This document shows, one piece after another, positions 1 to 64,000 of a DNA stretch of 64,000 nt. Positions within the stretch are counted from its first letter, which is position 1. Every line of letters begins with the position of its first letter. Below the pieces are notes generated by a model. The model made no database searches and was not told where the DNA came from. It saw nothing but the letters and a program-made list of their open reading frames with translations. This DNA is from Actinomyces sp. oral taxon 170 str. F0386 (GTDB taxonomy: Bacteria > Actinomycetota > Actinomycetes > Actinomycetales > Actinomycetaceae): NCBI RefSeq assembly GCF_000195595.1, contig NZ_GL882538.1:141267-205266 (forward strand), written 5' to 3'. The position numbers and the translations under genes were made by a program.

Positions 1-771
1 CGGCTCGGCAACGTCGTCGGGGCCGAGATGGAGCGCTTCGGTATCCACCTCTGGCTCGCCCCCGCCTTCAACCTGCACCGCTCCGTCCTGTGCGGACGAA
101 ACTTCGAGTACCTCTCCGAGGACCCGCTGCTGGCCGGGTGCATCGCCGCCGCCATCACCCGTGGCGTCCAGTCCCACCCAGGGCGGGGCGTGACCATCAA
201 GCACCTGGTCTGCAACAACCAGGAGACCAACCGCCTCAACTCCAACAGCCGGGTCAGCCCGCGTGCCCTGCGCGACCTCTACCTGCGGGCCTTTGAGATC
301 TGCGTGCGCCAGGCCCGGCCCGACGCGATCATGACCTCCTACAACCTCATCAACGGCGTCCACACCTCGGAGTCGGCCGAGCTGCTCGAGGTCATCCTGC
401 GCCAGGAATGGGGCTTCGACGGCTTGGTCATGACCGACTGGGTCGTCGACGGCATGACCCGTAGCGACACGAAGCACCCGCGCGCCACCGCGGCCGCCAC
501 CGTCAAGGCCGGCAACGAGCTCTTCATGCCCGGAGGCGAGTCGGATCGGGAGGACCTCCTGGCCGCGCTCAGGCGGGGGCGCGACGGTCGGCTGCCCGAT
601 GGGCAGACCGAGCCGGACGACGACGGCGCGGACCTGATGCGCGCCGAGCTCGAGAGGCAGGCCGCCCGCGTCATTCGCATGGCCCGGAGGCTTGCCGGCC
701 CTGGAGCCGGATATGTGAAGAAATTGAGGCCGGACGCCTCGTGGACCAGGAGCAGGGGTGGATCGGCGTAG
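1..771 (+). CDS. Glycoside hydrolase family 3 protein, C-terminal part (5' truncated by window)
   Basis: Reading frame 1 is open from the first base, so the gene begins upstream of the window and the first Met seen (base 28) is internal. The segment shows GH3 catalytic-domain features: a conserved APAFNLHRSVLCGRNFEY stretch, a TIKHLVCNNQETNR stretch with the KH and NNQE residues of the family, and GLVMTDWVVDG, where the Asp of MTDW matches the GH3 nucleophile (beta-glucosidase type). After that block only a short basic tail follows, so the C-terminal GH3 domains seem absent, or lie N-terminally in a permuted arrangement. Substrate cannot be told from this part. Confidence 0.85.
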   Translation, partial: RLGNVVGAEMERFGIHLWLAPAFNLHRSVLCGRNFEYLSEDPLLAGCIAAAITRGVQSHPGRGVTIKHLVCNNQETNRLNSNSRVSPRALRDLYLRAFEICVRQARPDAIMTSYNLINGVHTSESAELLEVILRQEWGFDGLVMTDWVVDGMTRSDTKHPRATAAATVKAGNELFMPGGESDREDLLAALRRGRDGRLPDGQTEPDDDGADLMRAELERQAARVIRMARRLAGPGAGYVKKLRPDASWTRSRGGSA

Positions 772-890
772 CCGACGCATGTGCTCACTTCGCGCGGAAA
801 GCCGCCGGCGGGATGTGAGATAACCTGCCGCCCGGGCGGTGGACGTGACATGCTCAGGTCGAGCCGCCCGCACATCGTAAGGAGCCCTCC

Positions 891-1677
891 ATGGCGCTGA
901 CACCCCAGGCACGCGAGACCTTCACCAGGCTGTTCGGGGTGGAGCCCCAACCCCATCCCACGGATCCTGAGCTCTTCGACATCCTCCAGAACGGGATCTT
1001 CGACGAGGCCTTCTCCACGGGTGTCCTCACCGACGTTGAGCGCGAGCTGCTCACCATCACCGTCCTGACCGCCATGCAGACCCTCCCACAGCTCAGGGCC
1101 CATGTGGGCGCCGCCCTCAACATCGGCGCCAGCCCGCTCCAGCTGCGCGAGGCCATCTACCAGTGCGCCCCCTACATCGGCTTCCCCAAGACGCTCAACG
1201 CCATCGACATCGCCAACGGGGTCTTCGAGGCTCACGGCATCTCCCTGCCCCTGGAGAACGCCGGCACCGTTGACGCCACCGACCCCAACGCCCGTGAGCA
1301 GGCCGGCGCCGCCATCCAGACCCCGCTGTACGGCAATGAGGTCAAGGAGGTCTTCTCCGCCCTGCCCGAGCCCTTCGATGAGTTCGTGCCCCACCTGCTG
1401 ACCTCCTCGGCCTTCGGCGACTTCGCCACCCGCGGCGGGCTCGACGTCGCCCAGCGCCCAGCGCGAGCTCATCAGCCTCGTGGCCATCGCCGCCATCGGC
1501 GCCTCCACCCAGCTGCGCCCGCACGTGGCCGGAGCGCTCAAGGCCGGCTCCTCCCGTCAGAAGGTTGCGGCCGCACTGGTCCAGGTCATGCCCTACATCG
1601 GCGGTCCCTATGCCCTGTCCGGTCTGGTCCTCGTGGCCCGGTACGACGAGAACGCCTCCTCGGAGGCCTACCGCTGA
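891..1677 (+). pseudogene. Carboxymuconolactone decarboxylase-family protein, frameshifted
   Basis: ATG at 891 follows AAGGAG. The first part reads as a CMD domain (ELLTITVLTAMQTLPQL, then a YQCAPYIGFPKTLNA stretch). Just before the second CMD domain a 7-base direct duplication (1449-1462) shifts the frame. The second domain (LISLVAIAAIGAS... VMPYIGGPYALSG) continues in another frame to TGA at 1675-1677. Removing one 7-base copy restores a 259-residue protein with two CMD domains, a usual length for this tandem architecture. As written, translation from 891 leaves the CMD sequence at about residue 189 and runs in frame into the next gene up to 2549. The family includes AhpD-like thiol peroxidase partners and decarboxylases; the substrate is unknown here. 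Confidence 0.8.
1449..1462 (+). repeat. 7-base tandem duplication causing the frameshift
   Basis: GCCCAGC occurs twice back to back and is followed by GCG. One copy gives the expected Val-Ala-Gln-Arg-Glu-Leu reading; two copies give a +1 shift. Such short repeats arise and revert by polymerase slippage, and an assembly or sequencing error is also possible. Confidence 0.85.
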
Positions 1678-1766
1678 CGCTGCACGTCGTCACCCGCCCT
1701 GCAGGCCCGTTTACGATGGCCGCCGGGCCGGACTCCCGTTCCGGCCCCGCACAGCAAGGAGAGCAC

Positions 1767-2549
1767 GTGACGACGACGCAGCCCTACCTGTCCCGGCAGG
1801 TCACCTTCACCGCCCAGGGGCAGAGGATCGGGGGACTGGCCTACGTCCCGCGCATTGCGTCCTCGGCCCCCGCACCCCTGGTCATCTGCTGTCACGGCGT
1901 GGAGGGCTCCCACACCCGCGTCGCCCCCATGGCCAGGCGCTTCGCCGCCGCCGGGGCAGTGGCCGTCTGCTTCGACTTCCGCGGGGGAGGAGGCAGCGCC
2001 AGCCAGGGCGAGACCACCGCGATGTCGGCCCTCACAGAGCTGGCCGACCTCGAGGCCGTCCTCACCGCCGCCTGTGCCTGGCCGGAGGTCGACGCCTCCC
2101 GGGTCGCCCTGTTCGGGCTGAGCCTGGGCGGGGCGGTCGCGGCGCTCGCGGCCGCCCGCCACTCGCAGCGGATCACAGCCCTGGCCCTGTGGTACCCGGC
2201 CCTGCGGCTGGGGGAGAACCTGCGCGCCGCCTTCCGCACGCCGGCCGCTGTGCCCGAGGAGTTCGACTGGGCGGGCACCCGCCTGGGGCGCGCCTATGCC
2301 GTCGACGGCTGGAACTTGGAGGTCGGGGCCGAGCTGGCCACCTACCGCCGCCCCGTTCTCATCGTCCACGGGGACCAGGACCGCGCCGTGCCCATCGAGG
2401 TCTCCCGGGCCGCCGTGAGCGCCACGCCCGACGCCGAGCTCGTCACCATCTCCGGCGCCGCCCACGGCTTCGGCGACGCCAACTGGGAGGAGGCCATGCG
2501 CCGCACCATCGGCTTCCTGGCCTGGAACGGGGTCCTCGAGGAGGAATGA
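1767..2549 (+). CDS. Alpha/beta hydrolase (dienelactone hydrolase/S9-like)
   Basis: A GTG start at 1767 sits 5 bases after AAGGAGA, giving a 260-residue cytoplasmic protein. The alpha/beta-hydrolase signature is complete: an oxyanion-region HGVEG, nucleophile elbow GLSLGG with Ser119, acid Asp205 in HGDQD, and catalytic His233 in GAAHGF. These resemble the BAAT/DLH-type esterases and acyl-peptide hydrolases; the natural substrate is not evident. It follows the CMD-like gene by 89 bases in the same direction, and because of the upstream frameshift it is also the in-frame 3' part of a 552-codon read-through frame starting at 891. Its own ribosome site argues that it is translated independently. 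Confidence 0.8.
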   Translation: MTTTQPYLSRQVTFTAQGQRIGGLAYVPRIASSAPAPLVICCHGVEGSHTRVAPMARRFAAAGAVAVCFDFRGGGGSASQGETTAMSALTELADLEAVLTAACAWPEVDASRVALFGLSLGGAVAALAAARHSQRITALALWYPALRLGENLRAAFRTPAAVPEEFDWAGTRLGRAYAVDGWNLEVGAELATYRRPVLIVHGDQDRAVPIEVSRAAVSATPDAELVTISGAAHGFGDANWEEAMRRTIGFLAWNGVLEEE

Positions 2550-2638
2550 GCCACGCGGATGACCGCAGGACCTGGACCGCGCAGCTCGTTTTCTGACGGC
2601 GCTGGTGCCCGAGCGGCCGGCGTCGCACACTTGACCGC

Positions 2639-3448
2639 ATGAGCACACATGAGACAGCACATCTGACCGGCGTCAGTAAAACGATGCTGCTGACCGTCCA
2701 CGCCAGGGCGGAGCACACGCTCTCCGACCGTCCGCGCTTCACGGACCCCGCCGCTGTCGAGCTCGTCTCCCGGCTCGACTACGACTTCACCATAGCGGGT
2801 CAGGACCGGCTCATGGCCGACGGCGTCGTGCTGCGCACCCTCACGCTCGACCCGCTCGTGGCCGGGTACCTGGCCACCCACCCCGGCTGCACGGTGGTCA
2901 ACATCGCCTGCGGGCTCGACACCCGCTTCCAGCGCCTCGACGACGGGCACGTCACCTGGTACGACCTCGACCTGCCCGACGTCATCGAGCTGCGACGCCG
3001 GCTGCTCGAGGACGGTGAGCGTCACCGCACCATTCCCGCCTCCGCCCTCGACTTCGCCTGGCCCGACCATCTGGAGGACGTGAGCCGCGACGCGCTCGTC
3101 ATCATTGAGGGGTTGAGCATGTACCTCGAGCAGGAGGAGGTGCGCACGCTCCTGGACATCATCGCGGCGCGTCTGCCCGGTGCAACGGTTCTCATCGAGG
3201 TTATGTCCCGCCTGTTCCAGAGGTACGGTCGGGAGCGCTCAGTGGAGGACGCGGGTGCGCGCTACACCTACGGCTGCTCCAGCGCCGCCGAGTTCCGCCG
3301 GACGGTGGCCCCGGGCTTCACACTGCTCCACGATGTCCCCTTCACCCGCACCATCGCGCGCTATCACCCCCTGCTCGCGCCCCTGACGCGGCTGCCACTG
3401 GTGGACAAGCTCGCCGAGCGCATCGTGGTGCTGCGCGCGCCGGTCTGA
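2639..3448 (+). CDS. Class I SAM-dependent methyltransferase, LCMT/TcmP-like
   Basis: A 269-residue protein from ATG at 2639. It has the leucine carboxyl methyltransferase-like layout: a GxG-type SAM loop in VVNIACGLDTRFQRL (about residues 82-96), an acidic WYDLDLPDVI strand that would hold the ribose of SAM, and VIIEGLSMYL as motif IV with EGLxMYL, typical of the Ppm1/TcmP O-methyltransferase family. Members methylate carboxyl or hydroxyl groups of small molecules or proteins; the acceptor here is unknown. It stands alone, 89 bases downstream of the hydrolase. Confidence 0.8.
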   Translation: MSTHETAHLTGVSKTMLLTVHARAEHTLSDRPRFTDPAAVELVSRLDYDFTIAGQDRLMADGVVLRTLTLDPLVAGYLATHPGCTVVNIACGLDTRFQRLDDGHVTWYDLDLPDVIELRRRLLEDGERHRTIPASALDFAWPDHLEDVSRDALVIIEGLSMYLEQEEVRTLLDIIAARLPGATVLIEVMSRLFQRYGRERSVEDAGARYTYGCSSAAEFRRTVAPGFTLLHDVPFTRTIARYHPLLAPLTRLPLVDKLAERIVVLRAPV

Positions 3449-3476
3449 GCGCTGGCCTGGGCGGGCTCATCTCGAT

Positions 3477-3542
3477 GGGCACATTTCTCGCATACGGGTG
3501 CACCATCTTCCAGCCGGGGACATCCTGCGCGTAGGGGTGCAC
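3477..3542. repeat. Two imperfect 27-base direct repeats upstream of the amylase
   Basis: Units at 3477-3503 and 3516-3542 match at 20 of 27 positions and share the ends GGG.ACAT and GGGTGCAC. They lie in the 210-base gap between the methyltransferase and the amylase, about 120-180 bases before the amylase start. A further pair of CGCGCGTACG motifs follows at about 3588-3625. Operator sites or copies of a dispersed repeat are both possible. Confidence 0.45.
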
Positions 3543-3658
3543 CTGAATCCTGCCCCCGACCGCGTCGCGCGCCTCCGCCCGGAGCCGCGCGTACGCACGG
3601 CCTTCTCGATCGCGCGTACGGCTTTCGCCGTTGGGGGAGGACTGGCAGCATCAGAGCC

Positions 3659-5191
3659 GTGACCGAGAACCGCGCCCAGCCCAGCCCCGCCAACCCGGAC
3701 GACGTCGTCAATCCCCTCCTGCTCCAGGCCTTCGCCTGGGACCTACCCGCCGACTCGACCCACTGGCGCGTCCTGGCGGACAACGCCTCGCTCCTGGCCG
3801 ACTGCGGCGTGAGCTCGGCCTGGCTGCCACCCGCCTACAAGGGACAGGCTGGCGTGGAGGACGTCGGTTACGGCGTCTACGACACCTACGACCTGGGCGA
3901 GTTCGACCAGAAGGGCACCGTCCCCACCAAGTACGGCACCAAGGAGGACTACCTCGCCGCCATCGAGGCCCTGCACGCCGCCGGCATCAGCGTCGTGGCC
4001 GACATCGTCCTCAACCACCGCATGGGTGGCGACGACACCGAGGTCGTGCGCGCCACCCCGGTCGACCCCCACGACCGCCTGCGCCCCATCGGCGATGCCG
4101 AGGAGATCACCGCCTGGACCCGCTACACCTTTCCGGGGCGCAACGGCGCCTACTCGGACTTCACCTGGGACTGGACATGCTTCCACGGCACCGACTGGGA
4201 CGAGGCCCGCCACCAGCAGGGCGTGTGGCTCTTCGAGGGCAAGCAGTGGAACGAGAACGTCAACGACGAGCTCGGCAACTACGACTACCTCATGGGATCC
4301 GACGTCCACGTCACCGACCCCGCCGTCAGTGCCGAGCTGGGCCGCTGGGGACGCTGGTACGTGGAGACCACCGGCGTCGACGGCCTGCGCCTGGATGCCC
4401 TCAAGCACGTCGGCGCCGACTTCTTCGCCCGCTGGCTTCCCGAGCTGCGGCGTGCCACCGGGCGCGCCCTGCCGGCCGTCGGCGAGTACTGGTCCCGCGA
4501 CGTCGCCGAGCTGGAGGGCTACCTGGAGGCCGTGCCCTCCACGAGCCTGTTCGACGTCCCCCTCCACTTCCACCTGCACGCCGCCTCCACCTCCAACGGC
4601 GACGTCGACCTGTCCCGCCTCTTCGAGAGCACCCTCGTGGCCGCCGATCCGGCCCGTGCCGTCACCTTCGTGGAGAACCACGACACCCAGCCGGGCCAGT
4701 CGCTGGCCTCCACCATCGAGTCCTGGTTCAAGCCCTCGGCCTACGCCCTCATCCTCTTGCGCGAGGCCGGAACCCCCTGCGTCTTCTGGGGCGACCTGTT
4801 CGGCACCCCCGAGACCGGTGACCTGCCGGCCGTTACCGAGCTGCCGCTGCTCATGACCATGCGGCGCGCCCTGGCCCACGGCCCCCAGCACGACGCCCTC
4901 GACGAGCCCGACGTCGTCGGCTTCGCGCGCGAGGGCGACGACGCCCACCCCGGCTCCGGGCTCGCCGTCGTGCTCTCCGACCGCAGGGCCGGCACCAAAC
5001 GGCTCCACGTCGGGGCTCGGCACGCGGGCGAGCAGTGGATCTGCGTCCTGGGCGGGCACGAGCCGGTCACCATCGGCGGCGACGGCACGGTCGAGCTGCC
5101 CGTGTCCGACGGCGGCCTGAGCGTCTACGCGCCCGAGGCCGCCCGGCCGATCCTGGACAGCGCCGAGCAGCACCTCCTGCGCCAGCGCTGA
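3659..5191 (+). CDS. GH13 alpha-amylase, intracellular
   Basis: GTG start, 510 residues, no signal peptide, so the enzyme should act on cytoplasmic glycogen or maltodextrins. All four GH13 regions are present: region I VVADIVLNHRMGG, region II GVDGLRLDALKHV with nucleophile Asp246, region III VGEYWSRD with acid/base Glu276, and region IV FVENHDTQPGQ with Asp342. The aromatic-rich start (LLLQAFAWD) and overall length fit the GH13_5 bacterial liquefying/cytoplasmic amylases. Context gives no operon: the next gene starts 111 bases downstream with its own ribosome site. Confidence 0.9.
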   Translation: MTENRAQPSPANPDDVVNPLLLQAFAWDLPADSTHWRVLADNASLLADCGVSSAWLPPAYKGQAGVEDVGYGVYDTYDLGEFDQKGTVPTKYGTKEDYLAAIEALHAAGISVVADIVLNHRMGGDDTEVVRATPVDPHDRLRPIGDAEEITAWTRYTFPGRNGAYSDFTWDWTCFHGTDWDEARHQQGVWLFEGKQWNENVNDELGNYDYLMGSDVHVTDPAVSAELGRWGRWYVETTGVDGLRLDALKHVGADFFARWLPELRRATGRALPAVGEYWSRDVAELEGYLEAVPSTSLFDVPLHFHLHAASTSNGDVDLSRLFESTLVAADPARAVTFVENHDTQPGQSLASTIESWFKPSAYALILLREAGTPCVFWGDLFGTPETGDLPAVTELPLLMTMRRALAHGPQHDALDEPDVVGFAREGDDAHPGSGLAVVLSDRRAGTKRLHVGARHAGEQWICVLGGHEPVTIGGDGTVELPVSDGGLSVYAPEAARPILDSAEQHLLRQR

Positions 5192-5302
5192 GACTCGTCG
5201 AGAGGGGCGTGGGAGAGGCCGTCGCCTTCCCGGTCGATGCTGCGAACGCGTAGGGTGATGGTGGCAGCCACACGCATCTGAGCCGACCTTCCTGGAGGAG
5301 AC

Positions 5303-5896
5303 ATGCCCGCTTTCCACGCGCCCACCGACCAGAGGACCGACAAGACCGTTGCCGTCTTCATCGCGCCCGGGCTGGAGGAGGTCGAGGCGCTGGCCACCGT
5401 GGACGTCCTCTTCCGGGCCGGCATCCCGACGACGATGATCTCGGTGACTCCTGAGCGAGCCGTCACCTCCTCCCACAACATCGTCGTCACCTGCGACCTC
5501 ACCCTGGCCGAGGCGAACCTGGCCGACTACGACATGCTCGTTCTGCCCGGCGGGATCCCCGGCACCCCCAACCTCAAGGCCGTTGAGCCGCTCATGGCCG
5601 CGGTCACCGAGCGCGTGCGCGCCGGCCGGCCGGTGGCCGCCATCTGCGCCGCCCCCTCGATCCTGGCCGAGCTGGGGCTGCTCGAGGGCCGCCAGGCGAC
5701 GTCGAACCCCGGCTTCGTGGGCGTGCTCGCTGAGCACGGTGCGCAGGTCAGCCAGGCCGCCGTCGTCACCGACGGCCCCGTCATCACCTCCCGCGGCATG
5801 GGCACCGCCATCGACTTCGGCCTGGAGATCGTGCGCCACTACCTGGGCGAGGAGGCCGTCGACGACGTCAAGGCCAAGATCGTCTACCAGGGCTGA
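5303..5896 (+). CDS. DJ-1/PfpI-family protein
   Basis: ATG at 5303 follows TGGAGGAGAC. The 197 residues match the DJ-1/ThiJ/PfpI fold: VAVFIAPGLEEVEA at the N-terminus carrying the conserved Glu, and a nucleophile elbow AAICAAP with Cys115. The DJ-1/YajL branch is usually annotated as glyoxalase III or protein deglycase; the exact activity is debated in the literature and not readable here. It ends facing the SdpI-like gene, with a small GGGCTG...CAGCCC hairpin over the stop codon (5890-5908). Confidence 0.88.
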   Translation: MPAFHAPTDQRTDKTVAVFIAPGLEEVEALATVDVLFRAGIPTTMISVTPERAVTSSHNIVVTCDLTLAEANLADYDMLVLPGGIPGTPNLKAVEPLMAAVTERVRAGRPVAAICAAPSILAELGLLEGRQATSNPGFVGVLAEHGAQVSQAAVVTDGPVITSRGMGTAIDFGLEIVRHYLGEEAVDDVKAKIVYQG

Positions 5897-5958
5897 GCGC
5901 TCCAGCCCCGATGCTGATGCCGCCACCGGCTTTCTCGCCTGCGTCCGATGGAGCCGGT

Positions 5959-6330
5959 TTATGCACTCCTCGTCAGCGTCGCGGCGCACCTGCGGGCCTG
6001 AACGTGAAGGAACGCGCCGCCGGCAGCCGTCTGAATCAGCATGATGGCCATGGGGACCAGGATCGAGACCCTCTCATGCAGGACCGCCTGGATGACGAAC
6101 AGGAGAGCCGAGTCGATGAAGACCACGCCCAGTCCCATAGTCGCCGCCGCGCACCGGGCCTGCATCGTGTACCAGTTCTTCTCGGAGCGCAGCGCGATCT
6201 CGTCACGCACTCCCGCCCACGAGTTCGGCGGGAGCCTGTGCTGCGCCATCCGGCGCCCCAGCACCACGAGCACGATCCCGGCCAAGCACAGGAGCAGGCT
6301 CATGAGTACGGAGAATACTGTCTCAACCAT
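5959..6330 (-). CDS. SdpI/YhfL-like membrane protein
   Basis: The 123 residues start at ATG 6328-6330 after GAGGGAC; the longer open frame upstream is not coding-like. There are three hydrophobic segments: LMSLLLCLAGIVLVVLG, a GLGVVFIDSALLFVI segment and VPMAIMLIQTAAGGAFL. Between the first two lies a LPPNSWAGVRDEIALRSEKNWY stretch like the RxPxNxWxGIRT...D..AW signature of SdpI-family proteins. SdpI is the immunity and signal protein for the Bacillus SDP toxin, but most family members are uncharacterised small membrane proteins. No toxin gene was seen beside it. Confidence 0.65.
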   Translation of the reverse strand: MVETVFSVLMSLLLCLAGIVLVVLGRRMAQHRLPPNSWAGVRDEIALRSEKNWYTMQARCAAATMGLGVVFIDSALLFVIQAVLHERVSILVPMAIMLIQTAAGGAFLHVQARRCAATLTRSA

Positions 6331-6402
6331 CGATGTCCCTCGTTGTCCGTCGGGGTGGTGGAGGTTTCTCGGTTGCGGTGAGTTCTCCGTGCATGGTACG
6401 CC

Positions 6403-6476
6403 CGCGCGGACGCACCTTGAACCTCGTGGCCCCACGCCTGAGAGGCAGTCAACGAGACTCAAGGTGCGTCCGCGCG
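6403..6476 (-). terminator. Long inverted repeat, probable terminator
   Basis: CGCGCGGACGCACCTTGA at 6403-6420 is exactly complementary to 6459-6476, an 18-bp stem. The 38-base interior can pair further (CTCGT 6423-6427 with ACGAG 6452-6456). It lies just past the 3' end of the 6495-6938 gene and before the SdpI-like start. It could end the pspC transcript, though the 3' side lacks a clear T run. Confidence 0.6.
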
Positions 6477-6494
6477 CGGCGCCGGCGGGTGGCA

Positions 6495-6938
6495 TCAGGG
6501 CTTGATGCTGCGGCGCCTCTTGGGGATGAGGGCGGCGACGACCAGCAGGATCCCCAGGCCCGCCAGGCAGGCGATGGCCGTCGTCGTGAAGTCGAAGCGC
6601 AGCCCCAGGCCAGCCGCGATGAGCAGCCCGCCCACGAGGAGCAGGAACGCCCCCCACAGGAGCGTGGATCCCCTGATATCCCGGGGCGCCTGCGGTTGCT
6701 GATTCTGACCGGCCACCGTTCCGGCGCTCCACACCGTGCCGGGCTCCGACGACGCGGGTGCCGAGTCCGCGGACGTGACGGCGTCGGTTGCGACGCCGTC
6801 GGACGTGGGGGGTCGCATGGTGAGTGGCCGGGTGTCGCCCGAGGCCGATAAAGGCCTCGTGGTCTCCGCGGTGTCGATGTTCTCAGTGATGTTCTTGCTG
6901 GCGTCGTCGGGTGACGTCGTGGACGAGGTGCTGCTCAC
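6495..6938 (-). CDS. Small two-helix membrane protein beside pspC, unknown function
   Basis: 147 residues from ATG 6936-6938 (TGCAAGGAGACTCCC precedes it, a good ribosome site). The first 85 residues are Ser/Thr/Asp-rich and disordered-looking. Then come two hydrophobic helices (LLWGAFLLLVGGLLIAAGLG and TTTAIACLAGLGILLVVAALI) and a basic KRRRSIKP tail. I recognise no family. It is 88 bases downstream of the big PspC gene on the same strand and probably shares its transcript, which suggests a role in the same envelope response. Confidence 0.7.
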   Translation of the reverse strand: MSSTSSTTSPDDASKNITENIDTAETTRPLSASGDTRPLTMRPPTSDGVATDAVTSADSAPASSEPGTVWSAGTVAGQNQQPQAPRDIRGSTLLWGAFLLLVGGLLIAAGLGLRFDFTTTAIACLAGLGILLVVAALIPKRRRSIKP

Positions 6939-7026
6939 GGGAGTCTCCTTGCATGAGGTCCGGGTCGTGCCCGAAAGAGGACTGGGTTGTTGTGATCGAG
7001 TGCGGGACTCGGGGTGACTGCGCCGA

Positions 7027-9090
7027 TCAGTCGGCGTCCGCCGGGGTGTCAGCGGCGGGCTGCTCGGTGGGCGCCTGCGATGGAGCCGGGGTGGCCGTCC
7101 CTGAGGCGCTCGCGCTCGGCTGGGCGGCGCTCTGCGCGGTCAGGGCCTCCTGCACGCAGGCGTCGTAGGCGGTGCGCTCCTTCGAGGTGAGATCGGACAG
7201 ATCCCGCCAGTTGGCCTCCTTACTGCGATCATCGGCGTCCACGCTCTCGCGGGCGGAGCGGATGCAGGCCTTGGCGTCGTTGACTGTGATGGCCTGATGG
7301 GTCATGCCTGGGATCGGCAGGGAGCCGTGGTGAACGTCCTCGTGCTCATCGGACCAGTAGCTGACGATCCATACGGACTCATCGGCATTGCCGTACCAGG
7401 AGACGCTGTTGCTTTGATCAGTGACTTTGATCCTCCCAGTGTCCACCGAGGCGTTGATCGTGATCGCCGGACGCCCGTCCTCGCCACTGGGGGAGGTCAG
7501 TGTAGACGTGACGTTGAGGCCGCCGCTGGAGCTCCTGTAGGCGGAGACGGTCTTGCCGTTGACGTCATAGCTGGTCGGTCCCTCATCATCGGGCTCCATC
7601 CGCCTGCCGTCAGCGCTCCAGGCCCGCGAGACCCGTGACTCGACCGAGCCCATATCGACGTCGGCCTTGACCGTCACCCGCTGGTTGTCGTCGGTCTTGA
7701 TGCGCAGGTTTCCGACGTCGAGGTGGGCGTTGATCGTGGAGAGCCTGCCGGCCTCCTCAGCGGGCATGCCGCGAAGGTCCAGCGTGAGGTCGCCGACGTC
7801 CTTGCTGCTGGTGACGCTGCCACCGTTGGCTGATGAGGTCAGCTCCTTCCAGGTCACCGTGCTCGAGGAGAAGGCGGTCGAGTCCGTGATGACCGCGAAG
7901 GGCATACGGGCCAGGCTCGTGGGGGTGACCGACGCGGCTACAAGAGCAGGGATCGCCATGGTGAACAGAGCCGGCCAGCCCAGTGCCGTCATCCAGCCCC
8001 CGCGACGACGGCGCAGGCCACTGACGAGGATGCCAGCGCCCAGGAGCGCGACCAGCGTGCCGATGAGGATGAACTGGCCCTGGAGCAGACCCACGACGTG
8101 GGTCGTTGTGGCGTACCAGATGCCCGCTCCGGCGAGGAGCCCCAGACCCAGGACCGCCAGGGACACCGAGGAGCCGGGGCCGGGACGGCGTAGGGGGCGC
8201 ACCGGTGCGGGAGCGGACGGGGAGGGCGGATGCTGCCGGTAGGAGCGGTTCTGCCAGGTCGGACCACTCGCCGGTCGGGTGAAGGCCGGAGCGCCGGAGC
8301 CGGATGCGGAGGAGGCCGAGGAGTCTGAGGCTGACGGCGAGCCAGTCGCTGAGAGGGGGGCCTCGGACGTGGCCTGACCGGCCTGGTCACCAGGGCGGTC
8401 GCTCGGTGCCTGCGCGGCGCTGTGCTGAGCGGTCTGCCAGGGCTGGGGCCCCTGCGGGTTCTGCGAGGTGCCGTGGTGGCCGCGACGGTTCTGGGCGAAG
8501 CGGACGGCGAAGATGACAGCCAGGACGGTCAGCCCCAGCCAGAAGAGCGACCACACGGGGGCGGCGACTCCCGGGAACCCCCACAGGCCGATGTACCAGT
8601 CGGGGATGAAACCGTCGCCGATCGTGGACATGCCCACGATCGTCATGCCGATAGCGCCCGCCAGGCCCGCGTTGAAACGGCCGGAGAGGGCCTCCTCCAG
8701 GTGGATGCGCCCATCGGACTCCTCGGGCAGGAGCGCCCAGGCCACGCCGTACAGGACCAGCCCGACACCGGAGAAGATCGATAGCACCACCCACACGCAG
8801 CGCACCAGCACTGGATCCAGGCCGAAGCGGTAAGCCACCCCGCCGGCCACCCCGGCGATCCAGCGCTCATTCGTGCGTAAGAGGCCCGAGCCGCGCAGGG
8901 AGTCGAAGAAGCGGCGGGTCGAACCACTCTCGGGAGCGGACTGAGGCTGCCCGTACTGCTGGTAGGAGGGAGCGGGGCCGGGCTGAGGAGCAGCGCTGCC
9001 CGCGGCATCGGAGGAGCTCTCGGAGGGGCCGGGGAATGGAGCGCCGGCGGTGGAGTCGCCGTCTGATGGGGGAGTGGGCATGTCGTTCAT
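7027..9090 (-). CDS. PspC-domain membrane protein with C-terminal beta-rich domain
   Basis: 687 residues from ATG 9088-9090; a second Met three codons later is also possible. A disordered Pro/Ser-rich start is followed by a PspC domain at about 65-135 (WIAGVAGGVAYRFGLDPVLVRCVWVV... GVAWALLPEE). Next come more membrane helices, a Ser/Pro-rich linker, a second helix group around 310-390 and a beta-repeat region of the LiaF/DUF4097 kind (DVGDLTLDLRGMP... DVGNLRIKTDDN). It ends with an Ala/Pro-rich tail. PspC proteins sense or counter membrane stress. It is divergent from a histidine kinase that also carries a PspC domain. Confidence 0.82.
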   Translation of the reverse strand: MNDMPTPPSDGDSTAGAPFPGPSESSSDAAGSAAPQPGPAPSYQQYGQPQSAPESGSTRRFFDSLRGSGLLRTNERWIAGVAGGVAYRFGLDPVLVRCVWVVLSIFSGVGLVLYGVAWALLPEESDGRIHLEEALSGRFNAGLAGAIGMTIVGMSTIGDGFIPDWYIGLWGFPGVAAPVWSLFWLGLTVLAVIFAVRFAQNRRGHHGTSQNPQGPQPWQTAQHSAAQAPSDRPGDQAGQATSEAPLSATGSPSASDSSASSASGSGAPAFTRPASGPTWQNRSYRQHPPSPSAPAPVRPLRRPGPGSSVSLAVLGLGLLAGAGIWYATTTHVVGLLQGQFILIGTLVALLGAGILVSGLRRRRGGWMTALGWPALFTMAIPALVAASVTPTSLARMPFAVITDSTAFSSSTVTWKELTSSANGGSVTSSKDVGDLTLDLRGMPAEEAGRLSTINAHLDVGNLRIKTDDNQRVTVKADVDMGSVESRVSRAWSADGRRMEPDDEGPTSYDVNGKTVSAYRSSSGGLNVTSTLTSPSGEDGRPAITINASVDTGRIKVTDQSNSVSWYGNADESVWIVSYWSDEHEDVHHGSLPIPGMTHQAITVNDAKACIRSARESVDADDRSKEANWRDLSDLTSKERTAYDACVQEALTAQSAAQPSASASGTATPAPSQAPTEQPAADTPADAD

Positions 9091-9215
9091 GCACTCAATT
9101 CTTCGTGTCCGCGCCCCGCGCCACGATCAGGGGACCCCCTGAATGATCCCCGATTGTCCCCCGAATCCCCCGGAGGACGGCCAGATCGGGAACCCTGACG
9201 TGCCACGATGGTGCC

Positions 9216-10580
9216 ATGACGACGTCTCAGCAGTGGGTCGCGCAGCCCGGGCCCGTCCCCGATGGGGCGGGCCGCCAGTGGAGTCCCCCGCCACCCCCGC
9301 AGCGGCCTCCTCTGCGTCGCCTTCCTCACCGCCTCGGGCCGGCCCCGGCCGACCTGCCCGAGGAGGCCGCCCGGCTGCGCAGGCCCGCTCGCATCGCCGG
9401 GGTCTGCGCGGGGTTGAGCCTCCACCTGGGCATCCCCGTGCGCTACGTCCGCGCGGCGATGGTCGTCTTCGCACTCGGGGGTGGTGCGGGCGCCTTCCTC
9501 TACGCCCTGCTGTGGGCGACCCTTCCCGGGGAGAGCGGCCCGGTGGGGGTCGAGTCGGCCTCGCCGGTCTCCCGGGCCCGCCTGGCCACCCGCCCCAAGG
9601 ACGGGGCGGGCCCCGGAGGACCTGGAGGCCAGGGGGCCGATGGCGGCGCCGTCTCCGGCCTGTCCCAGACGGTTATAGACGGCGGCTCCCTCATCCTGGC
9701 GGCCCTCTTCCTGGCCGCATGGCGCTTCGGGCTGCTGGACCAGGTCGGCGCGGTGGGGATCGTCGTCGTCATCATCGCCGGGGCGGCCCTGTCCTGGTCC
9801 CAGATGGACAACCTCGTCGGCCCGGACCGCAACCTGGGTGCCATTGTGCGGGTTGTGGGCGGGGTGTGCCTGGCCGTCATCGGCATCCTCGTATGGGTGG
9901 CCGCCGACAGCTCGCCCTACAAGCTCATCTCCGGGCTCGTCACCGGAGGCGCGCTCGTGGCGGGCATCGGCGTGGTCCTGGCGCCTCTGTGGCTGCGGAC
10001 CAATCGGGCCCTGGCCGACACCCGCGCCGCCGAGATCCGCGAGTCCGAGCGCGCCGACATCGCCGCCCACCTGCACGACTCCGTCCTGCAGACCCTCACC
10101 CTCATCCGCAAGCGCGCCGACGAGCCTGAGACGGTGGCCCGCCTGGCCCGCTCCCAGGAGCGCGAGCTGCGCGCCTGGCTCTACACCGACCGCCCCGCAC
10201 CGGGCACCTCCGTGGCCGACGCCTTCACCGACCTGGCCGGCGAGATCGAGGACCGCCACGGCGTGGCCGTCGACGTCGTCTGCGTCGGCGACCGCGCCCC
10301 CGACCGTGACACTGAGGTCATCGTCGCCGCCACTCGAGAGGCCCTGTCCAATGCCGTGCGCCACGGGGCCCCGCCGGTCTCCCTCTACGTCGAGGCCGGC
10401 GACCAGCGCCTCGAGGTGTTCGTGCGCGACCACGGTCCCGGATTCGATCCGGAGTCCATCGCCGAGGACCGCCACGGCGTGCGTGAGTCCATCATCGCCC
10501 GCATGGAGCGTCACGGCGGCAGCGGCCGGGTGCGCCGCATGGCCACCGGCACGGAGGTGGCCCTGTCCCTCCCCGCGTGA
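9216..10580 (+). CDS. Sensor histidine kinase with N-terminal PspC domain
   Basis: 454 residues from ATG at 9216. Residues of about 50-110 form a PspC domain (RIAGVCAGLSLHLGIPVRYVRAAMV... LLWATLPGE). Several membrane helices follow, then a HisKA_3 dimerisation helix with the phospho-acceptor His287 in AAHLHDSVLQTL, and a HATPase domain (EALSNAVRHGA N-box, FVRDHGPGFDP G-box). This is the NarL-type kinase layout. The next gene, 126 bases on, is a matching LuxR-type response regulator, so the two form a two-component system. It is divergent from the PspC gene across a 125-base shared promoter region. Confidence 0.88.
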   Translation: MTTSQQWVAQPGPVPDGAGRQWSPPPPPQRPPLRRLPHRLGPAPADLPEEAARLRRPARIAGVCAGLSLHLGIPVRYVRAAMVVFALGGGAGAFLYALLWATLPGESGPVGVESASPVSRARLATRPKDGAGPGGPGGQGADGGAVSGLSQTVIDGGSLILAALFLAAWRFGLLDQVGAVGIVVVIIAGAALSWSQMDNLVGPDRNLGAIVRVVGGVCLAVIGILVWVAADSSPYKLISGLVTGGALVAGIGVVLAPLWLRTNRALADTRAAEIRESERADIAAHLHDSVLQTLTLIRKRADEPETVARLARSQERELRAWLYTDRPAPGTSVADAFTDLAGEIEDRHGVAVDVVCVGDRAPDRDTEVIVAATREALSNAVRHGAPPVSLYVEAGDQRLEVFVRDHGPGFDPESIAEDRHGVRESIIARMERHGGSGRVRRMATGTEVALSLPA

Positions 10581-10706
10581 TCCCACCGCCCGCCTATCGT
10601 AGGTCCCGTCACATTCTGTCCTGTAGGGCTCCACCTCGTCCTTCTCCGCGTCCTTCCGGTCCTTCCGGGCACCTCCACATCATCGACGTCACCACCAGGA
10701 AGACCC

Positions 10707-11420
10707 ATGGCTGACACACCCGCCGGCACCCCATCAGACAACCACCCGCCCGCAGCGGCCGGCTCGCCCCTGCGGGTCCTGGTCGTCGACGACCACGCCC
10801 TGGTCCGCTCCGGGGTGCGCTCCGAGCTGACCTCCCACGCCCCCGATCTGGACGTCATCGCCGAGGCCGACGACGTCGAGGGCGCTATCGCCGCCGTCCA
10901 CGCCCTGCGCCCCGACGTCGTCCTGCTCGACGTTCACCTGCCTGGCGGCAGCGGCGGGGGAGGAGCAGAGGTCGTCGTCTCCTGCCACGACGTTCCCGAG
11001 ACGCGCTTCCTGGCCCTGAGCGTCTCCGACGCCAGCGACGACGTCGTCGGCGTCATCCGGGCCGGCGCCCGCGGCTACGTCACCAAGGCGATCTCCACCG
11101 AGGACCTGGCCCAGGCCGTGCGGCGCGTGGCCGCCGGCGACGCCGCCTTCTCCCCGCGCCTGGCCGGGTTCGTCCTGGACGCCTTCGGGGCCGGGACGGG
11201 CGAGGTGGCCGTGGCCGACACCGAGCTCGACCGTCTCTCGGCGCGGGAGCGGGAGGTCATGCGCCTCATCGCCCGTGGCTACACCTACAAGGAGTGCGCC
11301 TCCGAGCTGTTCATCTCCGTCAAGACCGTCGAGACCCACGTCTCCGCGGTCCTGCGCAAGCTCCAGCTGTCCAACCGCAACGAGCTCACCCGCTGGGCCG
11401 TGGCCCGCCGCATCGTGTAG
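10707..11420 (+). CDS. NarL/LuxR-family response regulator
   Basis: 237 residues from ATG at 10707, preceded by AGGAAGACCC. The receiver domain has acidic residues in VVDDHALVR, phospho-acceptor Asp75 in VVLLDVHLPGG and the conserved Lys in GYVTKAIS. The C-terminal LuxR helix-turn-helix reads LSAREREVMRLIARGYTYKE through SVKTVETHVSAVLRKL. It is the natural partner of the PspC-type histidine kinase immediately upstream. The likely targets are the divergent pspC cluster and other envelope genes, by analogy with related actinobacterial systems. Confidence 0.9.
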   Translation: MADTPAGTPSDNHPPAAAGSPLRVLVVDDHALVRSGVRSELTSHAPDLDVIAEADDVEGAIAAVHALRPDVVLLDVHLPGGSGGGGAEVVVSCHDVPETRFLALSVSDASDDVVGVIRAGARGYVTKAISTEDLAQAVRRVAAGDAAFSPRLAGFVLDAFGAGTGEVAVADTELDRLSAREREVMRLIARGYTYKECASELFISVKTVETHVSAVLRKLQLSNRNELTRWAVARRIV

Positions 11421-11541
11421 CCCGACGACGATACGGGCGTGGGCACGTATGGGCAGGTGCGGGTCACTGTCTGACATCGCGTCTGGGCCCACACCGCCGC
11501 ACTGTCCCGACACTGGCCCGATCCGTGGCAGGATGCGGCAC

Positions 11542-12273
11542 GTGAGCCAACCCCCGCAGCCCTCCGCGAGCACCGCTCATTCCCACCTCGACGCCCTCCA
11601 ACCGGCCTGCGAGCACCTGCGCGCAGGCGGGCTGGTCATCCTGCCCACGGACACCGTCTACGGCATCGGATGCAACGCCGCCGATGCTGGGGCGGTCGAA
11701 CGGTTGCTGGCCTCCAAGGGGCGCGGACGTCAGATGCCTCCGCCGGTGCTCGTGGCCGGCCCCGCCGACCTGACCGGCGTCGTCGCCCAGGTGCCGGAGG
11801 CCGCGCGCATCCTCATGGAGGCCTTCTGGCCGGGGCCGCTGACCCTCATCCTCGACGCCGATGCGGCCCTGACCTGGGACCTGGGCGAGACCAGCGGCAC
11901 CATCGCCATACGTATGCCCGACCACGAGCTCGCCCTGGACCTCCTGCGCCGCAGCGGCCCGCTGGCCGTGACCTCCGCCAACCCCACCGGCGCACCGCCC
12001 GCGACCGACGCCGCCTCCGCCCGGGCCGCCTTCCCCGGACGGGTCCGGGGAGTCGACGCCGTCGGGACCGAGGACATCCTTCTGCTCGACGGTGGAGCCA
12101 CGTCCGGTCCGGTTCCCTCCACCATCGTCACCCTCGCCGGGGCGCACGCCTGCTCCCCCCGCATTCTGCGCAAAGGGGTCCTCTCGCCCGCGGACCTGGA
12201 GCGAGTGGCCGGTGTCAACGTCGCCGAGCAGACCGCGCAGGCAACGCACAACAAGCCGGAGGTGGGCGCGTGA
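11542..12273 (+). CDS. tsaC: Threonylcarbamoyl-AMP synthase (Sua5/YrdC)
   Basis: 243 residues if GTG at 11542 is used, 9 bases after CAGGA; an in-frame ATG at 11533 is possible but too close to that site. The YrdC-domain signatures are visible: GGLVILPTDTVYGIGC, the LASKGRGRQMPPPVLV loop that binds ATP and threonine in the family, FWPGPLTLIL and TSANPTG. The enzyme makes threonylcarbamoyl-adenylate from Thr, bicarbonate and ATP for t6A37 tRNA modification. It overlaps the next gene by four bases (GTGA), so the two are translationally coupled. Confidence 0.92.
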   Translation: MSQPPQPSASTAHSHLDALQPACEHLRAGGLVILPTDTVYGIGCNAADAGAVERLLASKGRGRQMPPPVLVAGPADLTGVVAQVPEAARILMEAFWPGPLTLILDADAALTWDLGETSGTIAIRMPDHELALDLLRRSGPLAVTSANPTGAPPATDAASARAAFPGRVRGVDAVGTEDILLLDGGATSGPVPSTIVTLAGAHACSPRILRKGVLSPADLERVAGVNVAEQTAQATHNKPEVGA

Positions 12274-13535
12274 GGGTCTACCTCCTGGTCATGGCCGTCG
12301 CCACCGTGGCCACCTACGTGGCCGTGCCGATCATCCGGCACGTCGCCTTAGTGAGCAATGCGCTCACTCCCGTGCGGGCCCGCGACGTCCACTCCACCCC
12401 CATCCCGCGCCTGGGCGGGGTGGCCATGTTCTTCGGCCTGTTCTCCGCGATCTCCGTGGCCTCGCAGATCCCCTACCTCTCTGACGTCATCGACTCCAGC
12501 GCCTGGGCCGTGGTCCTGGGGGCGGGGCTGGTATGCCTGCTCGGCGTCGTCGACGACCTGTGGGAGCTGGACTGGATGACCAAGCTCGCCGGACAGATCC
12601 TGGCCGCCGGCGTCATGGCCTGGCAGGGCGTCCAGCTCCTCACCTTCCCCGTGGCAGGGCTGACCATCGGGTCCTCGCGCCTGTCCCTCATCTCCACCGT
12701 CATCGTCGTCGTGGCCGCCATCAACGCCGTCAACTTCGTCGACGGCCTCGACGGGCTGGCGGCGGGCATCATCGGGATCGGCTCGACCGCCTTCTTCCTA
12801 TACACCTACGTCCTCACTCGAGCCACGAGCCCAGGCTCCTACAGCTCGCTGGCGGCCACGATCGTGGCCGCCCTCATCGGCGTGTGCCTGGGCTTCCTGC
12901 CCCACAACTTCAACCCGGCCACCATCTTCATGGGCGACTCCGGGGCGATGCAGCTGGGGCTGGTCTCGGCCGCCTCCACCATCATCATCACCGGGCAGAT
13001 CGACCCCGGCAGCTTCGACGGCTCGCGTGCTCTGCCCGCCTTCATGCCGATCCTCCTGCCGCTGGCCGTCCTCCTGCTGCCCCTGACCGACATGATCATG
13101 GCGATCGTGCGCCGCACGCGGAAGGGGCTCAGCCCCACCCACCCCGACCGCATGCACATGCACCACCGGCTCCTGGCGGCCGGCCACTCACACCGCCGCG
13201 CCGTCCTGGTCATGTACCTGTGGGCCGCCGTCGCGTCCTTCCCCGTGGCCGCCATGGCCTTCTTCCCTCTGCCCTGGGTCATGGTGGGGGCCGCCATCGC
13301 GATCCTGTTCGCCTTCGTCGTCACCGTTGACCTCATGCCCGGGGTGCGCCACGGCCTGCGCTCGGCGCTGCGCCGGCGCCAGGATCGCCAGGAGCAGCGG
13401 ATCGTCATCTCCCGCAATGTCTCGGGAACCGGTGAGGTGACGCGCCCGGCCCAGGGGCAGGCGCCGCAAGGAGCCGTCGTGTCGGCTGCCGTGTCAACGG
13501 CTCCCGCCCACCATCCCGAGGAGACGGACGCATGA
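12270..13535 (+). CDS. Undecaprenyl-phosphate sugar-1-phosphate transferase (WecA/TagO/Rfe family)
   Basis: 421 residues from GTG at 12270, overlapping tsaC by four bases. It is a polytopic membrane protein with about eleven hydrophobic helices. The family's catalytic motifs are present: GVVDDLWELD (DD pair), NAVNFVDGLDGLAAG (NxxNxxDGxDGL), ATIFMGDSGAM and the cytoplasmic HMHHRLLAAGHSHR histidine loop. It transfers GlcNAc-1-phosphate (or a similar sugar) to undecaprenyl phosphate and starts cell-wall glycan or polysaccharide synthesis. The cytoplasmic tail after residue 350 is long, basic and then Ala/Pro-rich. The tsaC-wecA-atp order is common in actinobacteria. Confidence 0.9.
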   Translation: MRVYLLVMAVATVATYVAVPIIRHVALVSNALTPVRARDVHSTPIPRLGGVAMFFGLFSAISVASQIPYLSDVIDSSAWAVVLGAGLVCLLGVVDDLWELDWMTKLAGQILAAGVMAWQGVQLLTFPVAGLTIGSSRLSLISTVIVVVAAINAVNFVDGLDGLAAGIIGIGSTAFFLYTYVLTRATSPGSYSSLAATIVAALIGVCLGFLPHNFNPATIFMGDSGAMQLGLVSAASTIIITGQIDPGSFDGSRALPAFMPILLPLAVLLLPLTDMIMAIVRRTRKGLSPTHPDRMHMHHRLLAAGHSHRRAVLVMYLWAAVASFPVAAMAFFPLPWVMVGAAIAILFAFVVTVDLMPGVRHGLRSALRRRQDRQEQRIVISRNVSGTGEVTRPAQGQAPQGAVVSAAVSTAPAHHPEETDA

Positions 13536-14053
13536 GTACAGCACACGGCTCCGGCCCGATGTCGCAGCAACCTGCCGACGAGCAGCCGGGACCGACCGGG
13601 GGGACCAGTCGCAACACCGCAGTCCTGATCGACTCTGTTGCCCGGCTGCGTCGGATCCTGACGATTGCCACCGGGGTCCTGGTGGCGCTTGAGCTCCTCT
13701 GGTGCGTAGGTGGCGGCATGACCGGAGGCGTGGCCCGCCCGACCGGGACCCTTCCAGTGGCCGCGGTGGCGACGGCGCTGCTCCTGGCCTCCACGTGGTG
13801 GGTTCTGGCCCGCATGGTGCGCTCCGGGATGGGACTCATGGCTGCCTGGATGGGCGGCGGTTACCTCGCGAGAATCTCCCTGCTGGCCCTGGTACTCCTC
13901 GGCGGTCGGGTGATCGGGCTGGACACTCGAGTGATTGGGGTCTCACTCATCGTTGCTGTACTGGTAAGCCTGTTCGCCGAGGTGACCGTCCTGACGCGAG
14001 CACGAATCCTTGCTGTGGAGCCGATGAAGGGAGGGCCGACGGGTCGGTCCTGA
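13532..14053 (+). CDS. AtpI-like membrane protein preceding atpB
   Basis: 173 residues from ATG at 13532, overlapping the previous stop as ATGA. After a polar 35-residue start there are four hydrophobic helices (LTIATGVLVALELLW, LPVAAVATALLLASTWWV, a LLALVLLGG stretch and VIGVSLIVAVLVSLFAEV). Position and topology fit the poorly conserved ATP synthase protein I, thought to help c-ring assembly or Mg2+ supply. Sequence similarity alone is too weak to be sure. Confidence 0.65.
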   Translation: MSTAHGSGPMSQQPADEQPGPTGGTSRNTAVLIDSVARLRRILTIATGVLVALELLWCVGGGMTGGVARPTGTLPVAAVATALLLASTWWVLARMVRSGMGLMAAWMGGGYLARISLLALVLLGGRVIGLDTRVIGVSLIVAVLVSLFAEVTVLTRARILAVEPMKGGPTGRS

Positions 14054-14225
14054 CCGAGGCGTGGGTTCAACCTCGGGAGGCGGCAAGGACGATGAATCGG
14101 GATGCGCCTGCTGATTTTGCTTCGTTGAACCATTCCTAGGCGCTAGCATTACCAGTGGTTAGCAGGCCTGTTCGGGGCAGACATCAGGCCAGACTTCGAA
14201 GCGTGAGAGACATCGGGAGGATCTC

Positions 14226-15146
14226 CTGTCCACCAACACCGTCACCGAGAGCGACGCGGCAGTCGACGACGTCGCCGCGCCGCGGACGGCTGACGCCAAG
14301 CCGTTCGTCAAACCGCTGTGGTACTGGGTGCTCCTGGTTGTCCTGGTTGCGGTGATCGTGCTGACTGCGGTGCCCGCCTTCACTCAGCACCCTCACTCAC
14401 CCGGCGTCGAGGACTTCTTCCCCGAAGCGCTCTTTGGCCAGGGTACGTTCCTGGAGTTCAACCGGCTCACCCTCGTCCGCGTCGTCATGGGGGTCGCCTT
14501 GTGCCTGACGGTGGGGGTGGCCGCCAGCCGGCTCAAGACCGTCCCCGGGCGCGGCCAGGCCGTGCTCGAGCTCATCGCCGACTTCGTGCGCAGCAATGTG
14601 GCCCTCATGCTTCTGGGCAATAAGAACGGACGCCGCTTCGCCCCCCTGCTGGGGACCCTCTTCCTGGGAGTGCTGGCCATGAACATCGCCGGCATCATCC
14701 CGGGACTCAACATCGCCGCCTCCTCGGTGGTGGCGGTGCCCCTGGTGTTCGCGGCCCTGACATACATCACCTTCATCGGTGCCGGAATCAGGGAGCAGGG
14801 AATCGGTCACTTCCTCGCCTCCCAGCTCCTGCCTCCGGGGCTGCCCAAGGTGATGTACCTGCTCATCACCCCCATCGAGTTCCTCTCGAACTTCATTGTT
14901 CGGCCGGTGACGCTCACCCTGCGTCTGCTGTGCAACATGGTCTCCGGGCACATGCTGCTCGCCATGACCTTCTTCGGGACCACCAGTCTGCTCCTGCACC
15001 TACAGGCGTCTTCGGCGGCAAGTTTCCTCACCGGCGCAGCCATGATCGCGGTGACCCTGTTCGAGGTCTTCGTCGCGGTCCTGCAGGCCTACATCTTCAC
15101 CATCCTCAGCGCCGTCTATATCAAGCTCTCCATCGAGGCCCACTAG
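14226..15146 (+). CDS. atpB: F1Fo ATP synthase subunit a, apparent CTG start
   Basis: The frame is open from 14163 and contains no ATG, GTG or TTG until GTG 14328, which lies inside the first membrane helix (PLWYWVLLVVLVAVIVL). A strong GGGAGG at 14215-14220 is 5 bases before CTG 14226, which would begin Met-Ser-Thr-Asn and give 306 residues. Subunit a features follow: five to six helices and the LRLLCNMVSGHMLL segment with the essential stator Arg near residue 230. It conducts protons across the membrane with the c-ring. If CTG is not used, GTG 14328 gives 272 residues without a ribosome site. Confidence 0.88.
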   Translation: MSTNTVTESDAAVDDVAAPRTADAKPFVKPLWYWVLLVVLVAVIVLTAVPAFTQHPHSPGVEDFFPEALFGQGTFLEFNRLTLVRVVMGVALCLTVGVAASRLKTVPGRGQAVLELIADFVRSNVALMLLGNKNGRRFAPLLGTLFLGVLAMNIAGIIPGLNIAASSVVAVPLVFAALTYITFIGAGIREQGIGHFLASQLLPPGLPKVMYLLITPIEFLSNFIVRPVTLTLRLLCNMVSGHMLLAMTFFGTTSLLLHLQASSAASFLTGAAMIAVTLFEVFVAVLQAYIFTILSAVYIKLSIEAH

Positions 15147-15167
15147 ACGTCACCGACCTGTCCCTGA

Positions 15168-15436
<269 letters not shown>

Positions 15437-15437
<1 letters not shown>

Positions 15438-16042
15438 TGCTTCCCCTGGCTGCCGAGAGCGGGCAGGGAGGGGGGACCGCCTTCATCCTGCCTCCGCTCT
15501 ATGAGATCTTCTGGGCGGCGATCGTCCTCCTGCTCATCCTCCTGGTGGTGGGCCGCTTCGCCCTGCCTCGGCTCTACGCCGTGCTGGACGAGCGCGCCCG
15601 GCGCATCCAGGAGGGCCTCGACCTGGCTGACAAGGCCGAGCAGGACCAGGCCGACGCCGAGAAGCGCGCCGCCCGGCTCGTGGACGAGGCCCGCCGCGAG
15701 GCCGCCCGCATCCGCGACAACGCACAGAGCGAGGCCAAGGAGGTCGTCGCCCAGGCCCGTACCGATGCTCAGACCGAGGCCGCCGGCATTCTTCAGGGTG
15801 CCCAGCGTCAGATCCTGGCGGACAAGCAGGCCGCGCAGATCTCGCTTCGCACCGACGTCGGTATGCTCGCCTCCACCCTGGCTGAGCGGATCGTCGGTGA
15901 GCAGCTCAAGGACACGGCCCTGTCCGAGCGCGTCATCGACCGCTTCCTCGACGAGCTCGAGGCCATGCCCCCGGTCGAGGGCGTTGACGCACCAGTGACC
16001 ACCGGCCCCGTCTCTGAGCCCGCTGCGGAGGAGAAGCCGTGA
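15437..16042 (+). CDS. atpF: F1Fo ATP synthase subunit b
   Basis: 201 residues from ATG 15437, which shares one base with the atpE stop (TGATG); GTG 15434 is an alternative. An N-terminal helix (IFWAAIVLLLILLVVGRFALPRL) anchors the stator. It is followed by a long Glu/Ala/Arg-rich coiled coil (RIQEGLDLADKAEQDQADAE...) to about residue 165, which forms the peripheral stalk and contacts delta. It is translationally coupled to atpE and overlaps atpH by four bases. Confidence 0.95.
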
Positions 16043-16854
16043 GAACCGGGACCGGAGCCACCCGTGAGACCGTGAGCCAGGCCTGGAGCCCGGTGCTCGC
16101 GGCGGCGGGAGTCGAGGGACAGGAGCTGGGGCGTCAGATCCTCGCCCTGGCCCACCAGGTCGCCGTCCACTCGCTGTCCGGCCCCTTGACCGACCCGGGC
16201 CGCGAGTCCGAGGACAAGGCGGTACTGGCTCGCAGACTCTTCGAGGGAACTGTGGACGGGCGCGTCGTCGACCTGCTCAGCGCCATGGTCCGCGGCCGCT
16301 GGTCCAAGCCGGTCGACCTCATCTCCGCCCTCCATGACCTGGGCATCGAGGCGATCCTCGCCGGTGCCCACGCCGACGGCGCGGTCGGTGAGATCGAGCA
16401 GCAGCTCTTCGACGTCCACGAGCGGATTGCCGACGACCGCGAGCTGCGCGACGCCCTGGCGCCCTCGCGCCGCACCCGCACCGAGGCCCGCGTCCGTCTG
16501 GCCGAGGCCGTCTTCGGCCCCCACGTCAGCGCTCCGGCCATGAGCCTGCTGCGCTGGTGCGTGCGTCACCGCGCCGAGGGCGGGCCGCTGCGCAACCTGC
16601 GCCGCGTCGTCGAGCTGGCCGCCGCCATGCGCCAACGCACCATCGCCGACGTCGTCACAGCCGTCCCCATGACCACGGCCCAGGAGTCGCGCCTGCGTAC
16701 CATCCTGGAGCGCCGCCTGGGCACCCGCATCGATCTCAACTGCGAGGTCGACCCCGAGGTCATCGGTGGGGCGCGTGTCATGATCCGTAACCACGTCCTG
16801 GACCACACCGTGCGCGGCGCCGTCGCCGAGCTGCGCACCCGCCTGGCCGGATAG
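16039..16854 (+). CDS. atpH: F1Fo ATP synthase subunit delta
   Basis: 271 residues from GTG 16039, overlapping atpF as GTGA after GGAGGAGAAGCC. The C-terminal part carries the delta signature ([39 protein letters not shown], read in pieces). The long N-terminal extension is usual for actinobacterial delta subunits. It links the F1 crown to the b stalk. Confidence 0.93.
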
Positions 16855-16976
16855 CGGGCAACGCGCCCAGCGCCGCCTCCTGCACCGGTCCCCACAACTT
16901 CACCACCCCACCCCGTGCCGTCGTCGCTCACGCCCAGCGCCGCCGGCCCTCAGAACGCAACCAGCAAGGAGACGAG

Positions 16977-18608
<1,632 letters not shown>

Positions 18609-18609
18609 C

Positions 18610-19554
18610 GTGGCAGGAAACCAGCGCGTCTACAAGCAGCGCATTCGATCGACCCAGACCCTCCAGAAGGTGTTCCGGGCGATGGAGCTCATCGCCTCGT
18701 CCCGGATCGGGCAGGCGCGCCGCAACGCGCAGGAGGCCTCGCCCTACGACCACGCCCTGAGCCAGGCGGTGGCCGCCCTGGGGACCTACTCCCGGTTCGA
18801 GCACCCCATTACCCAGGAGCGCACGGACACCAACCGCGTGGCGATCCTCGTGGTCACCTCCGACCGCGGCATGGCCGGCGCCTACTCGGCCACCATCCTG
18901 CGCGAGACCGGCCGCCTCATCGAGGAGCTGACCAAGGACGGCAAGGAGCCGGTGATCTTCACCTTCGGCCGGCGCGCCCAGAACTATTTCAGCTTTCGCG
19001 GCACGCCGATCGAGTTCTCCTGGACCGGGCAGTCGGACCGTCCCAGTGACCAGGCCATTGAGGAGGTGGCCACCACCCTGCTGGACTACTTCCTCCAGCC
19101 GGCCGAGGCCGGCGGCGTGGCCGAGGTCCACATCGTCTTCACCCGCTACGTCTCGATGGTCTCCCAGGTCCCCGAGGTGCGTCGCATGCTGCCGCTCAAG
19201 GTGGTCGACGTCGAGGGGGCCGGTGAGCTCGACGACGCCGGCAACGAGGCCCTGGAGAAGGAGCTGGCGGAGAAGCGCGGCAGCTCCATGCCGCTCTACG
19301 AGTTCGAGCCCGGGCCCTCCGAGATGCTCGACGCCCTCCTGACCCGCTACATGGGCACCCGCATCCGCAACGCCCTGCTGCAGTCGGCCGCCTCCGAGCT
19401 GGCCAGCCGCCAGCAGGCCATGCACACGGCCACGGACAACGCCGAGGACCTCATCATCACCTACACCCGCCTGGCCAACGCGGCGCGCCAGGGCGACATC
19501 ACCCAGGAGATCACCGAGATCGTCTCGGGTGCCGACGCCCTGGGGGCCGAATAG
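18610..19554 (+). CDS. atpG: F1Fo ATP synthase subunit gamma
   Basis: 314 residues from GTG 18610, one base after the atpA stop. The start NQRVYKQRIRSTQTLQKVFRAMELIASSRI and the C-terminal signature SSELASRQQAMHTATDNAED-like helix (here ASELASRQQAMHTATDNAED) are the two ends of the central coiled-coil shaft. It rotates inside the alpha-beta hexamer. Confidence 0.95.
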   Translation: MAGNQRVYKQRIRSTQTLQKVFRAMELIASSRIGQARRNAQEASPYDHALSQAVAALGTYSRFEHPITQERTDTNRVAILVVTSDRGMAGAYSATILRETGRLIEELTKDGKEPVIFTFGRRAQNYFSFRGTPIEFSWTGQSDRPSDQAIEEVATTLLDYFLQPAEAGGVAEVHIVFTRYVSMVSQVPEVRRMLPLKVVDVEGAGELDDAGNEALEKELAEKRGSSMPLYEFEPGPSEMLDALLTRYMGTRIRNALLQSAASELASRQQAMHTATDNAEDLIITYTRLANAARQGDITQEITEIVSGADALGAE

Positions 19555-19563
19555 GCCGGGTAG

Positions 19564-21084
<1,521 letters not shown>

Positions 21085-21127
21085 GACGTAGGATCCGGGT
21101 AGAACCGGGTGCAGGAAAGGAGGGGAC

Positions 21128-21394
21128 ATGGCCTTGAGTGTTGAGGTGGTCTCGCCGGCGGGCGAGGCCTGGACCGGTGAGGCGACGCAGGTCTCCGTGC
21201 CCCTGATCAACGGGGAGCTGGGCATCCTGCCCGGCCGTCAGCCCCTCCTGGCGGTCCTGGGATCCGGGCCGGTGCGACTGAGTCCCGTCGGCGGCGAGAT
21301 GCGCAGGATCGAGGTGTCCGGCGGGTTCTGCTCCGTGGACCACGACGTCATCACGATCGCCGCCGATCATGTGAAGCAGGACGCGGAGGCCTGA
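21128..21394 (+). CDS. atpC: F1Fo ATP synthase subunit epsilon
   Basis: 88 residues from ATG 21128, after a near-perfect AAGGAGGGG. Only the N-terminal beta-sandwich is present (LSVEVVSPAGEAWTGEA... GELGILPGRQPLLAVLG). The C-terminal helical pair that inhibits hydrolysis in longer epsilons is missing. A short epsilon of this kind is common in actinobacteria. Confidence 0.94.
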   Translation: MALSVEVVSPAGEAWTGEATQVSVPLINGELGILPGRQPLLAVLGSGPVRLSPVGGEMRRIEVSGGFCSVDHDVITIAADHVKQDAEA

Positions 21395-21397
21395 GGC

Positions 21398-21814
21398 ATG
21401 GGGCAGCACGTGTGGATGATCGTGGCGATCGTCGCCATCGCCCTCGTGCTGCTGACAGGCGGCTTCCTGGCACGCTTGCGCTACCTGGCCGGGCAAGTCG
21501 GTTCCTTCGAGTGCGCGATGCGCCCCGCCGGGGGTCAGCGCTGGCTGAGCGGGGTCGCCTCCTTCCGGCTCGACTCCCTGGAGTGGTACCGGCTCATGTC
21601 GTTGTCCACGCGACCCTCACGGGTGTGGAGGCGCCTGGATCTGGAGCTCTCCGCGGCCAGGCGGCGCCGGGAGCAGGGGCGCGTCGTCGAGGTGCACTGC
21701 GTGGACGCCACCGCCGGCCCCGACGGCTTCGACCTGGCCATGATGGAGGAGTCGCACTCGGCGCTGGTCGCCTGGGTGGAGTCCGCGTCCCCCGAGCAAC
21801 CCAGCCTCTACTGA
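21398..21814 (+). CDS. DUF2550-family membrane protein
   Basis: 138 residues from ATG 21398, three bases after atpC. One N-terminal helix (MIVAIVAIALVLLTGGFLARLRYL) is followed by a compact domain (GSFECAMRP... WLSGVASFRLDSLEWYRLMSLSTRPSRVWRR) typical of DUF2550. It is a conserved companion of the atp operon in actinobacteria; the function is unknown. Confidence 0.85.
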   Translation: MGQHVWMIVAIVAIALVLLTGGFLARLRYLAGQVGSFECAMRPAGGQRWLSGVASFRLDSLEWYRLMSLSTRPSRVWRRLDLELSAARRRREQGRVVEVHCVDATAGPDGFDLAMMEESHSALVAWVESASPEQPSLY

Positions 21815-22057
21815 GCCCCGTTCCCAGTCATCTGTAGGACATCACAGTCCTTGATCATGACGCACGTTCTCGACGGCGGGGTCACGGTCTCCTGGTGCTA
21901 CGGCCTCCGGCGCCGGATCATGTCTGAGAAACGGGCCCTGATCCGGTGCGGGTGCCGTACCTGGATAACGGACGGACGTCAGGCGGGTGACACGATGCTC
22001 AGGCCTGCCGGCCCCGGCGTCGCGCCGAGCCTCGGTCCGCCCCGCTAGGGTGGACGG

Positions 22058-22753
22058 GTGCGCCTCGTTATCGCCTCCTGCTCCGTCGACTACTCCGGCC
22101 GCCTGGACGCCCACCTGCCCCGAGCCACCCGCGTGCTCATGCTCAAGGCCGACGGCTCGGTCCTCGTCCATTCCGACGGCGGCTCCTACAAGCCCCTGAA
22201 CTGGATGAGCGCCCCGGCCCGCCTGGCCGTCACCGATCCGGATGAGGAGGCCGCCGCCGACGGCGTGCGCGAGGTCTGGGAGGTGCGCGCCTCCAAGACC
22301 GACGACCGCCTCGTCATCCGCATCTTCGAGACCTTCTCCGACGTCAGCCACGAGCTGGGCGTGGATCCGGGCCTGACCAAGGACGGCGTCGAGGCCCACC
22401 TCCAGGAGCTCCTGGCCGAGCAGATCGAGGTCCTGGGCACCGGCTACCGCCTGGTGCGCCGCGAGTTCCCCACCGCCATCGGCCCGGTCGACATCATGGC
22501 CAAGGACTCCGAGGGCCGCTCCGTGGCCGTGGAGATCAAGCGCGTCGGCGGGATCGACGGCGTCGAGCAACTCACCCGCTACCTCGAGCTCCTGGACCGC
22601 GACCCGCTGCTCACCCCTGTCCAAGGCGTCTTCGCCGCCCAGACGATCAAACCCCAGGCCCGCGTCCTGGCCGAGGATCGCGGCATCCGCTGCGTCACCC
22701 TCGACTACGACGCCATGCGCGGCATGGACGACCCGGCCTCCCGACTGTTCTGA
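22058..22753 (+). CDS. nucS: Endonuclease NucS (mismatch-specific)
   Basis: 231 residues from GTG 22058. The N-terminal DNA-binding part starts [16 protein letters not shown]... [13 protein letters not shown]. The C-terminal RecB-like nuclease core has Asp in GPVDIMAKD and Glu/Lys in [10 protein letters not shown]. NucS cuts both strands at mismatches and provides non-canonical mismatch repair in actinobacteria lacking MutS/MutL. The C-terminal SRLF resembles the clamp-binding tails of NucS proteins. It lies directly after the atp cluster, as in many actinobacteria, and 12 bases before another putative DNA-transaction gene. The preceding 243 bases hold no recognised gene. Confidence 0.93.
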
Positions 22754-22765
22754 GAGGGGACAAGC

Positions 22766-24025
22766 GTGCCTGCTGCTGCCCGAGACTCCTCCGCGCCGCT
22801 GCCACGCGAGGTGAGCCTGGCCCGCATCATCTCCCAGGGCCTCATCCCGGCCACCGCCGCGTCCGACGTCGTCCAGGCGGTGGCGGGCAGACTCGCCATC
22901 CAGGGCCAGCAGGTCTCCGCCGTTCCGCACGCTCTGCTCGTGCGCGCCCCCGCGGCCACCCCGGCCGACGTCGAGGCCGCCTTCGCACGGGGTGACCTGG
23001 TGCGCTCCTGGCCCATGCGCGGCACCGTCCACATCACTACCGCCGCGGACCACCACTGGCTGCGGGCCGCCCTCATGCACCGCACCGACGCCTGGGTCCG
23101 GCGCAGTGAGGAGGCTTACGGCGTCGATGCTGCCCTGTGCGAGCGTGCCGCCGAGGTGGCCCTTGGTCTCATCAGCGACCAGGGGCCCCTGATGCGCTCG
23201 GTGCTGCTGGCGGCCTGGCAGGAGGCCGGTCTTATGGAGGCCTTCCGCGGTGAGGACGTTTCCTCCTACCGGCGCCGTCACCTCCTGGTGCGTCTCCAGC
23301 GCGAGGGAATCCTCGTTCAGGGGCCGCGGTCCGGCAACGAGCACCTCGTCATGGATGCGCGTCCCCTGCCCGACGCCGACTCCGGGCCCGCCGGAGCCGA
23401 CGTCGTCCACGGCGGGGTGGGCCACCGTGCCGCGTGCGCGCACATCGCCTACCGCTACGCGGCCGGCCACGGTCCGGTCAGTGCCGAGGACCTGGCCCGC
23501 TGGACCACGCTGCCCAAGACGCAGGCCGCCCGCGCCCTGGAGGACGCCGTCGAGCTGGGGGAGGAGCAGACCGCGGCGTCGGCCGATGGCGCCGGTGATC
23601 CGGCCGGTACCCGCGTTCCGCTCGTGCGTGCGGTCGCCGAGGGCGGGGCGAACGGCGGCCTGCGGGTGCTCGGCCCCGGCGAGTCGGCCCCGAAGGCCGG
23701 CCTGCTCTACATGCGCGCCGACCTGCCCGACCTCCTGTCCGCCCACCGCGCCGCCGCGCAGGCCACGCACTTCCTGGGCTCCTTCGACGAGCTGCACGTG
23801 GGCTACAAGGACCGCTCCTGCCTGACCGACGACGCCGGCGAGCGCCTCATCTGCCCGGCGAGCAACGGCATGTTCCGCCCGATCCTGGTGGACCGCGGCC
23901 GTCTCGTCGCCGTGCGTCCGGTCGGCGAGGGCCTGCTGTGGAAGGACGGGGCGGCGCCATCGGCCCGTGTGGAGCGCGATGTCAACCGGGCAGTGTCCCG
24001 CATGGAGCAGCGCCTGGCCGGATGA
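22766..24025 (+). CDS. Winged-helix (HTH_42) protein, possible DNA glycosylase
   Basis: 419 residues from GTG 22766, after GAGAGGGGA, 12 bases downstream of nucS. The HTH_42 signature is clear (LVRSWPMRGTVHITTAADHHWL... and a C-terminal SFDELHVGYKDRS). This superfamily includes AlkZ, AlkX and YcaQ, which remove crosslinked or alkylated bases using a Q-x-Q or Q-x-D motif. Here IQGQQVSAVPHALLVRA offers a Q-G-Q at the expected place near residue 50. That and the nucS neighbour favour a repair role, but many family members are uncharacterised. Confidence 0.78.
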   Translation: MPAAARDSSAPLPREVSLARIISQGLIPATAASDVVQAVAGRLAIQGQQVSAVPHALLVRAPAATPADVEAAFARGDLVRSWPMRGTVHITTAADHHWLRAALMHRTDAWVRRSEEAYGVDAALCERAAEVALGLISDQGPLMRSVLLAAWQEAGLMEAFRGEDVSSYRRRHLLVRLQREGILVQGPRSGNEHLVMDARPLPDADSGPAGADVVHGGVGHRAACAHIAYRYAAGHGPVSAEDLARWTTLPKTQAARALEDAVELGEEQTAASADGAGDPAGTRVPLVRAVAEGGANGGLRVLGPGESAPKAGLLYMRADLPDLLSAHRAAAQATHFLGSFDELHVGYKDRSCLTDDAGERLICPASNGMFRPILVDRGRLVAVRPVGEGLLWKDGAAPSARVERDVNRAVSRMEQRLAG

Positions 24026-24082
24026 CCTGACCGGAACTGGCCTCCGCCGCGCAGTGTGGGGGAGAAGACGCCCCGAACGATG

Positions 24083-24111
24083 TTGTCTGACGTCTGGAGT
24101 AGTGACAGAAT
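24083..24111 (+). promoter_or_regulatory. Candidate leaderless promoter of nagA
   Basis: TTGTCT (24083-24088), 17 bases, then CAGAAT (24106-24111). The nagA ATG begins 7 bases after the -10 element, so the message would have almost no leader. No ribosome site precedes the ATG, which agrees. Confidence 0.4.
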
Positions 24112-24118
24112 CCGATTC

Positions 24119-25369
24119 ATGAGCAACGAAGCCATGCAGGTCCGCGCACTGCGGGGGCGTGTCGTCACCCCCGACCACATCATCGACGACGGGGCGGTCG
24201 TCCTGTCGGGAACCCACATCGCGTGGGTCGGGCCCGCTGACCAGGCCGCCCGGGCCGGCTTCGGAGACGTCGTCGAGCAGGCGCAGGCCGCACCCGAGGG
24301 AGGTTACCTCCTGCCAGGACTGGTGGACGTCCACTGCCACGGCGGCGGCGGCGAGTCCTTCCCCAACGCCGAGACCGCCGAGCAGGCGATGGTCTCCGTG
24401 CTCGAGCACCGCCGCTTCGGCACCACGTCGCTCGTGGCCTCCTGCGTGACGGCCGCTCCCGACGTCCTGCGTGCGCGCACCCGGGTCCTGGCGGGGCTGT
24501 GCGAGGACGGCGAGCTCGCCGGCATCCACTTCGAGGGGCCCTTCGTCTCGGTCGAGCGCTGCGGTGCCCAGGACCCCACCTACATCATCGACCCCGATGC
24601 CGCCCTGACCCGTGAGCTCATCGAGCTCGGCGGCGGGCACGTCGTCACCATGACCATCGCCCCGGAGAAGCCCGGCATCACCGGCGACGACGGCGTCAAC
24701 GCGGCCCTCATCGAGGGCGGGGCGCTGCCATCCTTCGGGCACACCGACTCCGAGGCCGCCCCCGTGCGCGCCGCCCTGGCCGACGCCGCCGCCCGCATCG
24801 CCGAGCGCCTCGAGACCGGCAAGACGGTCCGTGCCCCGCGATCGACCGCCACCCACCTGTTCAACGGCATGCGCCCTATGCATCACCGCACGCCCGGACC
24901 CGTACCCGAGTTCCTGGCGGCCGCCCAGCGCGGCGAGTGCGTCCTGGAGATGATCGGCGACGGCGTGCACCTCAACCCCGCCATCGTCCTGGATATGTTC
25001 GAGACCCTGGGGCGCGATAACGTCGTCCTGGTCACCGACGCCATGGCCGCGGCCGGCATGGCCGACGGCGACTACGTGCTCGGCTCCCAGCCGGTCACCG
25101 TGGCCGACGGCGTCGCCCGCCTCACTGAGGGTGGCGCGATCGCCGGGGGAACCGCCCACCTCATTGACGTCGTGCGCACCACCTGGCGCGGGGGAGTCGA
25201 CCTGGTCGACGCCGTCTACGCCGCCAGCGTCCAGGGCGCGCAGATCCTCGGCAACCCATCCGTGGGGGCGCTGCGGGCGGGCCTGTGGGCCGACGTCGTC
25301 GTCACTGATGCGGACCTGCGGCCCGTCACCGTGCTGCGTCGTGGTGAGGCGGTGGAGCCCGCCGCCTGA
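24119..25369 (+). CDS. nagA: N-acetylglucosamine-6-phosphate deacetylase
   Basis: 416 residues from ATG 24119; the frame is open a little further upstream but not coding-like. Amidohydrolase landmarks: LPGLVDVHCHGGGGESF with the first metal motif, IHFEGPFVS with the metal-binding Glu, ATHLFNGMRPMHHR, and VTDAMAAAGMADGDY with the catalytic Asp. It removes acetate from GlcNAc-6-P and feeds amino sugars into glycolysis and cell-wall recycling. No nagB or PTS gene is adjacent. Confidence 0.93.
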   Translation: MSNEAMQVRALRGRVVTPDHIIDDGAVVLSGTHIAWVGPADQAARAGFGDVVEQAQAAPEGGYLLPGLVDVHCHGGGGESFPNAETAEQAMVSVLEHRRFGTTSLVASCVTAAPDVLRARTRVLAGLCEDGELAGIHFEGPFVSVERCGAQDPTYIIDPDAALTRELIELGGGHVVTMTIAPEKPGITGDDGVNAALIEGGALPSFGHTDSEAAPVRAALADAAARIAERLETGKTVRAPRSTATHLFNGMRPMHHRTPGPVPEFLAAAQRGECVLEMIGDGVHLNPAIVLDMFETLGRDNVVLVTDAMAAAGMADGDYVLGSQPVTVADGVARLTEGGAIAGGTAHLIDVVRTTWRGGVDLVDAVYAASVQGAQILGNPSVGALRAGLWADVVVTDADLRPVTVLRRGEAVEPAA

Positions 25370-25375
25370 TCCTCC

Positions 25376-25429
25376 CGCACCATCGGCCCGCGCGGGCCCC
25401 AGCAGTCTCTTGTCATGTGGGAGGCGTTC
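25376..25429. repeat. Dispersed repeat R, copy 1
   Basis: 54 bases that recur at 27665-27718 with four mismatches. Both contain GGCCC(G/A)CGCGGGCCCC, CAGCAGTCTCTTGTCATGTG and GGGAG(G/C)CGTTC. On the minus strand each encodes a short peptide beginning MTRDCWGPRGP. Copy 1 begins 6 bases after nagA and runs into the terminator stem. Confidence 0.75.
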
Positions 25430-25462
25430 GCCCCGACCTGAACCACCAGGTCGGGGCGAACG
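25425..25462. terminator. Bidirectional terminator between nagA and the DinB-family gene
   Basis: CGTTCGCCCCGACCTG (25425-25440) pairs perfectly with 25447-25462 around a 6-base loop. The genes on both sides converge on it, so it could end both transcripts. There is no U tract, as is common in high-GC actinobacteria. Confidence 0.8.
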
Positions 25463-25507
25463 CGTGGTGCGGGGGCGAGCGCCGCTCGGTTGGGCGACGC
25501 GGACCGA

Positions 25508-26032
25508 TCAGCCGGGCAGACCCAGGAGCCGGCGGGTGTAGACGGCCTGGCCGGAGTGCTGGGCGGCGTCATCGATGACCGAGGCCAGGCGAACGGCCCT
25601 GGTGACGGGCGGATCCCAGGAGTCGTCGACGATGTCGTCGAGTGTTTCCGGCGTGAGGGAGCGCAGGTAGGTGATGGCGAGCGCGTAGGCGTCGTCGAGG
25701 TAGGCGAAGAGGAGGCCGAGGTCGCCGACGACGACCTGGGCGGCCTGCTCGGGTGTGTGGCGCCAGTCCTCGGTGTCGTCGGGCAGGGGCAGGGCGAGGC
25801 GCTCCCGGTGGCCGCTAGTGATCCAGACGGGCTCGACGCCCGCCAGGGGCGCGACCTGGACGTCGAGCTCGCGAGCCGTGTGCCAGGCCAACCAGGTCAG
25901 GGAGTCGATGCGGGGCGCCAGGTCCGGGGCGGGCCGGGTGTTGGCCTGCTCCAGCGTGACGCCATCGAAGGCGCGGTCGAAGCGCTCGCGGGACCGGGAC
26001 AGGACGTCAATGAGCATCTCGAGAGTCGTCAT
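25508..26032 (-). CDS. DinB-family (DUF664-like) protein
   Basis: 174 residues from ATG 26030-26032. It is a DinB-fold four-helix bundle protein. Candidate metal ligands are His in LTWLAWHTARELD and His in DDAAQHSGQAVYTRRLLGL, the spacing used by the mycothiol-dependent or YfiT-like metalloenzymes. A third ligand in ITSGHRERL is plausible. It may be a thiol-dependent transferase; the substrate is unknown. It is convergent with nagA. Confidence 0.8.
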   Translation of the reverse strand: MTTLEMLIDVLSRSRERFDRAFDGVTLEQANTRPAPDLAPRIDSLTWLAWHTARELDVQVAPLAGVEPVWITSGHRERLALPLPDDTEDWRHTPEQAAQVVVGDLGLLFAYLDDAYALAITYLRSLTPETLDDIVDDSWDPPVTRAVRLASVIDDAAQHSGQAVYTRRLLGLPG

Positions 26033-26691
26033 GATGTCAGGCTACGTGCCGAGGCCGGCGCGGCAGTAAGCGCTGTGAGGAGCTGATAGGCCGCAGTGTC
26101 TTTCTGGACGACTCTCTGCACGTGCTCTCCCAGGTCTCAGTCCACGATATGCACGACTGCGTTGCTGGGTGCCTGGCTTCTGGGTGTGGAGGGGGTGGTT
26201 GTGTGGGGCCCGTTTGCATTGGGATAGCTGAGATGGCAGGGCTTGAGCGGGACTCCAGCCCAGGGAGGCGGGTTTCAACCCAGGGGGCTCCATCTCGGGC
26301 GCGGGGCTCCGCCCCTGGGGGATGGTGTTTCGGTGTCGTGATGTTTGCTCGCGCGATGCGAGCTGAGGTGACGGGATGTGAGGTGAGGTGGAGGGGGCAA
26401 GCCCCTCCCATACCAACGGTCAACCCTGCCAGCCCAGGTGGATTCGCGCCACCTGAGCGAAACACCCAGGCTGACGGCCGCCGAGGCGTTGACCTCAGGT
26501 GGACCGACACCACCTGACCTCGCACGATTCCACCAACGGTCACGTCAGCAGAACGACACTCCACGGGCCCGCCACTCAGCCCGGAGTGCGCTCAGCCCAG
26601 GCTGTCAAGAACTGAACCGGCACTGCCCCGGAAAGCCGAGGAAGTCCTCAACCTGGCCAAGCAGATCGTCAGTACCCCGCCCGTATCGGGT
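26033..26691. other. Non-coding accessory stretch with hairpins
   Basis: No credible gene was seen on either strand in these 659 bases; the open frames lack ribosome sites and family features. It contains GC-rich hairpins (GGGGCtccGCCCC near 26300 and GGAGGGGgcaagCCCCTCC near 26391-26408) and the ordered repeat structure listed at 26412-26542. Confidence 0.6.
26412..26542. repeat. Direct repeats flanking two matching inverted repeats
   Basis: ACCAACGGTCA occurs at 26412-26422 and again exactly 120 bases later at 26532-26542. Between them lie CAGGTGG-N7-CCACCTG (26435-26455) and TCAGGTGG-N7-CCACCTGA (26495-26517). The two inverted repeats have the same half-site and spacer length, with centres 61 bases apart. 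This looks like a paired protein-binding array or the remnant of a small element. It lies 150 bases past the end of the HTH gene. Confidence 0.6.
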
Positions 26692-27099
26692 TCACAATGA
26701 CCGGATTCGGTGTGCCTTCTTGGGCTTCTCCAGCAGGTCGGTCACGGGGAAGTTCAAGTACCAGGCAACACGCTCGAGCTCATCAATGCGCCAAGCGACC
26801 CGGCCCGTGTATCTCAACGACACCGCTGAGCGTGACATGCCCAGAATCTGCGCCAGATCCGCCTGCGTGACCCCGACCCTCGCCGCCTCGAGGCGGACGT
26901 TCCCCGCCACGATGCATGCCAGCGTCTCCTCACACATCGCCCGGCTGGGAGACCGAGGAGGCGGATCATAGAGAGGTGGCCTCTCCGGTCCTTTCCCTCC
27001 CTGCTTGAAGTCCTCGCCGCCGCCCCAGCACTCCGTGCCGCCCGAGTCGTCCATGTCGCCGTCCGGACCCCATCCTGGCGGAGGCCACACCCCATCCAT
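26692..27099 (-). CDS. HTH (XRE/repressor-like) protein
   Basis: 135 residues from ATG 27097-27099, 7 bases after AAGGAG; the open frame upstream is not used. The first 55 residues are Gly/Pro/Asp-rich. The C-terminal half is a helix-turn-helix of the phage-repressor kind: VTQADLAQILGMSRSAVSLR with recognition helix SRSAVSLRY, followed by a WRIDELERVAWYLNFPVTDLL segment typical of HTH_3 proteins, which sets the domain end. It is probably a DNA-binding regulator of mobile origin. No integrase or phage gene is adjacent, and its targets may include the repeats at 26412-26542. Confidence 0.7.
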   Translation of the reverse strand: MDGVWPPPGWGPDGDMDDSGGTECWGGGEDFKQGGKGPERPPLYDPPPRSPSRAMCEETLACIVAGNVRLEAARVGVTQADLAQILGMSRSAVSLRYTGRVAWRIDELERVAWYLNFPVTDLLEKPKKAHRIRSL

Positions 27100-27416
27100 C
27101 GCCCGCTCCTTCCTCAGGTCAGCAGTCGGGCGCGTCAATCGCGCCCGACACCTGACCATCGTGGCCCGATGGCGGACGGAACCGTCACGAAACAGGACTC
27201 CAGATGTGGGTAGCTGGCCGCAGGCGGCACGAGTTCGGCGTCGGTGGTCCCCGGGAACCGCGCCGGCTCAGCGGAGAACGCGCAATGGCCACGAGCAGGA
27301 AGCGAGATCCGGAGGGTGTGAGTCGGGCACCCCGCCGTCCGTGCGGCAGCGGGTCGGCGCTCCCGCTCAGGTCAGGACAATGGGCGGTGGGGCCAGAGAG
27401 TGGGCCCGTGCCGTGC

Positions 27417-27660
27417 TCAGGCGAAGACGACGGTGCGGTGCCCGTTGAGCAGTACCCGGTGCTCGGTGTGCCAGCGCACCGCCTGCGCCAGAACCCGGCG
27501 TTCGACGTCCTGCCCCTTGGCCTGCAGCGTGGCCACCGGGTCCTCGTGGCCCCAGCAGCTCGGCCTCGGCGGCCTCCTTGGTGTCCTTGGTGACCGCGAT
27601 GTGGTGGAAGGGCACCCCGTAGAACTCGGCGACGTCCCGCAGCGTCTCGTGGTTGCCCAC
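27417..27660 (-). pseudogene. Internally deleted 3' fragment of purU
   Basis: 27400-27550 matches 32853-33003 without a difference. After a 251-base deletion (33004-33254 missing), 27551-27660 matches 33255-33364 with one mismatch. The fragment keeps the purU stop codon (27417-27419) but lacks the 5' part, and the deletion breaks the frame, so no deformylase can be made. It marks the left edge of the accessory island while the intact purU marks the right edge. Confidence 0.9.
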
Positions 27661-27664
27661 CACC

Positions 27665-27718
27665 CGTACCACCGGCCCACGCGGGCCCCAGCAGTCTCTT
27701 GTCATGTGGGAGCCGTTC
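27665..27718. repeat. Dispersed repeat R, copy 2
   Basis: Fifty of 54 bases equal copy 1 at 25376-25429. It starts 5 bases after the purU fragment ends and stops just before the transposase remnant. The minus-strand peptide start MTRDCWGPRGP is conserved between copies. Confidence 0.75.
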
Positions 27719-27726
27719 TGGTGAGG

Positions 27727-28750
27727 TTAGTGATGTGGCCCTTCCATCCCGGTGCGCGCTTTGGCTCCCAGTTCACGATTGACCGATTTCTTGGCGTCGG
27801 TGAATTTGATGAATCGGTTCCGCTTCATCGGCGCCTTGTCCGCCACAGCACGTTTGACCTTGCCAACCTGCTTATGGATCCCACGTGGCGTTCGGCGGGC
27901 GCGGCCTCAGTTCGGTACTGATGGTAGATCATCTCCTTCACTTGCTGGCCTGCCGGACAGCACGTCCACGGTTGGGTCAACACCAGCCCATCGGACGGAT
28001 TCTGATCAGGATGCTCGGCCATCCATTGAACCACCGCATAGGGCACATCGGGGATCTTCTGGCAGACGATGAACCGTAGTCCGGCCCTCGATAGGGTGCG
28101 CAGTTCACCATGCCGAGAGCATGCCTGTATCCGCCGCCACCGTCACTTCCGGGAACTGAAGGGCCTCCTGGAAGGCGCGCAGCGATGGCAGGAACGTGAT
28201 CGTCTCGACTTTGTTGCCCTCGAACGCCTCTATCATGAGCGGGAACCCCGAGCGTCGGTGAGCAAACCGATCGTGATCTGTGAATCCAGCTGTTGTTCCT
28301 TACTGAATCCGGGCTCGCGGAACCCATCACCTTGGACGGTTTCGAAGTAGAGCGTGGACACGTCAAAGAGCACCAGTGTGGCCGGCCCCATTCCCACATG
28401 CGCTGCGCATGCACCTGCGAACCGTTGTCGTCATCCCGGTGTGGCGTACACCGAGGCCACCACGCCGACCTCCTCTAGGACATGTCGTATGGAGCTTGCT
28501 GATTGGCCCGATCGGCCTGGCAGCACCAACGACCGGAACACTTCATCATCAGCACTGGCCGTAGCGAGCCCCAACTCGTCGTAGACCTCGACCAAGGCGT
28601 TCCACAAGCGTTTAGCGCTGCTGGAAGTGATCGGCAAAGCGACCTGAACAGGCCGCCCATCACCGAAATCGAGCTCGTCTTGGATGGCGACCAACCGTTG
28701 ACGGGCAACCGTCTTCAGTAACTCAACATCCACCTCGGTGTGAGCAGGCC
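27727..28750 (-). mobile_element. Decayed IS1634-type (IS4 superfamily) transposase
   Basis: Minus-strand pieces in different frames line up in the order expected for an IS1634-family DDE transposase. They are ELLKTVARQRLVAIQDELDFG and LWNALVEVYDELGL, then LVLFDVSTLYFET with GDGFREPGFSKEQQLDSQI, GLLTDARG, MIEAFEGNKVETITFLPSLRAF, VAADTGMLSAW, LRFIV, and the end VKRAVADKAPMKRNRFIKFTD. Stop codons and frameshifts separate the pieces, so it is inactive. Terminal inverted repeats were not recognised. Its 5' end abuts the 3' end of the ATPase gene, whose last residues it may have replaced. Confidence 0.78.
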
Positions 28751-28753
28751 TAA

Positions 28754-30466
28754 TTATGTTCCTGTAAGGCACAGTCCACGCAACCGATTGAGAGCAGCGT
28801 GTAACTCGTAATGCCGAGGCCTTGCCAAATGACCTGGGTGCCCGTTGAACGGTGACAACCAGTCGAGCCCATCTGTGTCGATGCGGCCCTCAACTGTGAG
28901 TATCAGATCTCTGATGGACATCCGGCCGTCGGCGAGTGCCGTGATCCTGTCGAGGGCTCGGGCGATGGCCTGATTCTGTGCTGGGTCGACGAGCTGGGTC
29001 ACAGCACTGAGGTCGATCGTCTCACCCGCGAATAGGATTGTCGTACCTCTCGATTTTGCTGGCTTCTGGTTCACCTCTCGCACTAGGGAGCTCGGAGTCG
29101 GGACCCGGGAGGCCCAATCGTAGGAGAATACTAGAGAGCTGGAATTCCTTCCAGCCTCCCAGGGCTCTGGGGCGATCTTGCGCGCCTCGTTCGTGACGTC
29201 GTGTGCGACGTAGTGGTCGAGCGAGATGATCCGATCAGCGGCGCTGAAAAACGCTCCAGAACCCCCGGCCACGAGGATTGTCGAGACTCCAAGCTCGGTG
29301 AATATCGGCTGGACACGGTCGACGAACGGCGTAATGGGCTCCCTGTCCGCTGGGATCAGGGTGCGCATACGTTCGTCTCGGATCATAAAGTTCGTTGCTG
29401 ATGTGTCCTCGTCGATTAACAGCGTCGACGCACCAGCATCGATGGCCTCGACTAGGTTCGTAGCTTGAGAGGTCGAACCGCTGGCATTTGTGGTGCTGAA
29501 GGACCGAGTATCGATACCAGAGGGAAGGTTTGAGATAAATGGTGAAATATTGACGCCGGTGACGGCACGGCCGTCCTCGGCTCTGATGCTGACTGCATCG
29601 GCGCGGCTGATGACCCATTCCCGGCCGTCGCCGGCGACATGAGGATAGACGCCGCGTTCGATCGCGCGGAGAAGAGTCGACTTGCCGTGGTAGCCACCTC
29701 CAACGATGATAGTCACGCCTTCAGGGATGCCCATCCCTGCAATCCGTTGTCCACTGGGCAGTTGAAAGTTCACGCGCAGACTATCCGGGCTGCTGAAAGG
29801 TACTGCAGCTTTGTCGGACAGGGGGAGGTCCGAGTCTCCAGAACGACGAGGCAGGATTGCACCATCGCCAACAAAGGCGACTAGACCCCTGGGAGACAGC
29901 TGGGATCGCAGCCATTCTTGATCGCGGTGCAGGACCACGTGCTCTCGAAGGGCGTGCTGGTCGAGATTCGCGAACACGAGCGACGCCTCGGTAACCTTCG
30001 GTAAGAGAGAGGTCAGGAGCTTCGAGGCTTTAAGGCCACGGGCTCTGCGTCCCGATGCAGGCAGTCCAACATCGATGCGTGCTTCGATACGGTCTGAGGC
30101 GATGACGACGCTGGTGCGTTCGAGGATTTCCTGGCCTGGCTGGCCGATGCTGACTAACCCACTATTGCCAGTTCCGGAGGGGGGTGGTAGCACGTAGTGG
30201 GCGATCTCGGAGAACCGGCGTGTGAGGAAGTCGGCGACCGCTCGCCGTCCGGTCACGTCATTGGTCAGATCAGCAGGAAGCTTTGCTGTGTTAGGGTCGA
30301 GGATAACTCGCATACGTGATGGTGGAGCGTAGGGATCGACCTGAATGTGGTCAATGGCTAGTTGGATGGTGCCGAGCTGGTAGGTGCCTATGAGCTGTTT
30401 GTACGAGGCATACCCCCGCCCGTCGATTTGGGTGAGGGTACGCTCGAGGGTCCTGCGATTAGGCAT
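28754..30466 (-). CDS. ABC-class ATPase domain protein (COG3044/MRB1590-like)
   Basis: 570 residues from ATG 30464-30466, 5 bases after GAGGAC, overlapping the MFS stop by 8 bases. The family core is intact: N-terminal RTLERTLTQIDGRGYASYKQLIG, IDHIQVDPYAPPSRMRV, P-loop GGGYHGKSTLLRAI (about residue 255), Walker B STLLIDEDTSATNFMIRD, then STILVAGGSGAFFSAADRII. The fold is ABC-like but there are no membrane helices, so it is a soluble ATPase. The trypanosome relative MRB1590 binds RNA; bacterial members have no known role. It is the last gene of a tetR-MFS-ATPase operon. The final residues border the transposase remnant and may be altered. Confidence 0.82.
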   Translation of the reverse strand: MPNRRTLERTLTQIDGRGYASYKQLIGTYQLGTIQLAIDHIQVDPYAPPSRMRVILDPNTAKLPADLTNDVTGRRAVADFLTRRFSEIAHYVLPPPSGTGNSGLVSIGQPGQEILERTSVVIASDRIEARIDVGLPASGRRARGLKASKLLTSLLPKVTEASLVFANLDQHALREHVVLHRDQEWLRSQLSPRGLVAFVGDGAILPRRSGDSDLPLSDKAAVPFSSPDSLRVNFQLPSGQRIAGMGIPEGVTIIVGGGYHGKSTLLRAIERGVYPHVAGDGREWVISRADAVSIRAEDGRAVTGVNISPFISNLPSGIDTRSFSTTNASGSTSQATNLVEAIDAGASTLLIDEDTSATNFMIRDERMRTLIPADREPITPFVDRVQPIFTELGVSTILVAGGSGAFFSAADRIISLDHYVAHDVTNEARKIAPEPWEAGRNSSSLVFSYDWASRVPTPSSLVREVNQKPAKSRGTTILFAGETIDLSAVTQLVDPAQNQAIARALDRITALADGRMSIRDLILTVEGRIDTDGLDWLSPFNGHPGHLARPRHYELHAALNRLRGLCLTGT

Positions 30467-31667
30467 GGCTGTCCTCGGGGACAGCGACGTTCTGGAGGCT
30501 AGGCAGCCTAATAAGGGCTACGCCGCCAAGTATTGAAAGCACGACAGCAGCAATTACCATCGCGGTGATGAATCCGGTCTTCTGGACTCCAAACCCGGTC
30601 ATTAGTGGTCCGATAGTCAGACCTGCTGCGTATGCGAGGTTGTAGAGCGCGAATGAGCCGCCGAGTGTCGGAGGGGTCGATCGGAATCCTTGTTCGCTGA
30701 TGAGCGTGGTGGCCGGGGCGAGCAACATTGCCGACGACAGGCCTAGAATGCCCATGCCAACAGCGACCTGCCAGATGCTGGTCGACCAGCCGAGAACAAG
30801 CAGTGCGGCAACGACGGCCACGATGCCGATGCCGATAAGCAGTCGAGGCGATACTGAGGCGACGAATCTGCCCACGATTGGGTTCGCGATGATGCTCACG
30901 AGTGCGCTGATGCCGAAGAGCATGCCGATCGTAGTGCTCGTCGCCTGTGCTCCCAGGTGGCCGGGAAGTACTGGTTGCACCGCAGCGAGGACCGCGGCCC
31001 CGATCGCGATCGCGGCAACGATGGAGGCTGATCCTGGTACGCGGAGCACGGTGAAGGGCCCAGCTGTGTCGTCGGTTTGTCGGGGCGACCCTGGAATGAA
31101 GGCTACTAGCAGGATGAGATCAACGATGGCGACGACTGTTGCTGTCAAGAACGGCGAGGCAGGCCCAAACGCATCAACGAGGAAACCAGCCAACGGCGGA
31201 CCGACAAGTACGCCTAGAGTCACGGTGGACATTGCGATACCCATCATCTGACCACGTTTATCAAAACCTGTTGTGGCTGCAATGAGTGACAAGGCCGCGA
31301 CCCATGCGACGCCGCCAGCTATCCCCTGGACGAAGCGGGCGACTAAGAGGAGCCAATAGGGCCCACCGGTGGCAAATAGTAGGGTTGCAATCGCTAGAAC
31401 GATCAGGCCGGTCACGAGCGGACCCTTTGGACCGCGGCGATCGACGAGGCGTCCGGCGAAGAGCGTGGCAACCACCATGGCCACCGCATACGAAGCGAAG
31501 AGGATGCCGATTGCGGCTGCGCCTTGTTCAACGACTGCGGGTAATAGTGGCAGCACCGGGATGGCGAGTCCCTGGAGAAGCATGTCGGTGAAGAGAATGG
31601 CTCCGGCCACAGCGGTGGCGCGGGCTGGAGTCGCGCTCGCTGCGCGAGAGGTAGGGGTGGTAGTCAT
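30459..31667 (-). CDS. MFS transporter, drug-efflux type
   Basis: 402 residues from ATG 31665-31667 (MTTTPTSRAAS); the longer frame upstream runs into tetR and is not used. Twelve hydrophobic helices are visible. The 2-3 loop carries LFAGRLVDRRGPKGPLV (motif A type, GxLaDrxGrkxxl), and helix 5 holds LGVLVGPPLAGFLVDAFG, the antiporter motif C. It is preceded by a tetR gene 14 bases away on the same strand, the usual arrangement for inducible efflux. The substrate is unknown. Confidence 0.88.
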   Translation of the reverse strand: MTTTPTSRAASATPARATAVAGAILFTDMLLQGLAIPVLPLLPAVVEQGAAAIGILFASYAVAMVVATLFAGRLVDRRGPKGPLVTGLIVLAIATLLFATGGPYWLLLVARFVQGIAGGVAWVAALSLIAATTGFDKRGQMMGIAMSTVTLGVLVGPPLAGFLVDAFGPASPFLTATVVAIVDLILLVAFIPGSPRQTDDTAGPFTVLRVPGSASIVAAIAIGAAVLAAVQPVLPGHLGAQATSTTIGMLFGISALVSIIANPIVGRFVASVSPRLLIGIGIVAVVAALLVLGWSTSIWQVAVGMGILGLSSAMLLAPATTLISEQGFRSTPPTLGGSFALYNLAYAAGLTIGPLMTGFGVQKTGFITAMVIAAVVLSILGGVALIRLPSLQNVAVPEDSHA

Positions 31668-31681
31668 CGTGAAGTGAGTCC

Positions 31682-32278
31682 TTAGGTGTCGAGCAACCCC
31701 CTCACCAGTGCCGCGATAGCGGCGTCGAGTTCGTCGGGTTGCGGAATGTCTTGCGGTCGGTTCACTGCAGTCACGGTGAACCCTTGAAGAAGCACAAGCA
31801 CGAGGCTGGCGATCTCTCCCGATGTGGGGGAGGCACTGTCTCTCTCGGGCTTGGATATGAGGCCTTCGATGCGGTCGTGCCATTCGTCGAGGGCGCTGTT
31901 ATGTTCGGAATACTCAAGGGCTTGTGGGGCAACGAGGACTGTCGTTGATGCCAGGGCTCGGAATCGCGCGTCGCCAGTGAGGAGTCGAGTGAACTCAGTC
32001 AGCAGTGCCTTCAGTGCATCGTGGGCCGATGTGTCTGCCGCGTCATTGTCCTGAGCAAACAAACGCTGTCCATAATCGCGCCAGCCCCATTCAAGCGCCT
32101 CGGTCAGTAGGGCCTGCTTGTCGCGGAAATGGTGGTTCAGTGCGCCGCGTGTGACGCCTGCGCGTTCTGCGACGTAATCGAATGTTGCCCCCCGCCACCC
32201 CTTCTCCTCGAAGGACTTCAGTGCTGCTTTCAGCAGCGCGACGCGGGTTTTTGCCGCGTCTTCAGCGGTTCGTCTCAT
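31682..32278 (-). CDS. TetR/AcrR-family regulator
   Basis: 198 residues from ATG 32276-32278. The N-terminal TetR helix-turn-helix is textbook: ALKSFEEKGWRGATFDYVAERAGVTRGALNHHFRDKQALLTEALEWGW. The C-terminal part (residues 70-195) is the ligand-binding helical domain. It heads the operon and probably represses its own promoter; the inducer is likely a substrate of the downstream MFS pump. A related, dead tetR lies upstream. Confidence 0.9.
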   Translation of the reverse strand: MRRTAEDAAKTRVALLKAALKSFEEKGWRGATFDYVAERAGVTRGALNHHFRDKQALLTEALEWGWRDYGQRLFAQDNDAADTSAHDALKALLTEFTRLLTGDARFRALASTTVLVAPQALEYSEHNSALDEWHDRIEGLISKPERDSASPTSGEIASLVLVLLQGFTVTAVNRPQDIPQPDELDAAIAALVRGLLDT

Positions 32279-32284
32279 ACATAC

Positions 32285-32314
32285 AAGTTAGCACGTATCT
32301 TAGTTTGGGGTCAA
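32285..32314 (-). promoter_or_regulatory. Promoter of the tetR-MFS-ATPase operon, probably leaderless
   Basis: On the minus strand TTGACC (32314-32309), 18 bases, TAACTT (32290-32285). The tetR ATG begins 6 bases after the -10 hexamer, leaving almost no untranslated leader and no room for a ribosome site. The AT-rich spacer (AAACTAAGATACGTGC) could hold the operator. Confidence 0.55.
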
Positions 32315-32423
32315 CAGCCCCCAGCCGTTCATGAGGATGCTTCGGCCGTGGGTCGCTGTTGACTCATATGTCGTGCCTCGACGACTATGCTCGCGGCGAG
32401 TGCCTTAAACGCTTGCCCTCGTG

Positions 32424-32717
32424 CAGCAGGGTGATGTAGCCCACGATGAAGCTACGGACCTGGTGTGTCGGGGTGCCGGTCTGATCAAGGCGGTTGAGAA
32501 GCCTCTCGCTCTAGATCCGCCATCCGAGTTCGAGAGCTTCTTGCAGCAAGTTGGTTCTGCTCTTGAAGTGGTGGTGGACCGAGTCTCGAGTCACTCCCGC
32601 TGCGGAGCCGCTCTGCTTGTATCTCGCCTCTTGTAAACCTTCTCGGGCAAATGAGTCCAGTGCTGCGAGCAGGATGTGTGTGCGGGTTGCTCAGGCCTCT
32701 TCCTCGGTTTGCCGCAC
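32424..32717 (-). pseudogene. Degenerate second TetR-family regulator
   Basis: After AAAGGAG a GTG (32717-32715) starts VRQTEEEA followed at once by a stop. The frame then continues with ILLAALDSFAREGLQ, AAGVTRDSVHHHFKSRTNLL, QEALELGWRI, another stop, and SERLLNRLDQTGTPTHQVRSF. This is clearly a TetR helix-turn-helix and the start of its ligand domain, similar to the intact tetR next door. Two in-frame stops make it a pseudogene. Nothing else was seen in the 150 bases between it and purU. Confidence 0.75.
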
Positions 32718-32869
32718 CGCAGTTCTCCTTTCCTACGCGAGTGAGTGTCGGTGCGTCTGGTTAGACCTGGGTGCGTGATGGTCCTACGTCCTGTAGTGAG
32801 GTGACCGGCCGTCGTCGTGGTGGGCCAGTGGTGGGAAGACCGCGGGTTGGTGGTGGGCCCGTGCCGTGC

Positions 32870-33742
32870 TCAGGCGAAGACGACGGTGCGGTGCCCGTTG
32901 AGCAGTACCCGGTGCTCGGTGTGCCAGCGCACCGCCTGCGCCAGAACCCGGCGTTCGACGTCCTGCCCCTTGGCCTGCAGCGTGGCCACCGGGTCCTCGT
33001 GGCCGGCCCGCGTCACGTCCTGCTCGATGATCGGGCCCTCATCGAGGTCCGCCGTCACGTAGTGTGCCGTCGCCCCAATGAGCTTGACCCCGCGCTCGTG
33101 CGCCTGGGCGTAAGGACGCGCCCCCTTGAAGGACGGCAGGAACGAGTGGTGGATGTTGATGACACCCCCGTGCAGCCGCTCGCACAGGGTGGGGGAGAGG
33201 ATCTGCATGTAGCGGGCCAGTACCACCAGCTCGACGTCGAGGGAGTCCACCAGCCCCAGCAGCTCGGCCTCGGCGGCCTCCTTGGTGTCCTTGGTGACCG
33301 CGATGTGGTGGAAGGGCACCCCGTAGAACTCGGCGACGTCCCGCAGCGTCTCATGGTTGCCCACTACGCCGACGACGTCGACCGGCAGCCCCTGGCTGCG
33401 GGCCCGGAAGAGCAGATCGGTCAGGCAGTGCCCCTCCTTGGAGACCATGATGAGGGTGCGCATGGCCCGCCCCACCTCATCAAGGCTCCACTCCATCTCG
33501 TACTCGCCGGCCAGCTCGGCCAGGTCCTTCTCCAGCTCCACGCGCGGCACGGTGGTGAGCACCTGGACCCGCATGAAGAACAGGCCGGTGGAGGAGTCCC
33601 CGAACTGCTTGGACTCGGTGATGTTCCCACCGCGGCGCGCCAGCGTGCCGGTGACCGCATGGACGATGCCCGGACGGTCGGGGCAGGACAGGGACAGGAC
33701 CAGGTGGGCCGCGGAGTCGGATTGCACCGTGGAATGAGCCAT
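32870..33742 (-). CDS. purU: Formyltetrahydrofolate deformylase
   Basis: 290 residues from ATG 33740-33742. An N-terminal ACT domain (LVLSLSCPDRPGIVHAVTGTL) is followed by the formyltransferase-like catalytic domain: VVGNHETLRDVAEFYGVPFHHI, NIHHSFLPSFKGARPY with the catalytic His and the HxSxLPxxxG motif, and GATAHYVTADLDEGPIIEQD with the catalytic Asp. It hydrolyses 10-formyl-THF to formate and THF, balancing one-carbon pools. It starts only 4 bases past the urea transporter stop, so it looks like the last gene of the urease transcript. Its 3' third is duplicated at 27400-27660. Confidence 0.94.
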   Translation of the reverse strand: MAHSTVQSDSAAHLVLSLSCPDRPGIVHAVTGTLARRGGNITESKQFGDSSTGLFFMRVQVLTTVPRVELEKDLAELAGEYEMEWSLDEVGRAMRTLIMVSKEGHCLTDLLFRARSQGLPVDVVGVVGNHETLRDVAEFYGVPFHHIAVTKDTKEAAEAELLGLVDSLDVELVVLARYMQILSPTLCERLHGGVINIHHSFLPSFKGARPYAQAHERGVKLIGATAHYVTADLDEGPIIEQDVTRAGHEDPVATLQAKGQDVERRVLAQAVRWHTEHRVLLNGHRTVVFA

Positions 33743-33746
33743 GGCC

Positions 33747-34682
33747 TCAGCCTAGTCGGCGCTCGCGCCACTTGACGACGGCGAGCACCAGCCAGGTGGT
33801 CACGATGAACGGCCAGGTGTAGGTCGGCACCGGGATCGCCGTGAAAACCCGGTCCACGATGACGGTCAGCACCGATCCCACCACCGCCAGCACCCAGGCC
33901 CGCCTCCCGGGAGGCAGGAGGACGACGCCGATCGCGATCGCCGTCAGGCACGGCGAGTACCCGCCCAGACCGTGCGCCGCCTGGCCGGCGGGAATGAGTG
34001 CCAGCGTTGCTGCCGTTCCGACGACGCTGCCCAGCAGCGCTGCCGTTCCTACTCTCCAACCGGCGATGAACAGCCCGGCCAGGATCAGCGCACCGCCGAC
34101 CCAGGAGTCGACGAGCACCACCTGGGACTCTCCCGTCAGCACCGCCTCCGGGACCAGCCACGCCGTCGACCCACTGACCGGCGCCGGATCCGGCACCATC
34201 GGCGCGTCGATCGCCCTGAGCAGAGCGGTCAGCAGGCCGGAGACGATGCAGAAGGGAGCCGTGAGCGCTGGGAGCCCAGCCGGCGCGAGGGCGCGCTCCA
34301 GAGCACGGTGGACCGCGGGGCACGCCGCCGCCCCGACCACGGTGACCAGCGTCGCCGGCCAGAAGACGCCCATAGCGGCCCAGGCCGCCGCTCCCACCAG
34401 CGCCCCGTTGTAGCCCTGGAGCCCGTCGGCGACTCGCAGATCCAGCAGCCGGCCCGCCACCGTCGACACCGTCGTCCCGAGGACCACTTGGAGGGCCATG
34501 AGCGGTGAGTAGACGGCGATGCCGGCCACGATGAGCAGTCCGGTGAGAGCATGGGGCTGGAGGAAGATCTGTCCCACCCCGCGCCCGAGCGCGTTCACGC
34601 CGGATGAGACGATCGATGGGACGGCCGCGGTGCCCGGTCCGGGAGCCGGGTGGTGGGACTGATGAACAGATGACTCAGGCAC
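33747..34682 (-). CDS. Urea transporter (UT family)
   Basis: 311 residues from GTG 34682-34680, 7 bases after GGAG. About ten hydrophobic helices are visible. The UT repeat signatures are there: LGRGVGQIFLQPHALTGLLIVAGI in the first half with LQGYNGALVGAAAW, and GLFIAGWRVGTAALLGSVVG with GLGGYSPCLTAIAIG in the second. These proteins are channel-like urea facilitators. Placement between ureD and purU in the urease operon supports urea uptake as its job. Confidence 0.87.
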   Translation of the reverse strand: MPESSVHQSHHPAPGPGTAAVPSIVSSGVNALGRGVGQIFLQPHALTGLLIVAGIAVYSPLMALQVVLGTTVSTVAGRLLDLRVADGLQGYNGALVGAAAWAAMGVFWPATLVTVVGAAACPAVHRALERALAPAGLPALTAPFCIVSGLLTALLRAIDAPMVPDPAPVSGSTAWLVPEAVLTGESQVVLVDSWVGGALILAGLFIAGWRVGTAALLGSVVGTAATLALIPAGQAAHGLGGYSPCLTAIAIGVVLLPPGRRAWVLAVVGSVLTVIVDRVFTAIPVPTYTWPFIVTTWLVLAVVKWRERRLG

Positions 34683-34742
34683 GAGGGACTCCGATCGATA
34701 GAAGTTCGGGAGGCGCCCGCTGCCGAGGCGAGCGGGCCGTTG

Positions 34743-35558
34743 CTAGTACTTGCGCAGGTGGAGTCTCGATGCGCCGAACCACCGACGGCGCAGGAGCTCA
34801 CTGATGTCGAGCATGAGAGCGGTGAGACGGGTCGTGTCGTCGGCCAGCGCCCGGGCGATGAGTCCGGGGCCCGGCACCCGCGTCACTGCGCCGCGCACGC
34901 CGTCGACCTCGAGGAGCTCGCCGACCTCGGCGACGAGCGCGGCGCTGACCCGGGCGTCGAGCGCCGTGAAGGAGGCCAGGTGGCTGTACCCCTCCAGGGC
35001 TCCCAGACTTGTCATCCCAGACTCACCGGGGACCAAGCGCAGGTTGTCGACGACGGCGCACCTGCCGCCAACACGGATATCGGTGCGCATCCGCACGGAG
35101 TCGTACCCGAAGACCGCGCCGTCCGGTGCCCAACCTGGGGTGAGGACCTCCAGGGACATGAAGGTCGCCGTCGGGTCCATCTCAACAAGGGTGGTCTGCC
35201 GGTAGGAGGACTCCCGGTAGGCGATGACCTGGTCCGGCACCAGCTCGAGCACGGCCCCAGGCCCCAGGACCGCTCGGGTGTCCTGGTGGACCGGGCAGGT
35301 GGGGGTGCGGTAGATCTTCGTGGCCGCCTGGGTCGTCAGCACTGCGGAGGCCCCCTGAAGGACCTCGACCTCGGTGAGGTAGGAGTCGCCGTCCAGGTAC
35401 CCGCCTCCGGGATTGACCACGTAGTAGGTCACCTGCCCGGTCTCATCGAGGTACAGTTGGCGGAACACCCTCAGCGCTCCCCGGTGGTACTGGTCGACGG
35501 CGATACTCCGGTCCCCGCCTCGGGCGATCCGCAGGTGCAGCTTGCCAGTAGTGCTCAC
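34743..35558 (-). CDS. ureD: Urease accessory protein UreD
   Basis: 271 residues from GTG 35558-35556, overlapping the ureG stop by four bases. UreD traits: [31 protein letters not shown] and [13 protein letters not shown], then a [22 protein letters not shown] stretch. It forms the UreDFG complex that delivers nickel to apo-urease. It is last of the ure genes; 60 bases separate it from the urea transporter. Confidence 0.92.
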
Positions 35559-36235
35559 GACTCCAGGTCCGTCATGAGCACGTCGTGGCGGATCCACTCG
35601 ATGACCTGCTCCAGGCCCTCGTCGGTTTTGAGATTGGTGAAGCAGAAGGGCTTGTCTCCCCGGAACACCTTGGAGTCGGCCTCCATGACCGCCAGATCGG
35701 CGCCGACGTGAGGGGCCAGGTCCGTCTTGTTGATGACGAACAGGTCGGACTTGATCATTCCCTGACCGGCCTTGCGGGGGATCTTCTCGCCCTGGGCCAC
35801 GTCGATGACGTAGATGGAGAAGTCGACGAGCTCGGGGGAGAAGGTGGCCGAGAGGTTGTCGCCTCCCGACTCCACGAACACCACCTCCAGGTCGGGGTGG
35901 CGCTCCACCAGCTCGGCGATCGCCGCCTCGTTCATGGAGGTGTCCTCACGGATGGCGGTGTGTGGGCAGCCCCCGGTCTCCAGCCCGATGATGCGGTCCA
36001 CCGGCAGGATTCCCTGAGCGGCGAGGATCTTGGCGTCCTCGATCGTGTAGATGTCGTTGGTGACGGCGGCCATGGAGATCTCCCGGCTCATGGCCCGGGT
36101 GATGCGCTCGATGAGCTGGGTCTTGCCCGCCCCCACCGGGCCACCCACCCCGATACGGACCGGACCGGGATGCTGCGGGCCGGCGGCCTGCTCTCCGGGT
36201 GTATCAGGGAGGACCAGGCTGGTTGCTGATGTCAT
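35555..36235 (-). CDS. ureG: Urease accessory GTPase UreG
   Basis: 226 residues from ATG 36233-36235, after AGGAG. It is a SIMIBI GTPase: P-loop [14 protein letters not shown], metal-binding GGCPHT (Cys-Pro-His), [17 protein letters not shown], and [12 protein letters not shown] for guanine recognition. It couples GTP hydrolysis to nickel insertion into urease, together with UreF and UreD. Confidence 0.95.
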
Positions 36236-36264
36236 GAGGTTCTCCTCAGTGGTTCTTTAGCTCT

Positions 36265-37002
36265 TTAGGACATGAACATGCGGGCGCGCTGGCGCTCGTG
36301 CCGCATCTGGCTGATCTCGATCCCGGGCGCGGCCGACCCCAGGTCCATCTCGTCAAGAGTCCCGATCCTCCTGAGCGCGGCGCAGACGTCGTCGCGCACC
36401 GAGGCGATGGCGCGCTGACCGGCGTCCTGCCCGAGGGGGATGGCTCGTACGGCGTTCTGCGTCAGCGAGATGACGCTGGACTGGAGGTACGCCGCCGCGG
36501 CCGCCGCCGGCGGTGCCGTGAGCACGTAGCCGGCGATCGCCAGCACGATGGCGGGGTGGGCGCAGCACACCTCCGCGTCCACGAGCGCCGCGTAACGGCT
36601 CAGCAGCCCGTCGCCGTCGCTCAGTGCCAGGCGGGCGACGGCGAGCAGTCGCCGCCCCATCGTGATCCCGGCCCGGCGCACCTGGAGCGGCACCGCCTGC
36701 GCCACGAGGAGCTCATCGAGATGCGCGATCGCCTCCCAGTCGTCCACCGCCACCGCCTCGAAGGCCAGCCGCAGCCCCAGTCCCTCGGAGAAGGTCAGCT
36801 GGGTGGATACGAGCGCGCGCAGCCAGGTCACGAAGGAGGCTTCGTCGTTGACGACGCCGTCGCAGATGTAGGTCTCCAGCCCGAAGGAGTGCGAGAAGGC
36901 ACCCGTGGGCAGTGCGGAGTCACACAGCTGGGCCAGCGGCAGCTGCCAGCGCGCAGGCTCGCCCCACTCCGGGGCACGAGGGTCAGTGAGTATGCTCGGC
37001 AT
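36265..37002 (-). CDS. ureF: Urease accessory protein UreF
   Basis: 245 residues from ATG 37000-37002, starting inside the last 20 bases of ureE. UreF signatures: LPLAQLCDSALPTGAFSHSFGLETYI near the N-terminus and SVISLTQNAVRAIPLGQDAGQRAI near the C-terminus. It is all-helical and bridges UreG and UreD in nickel delivery. The start inside ureE implies translational coupling. Confidence 0.92.
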   Translation of the reverse strand: MPSILTDPRAPEWGEPARWQLPLAQLCDSALPTGAFSHSFGLETYICDGVVNDEASFVTWLRALVSTQLTFSEGLGLRLAFEAVAVDDWEAIAHLDELLVAQAVPLQVRRAGITMGRRLLAVARLALSDGDGLLSRYAALVDAEVCCAHPAIVLAIAGYVLTAPPAAAAAAYLQSSVISLTQNAVRAIPLGQDAGQRAIASVRDDVCAALRRIGTLDEMDLGSAAPGIEISQMRHERQRARMFMS

Positions 37003-37474
37003 AACGGAAGGGGACGGGCATGGATCGCTCCATCCGCTCATGTCGCACCCCCAGGTGCTCCAGGTAGTGCTCGGCGGTGTGGTCGTACTGGATGACCATG
37101 ACGCCGTCATGCCCCTCAAGTCCCGGGAAGGGCTCATCCGGGCCGAAGAACTGGGCCGGCAGGTGCCGGTTGCCCAGGTTGTGGGCGACGACCCCCATCT
37201 CGCGCACCGTGGCGGGCGCGATGACCAGGACGTCGGTGGGCTCCAGGCGCACGACGACGATTCCCCGCTCGTCGCGAAGCAGAATGTCTCCCTCTCGCAG
37301 GTCCGGTGCTCCCGTTGCGAGCCGGATGCCGAGCTCGGTGCCGTGGTCCGAGCGCACTCGCTGAATGCGTTTAGTGAGATCGGCCAGAGGGAGGACCACG
37401 CTCTCAACGTGCACGTCCTCAAGGTCCTCGGGGGACAGGTCATGGATATTGCCTGAGATGGACTCGATGATCAT
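36983..37474 (-). CDS. ureE: Urease accessory protein UreE
   Basis: 163 residues from ATG 37472-37474. The N-terminal peptide-binding half (LPLADLTKRIQRVRSDHGTELGIRLA) and the C-terminal metal domain (VAHNLGNRHLPAQF with the conserved metal-binding His, then IQYDHTAEHYLEHLGV) are intact. Only a short HTH tail ends it, so there is no His-rich nickel store. It is the nickel metallochaperone passing Ni2+ to UreG. Confidence 0.92.
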   Translation of the reverse strand: MIIESISGNIHDLSPEDLEDVHVESVVLPLADLTKRIQRVRSDHGTELGIRLATGAPDLREGDILLRDERGIVVVRLEPTDVLVIAPATVREMGVVAHNLGNRHLPAQFFGPDEPFPGLEGHDGVMVIQYDHTAEHYLEHLGVRHERMERSMPVPFRYAEHTH

Positions 37475-37494
37475 GAAGGCTCCAGGATGAGGGA

Positions 37495-39207
37495 TCAGAA
37501 GAGGAAGTAGCGCTGGGCCATGGCCAGGACCTGAGCGGGCTCGCAGGTGACCTTCTCGCCGTCGGCCGTGACCTCATAGGTCTCGGGATCGACAGTGAGT
37601 GCCGGAGTGGCGTCGTTGAAGGCCATGTCCGCCTTCGTCAGCCGCCTGACTCCACGGGCCGGGCAGACCTTCTTGCTCAGTCCCAGGCTCTGGGGCACTC
37701 CCGCATCGATGGCCGCCTGGGACATGAAGGTGATCGAGTTCGACGCCGGTGCCGCCCCGTGGCCGCCGAACATGGTGCGTATGAGCGTGGGCTCGGGAGT
37801 GGGGATCGAGGCGTTGGCGTCACCCATGACCGCGGAGGCGATCTGGCCCCCCTTGAGGATCAAAGACGGCTTGACCCCGAAGAAGGCGGGGTCCCACAGC
37901 ACCAGGTCGGCCCACTTGCCCACCTCCACGCTGCCCACGACCTCGGCGATCCCGTTGGTGCGGGCCGGGTTGATCGTGTACTTCGACACGTAGCGCCTGA
38001 TGCGCAGGTTGTCGCCGCCCTCCGGGTCCCCGGCGAGCCTGCCGCGCGCCTTCTTCATCTGGTCGGCCACTTGCCAGGTGCGGATGACGACCTCGCCGAC
38101 GCGCCCCATGGCCTGGGAGTCCGACGACGTCATCGAGAACACGCCCAGGTCGTGCAGCACATCCTCGGCCGCGATCGTCTCCGGACGGATGCGCGAGTCG
38201 GCGAAGGCGACGTCCTCCGGGATGGCGGGGTTGAGGTGGTGGCACACCATGAGCATGTCGAGGTGCTCCTCAGCGGTGTTGCGCGTGAAGGGCAGCGTCG
38301 GGTTGGTCGAGGACGGCAGGATGTTGGGGTCCTGCGCCAGGGTGATGATGTCCGGGGCGTGGCCGCCGCCGGCGCCCTCGGTGTGGAAGGTGTGGATGAC
38401 CCGTCCGCCGATCGCGCGGCGGGTGTCCTCAACGAAGCCGCACTCGTTGAGCGTGTCGGTGTGGATGGCCACCTGCACGTCGAACTCGTCGGCCACCTTG
38501 AGCGCCTCGTCGATGACGGCGTGCGTGGCTCCCCAGTCCTCATGGATCTTGAAGCCGACCGCGCCGGCGCGCAGCTGCTCGGCCAGAGGCTCTCGGGCCG
38601 AGGCGTGGCCCTTTCCCAGCAGGCCGATGTTCATGGGGAAGTCCTCGACGGCCTGGAGCATGCGAGCCAGGTTCCACGCCCCGGGAGTGATCGTGGTGGC
38701 GTTGGTGCCGTCGGCGGGTCCCGTCCCTCCTCCGATCATGGTGGTCACACCCGAGGCCAGGGCAGTGGCGACCTGAGCGGGGGAGATGAAGTGAATGTGG
38801 GAGTCGATGCCTCCGGCCGTCAGGATGCGGTGCTCGCCGGCGATCACCTCCGTGGAGGCGCCGATGACGATGTCGACGTCGTCCATGATGTCCGGGTTGC
38901 CCGCAGCGCCGATAGCGCTGATGACACCGTCCCGGATGGCGACGTCGGCCTTGTAGATGCCGGTGTGGTCGATGATGATCGCGTTGGTGATGACAGTGTC
39001 GGGGATGCCCTCGTCCCGCGTGCGCTGTCCGTTGTGGCCCATACCGTCGCGGATGACCTTGCCACCTCCGAAGACGGCCTCGTCACCATGGTGGGTCAGG
39101 TCCCGCTCGATCTGGGCGAAGAGGTCGGTGTCGGCCAGACGGACGGTGTCCCCGGTGGTGGGGCCGTACAGGGCGGCATGCTCCCGACGGCTGAGTTCCT
39201 TGCTCAT
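37495..39207 (-). CDS. ureC: Urease alpha subunit
   Basis: 570 residues from ATG 39205-39207 after AGGAGCAC. The nickel site is complete: GGIDSHIHF (His pair), the carbamylated Lys220 in [35 protein letters not shown], and the flap MVCHHLNP with the general acid His. It hydrolyses urea to ammonia and carbamate. Length and order (A, B, C as separate subunits) are those of typical bacterial ureases. Confidence 0.97.
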
Positions 39208-39224
39208 GATGTGCTCCTGTGCTC

Positions 39225-39536
39225 TCAGCCCTGGACGGGGCCGTTCGTCTCGCCTGCCAGTCCGAAGACCCTTCGCGCTCCCGCCAGCGCCACCAGGTGG
39301 ACTGGTCTGGAGTCGCCCGGCTCGAACCGAACCGCGGTTCCGGCCGGAATGTCGAGGCGGAAACCACGAGCGGCCCGCCGATCGAAGGACAGCGCGGAGT
39401 TGACCTCGGCGAAGTGGAAGTGCGAACCGACCTGAATGGGACGGTCCCCGGTGTTGAGGACGTCCAGACTGAGGGTGGGGCGCCCCTCGTTGATGGTGAT
39501 GGTGCCGCTCATGAGTCGGTACTCTCCCGGGATCAT
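39225..39536 (-). CDS. ureB: Urease beta subunit
   Basis: 103 residues from ATG 39534-39536, overlapping ureA by four bases. The family start [19 protein letters not shown] and the [19 protein letters not shown] and [18 protein letters not shown] blocks are all present. It is a structural subunit of the UreABC trimer. Confidence 0.96.
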
Positions 39537-39847
39537 GGCAGCCTCCTGCGAATCGGGTCGTGAACGGAGACAAGCTTGGTTCCGTCGGGGAAGGTTGCCT
39601 CCACCTGGACCGCGCGGATCATCTCGGGGACTCCCTCCATGACGTCGTCATAGGTCAGCAGGGTGGTGCCGTAGGCCATGAGATCCGTGACCGTGCGCCC
39701 TTCGCGGGCTCCTTCGAGGATCTCAGCGGTGATGTAGGCGACTGCCTCAGGGTGATTGAGCCGGATTCCCCTGTCCTTGCGTCTTCGTGCCAGGTCCGCG
39801 GCGACGACGATGAGTAGCTTCTCCTGCTCACGAGGGGTGAGGTGCAT
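39533..39847 (-). CDS. ureA: Urease gamma subunit
   Basis: 104 residues from ATG 39845-39847; the open frame continues upstream but the family begins [23 protein letters not shown]. Other signatures are [21 protein letters not shown] and the C-terminal [15 protein letters not shown]. It is the first gene of the urease operon. Confidence 0.95.
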
Positions 39848-39919
39848 CAGGGCTCTCCCAGAGACGGTTCGGAGCGGGCGCATAGGCGCGAGCTTGTCCG
39901 CGCACGACGGACGCTTATT

Positions 39920-39953
39920 AGGCAATGCCTTGTATGTTGCGGAAATATTTCCG
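39920..39953. promoter_or_regulatory. Two palindromes in the urease promoter region
   Basis: AGGCAATGCCT (39920-39930) and CGGAAATATTTCCG (39940-39953) are each perfect or near-perfect palindromes, 9 bases apart, 73-106 bases before ureA. The region is AT-richer than its surroundings. They are candidate operators for nitrogen, nickel or pH control; no known consensus was matched with confidence. Confidence 0.5.
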
Positions 39954-40017
39954 GCTGTTGAGCGGCAAGGTTCAGGGTGCTCCTGCCCTTATCAGTTTTC
40001 CGCGTCATTGCGGGATG

Positions 40018-40028
40018 AGAATGATTCT
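40018..40028. promoter_or_regulatory. Zur/Fur-like box upstream of urease
   Basis: AGAATGATTCT, the same 11-bp palindrome as at 41463-41473, within ATGAGAATGATTCTGG. It is 170 bases before ureA and lies beyond the rpmJ terminator, so the urease operon is the next gene it could control on the minus strand. Confidence 0.55.
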
Positions 40029-40079
40029 GGTTGACGTGCCATCAATCTTCGGCGACGGGGGTCGATACTGAGGAAAAGA

Positions 40080-40115
40080 AGGGCCGGGATGCGTGCTGAT
40101 GCGCATCCCGGCCCT
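40080..40115 (-). terminator. Terminator of the zinc-independent ribosomal operon
   Basis: AGGGCCGGGATGCG (40080-40093) pairs perfectly with 40102-40115 around an 8-base loop. On the minus strand the stem is followed by TTCTTTTCCTCA, a T-rich tract. It lies 20 bases past the rpmJ stop and is a classical intrinsic terminator. Confidence 0.88.
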
Positions 40116-40134
40116 GCATGGGTGGTACTGACCG

Positions 40135-40257
40135 TCAGCCCTGACGGGCCTTGAGGCGGGGGTTCTTCTTGTTGATGACGTAGGTGTGACCGCGGCGTCG
40201 GACCACCTTGGACCCCGGCTGCTTGGCCAGGGACCGGATCGAGGCACGAACCTTCAT
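40135..40257 (-). CDS. rpmJ: Ribosomal protein bL36, zinc-free form
   Basis: 40 residues from ATG 40255-40257 after AAAGGAACC. The sequence ([20 protein letters not shown]... then a [11 protein letters not shown] tail) contains no Cys, so it is the C-minus paralogue of L36 that replaces the zinc-binding form when zinc is scarce. It is the last gene before the operon terminator. Confidence 0.95.
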
Positions 40258-40337
40258 GTCGGTTCCTTTCCTTCTTCGTGTACAGCAATGACGGTGAGAG
40301 ATCGAAGGGGAGGGGCGATGACGCCCCGCCTGCCCGA

Positions 40338-40589
40338 CTAGCGTTTGCGCTTGCCGTAGCGGCGCTCGAACTTCTCCACCCGGCCGGCCGTGTCCAGGAT
40401 CTTGCCCTGGCCGGTCCAGAACGGGTGCGAGGCGCTGGAGACCTCGACGTCGTAGACCGGATAGGTGTTGCCGTCCTCCCACTCGATGGTCTCCGACGAC
40501 GTCAGGGTCGAACGGGTCAGGAAGGCGAAGTCGGCGGACTTGTCGCGAAAGACGATGGGCTGATAGCTGGGGTGGATCCCAGGGCGCAT
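40338..40589 (-). CDS. rpmE2: Ribosomal protein bL31 type B (zinc-free)
   Basis: 83 residues from ATG 40587-40589 after AAGGAG. It begins [18 protein letters not shown] and ends [26 protein letters not shown], the type B form without the CxxC zinc ribbon. It substitutes for zinc-binding L31. Gaps of 140 and 80 bases separate it from rpsN and rpmJ. Confidence 0.95.
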
Positions 40590-40729
40590 ACGAGCTCCTT
40601 GGATGGGGGTGAATGTGAGAACTGACGTGGTGAACGAGTGCCGGCAGCGGTGCTGCGGGGGCGATGACTACGGGGCGCCGCGAGCCCCGGCGGGCACAGG
40701 CTCACAGGCCGTGCCCCGCTCGCGTCCGT

Positions 40730-41035
40730 CTACCAGGAGGACTTGACGATGCCCGGCAGCTCGCCGCGCAGCGCCATCTCGCGGAAACGCACCCGGGAGG
40801 TCCCGGTGACGCGCAGGTGCCCGCGCGGGCGGCCGTCCACCGCGTCGCGCCGACGCAGGCGAGTGGGGGAGGCGTCGCGCGGCAGTGCGTGCAACGCCGT
40901 CATCGCCTCATCGCGCTTCTCCTGGCTCAGGTGAGGGTTGACCGAGGCCCGCTTGAGCTCGGCGCGGCGCTCGGCATAACGCCCCACCACCTGCTGGCGG
41001 CGCAGCTCGGCGGTGATCTTGGACTTCTTGGCCAT
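40730..41035 (-). CDS. rpsN: Ribosomal protein uS14, zinc-independent long form
   Basis: 101 residues from ATG 41033-41035, sharing one base with the rpmG stop. [28 protein letters not shown] and [28 protein letters not shown] are the long-form S14 blocks; there are no Cys residues, so no zinc ribbon. Confidence 0.95.
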
Positions 41036-41211
41036 CAGCGCGACTCCTTGTACTCCACGTGCCGGCGCACCACCGGGTCGAACTTGCGCAGCACCAGCCG
41101 GTCGGGGGTGTTGCGGCGGTTCTTGCGGGTCACGTAGGTGTGGCCCGTGCCCGCGGTGGAGACCATCTTGATGATCGGCCGCAGGTCCTTTCCTCCCTTG
41201 GCTCCGCTCAT
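41035..41211 (-). CDS. rpmG: Ribosomal protein bL33, zinc-free form
   Basis: 58 residues from ATG 41209-41211, overlapping rpmB by three bases of ATGA. It has the L33 core [37 protein letters not shown] (quoted in part, positions 11-47) and no Cys, hence the C-minus paralogue. Confidence 0.93.
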
Positions 41212-41447
41212 GACAGCTTCTCCCCCCGAGCGAGCATCTGAGCCACGACGACGTCGATGCCCAGCTTGTCGATCGTGCGGATGCCCTTGGCGGACACCGT
41301 CAGGCGCACGGTGCGCCCCAGCGACGGCACCCAGTAGCGCTTGCGCTGCAGGTTGGGGTTCCAACGCCGGGGCGTGCGCTTGTGCGAGTGGGAGACGGAC
41401 CGGCCGAAGACCGGCCGGGTTCCCGTGACTTGGCAGTAGGTGGTCAT
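41208..41447 (-). CDS. rpmB: Ribosomal protein bL28, C-minus paralogue
   Basis: 79 residues from ATG 41445-41447. [22 protein letters not shown] and [22 protein letters not shown] identify L28. Only one Cys is present, not the CxxC pairs of zinc-binding L28. It is the first gene of the operon, with the shared Zur-like box about 16 bases upstream of its start. Confidence 0.93.
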
Positions 41448-41460
41448 GACGAGCATGATA

Positions 41461-41475
41461 TAAGAATGATTCTCA
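41461..41475. promoter_or_regulatory. Zur-like box between rpmB and the COG0523 gene
   Basis: TAAGAATGATTCTCA contains the palindrome AGAATGATTCT (41463-41473), with a further T...A outer pair. Actinobacterial Zur sites have the form TGA-rich AATGATTTTCA. It sits between two divergent genes whose families belong to Zur regulons elsewhere, so it most likely silences both when zinc is plentiful. Confidence 0.75.
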
Positions 41476-41502
41476 GTTTCGTCAACTCTGCTGGAGGACA
41501 TC

Positions 41503-42720
41503 GTGACGGACTACTCCGCTGACCTCTTCGACAACTCCGCCGACATCCCCGGCCCCCCGGCCGGCAGCCGGCACGCCCTGGCCGTCGTCGGCGCTGTCGA
41601 CCCCGCGCTGCTGGATCTGGTCGACCTCTCCCTGGCCGGCCAGGACGCCGTCGTCATCCGCGCTGGCCTCCACTTCGGCGCCGACGACGAGGCCGAGAGC
41701 AGTGAAGCCGGTGATGCGGGTGATGACGACCTGGTCCGGCTCGTCAGCCACAGCTCGGCCGACGGCTTCGATGACGACCCGGTGCGCCTCGATGTCCCCA
41801 TGCCCTTCGCCTGCCCCACCTGCTCCCTGCGTGAGGTCCTGGTCGCCGTCGCCGAGGACCGCGCAGCCCAGGATCCGGGTGGCACCACCGTCATCCTCCT
41901 GCCGGCGGCCATCGAGCTCGCCCATCTCCTGCCCCGCCTGGCCGAGGACCTCGCCGGAACCGGTGTGAGGCTGGCCGGAGCCGCCCACGTCCTGGACGCC
42001 ACCACCGCCGTGGACGAGCTCCTCGAGCACCGCTTGCTGGCCGCCTTCCCCGGCGACTGCCGCTGCACGGGCGCCGTCCACCTGGCCAACCTCGGATACG
42101 CCGACGTCGTCCTGGCCCTCGGTCGCGACGAGGACCCCGCCGGGGCCGACCTCATCGAGCACCTGCGCCCCCATGACGCCCTCCTGCTCCCGGGGCTCGA
42201 CGCACCCCTCCTGGAGACCCTGACCGCCCTCACCCACGACGCCTCCTCCTCCCTGAGCCGTATCCATCCCGCTACCACCAGCGCCTGGGGCGGTCCCGAC
42301 GACCACGGCGTGTGGACCCTGGACCTCAGCGCCACCCTGCCCTTCCACCCCGGGCGTCTGCGCGCCCTGGTCGTTGAGCTCGCCGGTCAGGGGCTGTGTG
42401 CTCGCGGCTGCTTCTGGCTGCCCAGCCGCCCTGGTCGGGTCTGTACCTGGGAGGTAGCCGGAGGCGCCGTGAGCGTCGGTGACGCCGGAACCTGGGGCGA
42501 GGTTCCATCCGCTGCGTCTGGTGTCGGCGAGGACGCCGCCGGCGAGCCCCGCTGCCACCTCGTGGTCACCGGTATCGGTGATACGGACATGCGCGAGCAG
42601 GTGCGTCGCGCCTTCGCCCGGATCCTCCTGCGCCCCGAGGAGATGTCTCAGGCCCTGGCCTGGATCGGCGCCGACGACGGCCTGGGCGACTGGTTCGGGC
42701 AGGAGGTCCAGGAGGACTGA
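41503..42720 (+). CDS. COG0523/CobW-like protein lacking the P-loop (Mrf-like)
   Basis: 405 residues from GTG 41503 after GGAGG. The N-terminus aligns with COG0523 metallochaperone GTPases, but the P-loop position reads [14 protein letters not shown] with no GKT, so GTP use is unlikely. A CxxC-type motif follows as [12 protein letters not shown], and the CobW C-terminal domain is present ([15 protein letters not shown]... [11 protein letters not shown]). Mycobacterial Mrf, encoded with C-minus ribosomal genes and needed for zinc-starvation ribosome hibernation, has this kind of layout. Divergence from rpmB across one Zur-like box supports the same role here; that is inference. Confidence 0.75.
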
Positions 42721-42787
42721 ACGCCCGCCTCAAGGTAAGAGACCTGCCTCGAGGCGGCACGGTTCCGTCCCGGCGCGGTAGGGTGTC

Positions 42788-42868
42788 CTCGTCGCGACTG
42801 GCGCCGGGTGGATCACCACCGGGGAGCGGCACGAACACGACTCCGGGGTCGCCCGCCTGGGCCACGGA
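42788..42868 (+). ncRNA. ZTP riboswitch (pfl motif)
   Basis: Conserved pfl elements occur in order: CGCGACTGGCG, then GGTGGATCACCACCGGGGAG forming the first hairpin and its conserved 3' flank, a variable linker, and CCGCCTGGGC (42854-42863) with the pseudoknot partner. It lies 66 bases before glyA, the classic target with folD. ZTP (ZMP) accumulates when 10-formyl-THF is short and the switch turns on one-carbon genes. Confidence 0.9.
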
Positions 42869-42933
42869 TCGCCCACCAGTGCGCGCACGCCGCCTGCTTC
42901 GTCGTGGCGTGCGCCCCACACCTGAGGAGAGAC

Positions 42934-44244
42934 ATGACCGCGCAAGCCGTCACCCCGTCCCTGAACCAGCCGCTGGCCGAGCTCGACCCGGACATTGCCG
43001 AGGTCCTCACCGGCGAGCTCGCCCGCCAGCGCGAGACCCTGGAGATGATCGCCTCGGAGAACTTCGTTCCCAGGGCCGTCCTGGAGTGCCAGGGCTCGGT
43101 TCTGACCAACAAGTACGCGGAAGGGTATCCCGGCCGCCGCTACTACGGCGGCTGCGAGGTCGTCGACGTCGCCGAGTCCCTGGCCATCGAGCGCGCCAAG
43201 GCCGTTTTCGACGCCGAGTGGGCCAACGTCCAGCCCCACTCCGGAGCCCAGGCCAACGCCGCCGTCCTCCACGCGCTGGCCACTCCCGGCGACACCCTCC
43301 TGGGCCTGTCCCTGGCCCACGGCGGCCACCTCACTCACGGCATGAAGATCAACTTCTCCGGCAAGAACTACAACGCCACCGCCTACGGCGTGGACGAGAC
43401 CACCATGCGCATCGAGATGGACCAGGTGCGCGAGGCCGCCCTACGTGAGCGCCCATCGGTCATCATCGCCGGCTGGTCCGCCTACCCCCGCCACCTCGAC
43501 TTCGCGGCCTTCCGCGCCATCGCCGACGAGGTCGGCGCCGCCCTGTGGGTGGACATGGCCCACTTCGCCGGGCTCGTCGCCGCCGGTCTGCACCCCAACC
43601 CCGTCCCGCACGCCGACGTCGTGTCCACCACCGTCCACAAGACCCTGGGCGGTCCTCGCTCCGGCATGCTCCTGTCCAGCCGTGCCGAGCAGTGGGGCAA
43701 GAAGCTCAACTCCGCCGTCTTCCCCGGCCAGCAGGGCGGTCCCCTCATGCACGTCATCGCCGCCAAGGCCGTGGCCATGAAGATCGCCGGCACCGAGGAG
43801 TTCCGCGAGCGCCAGGAGCGCACCGTGCGCGGTGCCGCCATCATCGCCGAGCGCCTGGGGGCCGACGACGTCAAGGCCGCCGGTGTCAGCCTCGTCACCG
43901 GCGGCACCGACGTCCACCTGGTGCTGGTGGACCTGCGCGACTCCTCCCTGGACGGCCAGCAGGCCGAGGATCTCCTGCACACCGCCGGCATCACGGTCAA
44001 CCGCAACGCCGTCCCCTTCGACCCGCGTCCCCCGCGCGTGACCTCCGGGCTGCGTATTGGTACCCCCGCCCTGGCCACCCGCGGCTTCGGCGACGCCGAG
44101 TTCACCGAGGTCGCCGACATCATCGCCGCCACCCTCGTTCATGGCGCCGCCGGCACTGCCGATGACGAGACCCTAGCGGCTCTGCGCGGCCGCGTACGCG
44201 CCCTGACCGACGCCTTCCCCCTCTACCCGGGGCTGGCCCAGTGA
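42934..44244 (+). CDS. glyA: Serine hydroxymethyltransferase
   Basis: 436 residues from ATG 42934, after TGAGGAGAGAC; the frame continues upstream through the riboswitch but is not coding there. SHMT blocks: [53 protein letters not shown] and the PLP-binding Lys236 in [15 protein letters not shown]. It interconverts Ser and Gly with THF and 5,10-methylene-THF. It is controlled by the ZTP switch and coupled to folD by a four-base overlap. Confidence 0.96.
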
Positions 44245-45137
44245 GGGCCCCCTGGAACGGGGCCGCCCGGGTCCTGGACGGCAAGGCCACGGCCTCCGCT
44301 CTCAAGGCGGAGCTCAAGGAACGCGTCGCGGCGCTGCGCGAGCGCGGCGTCACCCCCGGCCTGGGCACGGTCCTGGTGGGGGAGGACCCCGGCAGCGTCA
44401 AGTACGTCGCCGGCAAGCACGCCGACTGCGCCGAGGTCGGCATCCTCTCCATCCGCGAGGACCTGCCAGCCTCCGCCACCCAGGCCGAGGTGGAGGCCGC
44501 TGTCGACCGCCTCAACGCGGACCCGGCCTGCACCGGCTACATCGTCCAGCTCCCGCTGCCGGTTGGCGTGGACACCAACGCCATCCTGGAGCGCGTTGAC
44601 CCGGCCAAGGATGCCGACGGCCTGCATCCCACCAACCTGGGGCGCCTGGTGCTGCGGGCCTCGGGGCCCATCGACTCGCCCCTGCCCTGCACTCCGCGCG
44701 GCTGCATCGAGCTCATGGAGCGCCACGGCATCGACCTGGCTGGCCGCAACGTGTGCGTCGTCGGCCGCGGCGTCACGGTGGGCCGCTCCATCGGCCTGCT
44801 CCTGGGGCGCAAGGACGTCAACGCCACCGTCGACATCTGTCACACCGGAACCACCGACCTGGCCGACCACGTGCGCCGGGCCGACGTCGTCATCTCGGCG
44901 GCCGGCAGCTCCGGCATCATCACCCCGGAGATGGTGGCTCCTGGCGCCGTCGTGCTGGACGTGGGCGTCTCGCGCGTCGTCGACCCGGCCACCGGCAAGG
45001 GCCGTATCGCCGGTGACGTCGCCGACGGCGTCGATGAGGTGGCCGCCTGGCTCTCGCCCAACCCCGGCGGTGTGGGGCCCATGACCCGCGCCCTGCTGCT
45101 GGCCAACGTGGTCGAGACCGCGGAGCGCTCGCTGTAG
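44241..45137 (+). CDS. folD: Bifunctional methylene-THF dehydrogenase/cyclohydrolase
   Basis: 298 residues from GTG 44241, overlapping glyA (GTGA). FolD motifs: [23 protein letters not shown] with the catalytic Lys in [33 protein letters not shown] and the NADP loop [24 protein letters not shown]. It turns 5,10-methylene-THF into 10-formyl-THF. Co-transcription with glyA completes the ZTP-controlled one-carbon unit. Confidence 0.95.
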
Positions 45138-45145
45138 GGACATCA

Positions 45146-45161
45146 CCGGTCACCTGACCGG
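45146..45161. promoter_or_regulatory. Inverted repeat between folD and the GH32 gene
   Basis: CCGGTCACCTGACCGG is a 16-base palindrome with arms of 7, just before a TTTAACCTTAGGG stretch and the GH32 ATG. The 2-base centre is too tight for a terminator loop, so an operator for the fructanase is the more natural reading. Confidence 0.4.
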
Positions 45162-45178
45162 CCGTTTAACCTTAGGGC

Positions 45179-46882
45179 ATGACGGACGAGTCCCACGGCG
45201 CCCACCCCTCCCATCCCCACCAGCCCATCCAGCCGGCTGAGACGGCCGATTCCCAGGAGCCAACTGCGACTTCCCCGGAGTCCGAGCCGACTCAGCCGGA
45301 GGCGTGTCCGCCGGAGCCTCGGAGGGTCGGCCTGCGGCGTCGGACCCTGCTCCTGGGGGCTGCCGGTGCCGGCGCCCTTATCGTGGGCGGAGCTGTCCTG
45401 GTGCGCTGCTCCACGGGGCGCAGGAGCTCGTCGGTCCCTACGGCCACGGACACGACCGACTCACCGGCCTCGGCCGCCTACCGCCCCGCCTACCACTACA
45501 GCCCTGCCACGGGGAACCTTGCCGACCCCAACGGCCTGGTCCTCTACGAGGACGAGTACCACCTCTTCCACCAGCAGGACGGCACCTGGGGCCACGCGAT
45601 CAGCTCCGACATGGTGCACTGGAAGCGCCAGGAGGTGGCCCTGGAGCATGACGTGCAGGGCCTGGCCATGTCCGGCAGCTGCGTCGTCGACGGCGCTGAC
45701 ACCTCCGGCCTGGTCAAGGGCGGCGGCATGGTGGCCGTCTACACCTCCACCGAGGGTGGTGAGGCCCAGTCCCTGGCCTACTCCAGCGACCGGGGCCGCT
45801 CCTGGCAGCGCTTCTCCGGCAACCCCGTCATCCCCAACGACGGGCGCAAGGACTTCCGCGACCCCAAGGTCTTCTGGCACGAGGACTCCAAGGCCTGGGT
45901 CATGATCGTCTCCGCCGGGGACCATGTCTCTCTGTTCCGCTCCACCGATCTCAAGGCCTGGACCCACGCCAGCGACTTCGGCCAGGACATCGGCTCCCAC
46001 GCCGCCGTATGGGAGTGCCCCGATCTCTTCCCCCTGACCGACTCCAGCGACGGCCGCACTCGCTGGGTCATGACCCTCTCGGTGGGTGCCAACGAGGAGA
46101 CGGCCGGCTCCACCGCCCAGTACTTCATCGGGGACTTCGACGGCTCCGTCTTCTTCCCCGAGGACCGCCAGACCCGTTTCACCGACGCCGGCCAGGACTT
46201 CTACGCCGCCCAGAGCTTCGAGCACGTCGAGGGCCGCCGCGTGTGGATGGCCTGGCTGGGCAACTGGAACTACCCCTACTCGCTTCCCACTGGCGACTGG
46301 CGCGGCGAGATGAGCATCCCGCGTGAGCTGTCCCTGACCACCGTCGACGGCAAGCGCACCCTCATTCAGAAGCCCGTCCCCGAGCTCGACGCTCTGCGCG
46401 GCAAGGCCACCGACCTCGCCGGTCTCAAGGCCACCGACACGGTGACGGACCTGGGCACGGGCCGCACGGTCGAGATCGACCTGACCCTGGACCTCTCCCA
46501 GGCCTCGGAGGCCTGGCTGGGCCTGGCCCGCGGCGAGGTCGACGGTAGGACCCAGGAGGTGCGCGTCGGCGTCAACGTCTCGGCCGGCACTCTCTACCTG
46601 GACCGCACCAACGGAGGTCTCACGCAGGTCGACGGCAAGGACGAGGGCACCAGGACCGACTTCGCCCTGCGCCGCGAGGTGCCCCATCGTCCCACCGGCT
46701 CGACGGTGCGCCTGCACCTCTACCTCGACCGCTCCAGCCTCGAGGTCTTCGTCGACGACGGTGCCACCGTCGGCAGCCTCCTGGTCTTCACCGACCCCGG
46801 CTGCCAGGAGATCGTCCTGGGCGCCACGGGTACGGCCACCATCACCTCAGGCAGCCTCACACCGTTGACGGCCGCCCTGTAG
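45179..46882 (+). CDS. GH32 fructanase/sucrase (levanase-type), membrane-anchored
   Basis: 567 residues from ATG 45179. A polar 55-residue start is followed by a twin-arginine-like RRRTLLLGAAGAGALIVGGAVLV helix, so it is exported and probably held at the membrane. The beta-propeller motifs are NLADPNG with nucleophile Asp116, FRDPKVFW with the stabilising Asp, and WECPDLF with acid/base Glu279. A C-terminal beta-sandwich follows, including LEVFVDDG. It cleaves beta-fructosides such as levan, inulin or sucrose. A. naeslundii fructanase is named levJ, but this protein is shorter and identity is not certain. It is convergent with the levansucrase. Confidence 0.87.
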   Translation: MTDESHGAHPSHPHQPIQPAETADSQEPTATSPESEPTQPEACPPEPRRVGLRRRTLLLGAAGAGALIVGGAVLVRCSTGRRSSSVPTATDTTDSPASAAYRPAYHYSPATGNLADPNGLVLYEDEYHLFHQQDGTWGHAISSDMVHWKRQEVALEHDVQGLAMSGSCVVDGADTSGLVKGGGMVAVYTSTEGGEAQSLAYSSDRGRSWQRFSGNPVIPNDGRKDFRDPKVFWHEDSKAWVMIVSAGDHVSLFRSTDLKAWTHASDFGQDIGSHAAVWECPDLFPLTDSSDGRTRWVMTLSVGANEETAGSTAQYFIGDFDGSVFFPEDRQTRFTDAGQDFYAAQSFEHVEGRRVWMAWLGNWNYPYSLPTGDWRGEMSIPRELSLTTVDGKRTLIQKPVPELDALRGKATDLAGLKATDTVTDLGTGRTVEIDLTLDLSQASEAWLGLARGEVDGRTQEVRVGVNVSAGTLYLDRTNGGLTQVDGKDEGTRTDFALRREVPHRPTGSTVRLHLYLDRSSLEVFVDDGATVGSLLVFTDPGCQEIVLGATGTATITSGSLTPLTAAL

Positions 46883-46908
46883 GTGCGCGCCAGGAGAGCC
46901 CGACGACG

Positions 46909-46955
46909 ATGAGGCGGGGTCCGCCGGAACACCTGTTCCGCGGACCCCGCCTCAT
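46909..46955. terminator. Bidirectional terminator between GH32 and GH68 genes
   Basis: ATGAGGCGGGGTCCG plus CGGAAC pairs with GTTCCG plus CGGACCCCGCCTCAT, a 21-bp stem with one bulged C and a 4-base loop. The genes converge on it with 26 and 40 bases to spare, so it can end both messages. Confidence 0.85.
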
Positions 46956-46995
46956 CTCTGCGTGCTGTGGTGCAGTGGCGTCCTGCTCGCCCCGC

Positions 46996-48888
46996 CTACT
47001 TCAGACGCTGCGGGCGGGTGTCACCGCCGTTGTTCCGGGCCCGGTCGGAGGGGACGTCCCCGAATCCTCCCAGGCCGTTGGTGCCGTAGGTGCGGTCCAC
47101 CGAGGTGGTGTCCCCGGAGATGGTGATCTTCGTCGTCGGGGCCAGCGAGCCTCCACGCACCGGGTTGCCGTCGTGGTTGCCACCGATGGAGTCGATGAAG
47201 GACGTCACCAGACCGCCCGGCATCACGTAGTGCGAGTAGGACTGGAAGGTGTACGGACTCTGGTTGAAGTCCGGCGTGTAGGGCTTACCCGGGTTGAAGT
47301 TGAGGTTGATCGGGTTGGCCAGCGCGATACCGGTGTTCTGGTTGAGCGGCTTGTAGTCCGATCGCAGCCCATCGCCCACGAACCCGTAGACGCCCTCGGG
47401 ACCCTGGAGCCCGTCGGCGTAGGTCTCCCGGTGCGAGATCGTGAACAGGTAGTACTTGCCGTCCTGGAAGTAGATCTGCGGCCGTTCGGTCTGGTCGTTG
47501 ACGCAGTTGCCGCTCAGCAGCGGAGGCAGGTACTCCCACTCGGTCATCGCCTTGTTCTTGGCCCGGGCCAGTCCCACGTTCGCCAGCTGGTAGTAGCCAC
47601 CGCGCTGGTTGACCGCGTCGACCGTCTCCGCCTTGGGATCGCCCTTCTCGTAGCCGAGGTCCTCCTCGGTGCAGGTGGCCAGAGCGGTGTTCTGACCGGC
47701 CTTGGCGGCGGCGTCGACGTACTGCTGCTCACGCACGAAGGCCGAGTTGCCCTCGAAGACCATGTAGTCGGTGGGGTCGGAGGGGTTGTTCTGGTCGCGG
47801 AAGGTGAAGGGGTCGCGGAAGTTCACGCCCGGGTTCTGCTCGCGGGTCTGGTAGTACTTGCCGTCCGGGACGAGCAGCTGGTGCTGGGTTCGGAAGCCGG
47901 TGAGCCACACGCCGTTCTCGTCGGCGTGGATGCGTCCCTCGGACTGCACGATCCGCGGGTCGTAGGGCTTGGAGGCGCCGTTGTTGCCGTTCTGGCCGTA
48001 GCCGTTGTCCCCGCTGCCGCCGGTGGTGGTGTTGTAGAAGGCCACCGAGGTGTAGAACATGCGGATCTTGTTGCCCTCCATGAGGCGAGCCGAACCGGAC
48101 CACTCGGTCTGGGCCGTGAAGCTCTGGTCCTCGAAGATCGAGCCGGAGGCGCCGTCGGGGAAGACGTGCCCGCCGTAGGTCCAGCCGCCGTTGGAGCTGT
48201 TCGCGCCGTCGGCCGAGGAGGTCTGCGTACCGGCCTTGCGGTAGAAGAAGCCCAGCCGCGCGTGGGTGTGGCGGTCGTCGAAGGTGTAGCCGGCGTGCCG
48301 GTCGGCCACCAGGGAGAAGGCGATCTCCCAGCCGTTGTAGGAGATCTGGTGGGCGGCGTCATCGGTCAGGGTCCAGGTGTCCCAGACCCACACGTCATCA
48401 CTCGTGGCCGGGAAACCGTTGGAGATCTCCGGCATCGTGTACTGCTCGGGCATCGAGTTGGTGCCCGACGGCGCATTGGGGTTGGAGACCCGCTGGATCT
48501 GCATGGCGTCGGCGCGAGTCCACTTGGCCGTGTAGTTCTCCTCGACCCCGTGGGCCGCACCAGTGTGCTTGGTGGCGTTGGCCCAGCCCGGGTTGTCGGC
48601 CTTGAAGCCGTTCGCGTCCTGCGCAGCGGCGCCCGGAGCGGCCTGCTGGTCGGCCTGCCCGGCCTTCTGGTCCGCCTGGCCGGCCTGGGCTGGCTGGTCG
48701 GCGGGGGCCTGTGCGGCCTTCTGGTCGGCTCCCGCCTCGGGGGAGGCCTCGGCGGAGGTGCTGGGGCCGGGGGACGGGGTCTCGTCAGCGAGCGCAGTGG
48801 TTCCGGTCCCGGCAAGCAGGAGCCCGAGCGCCAGTGCCGCGGCCAGTCGTCTGCGACGGGCGCGGAACGAAGTGTGTGTCACGGTCAT
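46996..48888 (-). CDS. ftf: GH68 levansucrase/fructosyltransferase
   Basis: 630 residues from ATG 48886-48888. A signal peptide (RARRRRLAAALALGLLLAGTGTTALA) is followed by an Ala/Gln/Asp-rich linker and then the GH68 domain from about residue 110. The catalytic triad is VWDTWTL with nucleophile Asp170, NFRDPFTF with the transition-state Asp, and DQTERPQIYF with the acid/base Glu. It makes extracellular fructan (levan type) from sucrose. A. naeslundii is known to carry one ftf gene. No cell-wall anchor motif is present, so it is secreted. Confidence 0.92.
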   Translation of the reverse strand: MTVTHTSFRARRRRLAAALALGLLLAGTGTTALADETPSPGPSTSAEASPEAGADQKAAQAPADQPAQAGQADQKAGQADQQAAPGAAAQDANGFKADNPGWANATKHTGAAHGVEENYTAKWTRADAMQIQRVSNPNAPSGTNSMPEQYTMPEISNGFPATSDDVWVWDTWTLTDDAAHQISYNGWEIAFSLVADRHAGYTFDDRHTHARLGFFYRKAGTQTSSADGANSSNGGWTYGGHVFPDGASGSIFEDQSFTAQTEWSGSARLMEGNKIRMFYTSVAFYNTTTGGSGDNGYGQNGNNGASKPYDPRIVQSEGRIHADENGVWLTGFRTQHQLLVPDGKYYQTREQNPGVNFRDPFTFRDQNNPSDPTDYMVFEGNSAFVREQQYVDAAAKAGQNTALATCTEEDLGYEKGDPKAETVDAVNQRGGYYQLANVGLARAKNKAMTEWEYLPPLLSGNCVNDQTERPQIYFQDGKYYLFTISHRETYADGLQGPEGVYGFVGDGLRSDYKPLNQNTGIALANPINLNFNPGKPYTPDFNQSPYTFQSYSHYVMPGGLVTSFIDSIGGNHDGNPVRGGSLAPTTKITISGDTTSVDRTYGTNGLGGFGDVPSDRARNNGGDTRPQRLK

Positions 48889-49067
48889 TGTCCGTACTGT
48901 CCTTACTCATGAGGGATGAGGGTGTCAGTGCGCCGTGAGCCGATGTTCTTGATCTCCCAGCCCCATACCTTAGGGGAACCTGAAGATTGGAGAACAGGTC
49001 TTTGGGTCCTCCTTCCAATGCCGGACACCTCCTACCAAAGGCGCACGCCCCGAGTTTTCAGGGTTTG

Positions 49068-49096
49068 TTGAGGATTTTGGCATTTTCAGTGATATA
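49068..49096 (+). promoter_or_regulatory. Candidate promoter of the LPLTG protein gene
   Basis: TTGAGG (49068-49073), 17 bases, GATATA (49091-49096), in a distinctly AT-rich part of the 339-base gap between the levansucrase and the next gene. An AACAT-gct-ATGTT inverted repeat follows at 49102-49114, over the likely transcription start. The leader would be about 125 bases. Nothing else was recognised in the gap. Confidence 0.45.
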
Positions 49097-49227
49097 CCCC
49101 ACAACATGCTATGTTTTCGGCCGGTTAGTCTTGAGGTCGTTCTCCGTGAGCTGTCTGGTCTCCCACGCCTGTCGGTTCAGGCGGTCGCCCGTCGTCGGGC
49201 ACCGTCTGCGTTACTTCGGAGATGCCT

Positions 49228-50436
49228 GTGAGTACCTTTCCCATCCGTCTGCGACGGTTAACCGCACCAACAACCGCTCTCCTGGCTGCGCTGGCCCTCG
49301 GCGCGGCCTCCTCGGCGGTGGCCGCCCCGACGTCGAACACGGCGGGGCAGTCCACCACGTCCCTGCGTGACGCCTCCACGGTGAGCCCCCAGTCCCTCGC
49401 CCAGATGGTCGCAGGCCCGAACGCGACCGTGACCAATGCGTCCGTCTCCGGCAAGGACGTCCAGATCGGCACCGTCAAGGGGCTGCCGGGCGACGGCAAC
49501 GCCATCACCGAGGGGGTCGCCCTGTCCACCGGCTCCCTCATCGACCCCGACCCCGCCGCTGACTCCGACGTCGACTTCACCCGCTCCGCGGTCCTGGGTC
49601 CCAATGACGCCCTCGACACCACCGGCGACTTCGGCGTCGTCGAGGACCCGGCGAGTCTGGCGCAGGTGTCCGGGACCGATGTCTACGACGAGGCCGTCCT
49701 CGAGTTCGACGTCACCGCCACCAGCTCCAACGTGGTCCTCTACTACAGCCTCGGATCCGAGGAGTACGCCGGCGCCACCGAGGGCACCCCGGCCTCCTGG
49801 CAGTCACGCGGTTACAAGGACCCGTTGAGCATCCAGGTCAACGGCACCGAGTGCGCCTACGTACCCGGCTCCCAGACAGCCGTCAGCGCGTCCACCGTCA
49901 ACGAGTCCTCGAACGCCGACTACTACACGGCCAACGTCTCGGGTCACACGCCGGGGAAGATCCCGGTGGAGTTCAACGGCTACACCTCCGCCCTGCCCTG
50001 CCAGGCCGCCGTGACCCCGGGCCAGACCGTGCACGTGCGCGTGGCCATCGCCGACGCCCAGGACGGCCAGCTCGACTCGACCGTGCTCCTGCGCACCCAG
50101 GGCCTGGGCTTCACCGACAAGCAGATCGCCGAACCCTGCACCGCCAAGGCCGGCACTTGCGACATCCCCGGCGCCGACAACGGTTCGAACGAGTCCAACG
50201 GCTCGAACGGGGCGGACAGTAACGGCTCGAACGCTCCTGTCGGCCAGGGCAAGCCGGGCGTCGCCGACTACGGCGCCGCCACGCCCACCTCGGGGACCAA
50301 GAGCGCCGTGGCCGGCCTGCCCCTGACCGGTACCCAGGCGCTGGCCGTGGCGATCGTCGCCCTGCTGCTCCTGGCCGGCGGTGGTATGGCGCTCATGCTG
50401 CGCCGGCGTCGCCTGACCGGTTCCGAGGCGGACTGA
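49228..50436 (+). CDS. Choice-of-anchor L domain surface protein with LPLTG sorting signal
   Basis: 402 residues if GTG 49228 is used, 6 bases after GGAG; ATG 49222 is too close to that site. A signal peptide (LTAPTTALLAALALGAASSAVAA) leads to a choice-of-anchor L type domain (about 35-290; GNAITEGVALSTGSLID and VVLYYSLGSEEYAG). Then come NGSNESNGSN-like low-complexity repeats, LPLTG, a helix (ALAVAIVALLLLAGGGMALML) and RRRR, the full sortase signal. It should be covalently fixed to peptidoglycan. Its ligand is unknown; adhesion is a guess from the class. Confidence 0.87.
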   Translation: MSTFPIRLRRLTAPTTALLAALALGAASSAVAAPTSNTAGQSTTSLRDASTVSPQSLAQMVAGPNATVTNASVSGKDVQIGTVKGLPGDGNAITEGVALSTGSLIDPDPAADSDVDFTRSAVLGPNDALDTTGDFGVVEDPASLAQVSGTDVYDEAVLEFDVTATSSNVVLYYSLGSEEYAGATEGTPASWQSRGYKDPLSIQVNGTECAYVPGSQTAVSASTVNESSNADYYTANVSGHTPGKIPVEFNGYTSALPCQAAVTPGQTVHVRVAIADAQDGQLDSTVLLRTQGLGFTDKQIAEPCTAKAGTCDIPGADNGSNESNGSNGADSNGSNAPVGQGKPGVADYGAATPTSGTKSAVAGLPLTGTQALAVAIVALLLLAGGGMALMLRRRRLTGSEAD

Positions 50437-50452
50437 GGTCATGGGACTGCCG

Positions 50453-50512
50453 TGAGGCATCAGGTCGGGGGCGGGTGAAGGTCTTCTTCACCCGCCCCCG
50501 ACTTATGCCTCA
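50453..50512 (+). terminator. Terminator after the LPLTG gene
   Basis: GTCGGGGGCGGGTGAAG (50464-50480) pairs perfectly with 50486-50502 around 5 bases. An outer TGAGGCAT/ATGCCTCA extends the stem. It also faces the end of the small minus-strand gene at 50565 and may serve both. Confidence 0.88.
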
Positions 50513-50564
50513 GGCCTTGCCCCGTAGACGGTGATGCTGCAAGACGGGTGGCGTCGGGATGATG

Positions 50565-50789
50565 TCAGTCCCGGTCCTGCCTAGAGGCTCGGCGCGCCGC
50601 CGCCTCCCTGGCCAGCATTGCGCAGCCCAAAACGCACAGCGGCATGGAGGTCAGCCACAGGACGGTGGTGAAGCGTGCTGGAAATGATGTCTGGGCCAGG
50701 ACAGGAAGGAAAGCGGCAAGGACGACGATCGTCATCCAGAAGGCGACTCGTCGCCTGCTGCGCGACTCGGAATCGTTATCGACACTCAT
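50565..50789 (-). CDS. Small membrane protein of unknown function
   Basis: 74 residues from ATG 50787-50789, after GAGGAGCATGTC. Two helices (FWMTIVVLAAFLPVLAQTSF and VLWLTSMPLCVLGCAMLAREA) lie between a charged N-terminus and a RRASRQDRD tail. I know no family. It is 12 bases downstream of acylphosphatase on the same strand. Confidence 0.65.
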   Translation of the reverse strand: MSVDNDSESRSRRRVAFWMTIVVLAAFLPVLAQTSFPARFTTVLWLTSMPLCVLGCAMLAREAAARRASRQDRD

Positions 50790-50801
50790 GACATGCTCCT
50801 C

Positions 50802-51098
50802 TCATCCAGTGATCTCGAACCGGCGGTTCTCCAGGCAGCCGGCGCGCAGGTCGGTGACGGTGACCTTGCGCACTGACGCCCACCGTGGTCCATGTCTCAG
50901 CCACGATATCAGTCGGGCCACAGCGCCCGGCTCACCTTGGGCCATGACCTCGACGTCGCCGTCAGGCAGGTTGCGGACCTGGCCCACGACGCCCAGGTCC
51001 TGGGCGGTGTAGGCGCAGTGGTAGCGGAAGCCCACCCCCTGGACGGTGCCGTGGACCAGGACGTGCACGCTTCTCACCCTCGTGCCGTTCTCGCTCAT
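50802..51098 (-). CDS. Acylphosphatase
   Basis: 98 residues from ATG 51096-51098. The acylphosphatase signature is present: VHGTVQGVGFRYHCAYTA with the phosphate-binding Arg and VRNLPDGDVEVMAQG with the catalytic Asn. It hydrolyses acyl phosphates such as carbamoyl or 1,3-bisphosphoglycerate. The true substrate in bacteria is unclear. Confidence 0.93.
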   Translation of the reverse strand: MSENGTRVRSVHVLVHGTVQGVGFRYHCAYTAQDLGVVGQVRNLPDGDVEVMAQGEPGAVARLISWLRHGPRWASVRKVTVTDLRAGCLENRRFEITG

Positions 51099-51198
51099 GC
51101 CCCTATCGTCTCAGGCTCGGCGCGTAGCAGGAACCGATGAGGCCCGGTGCAGGAACGGTTCAGGGATGGCTTGTACCCGACCGCGTAGTCTTGCCGCC

Positions 51199-52032
51199 AT
51201 GCGTATCGCCACCGTCAACGTCAACGGCATCCGAGCCGCCGCCCGCAAAGGCATGGGGGAGTGGCTCACCGCCTCCGCCCCTGACATCCTCCTGCTTCAG
51301 GAGGTCCGCGCCGATGAGCGGATCGCGGCCGACCTCCTGCCCGGCTACGAGTCAGCCATCTGGCCGTGCCGCATCAAGGGGCGCGCCGGCGTGGGCGTCG
51401 CCGTGCGCGAGGGTGGTCCCGCCGGCCTCGGCGAGCTGCGCTACGGCGTGGCCGCTCCCGGGACTGAGGAACCCGACGTCGACTCCGGGCGCTGGCTCGA
51501 GGCGGACCTGACCCTCACCGGTCTCGACGGCCTCGAGCGGCTCACCATCATCTCCGCCTACCTCCACTCCGGCCAGCTCGGCACCGAGAAGATGGACCAG
51601 AAGTACGCCCACCTCGAGCTCGTCGACGCCCGCATGGCCGATCTTCTGGCCGCTGCCCGCAACAGTGGCCCCCAGGTCCTCATGGCTGGGGACCTCAACG
51701 TGGTGCGCTCCGAGCGCGATATCAAGAGCTGGAAGCCCAACCACAACAAGATCGCCGGAGTCATGGACGAGGAGATCGCCCACCTGGAGGGCTGGTTCTC
51801 CTCCGGCTGGGTGGACGCGTCGCGCCGCCTCGTGGGGGATGAGGAGCAGGGGCCCTACACGTGGTGGTCCCAGCGCGGCAAGGCCTTCGACAACAATGCC
51901 GGCTGGCGGATCGACTACCAGGTCATCACCCCCGCCCTGGCCGAGCGGGCCCGCAGCGTGGCCGTGGATCGGGCGCCCGACTATGCCTCGCGCTGGTCAG
52001 ACCACGCCCCGCTCGTCATCGAGTACAGCTGA
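51199..52032 (+). CDS. xthA: Exodeoxyribonuclease III (AP endonuclease)
   Basis: 277 residues from ATG 51199; the frame extends upstream without coding character. ExoIII motifs: MRIATVNVNGIRAA, LLLQEVRADE with the metal-binding Glu, LMAGDLNVVRSERDIK with the Asp-x-Asn pair, and RWSDHAPLVIEY with the catalytic Asp-His. It cleaves at abasic sites and degrades 3' ends in base-excision repair. Confidence 0.94.
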   Translation: MRIATVNVNGIRAAARKGMGEWLTASAPDILLLQEVRADERIAADLLPGYESAIWPCRIKGRAGVGVAVREGGPAGLGELRYGVAAPGTEEPDVDSGRWLEADLTLTGLDGLERLTIISAYLHSGQLGTEKMDQKYAHLELVDARMADLLAAARNSGPQVLMAGDLNVVRSERDIKSWKPNHNKIAGVMDEEIAHLEGWFSSGWVDASRRLVGDEEQGPYTWWSQRGKAFDNNAGWRIDYQVITPALAERARSVAVDRAPDYASRWSDHAPLVIEYS

Positions 52033-52072
52033 TTCGGTTGAGTGCGACTGACTGTCTCTGAGCACCGATGAA

Positions 52073-52105
52073 CGGGGGCGGGCGCGTTGTGAGCGCCCGC
52101 CCCCG
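52073..52105. terminator. Bidirectional terminator between xthA and the ABC permease
   Basis: CGGGGGCGGGCGC (52073-52085) and GCGCCCGCCCCCG (52093-52105) form a perfect 13-bp stem with a 7-base loop between the two converging genes. Confidence 0.88.
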
Positions 52106-52116
52106 CGATCAGCGGA

Positions 52117-53541
52117 TCAGTAGCGGATGGCGTCGATCGGCCGGATACGGGTGGCCACAATCGCCGGGATGATCCCCGCCAGGGCGCCGACGGCGGTGGC
52201 CGCAACGAGACCGATGGCGGCGGCCACCATGGGGAAGGGCGGCGTAGTGGTGACCGGGATGCCCAGGTAGGCGGCCCACGGCAGGGTGCGTATCCCGATG
52301 ATCGCGAGCCCGATGCCGACGATTCCGGCCACCACCGTGGCCACCACCGACTCCATCATGATGGAGAAGAAGATGCGCCGGCTCGTAGCTCCGAAGGAGC
52401 GCCGCACCCCGATCTCGTGAATGCGCTGGCGCACCGTCACCAGGGCGATGTTGACCAGGCTCAGGGCGCCCAGAAGCATGACGAACACGCCCGCGGCCGT
52501 GACCACCTTGGTGAAGGTGCCCGCGCTGGAGCTCAGGCTGCCGCCGGAGAGGTTGTCGGAGGCCTGGGTCGAGCCTTGGCCGAAGCGGGCATCCAGGTCC
52601 TTCCTGGCCAGACCCGCCATCTCCTTGGCACCGCTCTTTCCGGCCCAGACCTCCAGGGTAGGAGCGGGACGATCAGCATCCTTGGGCAGCCAGCTCTCGT
52701 AGGGGGTGTTGAGGGCGAAGGCGGTGACGGGCTGCGTGCACGGCAGGCCCGCGTCCCGCTCAGGGTCCCCGCTGCAACCGATGAGGGAGAGGTCCTCCGC
52801 CTCCAGCACCCCGACGATCGTGAAGGAGGTCTGTACGGGGGAGAAGGAGGTGACGGTGATCGGCCCGCTGAACTGCTGGATCCCCATCGCGTCGAGGAAC
52901 CCCTGGGTGACGACCAGGCTCGGGGAGAGGTCATCCTCGTCCTGCGCGGTGAACCAGCGCCCCTGGGCCACGGTCTTGTGGTGCAGCAGCCCGTAGCCCA
53001 GGCTCACGGTCTGGGTGGAGACGGACCGTGAGCCGTCGGGGAAGGAGAAGCGCACGTTGGAGGTATAGGTCGTCGCCCAGGACTTGATGTCGTAGCGCTC
53101 GACGAAGCTGGTCATCGCCCCTGAGATCCTCGCGGAGGTGGCGGCGCTGGTGGTGCTCGTGTCCGAGCTGCCCGCACCACCGCCCGAGCCCCCGGAGCCC
53201 GCTGAGCTGCCGCTGCCCTGACCGCCCCCGGCGCCACCGGTGCTGCTGCCGGTGCTCGCGTCCGCGCTCGCCTCGGGGGCGTCGTCGGCCTGGACCACCT
53301 GACTCAGGCCCTTGCCGGTGGGGTTGACGCTGATCGTCACCGTGCCCTGCCGACCGTTGTACTTCTCACCGACCTTGTTGATCGCGGTGACGGAGACCTG
53401 CCCCAGGGCGATGACGAAGGTCATGGCGGCCACCGCGGCCGCCACGCCCACCAGGGACAGCAGGACCCGCAGCTTGCCGATGCGCAGCTGGGCCCAGGCC
53501 TCGACGAGGGCGCCGAAGAATCCGGTGAGAATGCCGTTCAT
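52117..53541 (-). CDS. ABC transporter permease, MacB/FtsX type
   Basis: 474 residues from ATG 53539-53541 (AAGGAGcctc precedes it), overlapping the ATPase stop as ATGA. One N-terminal helix (LRVLLSLVGVAAAVAAMTFVIA) is followed by a large extracytoplasmic domain with a Ser/Gly-rich insert (about 90-130). Three C-terminal helices and the FtsX-like RQRIHEIGVRRSFGATSRRIFFSIMMESV block then follow. This is the MacB-type mechanotransmission permease. With the two upstream genes it forms a tripartite export or lipoprotein/peptide efflux system. Confidence 0.88.
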   Translation of the reverse strand: MNGILTGFFGALVEAWAQLRIGKLRVLLSLVGVAAAVAAMTFVIALGQVSVTAINKVGEKYNGRQGTVTISVNPTGKGLSQVVQADDAPEASADASTGSSTGGAGGGQGSGSSAGSGGSGGGAGSSDTSTTSAATSARISGAMTSFVERYDIKSWATTYTSNVRFSFPDGSRSVSTQTVSLGYGLLHHKTVAQGRWFTAQDEDDLSPSLVVTQGFLDAMGIQQFSGPITVTSFSPVQTSFTIVGVLEAEDLSLIGCSGDPERDAGLPCTQPVTAFALNTPYESWLPKDADRPAPTLEVWAGKSGAKEMAGLARKDLDARFGQGSTQASDNLSGGSLSSSAGTFTKVVTAAGVFVMLLGALSLVNIALVTVRQRIHEIGVRRSFGATSRRIFFSIMMESVVATVVAGIVGIGLAIIGIRTLPWAAYLGIPVTTTPPFPMVAAAIGLVAATAVGALAGIIPAIVATRIRPIDAIRY

Positions 53542-54326
53542 GAGGCTCCTTCGCGGCTGGTGGGAGCGGTGGGGTGGGGGGAGTCCGGTGGGGCGACGAC
53601 CTCGCTGAACTCCTCCAGGCTGCCGACCTGCTGGCGCTTGACCGAGATCGGAGTGAGGACGCCGTGGTCGAGGCGGTACTGCGTGTGGGCGCGTCCGGCC
53701 ACGGCCAGGTCGTGGGTGATGATGATGAGAGCGGCTCTGTTCTCGGCGCACTGGCGCTCCAGGAGCGCCATGACCGAGTTGCCGGTGTCGACGTCGAGGG
53801 CGCCGGTGGGCTCATCGGCGAGAATGACGCTGGGGCGCCGGGACAGGGCTCGGGCGATGGCGACTCTCTGCTGCTCACCACCTGAGAGGCGTGAGATGGG
53901 CGAGTCCACGCGGTCTCCCAGGCCCACGGCCTCGAGCAGCTCGGCCGCGCGCGTGCTGCGGGTCCAGAAGGCCCTGCCGTTGTCGTACAGGAGCGGGGCG
54001 GCGACGTTCTCGGTGGTGCTCAGTCCCGAGATGAGGTTGAAGGACTGGAAGACGAAGCCGAAGGTCCGTCCCCGAAGGTGGGCGCGACGGCTCTCGCCGA
54101 GCCGGGAGGTGTCGGTGCCGCCCAGCGTGTAGGAGCCCGACGTCGGCTGGTCGATGAGTCCCAGGATGTTGAGCAGTGTGGACTTGCCGGTTCCCGAGCG
54201 CCCCACGATGGCCACGTGCTCGCCGGGGGAGACGCTCAGGTCGACGCCGGTGAGGATCTTCAACGGTGCGGAGTCGGGCACGGCGAAGGTGCGGGTGATC
54301 CCCCGCAGCTCCAGCAGCTCGCTCAC
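53538..54326 (-). CDS. ABC transporter ATP-binding protein, MacB/LolD type
   Basis: 262 residues from GTG 54326-54324 after AAGGAG, overlapping the adaptor stop by four bases. Walker A GRSGTGKSTLLNILG, Q-loop FQSFNLISGLSTTENV, signature LSGGEQQRVAIARAL, Walker B ILADEPTGALD and switch His in IITHD are intact. It powers the permease encoded next. A 45-residue variable tail follows the ATPase core. Confidence 0.93.
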   Translation of the reverse strand: MSELLELRGITRTFAVPDSAPLKILTGVDLSVSPGEHVAIVGRSGTGKSTLLNILGLIDQPTSGSYTLGGTDTSRLGESRRAHLRGRTFGFVFQSFNLISGLSTTENVAAPLLYDNGRAFWTRSTRAAELLEAVGLGDRVDSPISRLSGGEQQRVAIARALSRRPSVILADEPTGALDVDTGNSVMALLERQCAENRAALIIITHDLAVAGRAHTQYRLDHGVLTPISVKRQQVGSLEEFSEVVAPPDSPHPTAPTSREGAS

Positions 54327-55378
54327 AGGATCTCCTTGCCGTCGGAGTCGTAGCAGGCGGAGTTGTCCTGCTCGCAGGTGTCCGGCGTCCCGGTGCGGCG
54401 CGTGTCCTTGTTGGGCACGAACTGCAGGACCTTCTGGTCCGCCTTGAGGCCGGCGGTGACCTGGATGTTCGTGCCGTCGGTGATCCCCAGGGTGACCGCG
54501 GTCTTGACGGCCTTGGACGTGTCCCCGGAGTCGGGAACCAGCCAGACGAAGCCAGAGCCGACCTTGCCCTCCACGGCGGTGACCGGCACCAGCAGGGTGT
54601 CGGAGGCACTGCCCGCGTCGACGCTGATGGTGGCGGGCATGCCGGCGAAGACCTTCTGGTCCGCGGGCACTGAGCAGCGCATCTCCACGCTGGTTCCGTC
54701 ACCGGAGGTGGTGGTCGTCGAGCCGTCCCCGCCGGTGGTGGTGGAGGTGGTGGACTTGGTCCCGATCTTGAGGCTGTTGCACTGGAAGGGGGCCGGGCCG
54801 CCCTCCAGCGTCACGGTTGCGGCGGTGGGGGCGTTGGTGAGTCGGTACTGCTGGGAGGCGCTGACGGTGCCGGTGGCCGAGTAGGTCGAGGGAGCGATGG
54901 TGGCGACGACGACGCCGACGCCGGTCTCCTGCTGCTTGATGACCTTGGGGGTCACGGTGCCGCTGACGGGGGCGTAGATCGTGGACCAGGTGACCTTGTC
55001 CGCCACCGGTGTCTGGGTGACGTTGCCCTCCTCATCCGTTCTGGTCACCGGGTTCTGAGGCTCGGAGTGCTTGATGTAGAGCAGAGGCTCGCCGGCATTG
55101 ACCTGCGTGTCCTTCTCCACGGCGACCGAGTCCACCACGCCGGCCAGGTCGGCCTGGACGTCGACGGCGGCGTCCTGGACGATGCGCCCCTTGACCTCGA
55201 CCGTGTTGGAGATGCTGCCGGTGGTCACGGTGGCGGTCTTGACGTCGGCGGCGTAGCCGGGGGAAATATCGGCGGTCGCGCCCTCGTTCTGCGAGGGGAA
55301 GAAGGCGATCTTCACCAGGGCGACGGCGACAACCACCGCGAGGAAGGTCTTGAGGGCGGGCCAGACAAAGCGCTTCAC
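54323..55378 (-). CDS. Periplasmic-adaptor (HlyD/MacA-like) protein
   Basis: 351 residues from GTG 55378-55376, which follows GGAGGA by 4 bases; an ATG 12 bases earlier lacks a ribosome site. One N-terminal helix (LKTFLAVVVAVALVKIAFF) anchors it outside the membrane. The body has the MacA-like beta-barrel and lipoyl pattern (TTGSISNTVEVKGRIVQDAAVDVQADLAGVV... LLYIKHSEP) with a Thr/Gly-rich loop (about 225-245). The three genes overlap as a unit, adaptor, ATPase and permease. The substrate is unknown; antimicrobial peptides are a common one for such systems. Confidence 0.85.
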   Translation of the reverse strand: MKRFVWPALKTFLAVVVAVALVKIAFFPSQNEGATADISPGYAADVKTATVTTGSISNTVEVKGRIVQDAAVDVQADLAGVVDSVAVEKDTQVNAGEPLLYIKHSEPQNPVTRTDEEGNVTQTPVADKVTWSTIYAPVSGTVTPKVIKQQETGVGVVVATIAPSTYSATGTVSASQQYRLTNAPTAATVTLEGGPAPFQCNSLKIGTKSTTSTTTGGDGSTTTTSGDGTSVEMRCSVPADQKVFAGMPATISVDAGSASDTLLVPVTAVEGKVGSGFVWLVPDSGDTSKAVKTAVTLGITDGTNIQVTAGLKADQKVLQFVPNKDTRRTGTPDTCEQDNSACYDSDGKEIL

Positions 55379-55499
55379 GGCGTCCTCCATGATGACAACG
55401 GAAGCGGAACCGGGTGGGGAGCCCGCGTTCCGCATTAATACGGTCAAAGACTATGGTAAGGACGCTTGTCTGACCTCATTCTGGAGGATGAATGCTGAA

Positions 55500-55529
55500 A
55501 GTCCTCTCCAACCGAGGTTGGAGAGGACT
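55500..55529. terminator. Hairpin between galK and the adaptor gene
   Basis: AGTCCTCTCCAACC (55500-55513) pairs with 55516-55529. Only two bases separate the arms, so the inner pairs must open. It lies 44 bases past the galK stop and probably terminates galK, before the adaptor promoter region (AT-rich, 55430-55470). Confidence 0.65.
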
Positions 55530-55572
55530 GAGTACCGTCAGGTACGTGTGGGAGTCGGCGGTGTCGTGCGGC

Positions 55573-56847
55573 TCAGACGAGTCGGCCCGCCGGAGCGGCG
55601 GGAACCGCGTCGAGGAAGGCCGGCGGGTTGAAGCCCTCACGCTCGTAGGCCCCTGCCACGGCGGTGGCCACCTCATGGACAGCATCTGCGTCCACCAGGG
55701 CGATCGCCGAGCCGCCGAAGCCACCGCCGGTCATACGAGCCCCGTGAGCGCCAGCGGTGCGGGCCGCCTCCACAGCCACGTCCAGCTCGGGGCAGGTGCA
55801 CTCGTAGTCCACGCGCAGCGACTCGTGCGAGGCGTCCATGAGCCTGCCCGTCTCGGCGAGCTTCTCGCCGCGCAGGGGGCGCCCGTCCTGCAGGAGCGCC
55901 ACGAGCTGGCGGGTGCGGTCGATCTCAGTGACCACGTGCCGGGTGCGCTTGACCAGCTCGATGGCATCGTCGTCGGCGCAGGAGAGCCGCTCCAGGGCGC
56001 CGGGCAGGTCCCCGATCGCGACGTCCGCGAGGAGCTCCACCCCGAGGATCCGGGCGGCGCGCTCGCAGGCGGCTCGCCTGGCGCCGTACTGGCCGTCGTC
56101 CAGGGAGTGCTTGGCCTTGGTGTCGATGACCAGCAGGGCCAGCCCCTCGGCGGTCAGGTCGAAGGGTACGTGGGCCACCGATCCGTCGCGGCAGTCCAGT
56201 TCCAGGGCGTGGCCCTCGCGGCAGCGCAGGGAGGCCGACTGGTCCATACCGCCGGTGGGGGCTCCGGCCATCTCGTTCTCCGTGCGCACGCAGTTGGTCA
56301 CCAGGCGGGCGCGGCCCGCGTCGTTGGGCTCCTCGGGGGTTCCGGCCAGCCCCAGGCCCGCGACCTCGTCGATGGCGACGGCCGCCGAGCACTCCAGGGC
56401 GGCGGAGGAGGACAGTCCGCCGCCCAGGGGCACGCAGGAGACGAGGGCGGCGTCGAAGCCGGGCAGGTTCTTGAATCCGTCGCGCTCCAGGGACCAGGCG
56501 ACGCCGGCGATGTAGGCCGCCCAGTGCTCCACCTCCCCGGGGGTCCCCTTCGGACCGATCGTGTCCAGGTCCATGACGTCGACCTTCTCCCGCGTCTGGG
56601 GGGAGACCAGCCGCACGATGCGGTCGTTGCGACGCCGCAGTGCCAGGTGAGCCCTGTGGGGCAGGGCGATGGGCAGGGCCAGGCCGCCGTTGTAGTCGGT
56701 GTGCTCGCCGATGATGTTGACACGTCCGGGGGCGTACCAGACGCCGTCGGGCTCGGCCTCGAAGACCTCGCGGAACAGGGTGGTCGCGGCCTCAGCGCCC
56801 TCCTGCGGGCTCAGGGCGGGGGCGAAGACGGGAGCATCGTTGGTCAT
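55573..56847 (-). CDS. galK: Galactokinase
   Basis: 424 residues from ATG 56845-56847, after AGGAGACCACG. GHMP kinase motifs: APGRVNIIGEHTDYNGGLALP near the start, the ATP loop PLGGGLSSSAALECS, and MTGGGFGGSAIALVD near the end. It phosphorylates galactose at C1. No galT or galE is next to it in this window; a DeoR regulator precedes it by 72 bases. Confidence 0.95.
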   Translation of the reverse strand: MTNDAPVFAPALSPQEGAEAATTLFREVFEAEPDGVWYAPGRVNIIGEHTDYNGGLALPIALPHRAHLALRRRNDRIVRLVSPQTREKVDVMDLDTIGPKGTPGEVEHWAAYIAGVAWSLERDGFKNLPGFDAALVSCVPLGGGLSSSAALECSAAVAIDEVAGLGLAGTPEEPNDAGRARLVTNCVRTENEMAGAPTGGMDQSASLRCREGHALELDCRDGSVAHVPFDLTAEGLALLVIDTKAKHSLDDGQYGARRAACERAARILGVELLADVAIGDLPGALERLSCADDDAIELVKRTRHVVTEIDRTRQLVALLQDGRPLRGEKLAETGRLMDASHESLRVDYECTCPELDVAVEAARTAGAHGARMTGGGFGGSAIALVDADAVHEVATAVAGAYEREGFNPPAFLDAVPAAPAGRLV

Positions 56848-56919
56848 CGTGGTCTCCTGTAGTGAGTTGTGCGTTGGGTGAGTGGGTGGAGTGCTGTTGA
56901 GGACGAGGAGCTGCCGGGG

Positions 56920-57768
56920 TCAGGCTGCGACGGTCAATCGGGTTCCGGCCTGCTGGAGGGCGTCGACGGTGTCGGCGTCGGGCTCGGCCTCGGTGACGAG
57001 GACCCCGATGTCCCGGGTGGCGCAGAAGGACCTCAGCCCCAGGACTCCCCACTTGGAGGAGTCCAGCGTGGCCACCACCGTGCGCCCGGCGGCGACGAGT
57101 GCCTGGTTGGCGGAGGCCTCCAGCAGGTTGGGGGTCATGAGCCCCGCCTCGGGGGTGAAGCCGTGGGCGCCCAGGAAGACCCACTCCACGCGCATCGTGC
57201 GCAGCGCGTCGACGGCCACCAGTCCCACCAGGGCGTTCGACGGCGTGCGCTCGCCCCCGGTGACGACCACCGTGGGGGCGTCGCGGTTCTCGGCGCGGGC
57301 GGCGTCGGCGGCGTCGAAGAGGACCTGTGCGGCGGGCAGCGAGTTCGTGATGACGGTCAAGGTGGCGAAGTGCTCCAGCTCGGTCAGGGCCTGGGCGAGC
57401 GCCAGCGTGGTGGTCCCGGCCGACAGCGCCAGGGAGTCCCCGGGGCGAACCATCTCGGCGGCGGCCTGGCCGATGCGACGCTTGGCGTCCAGGTTGAGGG
57501 TGGACTTGGCGGTGAAGCGCGGCTCGAGGGTGGTGGGGCCGGCCGCCACCGCACCGCCGTGGACGCGTTCGACGAGCCCCTGGGTAACGAGCTCGGTGAT
57601 GTCGCGGCGCACGGTCATCTCCGAGATCCCCAGCTCCTCGACGACATCGGCCACGCGGATGCCACCGGTGGTCGCGACCCGCTCCAGGATGTGCTCCTGG
57701 CGCTGGCGGGCGAGCATCGGGGCCGGTCGGGACGAGCCGATGGAGGAGGCTGAGGGGCCGGGTTGCAT
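56920..57768 (-). CDS. DeoR/GlpR-family sugar-phosphate regulator
   Basis: 282 residues from ATG 57766-57768; Met18 (MLARQRQEHILER) is the family's usual start and may be the real one. The DeoR helix-turn-helix reads RVADVVEELGISEMTVRRDITELVTQGLVERVHGGAV. The sugar-phosphate sensor domain has SLALSAGTTTLALAQAL and LGLRSFCATRDIGVLVTE. It is upstream of galK on the same strand and likely controls galactose or another sugar's use. Confidence 0.9.
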   Translation of the reverse strand: MQPGPSASSIGSSRPAPMLARQRQEHILERVATTGGIRVADVVEELGISEMTVRRDITELVTQGLVERVHGGAVAAGPTTLEPRFTAKSTLNLDAKRRIGQAAAEMVRPGDSLALSAGTTTLALAQALTELEHFATLTVITNSLPAAQVLFDAADAARAENRDAPTVVVTGGERTPSNALVGLVAVDALRTMRVEWVFLGAHGFTPEAGLMTPNLLEASANQALVAAGRTVVATLDSSKWGVLGLRSFCATRDIGVLVTEAEPDADTVDALQQAGTRLTVAA

Positions 57769-57990
57769 GGGACCAGTCTGCCAGACCTCAACGGTGAAAA
57801 CACCATGTTCGCACGTTCCCGCACAGAGTCGAGCAGAGGAGGTAGGCGGTAGTTCGATTTTCAGCCATTCGGTCGGTCATGGCACACTTGTCCCGCTCGC
57901 GCGGCGCCCCCGGCTGGGACGCGGAGGGTGTGGCGCGGTAGTGTGTTCAGGTCACCCTCAGGACATCCGGTCGTCCTGACGCACGACTCC

Positions 57991-58020
57991 ATATCAGTCA
58001 GCATCAGTCAACATCAGCCA
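57991..58020 (+). repeat. Three 10-base tandem repeats before the 2H-phosphoesterase gene
   Basis: ATATCAGTCA, GCATCAGTCA and ACATCAGCCA follow each other directly, sharing xxATCAG(T/C)CA with a 10-base period, one helical turn. They end 25 bases before the ATG at 58046. Cooperative binding sites or slippage products are possible. Confidence 0.6.
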
Positions 58021-58045
58021 GCCGTCCCGTAGGAGCTCAGGAGCC

Positions 58046-58717
58046 ATGCAGATCCCCGCACCAGGCGCTCACCAGTGCGTCATCGGTGTGGCCATCGCCC
58101 TGCCATCCCACTACGCCGCCCAGGTGCGGGAGGTGCGGGAGGCCGCCGGCGACCCCCTGGCCGAGGTCGTCCCGCCCCACATCACCCTGCTGCCGCCCAC
58201 TGCCGTCGACGTCGACTCGCTCGACGAGGTCATGCGGCACCTGCGCAACGTGGCTGCCGGGACGACGCCCTTCGATGTGCACCTCGACGAGGTCGGTACC
58301 TTCCGCCCCGTCAGCCCGGTGGTCTACCTCGGCCTGCGCAGCGGCGCTGAGGAGTGTGACCGCCTCCAGGGGCGGGTCCGCGACCGTCGCGGCCCCCTGG
58401 CCCGGTCGCTCAGCTTCCCCTTCCATCCGCACGTGACCCTGGCCCACGAGGTCGCTGATGACGGCCTCGACACCGCAGCGAGAAAGGGCGCTGAGCTGAC
58501 CATGGACTTCACCGTCACCAAGCTCCACCTCTACCGCCACCTCAGTCAGCCCGGTCACTCCGCCAGGCGAGGCAGCACCGGGCGCCCGAGCCTCGCAGGA
58601 GGCTGGGAGGTGGCAGCCGCCTTCGCCTTCGGGGGCTCTCTGGTGCCCGCCGCGGCTGAGGAGGCCGAAGCGCCTACCGTCTCGCCGGCTCCGACAACTC
58701 CCGTGGTCTCGGTGTGA
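58046..58717 (+). CDS. 2'-5' RNA ligase-like 2H phosphoesterase
   Basis: 223 residues from ATG 58046 after AGGAGCTCAGGAGCC. The two H-x-T motifs of the 2H superfamily are PPHITLLPP (about residue 51) and HPHVTLAHE (about 131). The last 45 residues are Ala/Pro-rich. Related proteins act on 2',5'-linked or cyclic phosphates in RNA; the substrate here is unknown. It overlaps the next gene by four bases. Confidence 0.85.
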   Translation: MQIPAPGAHQCVIGVAIALPSHYAAQVREVREAAGDPLAEVVPPHITLLPPTAVDVDSLDEVMRHLRNVAAGTTPFDVHLDEVGTFRPVSPVVYLGLRSGAEECDRLQGRVRDRRGPLARSLSFPFHPHVTLAHEVADDGLDTAARKGAELTMDFTVTKLHLYRHLSQPGHSARRGSTGRPSLAGGWEVAAAFAFGGSLVPAAAEEAEAPTVSPAPTTPVVSV

Positions 58718-59736
58718 TCGAGCGCGTCAAGGCGCTGGTGGCGGCCGGCCGGCGCACGCGGGTCGGCCGGACCCTGATCCGCTACGGCACGGCGCGCGGT
58801 GCGCTCATGGCCGGAGGGATCGCCTACACGGGTATGTTCTCAGTCTTTGCGGTGCTCGTCATCGGCGTGAGCATGCTCATGGCGATGCTCGGTAATCGTC
58901 CCACCCTCCGCGCGGCCGTCGTCGACTCGATCAACTCCCTTCTGCCCGGCGTCATCGACACCGGCAACGGCCAGGGGCTGGTCTCGGTGGAACAGCTGAC
59001 GCTCACCTCGGCGCTCAATCTGGGCTCCGTGGTGGCGGTAGGGGCGCTCATCTACTCGGTCATCAGCCTCATGGGCACTCTCAAGATCGCGCTGCGCGCC
59101 ATGTTCGGGCTGGTCAACCCCGTGATGAGGCCGATGATCGGGCAGCTGGCGAATATCGCCGGGTTCCTCGTCATCGTGGCCGGGGTGCTCGTGACTGCCG
59201 TGGCCTCGGTGGTGACGACGACGCTGTCCGGTAACGTCGGTCGGGCCCTGGGGCTGCCGGATTCATTGACCGGTACCGGGGCGTGGTTGACGACGCTCCT
59301 CATCTCCTTCCTCATCGACACCGGTGTCCTGGCGCTCCTCATCACCATCTGCGGCGTCCGTCCTCCCCGACGCGATCTGACGCTGGGCTGCATGCTGGGC
59401 GCCTTCGCACTCGGCGTGCTGCGCCAAGTGGGGACCGGTGCGGTCAGCTCGGTGTCCCGCAATCCTCTCCTGGCCTCCTTCGCCGCCATCGCTGTCCTCG
59501 TCCTGTGGCTGCATCTGACCAGTCGTACCGTGCTGCTCGTGGCGGCCTGGATGGCCAACCCGCCGCTGCCTCGCGACGTCGACCACCCCGACGAGGTCCA
59601 CGCCCACGAGCGCCCCAACTACGTGACGCTCTCCGTGCCCGAGACCCTGACCTGGCCCCGCCAGTCCATCACCGGCAGCCTCGAGGCAGACCCCACGGCG
59701 CACCCCGACTACGTTCCCCCGGTGCCGATTCCCTGA
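58714..59736 (+). CDS. YihY/BrkB-family inner membrane protein
   Basis: 340 residues from GTG 58714, overlapping the previous stop (GTGA). YihY traits: GGIAYTGMFSVFAVLVIGVSML near the start, and six helices including ALIYSVISLMGTLKIALRAMFGL, FLVIVAGVLVTAVASVV and a C-terminal LLASFAAIAVLVLWLHLTSRTVLLVAAW. A polar 60-residue tail follows. The function of the family is unclear; a ribonuclease BN label is historical and wrong. Confidence 0.87.
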   Translation: MIERVKALVAAGRRTRVGRTLIRYGTARGALMAGGIAYTGMFSVFAVLVIGVSMLMAMLGNRPTLRAAVVDSINSLLPGVIDTGNGQGLVSVEQLTLTSALNLGSVVAVGALIYSVISLMGTLKIALRAMFGLVNPVMRPMIGQLANIAGFLVIVAGVLVTAVASVVTTTLSGNVGRALGLPDSLTGTGAWLTTLLISFLIDTGVLALLITICGVRPPRRDLTLGCMLGAFALGVLRQVGTGAVSSVSRNPLLASFAAIAVLVLWLHLTSRTVLLVAAWMANPPLPRDVDHPDEVHAHERPNYVTLSVPETLTWPRQSITGSLEADPTAHPDYVPPVPIP

Positions 59737-59945
59737 GCGCGGCTGGAACCGCTTTTGTGGGGAAGTGGGAGCGCCGTCAGGTGCCGTACGCACCTCATCA
59801 GTCTATGCGGAGGTGGTTGATGAGTTCTGGATACAAAATTCTCACGAATTCAAAAGGGAACTAGGCCTCAAGTATTCCGGGGCACCTGGGCTGGCCGCTG
59901 ATTCGGAGATCGTCTGTGCATCGGTGAGATGTGAGTCCAAGGATT

Positions 59946-59973
59946 TTGATGCCCTTGTTGATGCGGGTAACAT
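59946..59973 (+). promoter_or_regulatory. Candidate promoter of the 60023 gene
   Basis: TTGATG (59946-59951), 16 bases, TAACAT (59968-59973), in an AT-rich stretch. It fits a transcript starting near 59980 and serving the ribosome site AAAGGAG at 60011-60017. The rest of the 286-base gap before it (59737-59945) has no recognised gene. Confidence 0.45.
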
Positions 59974-60022
59974 TATGGCGTCGAACATGACTCGCGTATT
60001 ATTTCTCACGAAAGGAGTCGCA

Positions 60023-60373
60023 GTGTCAGCGGCTAAACGAGTACTTATCGTCGCGCTGGTTCTGCTGGTGTCTGGAGCAGGAGCCATCGGGATTAGTCTT
60101 ATTCCTCCGAGTGGTCCGGGGCCTAAGTATGAATGCGTCACCGACGAGCCCGTCAGCTCCGGGTTCAGTGATCCGGACCAGGGGGACTGTCCCATCACGA
60201 TTGAGAGCCATAGGGCTCGTACCCGGTGGGAGAACCGAGGTTGGCTCGGCGAGAGCGCCTATCCGGTTCGCAAGGTGGCGGCTGGTGGGGTGGTGCTCGG
60301 CATCGTCGGTCTGATTGCCGCCGGGATTGTGAAAGCGGCTCAGTCGAGGAAGGTCGTTCGGCCGGGGATGTAG
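60023..60373 (+). CDS. Small membrane protein of unknown function
   Basis: 116 residues from GTG 60023, 5 bases after AAAGGAG; the longer open frame from 59765 precedes the likely promoter and is not used. Two helices (RVLIVALVLLVSGAGAIGISLI and VAAGGVVLGIVGLIAAGIV) flank an extracytoplasmic loop with two Cys (YECVTDEP and GDCPITIE) that could form a disulfide. No family was recognised. Base use is less GC-rich than its neighbours. Confidence 0.7.
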   Translation: MSAAKRVLIVALVLLVSGAGAIGISLIPPSGPGPKYECVTDEPVSSGFSDPDQGDCPITIESHRARTRWENRGWLGESAYPVRKVAAGGVVLGIVGLIAAGIVKAAQSRKVVRPGM

Positions 60374-60427
60374 GTGCTGAGACCGGGGCTGTGGTGTGTG
60401 CGAGGCGGCTGCTCGAACGGATAGCCT

Positions 60428-61648
60428 GTGCCGGTGACTGATACTCCTGCTGACCCTGGCAAGCTCGATCACGCCGTGCGTCCTGAAGGCTCCGGTCCTT
60501 CCGGTGGCTCGGCCCCGGCCATCCACGCCATCATCCCCGCCGGAGGGGCGGGCACCCGGCTGTGGCCGCTCAGCCGGCGTCACCGCCCCAAGTTCCTCCT
60601 CGACCTCACTGGGGTCGGTCGCAGCCTCCTGCAGGACACCGTCGAGCGTCTGGCGCCGCTGGCCGCCACGACGACGGTCGTCACCGGTATCGCCCACATC
60701 GCCGCCGTGGCAGACCAGCTCCCGGACATCCCGCGCGACAACCTCCTTGCCGAGCCCTCCCCGCGCGACTCCATGGCGGCTATCGGCCTGGCCGCCGCCG
60801 TCATCGCCCACCGCCACGGGCGCGACGCCATTGTCGGGTCCTTCGCCGCCGACCACACGGTGGCCGACCGGGCCTCCTTCGCCGGTGCCGTGCGCCAGGC
60901 AGCCCTCCTGGCCGAGCAGGGCTGGGTGGTCACCATCGGGATCGAGGCCACCGGCCCCTCGACCGCCTTCGGCTACATCCATGCCGGAGACCCCACCAAT
61001 GTGCCCGGCGCCCCCGACGGTCTCAGAGTCCTGGGCTTCACCGAGAAGCCTGACGCCGACACCGCCGCCGCCTACCTGGCTACCGGCGACTATCGCTGGA
61101 ACGCCGGCATGTTCGTGGCCCGCACGGGCGTGCTCCTGGATCACCTGGCCGAGCTCAGGCCGCAGCTGGCCGCCGGCATCGAGGCCATCGCCGCAGCCTG
61201 GGACACCCCCGAGCGCGAGGAGGTCCTGGCCGAGCGCTGGCCGGCCCTGGAGAAGATCGCCATCGACCACGCCATCGCCGAGCCGGTAGCCGCCGCCGGG
61301 GGAGTGGCCGCCGTGCCCGTCTCCATGGGGTGGAACGACGTCGGCGGTTTCGATGCCCTGACGGAGCTCGTGGCCTCTCGCACCGAGGGACTGGCAGACG
61401 GGGCGCGAGTGCTCGACGGCGTCGACGCCTCGGCTCCCGAGGCCCCTCGGGCTGACGTCCGGGCGATCGGCTCCGACGGTGCCCTCATCGCCCCCACCTC
61501 CGGACGCACGGTGGTGCTGCTCGGCGTACCGGGCGCCGTCGTCGTCGACACACCCGACGCACTCCTGGTCACTACGCCTGAGCACGCCCAGGACGTCAAA
61601 GGCGTCGTCGACGCCCTGAGGGCGGCCGGGCGTGAGGACCTGCTCTAG
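60428..61648 (+). CDS. manC: Mannose-1-phosphate guanylyltransferase
   Basis: 406 residues from GTG 60428 (GTG 60434 is equally possible). The nucleotidyltransferase core begins HAIIPAGGAGTRLWPLSRRHRPKFLLDL, with EPSPRDSMAAIGLAAAVI, FAADHTV, GFTEKPDADTA and RWNAGMFVARTGVLLDHL. A short C-terminal beta-helix follows, and there is no isomerase domain. It makes GDP-mannose from mannose-1-P and GTP for glycans such as lipomannan or polysaccharide. Confidence 0.92.
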   Translation: MPVTDTPADPGKLDHAVRPEGSGPSGGSAPAIHAIIPAGGAGTRLWPLSRRHRPKFLLDLTGVGRSLLQDTVERLAPLAATTTVVTGIAHIAAVADQLPDIPRDNLLAEPSPRDSMAAIGLAAAVIAHRHGRDAIVGSFAADHTVADRASFAGAVRQAALLAEQGWVVTIGIEATGPSTAFGYIHAGDPTNVPGAPDGLRVLGFTEKPDADTAAAYLATGDYRWNAGMFVARTGVLLDHLAELRPQLAAGIEAIAAAWDTPEREEVLAERWPALEKIAIDHAIAEPVAAAGGVAAVPVSMGWNDVGGFDALTELVASRTEGLADGARVLDGVDASAPEAPRADVRAIGSDGALIAPTSGRTVVLLGVPGAVVVDTPDALLVTTPEHAQDVKGVVDALRAAGREDLL

Positions 61649-61854
61649 CGAGTCTCACCAGAGCCACGGGTCTGAGACCCTCGAAGGGCCCGGCGCCGGG
61701 AGAAGAGATCCCCCGATACCGGCCCCAACGCGGCGAAACCGACACGGTCGTAAGCCGGCCCTGGTGAATCGCACGGTGTGAGAATCACGTGCTTTCGCAT
61801 ATCCTTGGAAACCGAACGTGCCACCTGCCGCACGCGAGAACCACGGAGGTTTCC

Positions 61855-62955
61855 ATGAACAAGGCCTGCTCCGCGATGACGCTCGGCGCGGCCCTGGCCC
61901 TGGTCCTGGCCGCCTGCGGGACGCCGCCGGCGCAGCGGCCCACCCGCAACCTGGAGGGCGCCAAGGACTTCACCGCCTGCATGCTCTCCGACGAAGGCGG
62001 ATTCGACGACCACTCCTTCAATGAGTCCGGCAAGAAGGGTCTGGACCGGGCCGGCAAGGAGCTGGGGGTCAAGACCATCGCCGTGCAGTCGGAGAGCTCG
62101 GCCGACTACGCCACCAACATCTACGCGCTCATCCAGCAGAACTGCAAGCTCGTCATCGGCGTCGGCTTCAACATCGCCGCCGACCTGACCGAGTCGGCCA
62201 AGGCCAACCCTGACATCCAGTTCGCCCTCATCGACGCCTCCTTCATCGGAGCCGACGGACAACCTGCCACTCTGCCCAACGCCAAGCCGCTGCTGTTCAA
62301 GACGGCCGAGGCCGCCTACCTGGCTGGATACGCCGCCGCCGGTACCTCCCGGACCGGGGTGGTGGGCACCTACGGCGGCAAGCCCCTGCCCACCGTCCAG
62401 ATCTTCATGGACGGCTTCGCCAGAGGTGTGGCCCGCTACAACGAGGACACCGGTGCCTCCGTCCAGGTCAAGGGCTGGGACGCCACCACCGGCAAGGGCG
62501 GGTCCTTCGTAGGCAACTTCTCCGACGCCGCCAAGGGCCAGGCCATCACCGAGCAGTTCATCTCCCAGGGGGCGGACATCATCATGCCGGTGGCCGGCCC
62601 CGTCGGCCAGGGCACGCTGTCCTCCGTCAAGCAGAAGAACGACGCCGGTGGCGCCAACGCCGTCATCTGGGTCGACTCCGACGGCTACGCCTCCACCGGT
62701 GATGGCAGCATCATCATGACCTCGGTGGTCAAGGAGATCGGAAACTCGGTGCTCGACACCGTCAAGGACGCCTCCGAGGGCAGGTTCTCCGCCGATCCCT
62801 ACATCGGAACCCTCGAGAACGAGGGTGTGGCCACTGCCCCCTTCCACGACTTCGACTCCCGGGTACCCGAGCCGGTCAAGGCCCGGATCGAGGAGCTTCG
62901 CACCCAGATCGTCGACGGGTCTCTCGATGTCTCGACCCCCTACGACCCCTCCTGA
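61855..62955 (+). CDS. BMP-family ABC substrate-binding lipoprotein
   Basis: 366 residues from ATG 61855, after GGAGGTTTCC. Signal peptide with lipobox LAACG (Cys23 lipidated) is followed by the BMP domain: CMLSDEGGFDDHSFNESGKKGLDRA, a VIGVGFNIAADLTESAKANPDIQFALIDA stretch and GPVGQGTLSSVKQ. It binds purine nucleosides or related ligands for the ATPase encoded next. The open frame from 61789 continues upstream of the ribosome site and is not used. Confidence 0.93.
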   Translation: MNKACSAMTLGAALALVLAACGTPPAQRPTRNLEGAKDFTACMLSDEGGFDDHSFNESGKKGLDRAGKELGVKTIAVQSESSADYATNIYALIQQNCKLVIGVGFNIAADLTESAKANPDIQFALIDASFIGADGQPATLPNAKPLLFKTAEAAYLAGYAAAGTSRTGVVGTYGGKPLPTVQIFMDGFARGVARYNEDTGASVQVKGWDATTGKGGSFVGNFSDAAKGQAITEQFISQGADIIMPVAGPVGQGTLSSVKQKNDAGGANAVIWVDSDGYASTGDGSIIMTSVVKEIGNSVLDTVKDASEGRFSADPYIGTLENEGVATAPFHDFDSRVPEPVKARIEELRTQIVDGSLDVSTPYDPS

Positions 62956-62961
62956 ACGCCC

Positions 62962-62983
62962 GCCCGGGGCCGGCGCCCCGGGC
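62962..62983 (+). terminator. Intergenic hairpin between the BMP lipoprotein and ABC ATPase genes
   Basis: GCCCGGGGC (62962-62970) and GCCCCGGGC (62975-62983) form a 9-bp stem with a 4-base loop, 7 bases past the lipoprotein stop. Such hairpins often let the binding protein be made in excess of the membrane parts by partial termination or message protection. Confidence 0.6.
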
Positions 62984-63012
62984 CTCCACCGCCACCCGGA
63001 AGCGAGCCTGTT

Positions 63013-64000
63013 GTGAAGCTTGAGCTGCGCGGAATCACGAAGGCCTTCGGGCCGCTCGTGGCCAACGACCACATCGACCTGACCGTCGAGCCCGGGCAGA
63101 TCCACGCCCTCCTGGGTGAGAACGGCGCGGGCAAGTCCACGCTGATGAACGTCCTCTACGGCCTCCACCAGCCCGACGCCGGACAGGTCCTCATCGACGA
63201 CGAGCCCGTCACCTTCTCCGGGCCGGGTGACGCCGTGGCCGCCGGCATCGGCATGGTCCACCAGCACTTCATGCTCGTGCCTGTCTTCACCGTGGCCGAG
63301 TCCGTCGCCCTGGGCTACGAGCCGGTGGGGCCGCTGGGGATCATCGACGCCGGTGCCGCCGCGGCCAAGGTCACCGAGATCTCCCGCCGCTTCGGCTTCG
63401 ACGTCGACCCCAATGCCCTCGTCGAGGACCTGCCCGTGGGCGTCCAGCAGCGCGTGGAGATCATCAAGGCCCTGGCCCGCGACGCCAAGGTCCTCATCCT
63501 CGATGAGCCCACCGCTGTGCTCACCCCGCAGGAGACCGATGAGCTCATCACCATCATGCGAGAGCTCAAGGCCTCGGGCACCTCGATCGTCTTCATCACC
63601 CACAAGCTGCGCGAGATCCGCGAGGTCGCCGACATCATCACCGTCATCCGCCGCGGCCGCGTCGTCGGCACCGCCGAGCCCACCGCCTCGGCCTCCGAGC
63701 TCGCCGGCCTCATGGTCGGCCACGACGTCTCCCTCACCGTTGACAAGCCCCCGGCCGACCCCGGGGACAACGGGCTCGTCCTGGACGGTATCAGCCTCGT
63801 CGAGGACGGCACCGTCCTGCTCGACGACATCGACCTGCGCGTGCGCGCCGGCGAGATCCTCGCCATCGCGGGCGTCCAGGGCAACGGGCAGACCGAGCTG
63901 AGCGAGGTCATCCTGGGGCTGCGCTCGCCGATCACCGGCACTATCGCCTTCGACGGCCACGACGTCACCCGCCACGGGGTGCGCCGTCGGCTGCGCTCGG
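63013..64000 (+). CDS. BMP-type nucleoside ABC transporter ATPase (3' truncated by window)
   Basis: The frame from GTG 63013 is open to the window end (329 codons). It is a tandem ATPase: Walker A LLGENGAGKSTLMNVLYG, Q-loop GMVHQHFMLVPVFTVAESV, signature-like LPVGVQQRVEIIKAL, Walker B VLILDEPTAVLTPQE, switch FITHKLRE, and a second ATPase starting at GEILAIAGVQGNGQTELSE. This is the RbsA/NupA type of carbohydrate/nucleoside importer. Permease genes should follow. Spacing of 57 bases from the lipoprotein indicates one operon. Confidence 0.93.
   Translation, partial: MKLELRGITKAFGPLVANDHIDLTVEPGQIHALLGENGAGKSTLMNVLYGLHQPDAGQVLIDDEPVTFSGPGDAVAAGIGMVHQHFMLVPVFTVAESVALGYEPVGPLGIIDAGAAAAKVTEISRRFGFDVDPNALVEDLPVGVQQRVEIIKALARDAKVLILDEPTAVLTPQETDELITIMRELKASGTSIVFITHKLREIREVADIITVIRRGRVVGTAEPTASASELAGLMVGHDVSLTVDKPPADPGDNGLVLDGISLVEDGTVLLDDIDLRVRAGEILAIAGVQGNGQTELSEVILGLRSPITGTIAFDGHDVTRHGVRRRLRS

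Follow-up and report, generated by a model that had tools for sequence, protein, structure and literature searches.

The Zur box of Streptomyces coelicolor has been given as the 7-1-7 sequence TGAAAATGATTTTCA and as a 21-bp palindrome of the 10-1-10 type (excerpt of PMC2823685). In the same species, Zur activates zitB from a box located upstream of the -35 element (excerpt of PMC5472717). Urease is not among the Zur regulon members described in the excerpts of these two papers. In S. coelicolor, ureA is reported to be under the control of GlnR (excerpt of PMC10704036). The expression of Actinomyces urease is the subject of a study cited in PMC5960132 (excerpt). Among the matches listed, which comprise titles and the beginnings of abstracts, no report deals with zinc control of Actinomyces urease, and the accessible text of PMC4888889 contains no match for Actinomyces.

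The window, i.e., the whole 64-kb stretch of DNA analyzed here, contains the sequence AGAATGATTCT exactly at two sites only, 40018-40028 and 41463-41473, which confirms the pair that the sequence-only reading had pointed out. Compared with the actinobacterial Zur box (excerpt of PMC2823685), the box at 40018 shares the symmetric AATGATT-type core and the length, and the genome resembles actinobacterial Zur systems in having a znuACB-zur-like cluster and a ribosomal operon preceded by such boxes. In contrast, the 40018 box is weak on one outer arm (its 15-mer, TGAGAATGATTCTGG, is identical to the bL28 box of genome G031), is not conserved, and is located in front of urease. It lies upstream of the probable promoter rather than over it, as the zitB box does with respect to its own promoter; however, 8 nt separate the zitB box from the -35 element, whereas the 40018 box is approximately 66 bp from a conserved block and its putative target is no zinc exporter (excerpt of PMC5472717). 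The features of the region are collected in Table 1.

Table 1. Features of the window around the two Zur-type boxes and the urease genes
Feature	Position	Strand	Basis or remark
urea transporter	33747-34682	-	profile match (ureF likewise named)
purU	32870-33742	-	family match on the window's protein
ureB, urease beta subunit	39225-39536	-	NCBIfam, over cut-off
ureA, urease gamma subunit	39533-39847	-	NCBIfam, over cut-off
putative -10 hexamer of ureA	39915-39920	-	TAATAA (TATAAT-like), inferred from alignment
conserved GAAAT-n6-GCAAC element	39936-39951	-	alignment; GlnR-box-like by resemblance only
second Zur-type box	40013-40033		core 40018-40028; upstream of ureA; lineage-specific among those examined
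intrinsic terminator after bL36	40080-40115	-	14-bp stem; conserved
bL36 type B	40135-40257	-	NCBIfam NF002021, over cut-off
bL31 type B	40338-40589	-	NCBIfam NF002462, over cut-off
uS14	40730-41035	-	NCBIfam NF006477, over cut-off
bL33	41035-41211	-	NCBIfam, over cut-off
bL28	41208-41447	-	NCBIfam, over cut-off
predicted Zur operator	41458-41478		core AGAATGATTCT at 41463-41473; flanked by the bL28 operon (minus) and the MRF-like GTPase gene (plus)
MRF/COG0523-like GTPase	41503-42720	+	NCBIfam NF047431, 52 bits (cut-off 375 bits)

The Zur boxes of the genus and their regulator

A symmetric 21-bp matrix was derived from 36 distinct sequences with at most three mismatches in every row, taken as the best consensus match upstream of the 30 bL28 and 30 znuA loci listed from a search of 49 Actinomyces genomes, and excluding the two loci of the genome under study. 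The training sites score 16.9-32.6 bits, or 14.9-32.0 bits when each is left out in turn. As they were picked as the best match to the Zur consensus in fixed upstream windows, there is some circularity in the training set; independent support comes from the position of the bL28 box, which is nearly fixed. The 41463 box scores 30.3 bits and the znuA box of the same genome (TGAGAATGATTCGCA) 29.3 bits, values that are not independent of the training, because relatives with identical or near-identical boxes sit in the training set.

The bL28 box starts at -26 to -28 with three mismatches or fewer in all 30 bL28 loci among those listed (exactly three mismatches to the consensus in five of them), and 11 of the 30, including the locus analyzed here, have the 15-mer of the 41463 box unchanged. 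In this genome, the box ends 13 bp above the bL28 start. Its palindrome score is like those of the znuA and ribosomal-paralogue sites, and it is conserved before orthologous genes, so that the earlier expectation of a Zur site at this place is borne out. On sequence grounds, the zinc-limitation ribosomal operon bL28-bL33-uS14-bL31-bL36 has an ordinary Zur operator in the 41463 box, which probably serves the divergent GTPase gene as well. The box is common to this operon and the MRF/COG0523-like gene, whose family scores stay below cut-off and whose product has no Pfam match at an E-value of 0.001. From the anatomy of the locus and the known actinobacterial Zur regulons, we infer that Zur would occupy the 41463 site and repress the ribosomal operon when zinc is present, and that the operon would be transcribed when zinc is absent.

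The genome, which is 99.96% complete, encodes one Fur-family protein (PF01475 match). Its gene follows a set of lipoprotein, ATPase, and permease genes that, judging from their anatomy, look like znuA, znuC, and znuB. Ten NCBIfam families are listed for the protein, and it scores below the cut-off of every one of them; therefore, the name Zur rests on the gene neighborhood and the boxes. No second Fur-family gene that could be a Nur candidate was found in the genome with PF01475; with a single Fur-family protein, encoded beside the znuACB-like set, Nur is unavailable.

Further sites above 17 bits occur among the loci scanned with the matrix in this genome. One of 28.1 bits (C37:107912) precedes an ECF-type transporter (L215:910-4161, i.e., G000:C37:107909-111160) composed of a PF09819 membrane component and a double ATPase that is joined with a CbiQ-like domain in one fusion protein; by its box, the transporter is a candidate Zur-controlled metal importer. 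Tandem boxes of 20.3 and 18.1 bits on contig C70 precede a Nik/Opp-like ABC operon (L214:6182-11364, i.e., G000:C70:161681-166863) with two ATPases, a binding protein, and fused permeases, and the second box overlaps its probable GTG start. A site of at least 20 bits precedes this operon in 22 of the 23 loci scanned, the remaining one having 14.7 bits (24 loci were fetched and one was dropped, as the match began inside the gene); a score of about 21 bits is thus compatible with function. The scores of the operon to the NCBIfam nickel models are below cut-off, and orthologues of its binding protein (E < 1e-180) are present in 25 of the 49 genomes, including the urease-lacking G009, G010, G022, and G026. 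A nickel-import link to urease through this operon was rejected, as the operon does not track urease, and its presence in urease-lacking genomes makes it unusable as support; it is perhaps a zinc or metallophore importer. A site of 19.2 bits is located inside a predicted coding frame (G000:C69; L216:2068-2088), which indicates that such scores also arise away from promoters, and another of 17.4 bits lies near C1:8729.

The box at 40018 and the urease promoter region

The 40018 site scores 21.1 bits, which lies within the training range and within the leave-one-out range of accepted Zur sites (4 of the 36 leave-one-out training scores are lower). The two boxes are the highest-scoring matrix sites of the window, the third reaching 11.2 bits. 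Sites of at least 21.1 bits are expected by chance at 0.425 per Mb in an i.i.d. model with the composition of the ureA intergenic region (120 Mb simulated), which gives 1.2e-4 expected sites in the 288 bp of that region; none appeared in 60 Mb generated with an order-2 model of the window. The count of AGAATGATTCT with up to two mismatches, which gives five rows in the window (40018 and 41463 on both strands, and 53821), is uninformative alone, since the shuffled windows have a mean of 3.29 and 28 out of 100 reach five. With an exact core and this score, the description of the 40018 box as Zur-like holds. Judged by the matrix, the site is probably Zur-competent, and Zur is likely to be able to bind it in vitro.

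The genes of the minus strand are arranged as bL28-bL33-uS14-bL31B-bL36B (41447 to 40135), the terminator, ureA and the other genes of the urease cluster (including some that we take to be ureC, ureE, ureG, and ureD), the urea transporter, and purU. The terminator had been proposed to isolate the 40018 box from the ribosomal operon, and the stem proved both real and conserved: its fold has -31.5 kcal/mol (z -7.4; none of 200 shuffles is as good), and it is kept in each of the seven urease-bearing species that were aligned, where a single pair differs on both of its sides. In the alignment (seven species, six distinct rows), 97.6% of the cells pair, a value reached by 25 of 500 shuffles; the covariation is weak support, since a double-sided pair change is matched by 287 of 500 shuffles. 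The conserved terminator separates the Zur-controlled ribosomal operon from the urease genes in the seven species. On the minus strand, bL36 ends at 40135 and the start of ureA lies at 39847, so that the first gene to follow 40018 on that strand is ureA. To this extent, the designation of ureA as the target stands, but its regulation from the box is unsupported by conservation.

In five urease-lacking sister species, DNA resembling purU (named from the window's protein only) directly follows bL36, without the box. This suggests that the urease cluster and urea transporter (33747-39847), placed between bL36 and purU, form an island that was gained or lost. Genome G006 (L006, L158) has two bL36 copies approximately 4 kb apart, one at the end of the Zur operon and the other, followed by a terminator stem, directly before ureA, which suggests a duplication or insertion at the bL36 junction.

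From the core at 40018, the distance is about 66 bp to the conserved block upstream of ureA and about 97 bp to the putative -10 hexamer; the ureA start follows about 165 bp after the end of the 21-mer. The urease elements common to the relatives span approximately 39851-39951. They include a GAAAT-n6-G[T/C]AAC element, readable in all seven aligned species, and the -10 hexamer, which reads TATAAG, TATATG, or TATAAA in the relatives. A promoter scan found no consensus promoter on the minus strand and no promoter-like pair at the 40018 site; the ureA promoter is for this reason derived from conservation. The element upstream of the probable -10 resembles the a- and b-sites of S. coelicolor GlnR (excerpt of PMC10704036), but differs from the consensus by one or two letters and has the b-a order, so that the likeness is one of resemblance only. 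The strict GlnR pattern gTnAC-n6-GaAAC has five matches in the genome, none of them beside a nitrogen gene recognizable by eye, and is uninformative in this respect.

Conservation and origin of the 40018 box

Eight of the 49 Actinomyces genomes, including the one under study, contain ureA, and in seven of the eight the upstream DNA can be aligned (G035 is the exception). At the box position, the genome analyzed here has CAGAATCATTCTC, while the relatives have CACAATCAGCCTC (G025, G069, and G002), CACAATCAGTCTC (G005), CATATTCAGTTCT (G006), and CGTAAGCACCACA (G060). The box is not found at the homologous place in any of the six other Actinomyces; the best scores in the 330 bp upstream of their ureA are 6.9, 5.2, 4.5, 2.3, 1.7, and -1.0 bits, and the corresponding region of G035 reaches -4.4 bits. 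Thus, the 40018 site is not conserved before orthologous genes in the six relatives or in G035. As a control, the same seven species all have both the bL28 box and the znuA box, with one mismatch each. Elsewhere, 1 of 80 ureA loci reached 21.1 bits (L124, Paenibacillus, 22.6 bits), a score that is invalid because the matrix was built for GC-rich Actinomyces; within the order to which Actinomyces belongs, ten ureA loci from nine genomes (L008-L017) all score below 0 bits.

In a tree of 1.8 kb of urease genes from the ureA start, the genome under study groups with G060, G025, and G069 (support 98/98), with G002, G005, and G006 outside; the forks among these outer rows have no support. Together with the letters common to G002, G005, G025, and G069, the tree makes it simplest to regard the state without the box as ancestral and the box as new. 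It would have arisen recently in this lineage, when some two to three substitutions changed an ancestral sequence of no particular note; the DNA in which it lies, from the terminator of bL36 to the promoter of ureA, is poorly conserved. Among the six relatives, 7 of 21 columns are invariant in the box, much as in the stretch just downstream (20 of 59), compared with 28 of 45 just upstream, 30 columns of 41 in the promoter block, and 49 columns of 62 in the 5' UTR. Inheritance of the box from the ancestral region downstream of the Zur operon was considered and is unsupported: in five urease-lacking sister species, the 400 bp that follow bL36 contain no box, and the best score there is -1.4 bits (-10.1 bits at the Zur operon of G006).

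Simulated random substitution at 10% divergence produced such a site in a region of about 290 bp in 1-42 of 200,000 trials, a number that varied with the relative from which the simulation started. Given this rarity, the gain may have been selected, with a real function in this species, which is represented by one strain. The rarity discourages dismissing the site, and the lack of conservation discourages assuming that it functions.

Possible roles of the 40018 box

The reading favored here, with moderate confidence, combines an ordinary Zur operator at 41463 with a young, Zur-competent site at 40018 where binding most likely affects urease little or not at all, and leaves Fur-family nickel sensing uninvolved. 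So small an effect is the likeliest outcome because some 66 bp lie between the box and the conserved block below it, and because the box is kept in none of the six relatives. Urease requires nickel, and the binding of a nickel-responsive Nur or another Fur paralogue at 40018 would fit that need; with the single Fur-family protein of a nearly complete genome encoded beside a znuACB-like set, and with a sequence at 40018 that fits the Zur boxes of the genus, such a regulator was rejected and the explanation is extremely improbable. Of the earlier proposal that urease may be under a zinc- or nickel-responsive Fur-family regulator, the nickel part is consequently contradicted by gene content, whereas zinc is possible but unsupported by conservation. 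Urease might also respond to zinc by read-through from the Zur-controlled ribosomal operon, as its cluster is directly downstream on the same strand. This route, which could coexist with the others, is very unlikely in view of the strong terminator kept in all seven species and the separate conserved promoter block.

Two further explanations concern the site itself. It is rather unlikely that urease has newly entered the Zur regulon, with Zur at 40018 repressing ureA or, from upstream, activating it according to zinc. The site is high-scoring and statistically unexpected in its intergenic region, ureA is the first gene downstream, the Nik-like boxes of similar score are conserved, and a discussion sentence in an excerpt of PMC11064496 states that Zur affects urease proteins of Yersinia pestis. 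These points are opposed by the absence of the box from all six relatives, by its distance from the conserved block and the ureA start, and by the promoter scan, which has no promoter-like pair at the site. Moreover, at bL28, znuA, and the Nik-like operon, the box is found over the start codon or no more than about 15 bp away from it (the znuA box ends at a start codon of our own choice). Position is only a moderate argument against function, since the ECF-transporter box is also at least 62 bp above its called start; this, together with the activation of zitB (excerpt of PMC5472717), means that an upstream location does not prove the absence of an effect. Binding, in turn, does not by itself prove regulation, as only 41 of 172 Zur-bound sites of S. 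coelicolor are truly intergenic (excerpt of PMC5472717). That 40018 is a pure chance palindrome without useful Zur binding is quite unlikely. The box is lineage-specific and occurs in a fast-changing stretch, it was picked from a scan and is subject to a look-elsewhere effect, a 19.2-bit site falls within a coding frame of the same genome, and a predicted adhA site of Corynebacterium glutamicum was unbound in vitro (excerpt of PMC2823685). Against chance stand the expectation of about 1e-4 such sites in the region, the symmetric core, and a score within the training range.

In the favored reading, the 40018 box exemplifies binding-site turnover cleanly, as an excellent motif match without phylogenetic support. 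The comparison of this species with A. oris, whose homologous 21-mer differs at three letters, is suited to reveal the effect of gaining a Zur site. The urease of oral Actinomyces raises the pH of plaque, and a zinc input, if real, would tie urease to zinc scarcity or to the zinc of toothpaste. It is unlikely that the species is now adding urease to the regulon of its zinc repressor through two to three recent substitutions beside ureA. If this were true, alkali production would be adjusted to zinc limitation on the tooth surface, by a link that is absent from the six urease-bearing sister species examined, which are 4-7% away in their urease genes.
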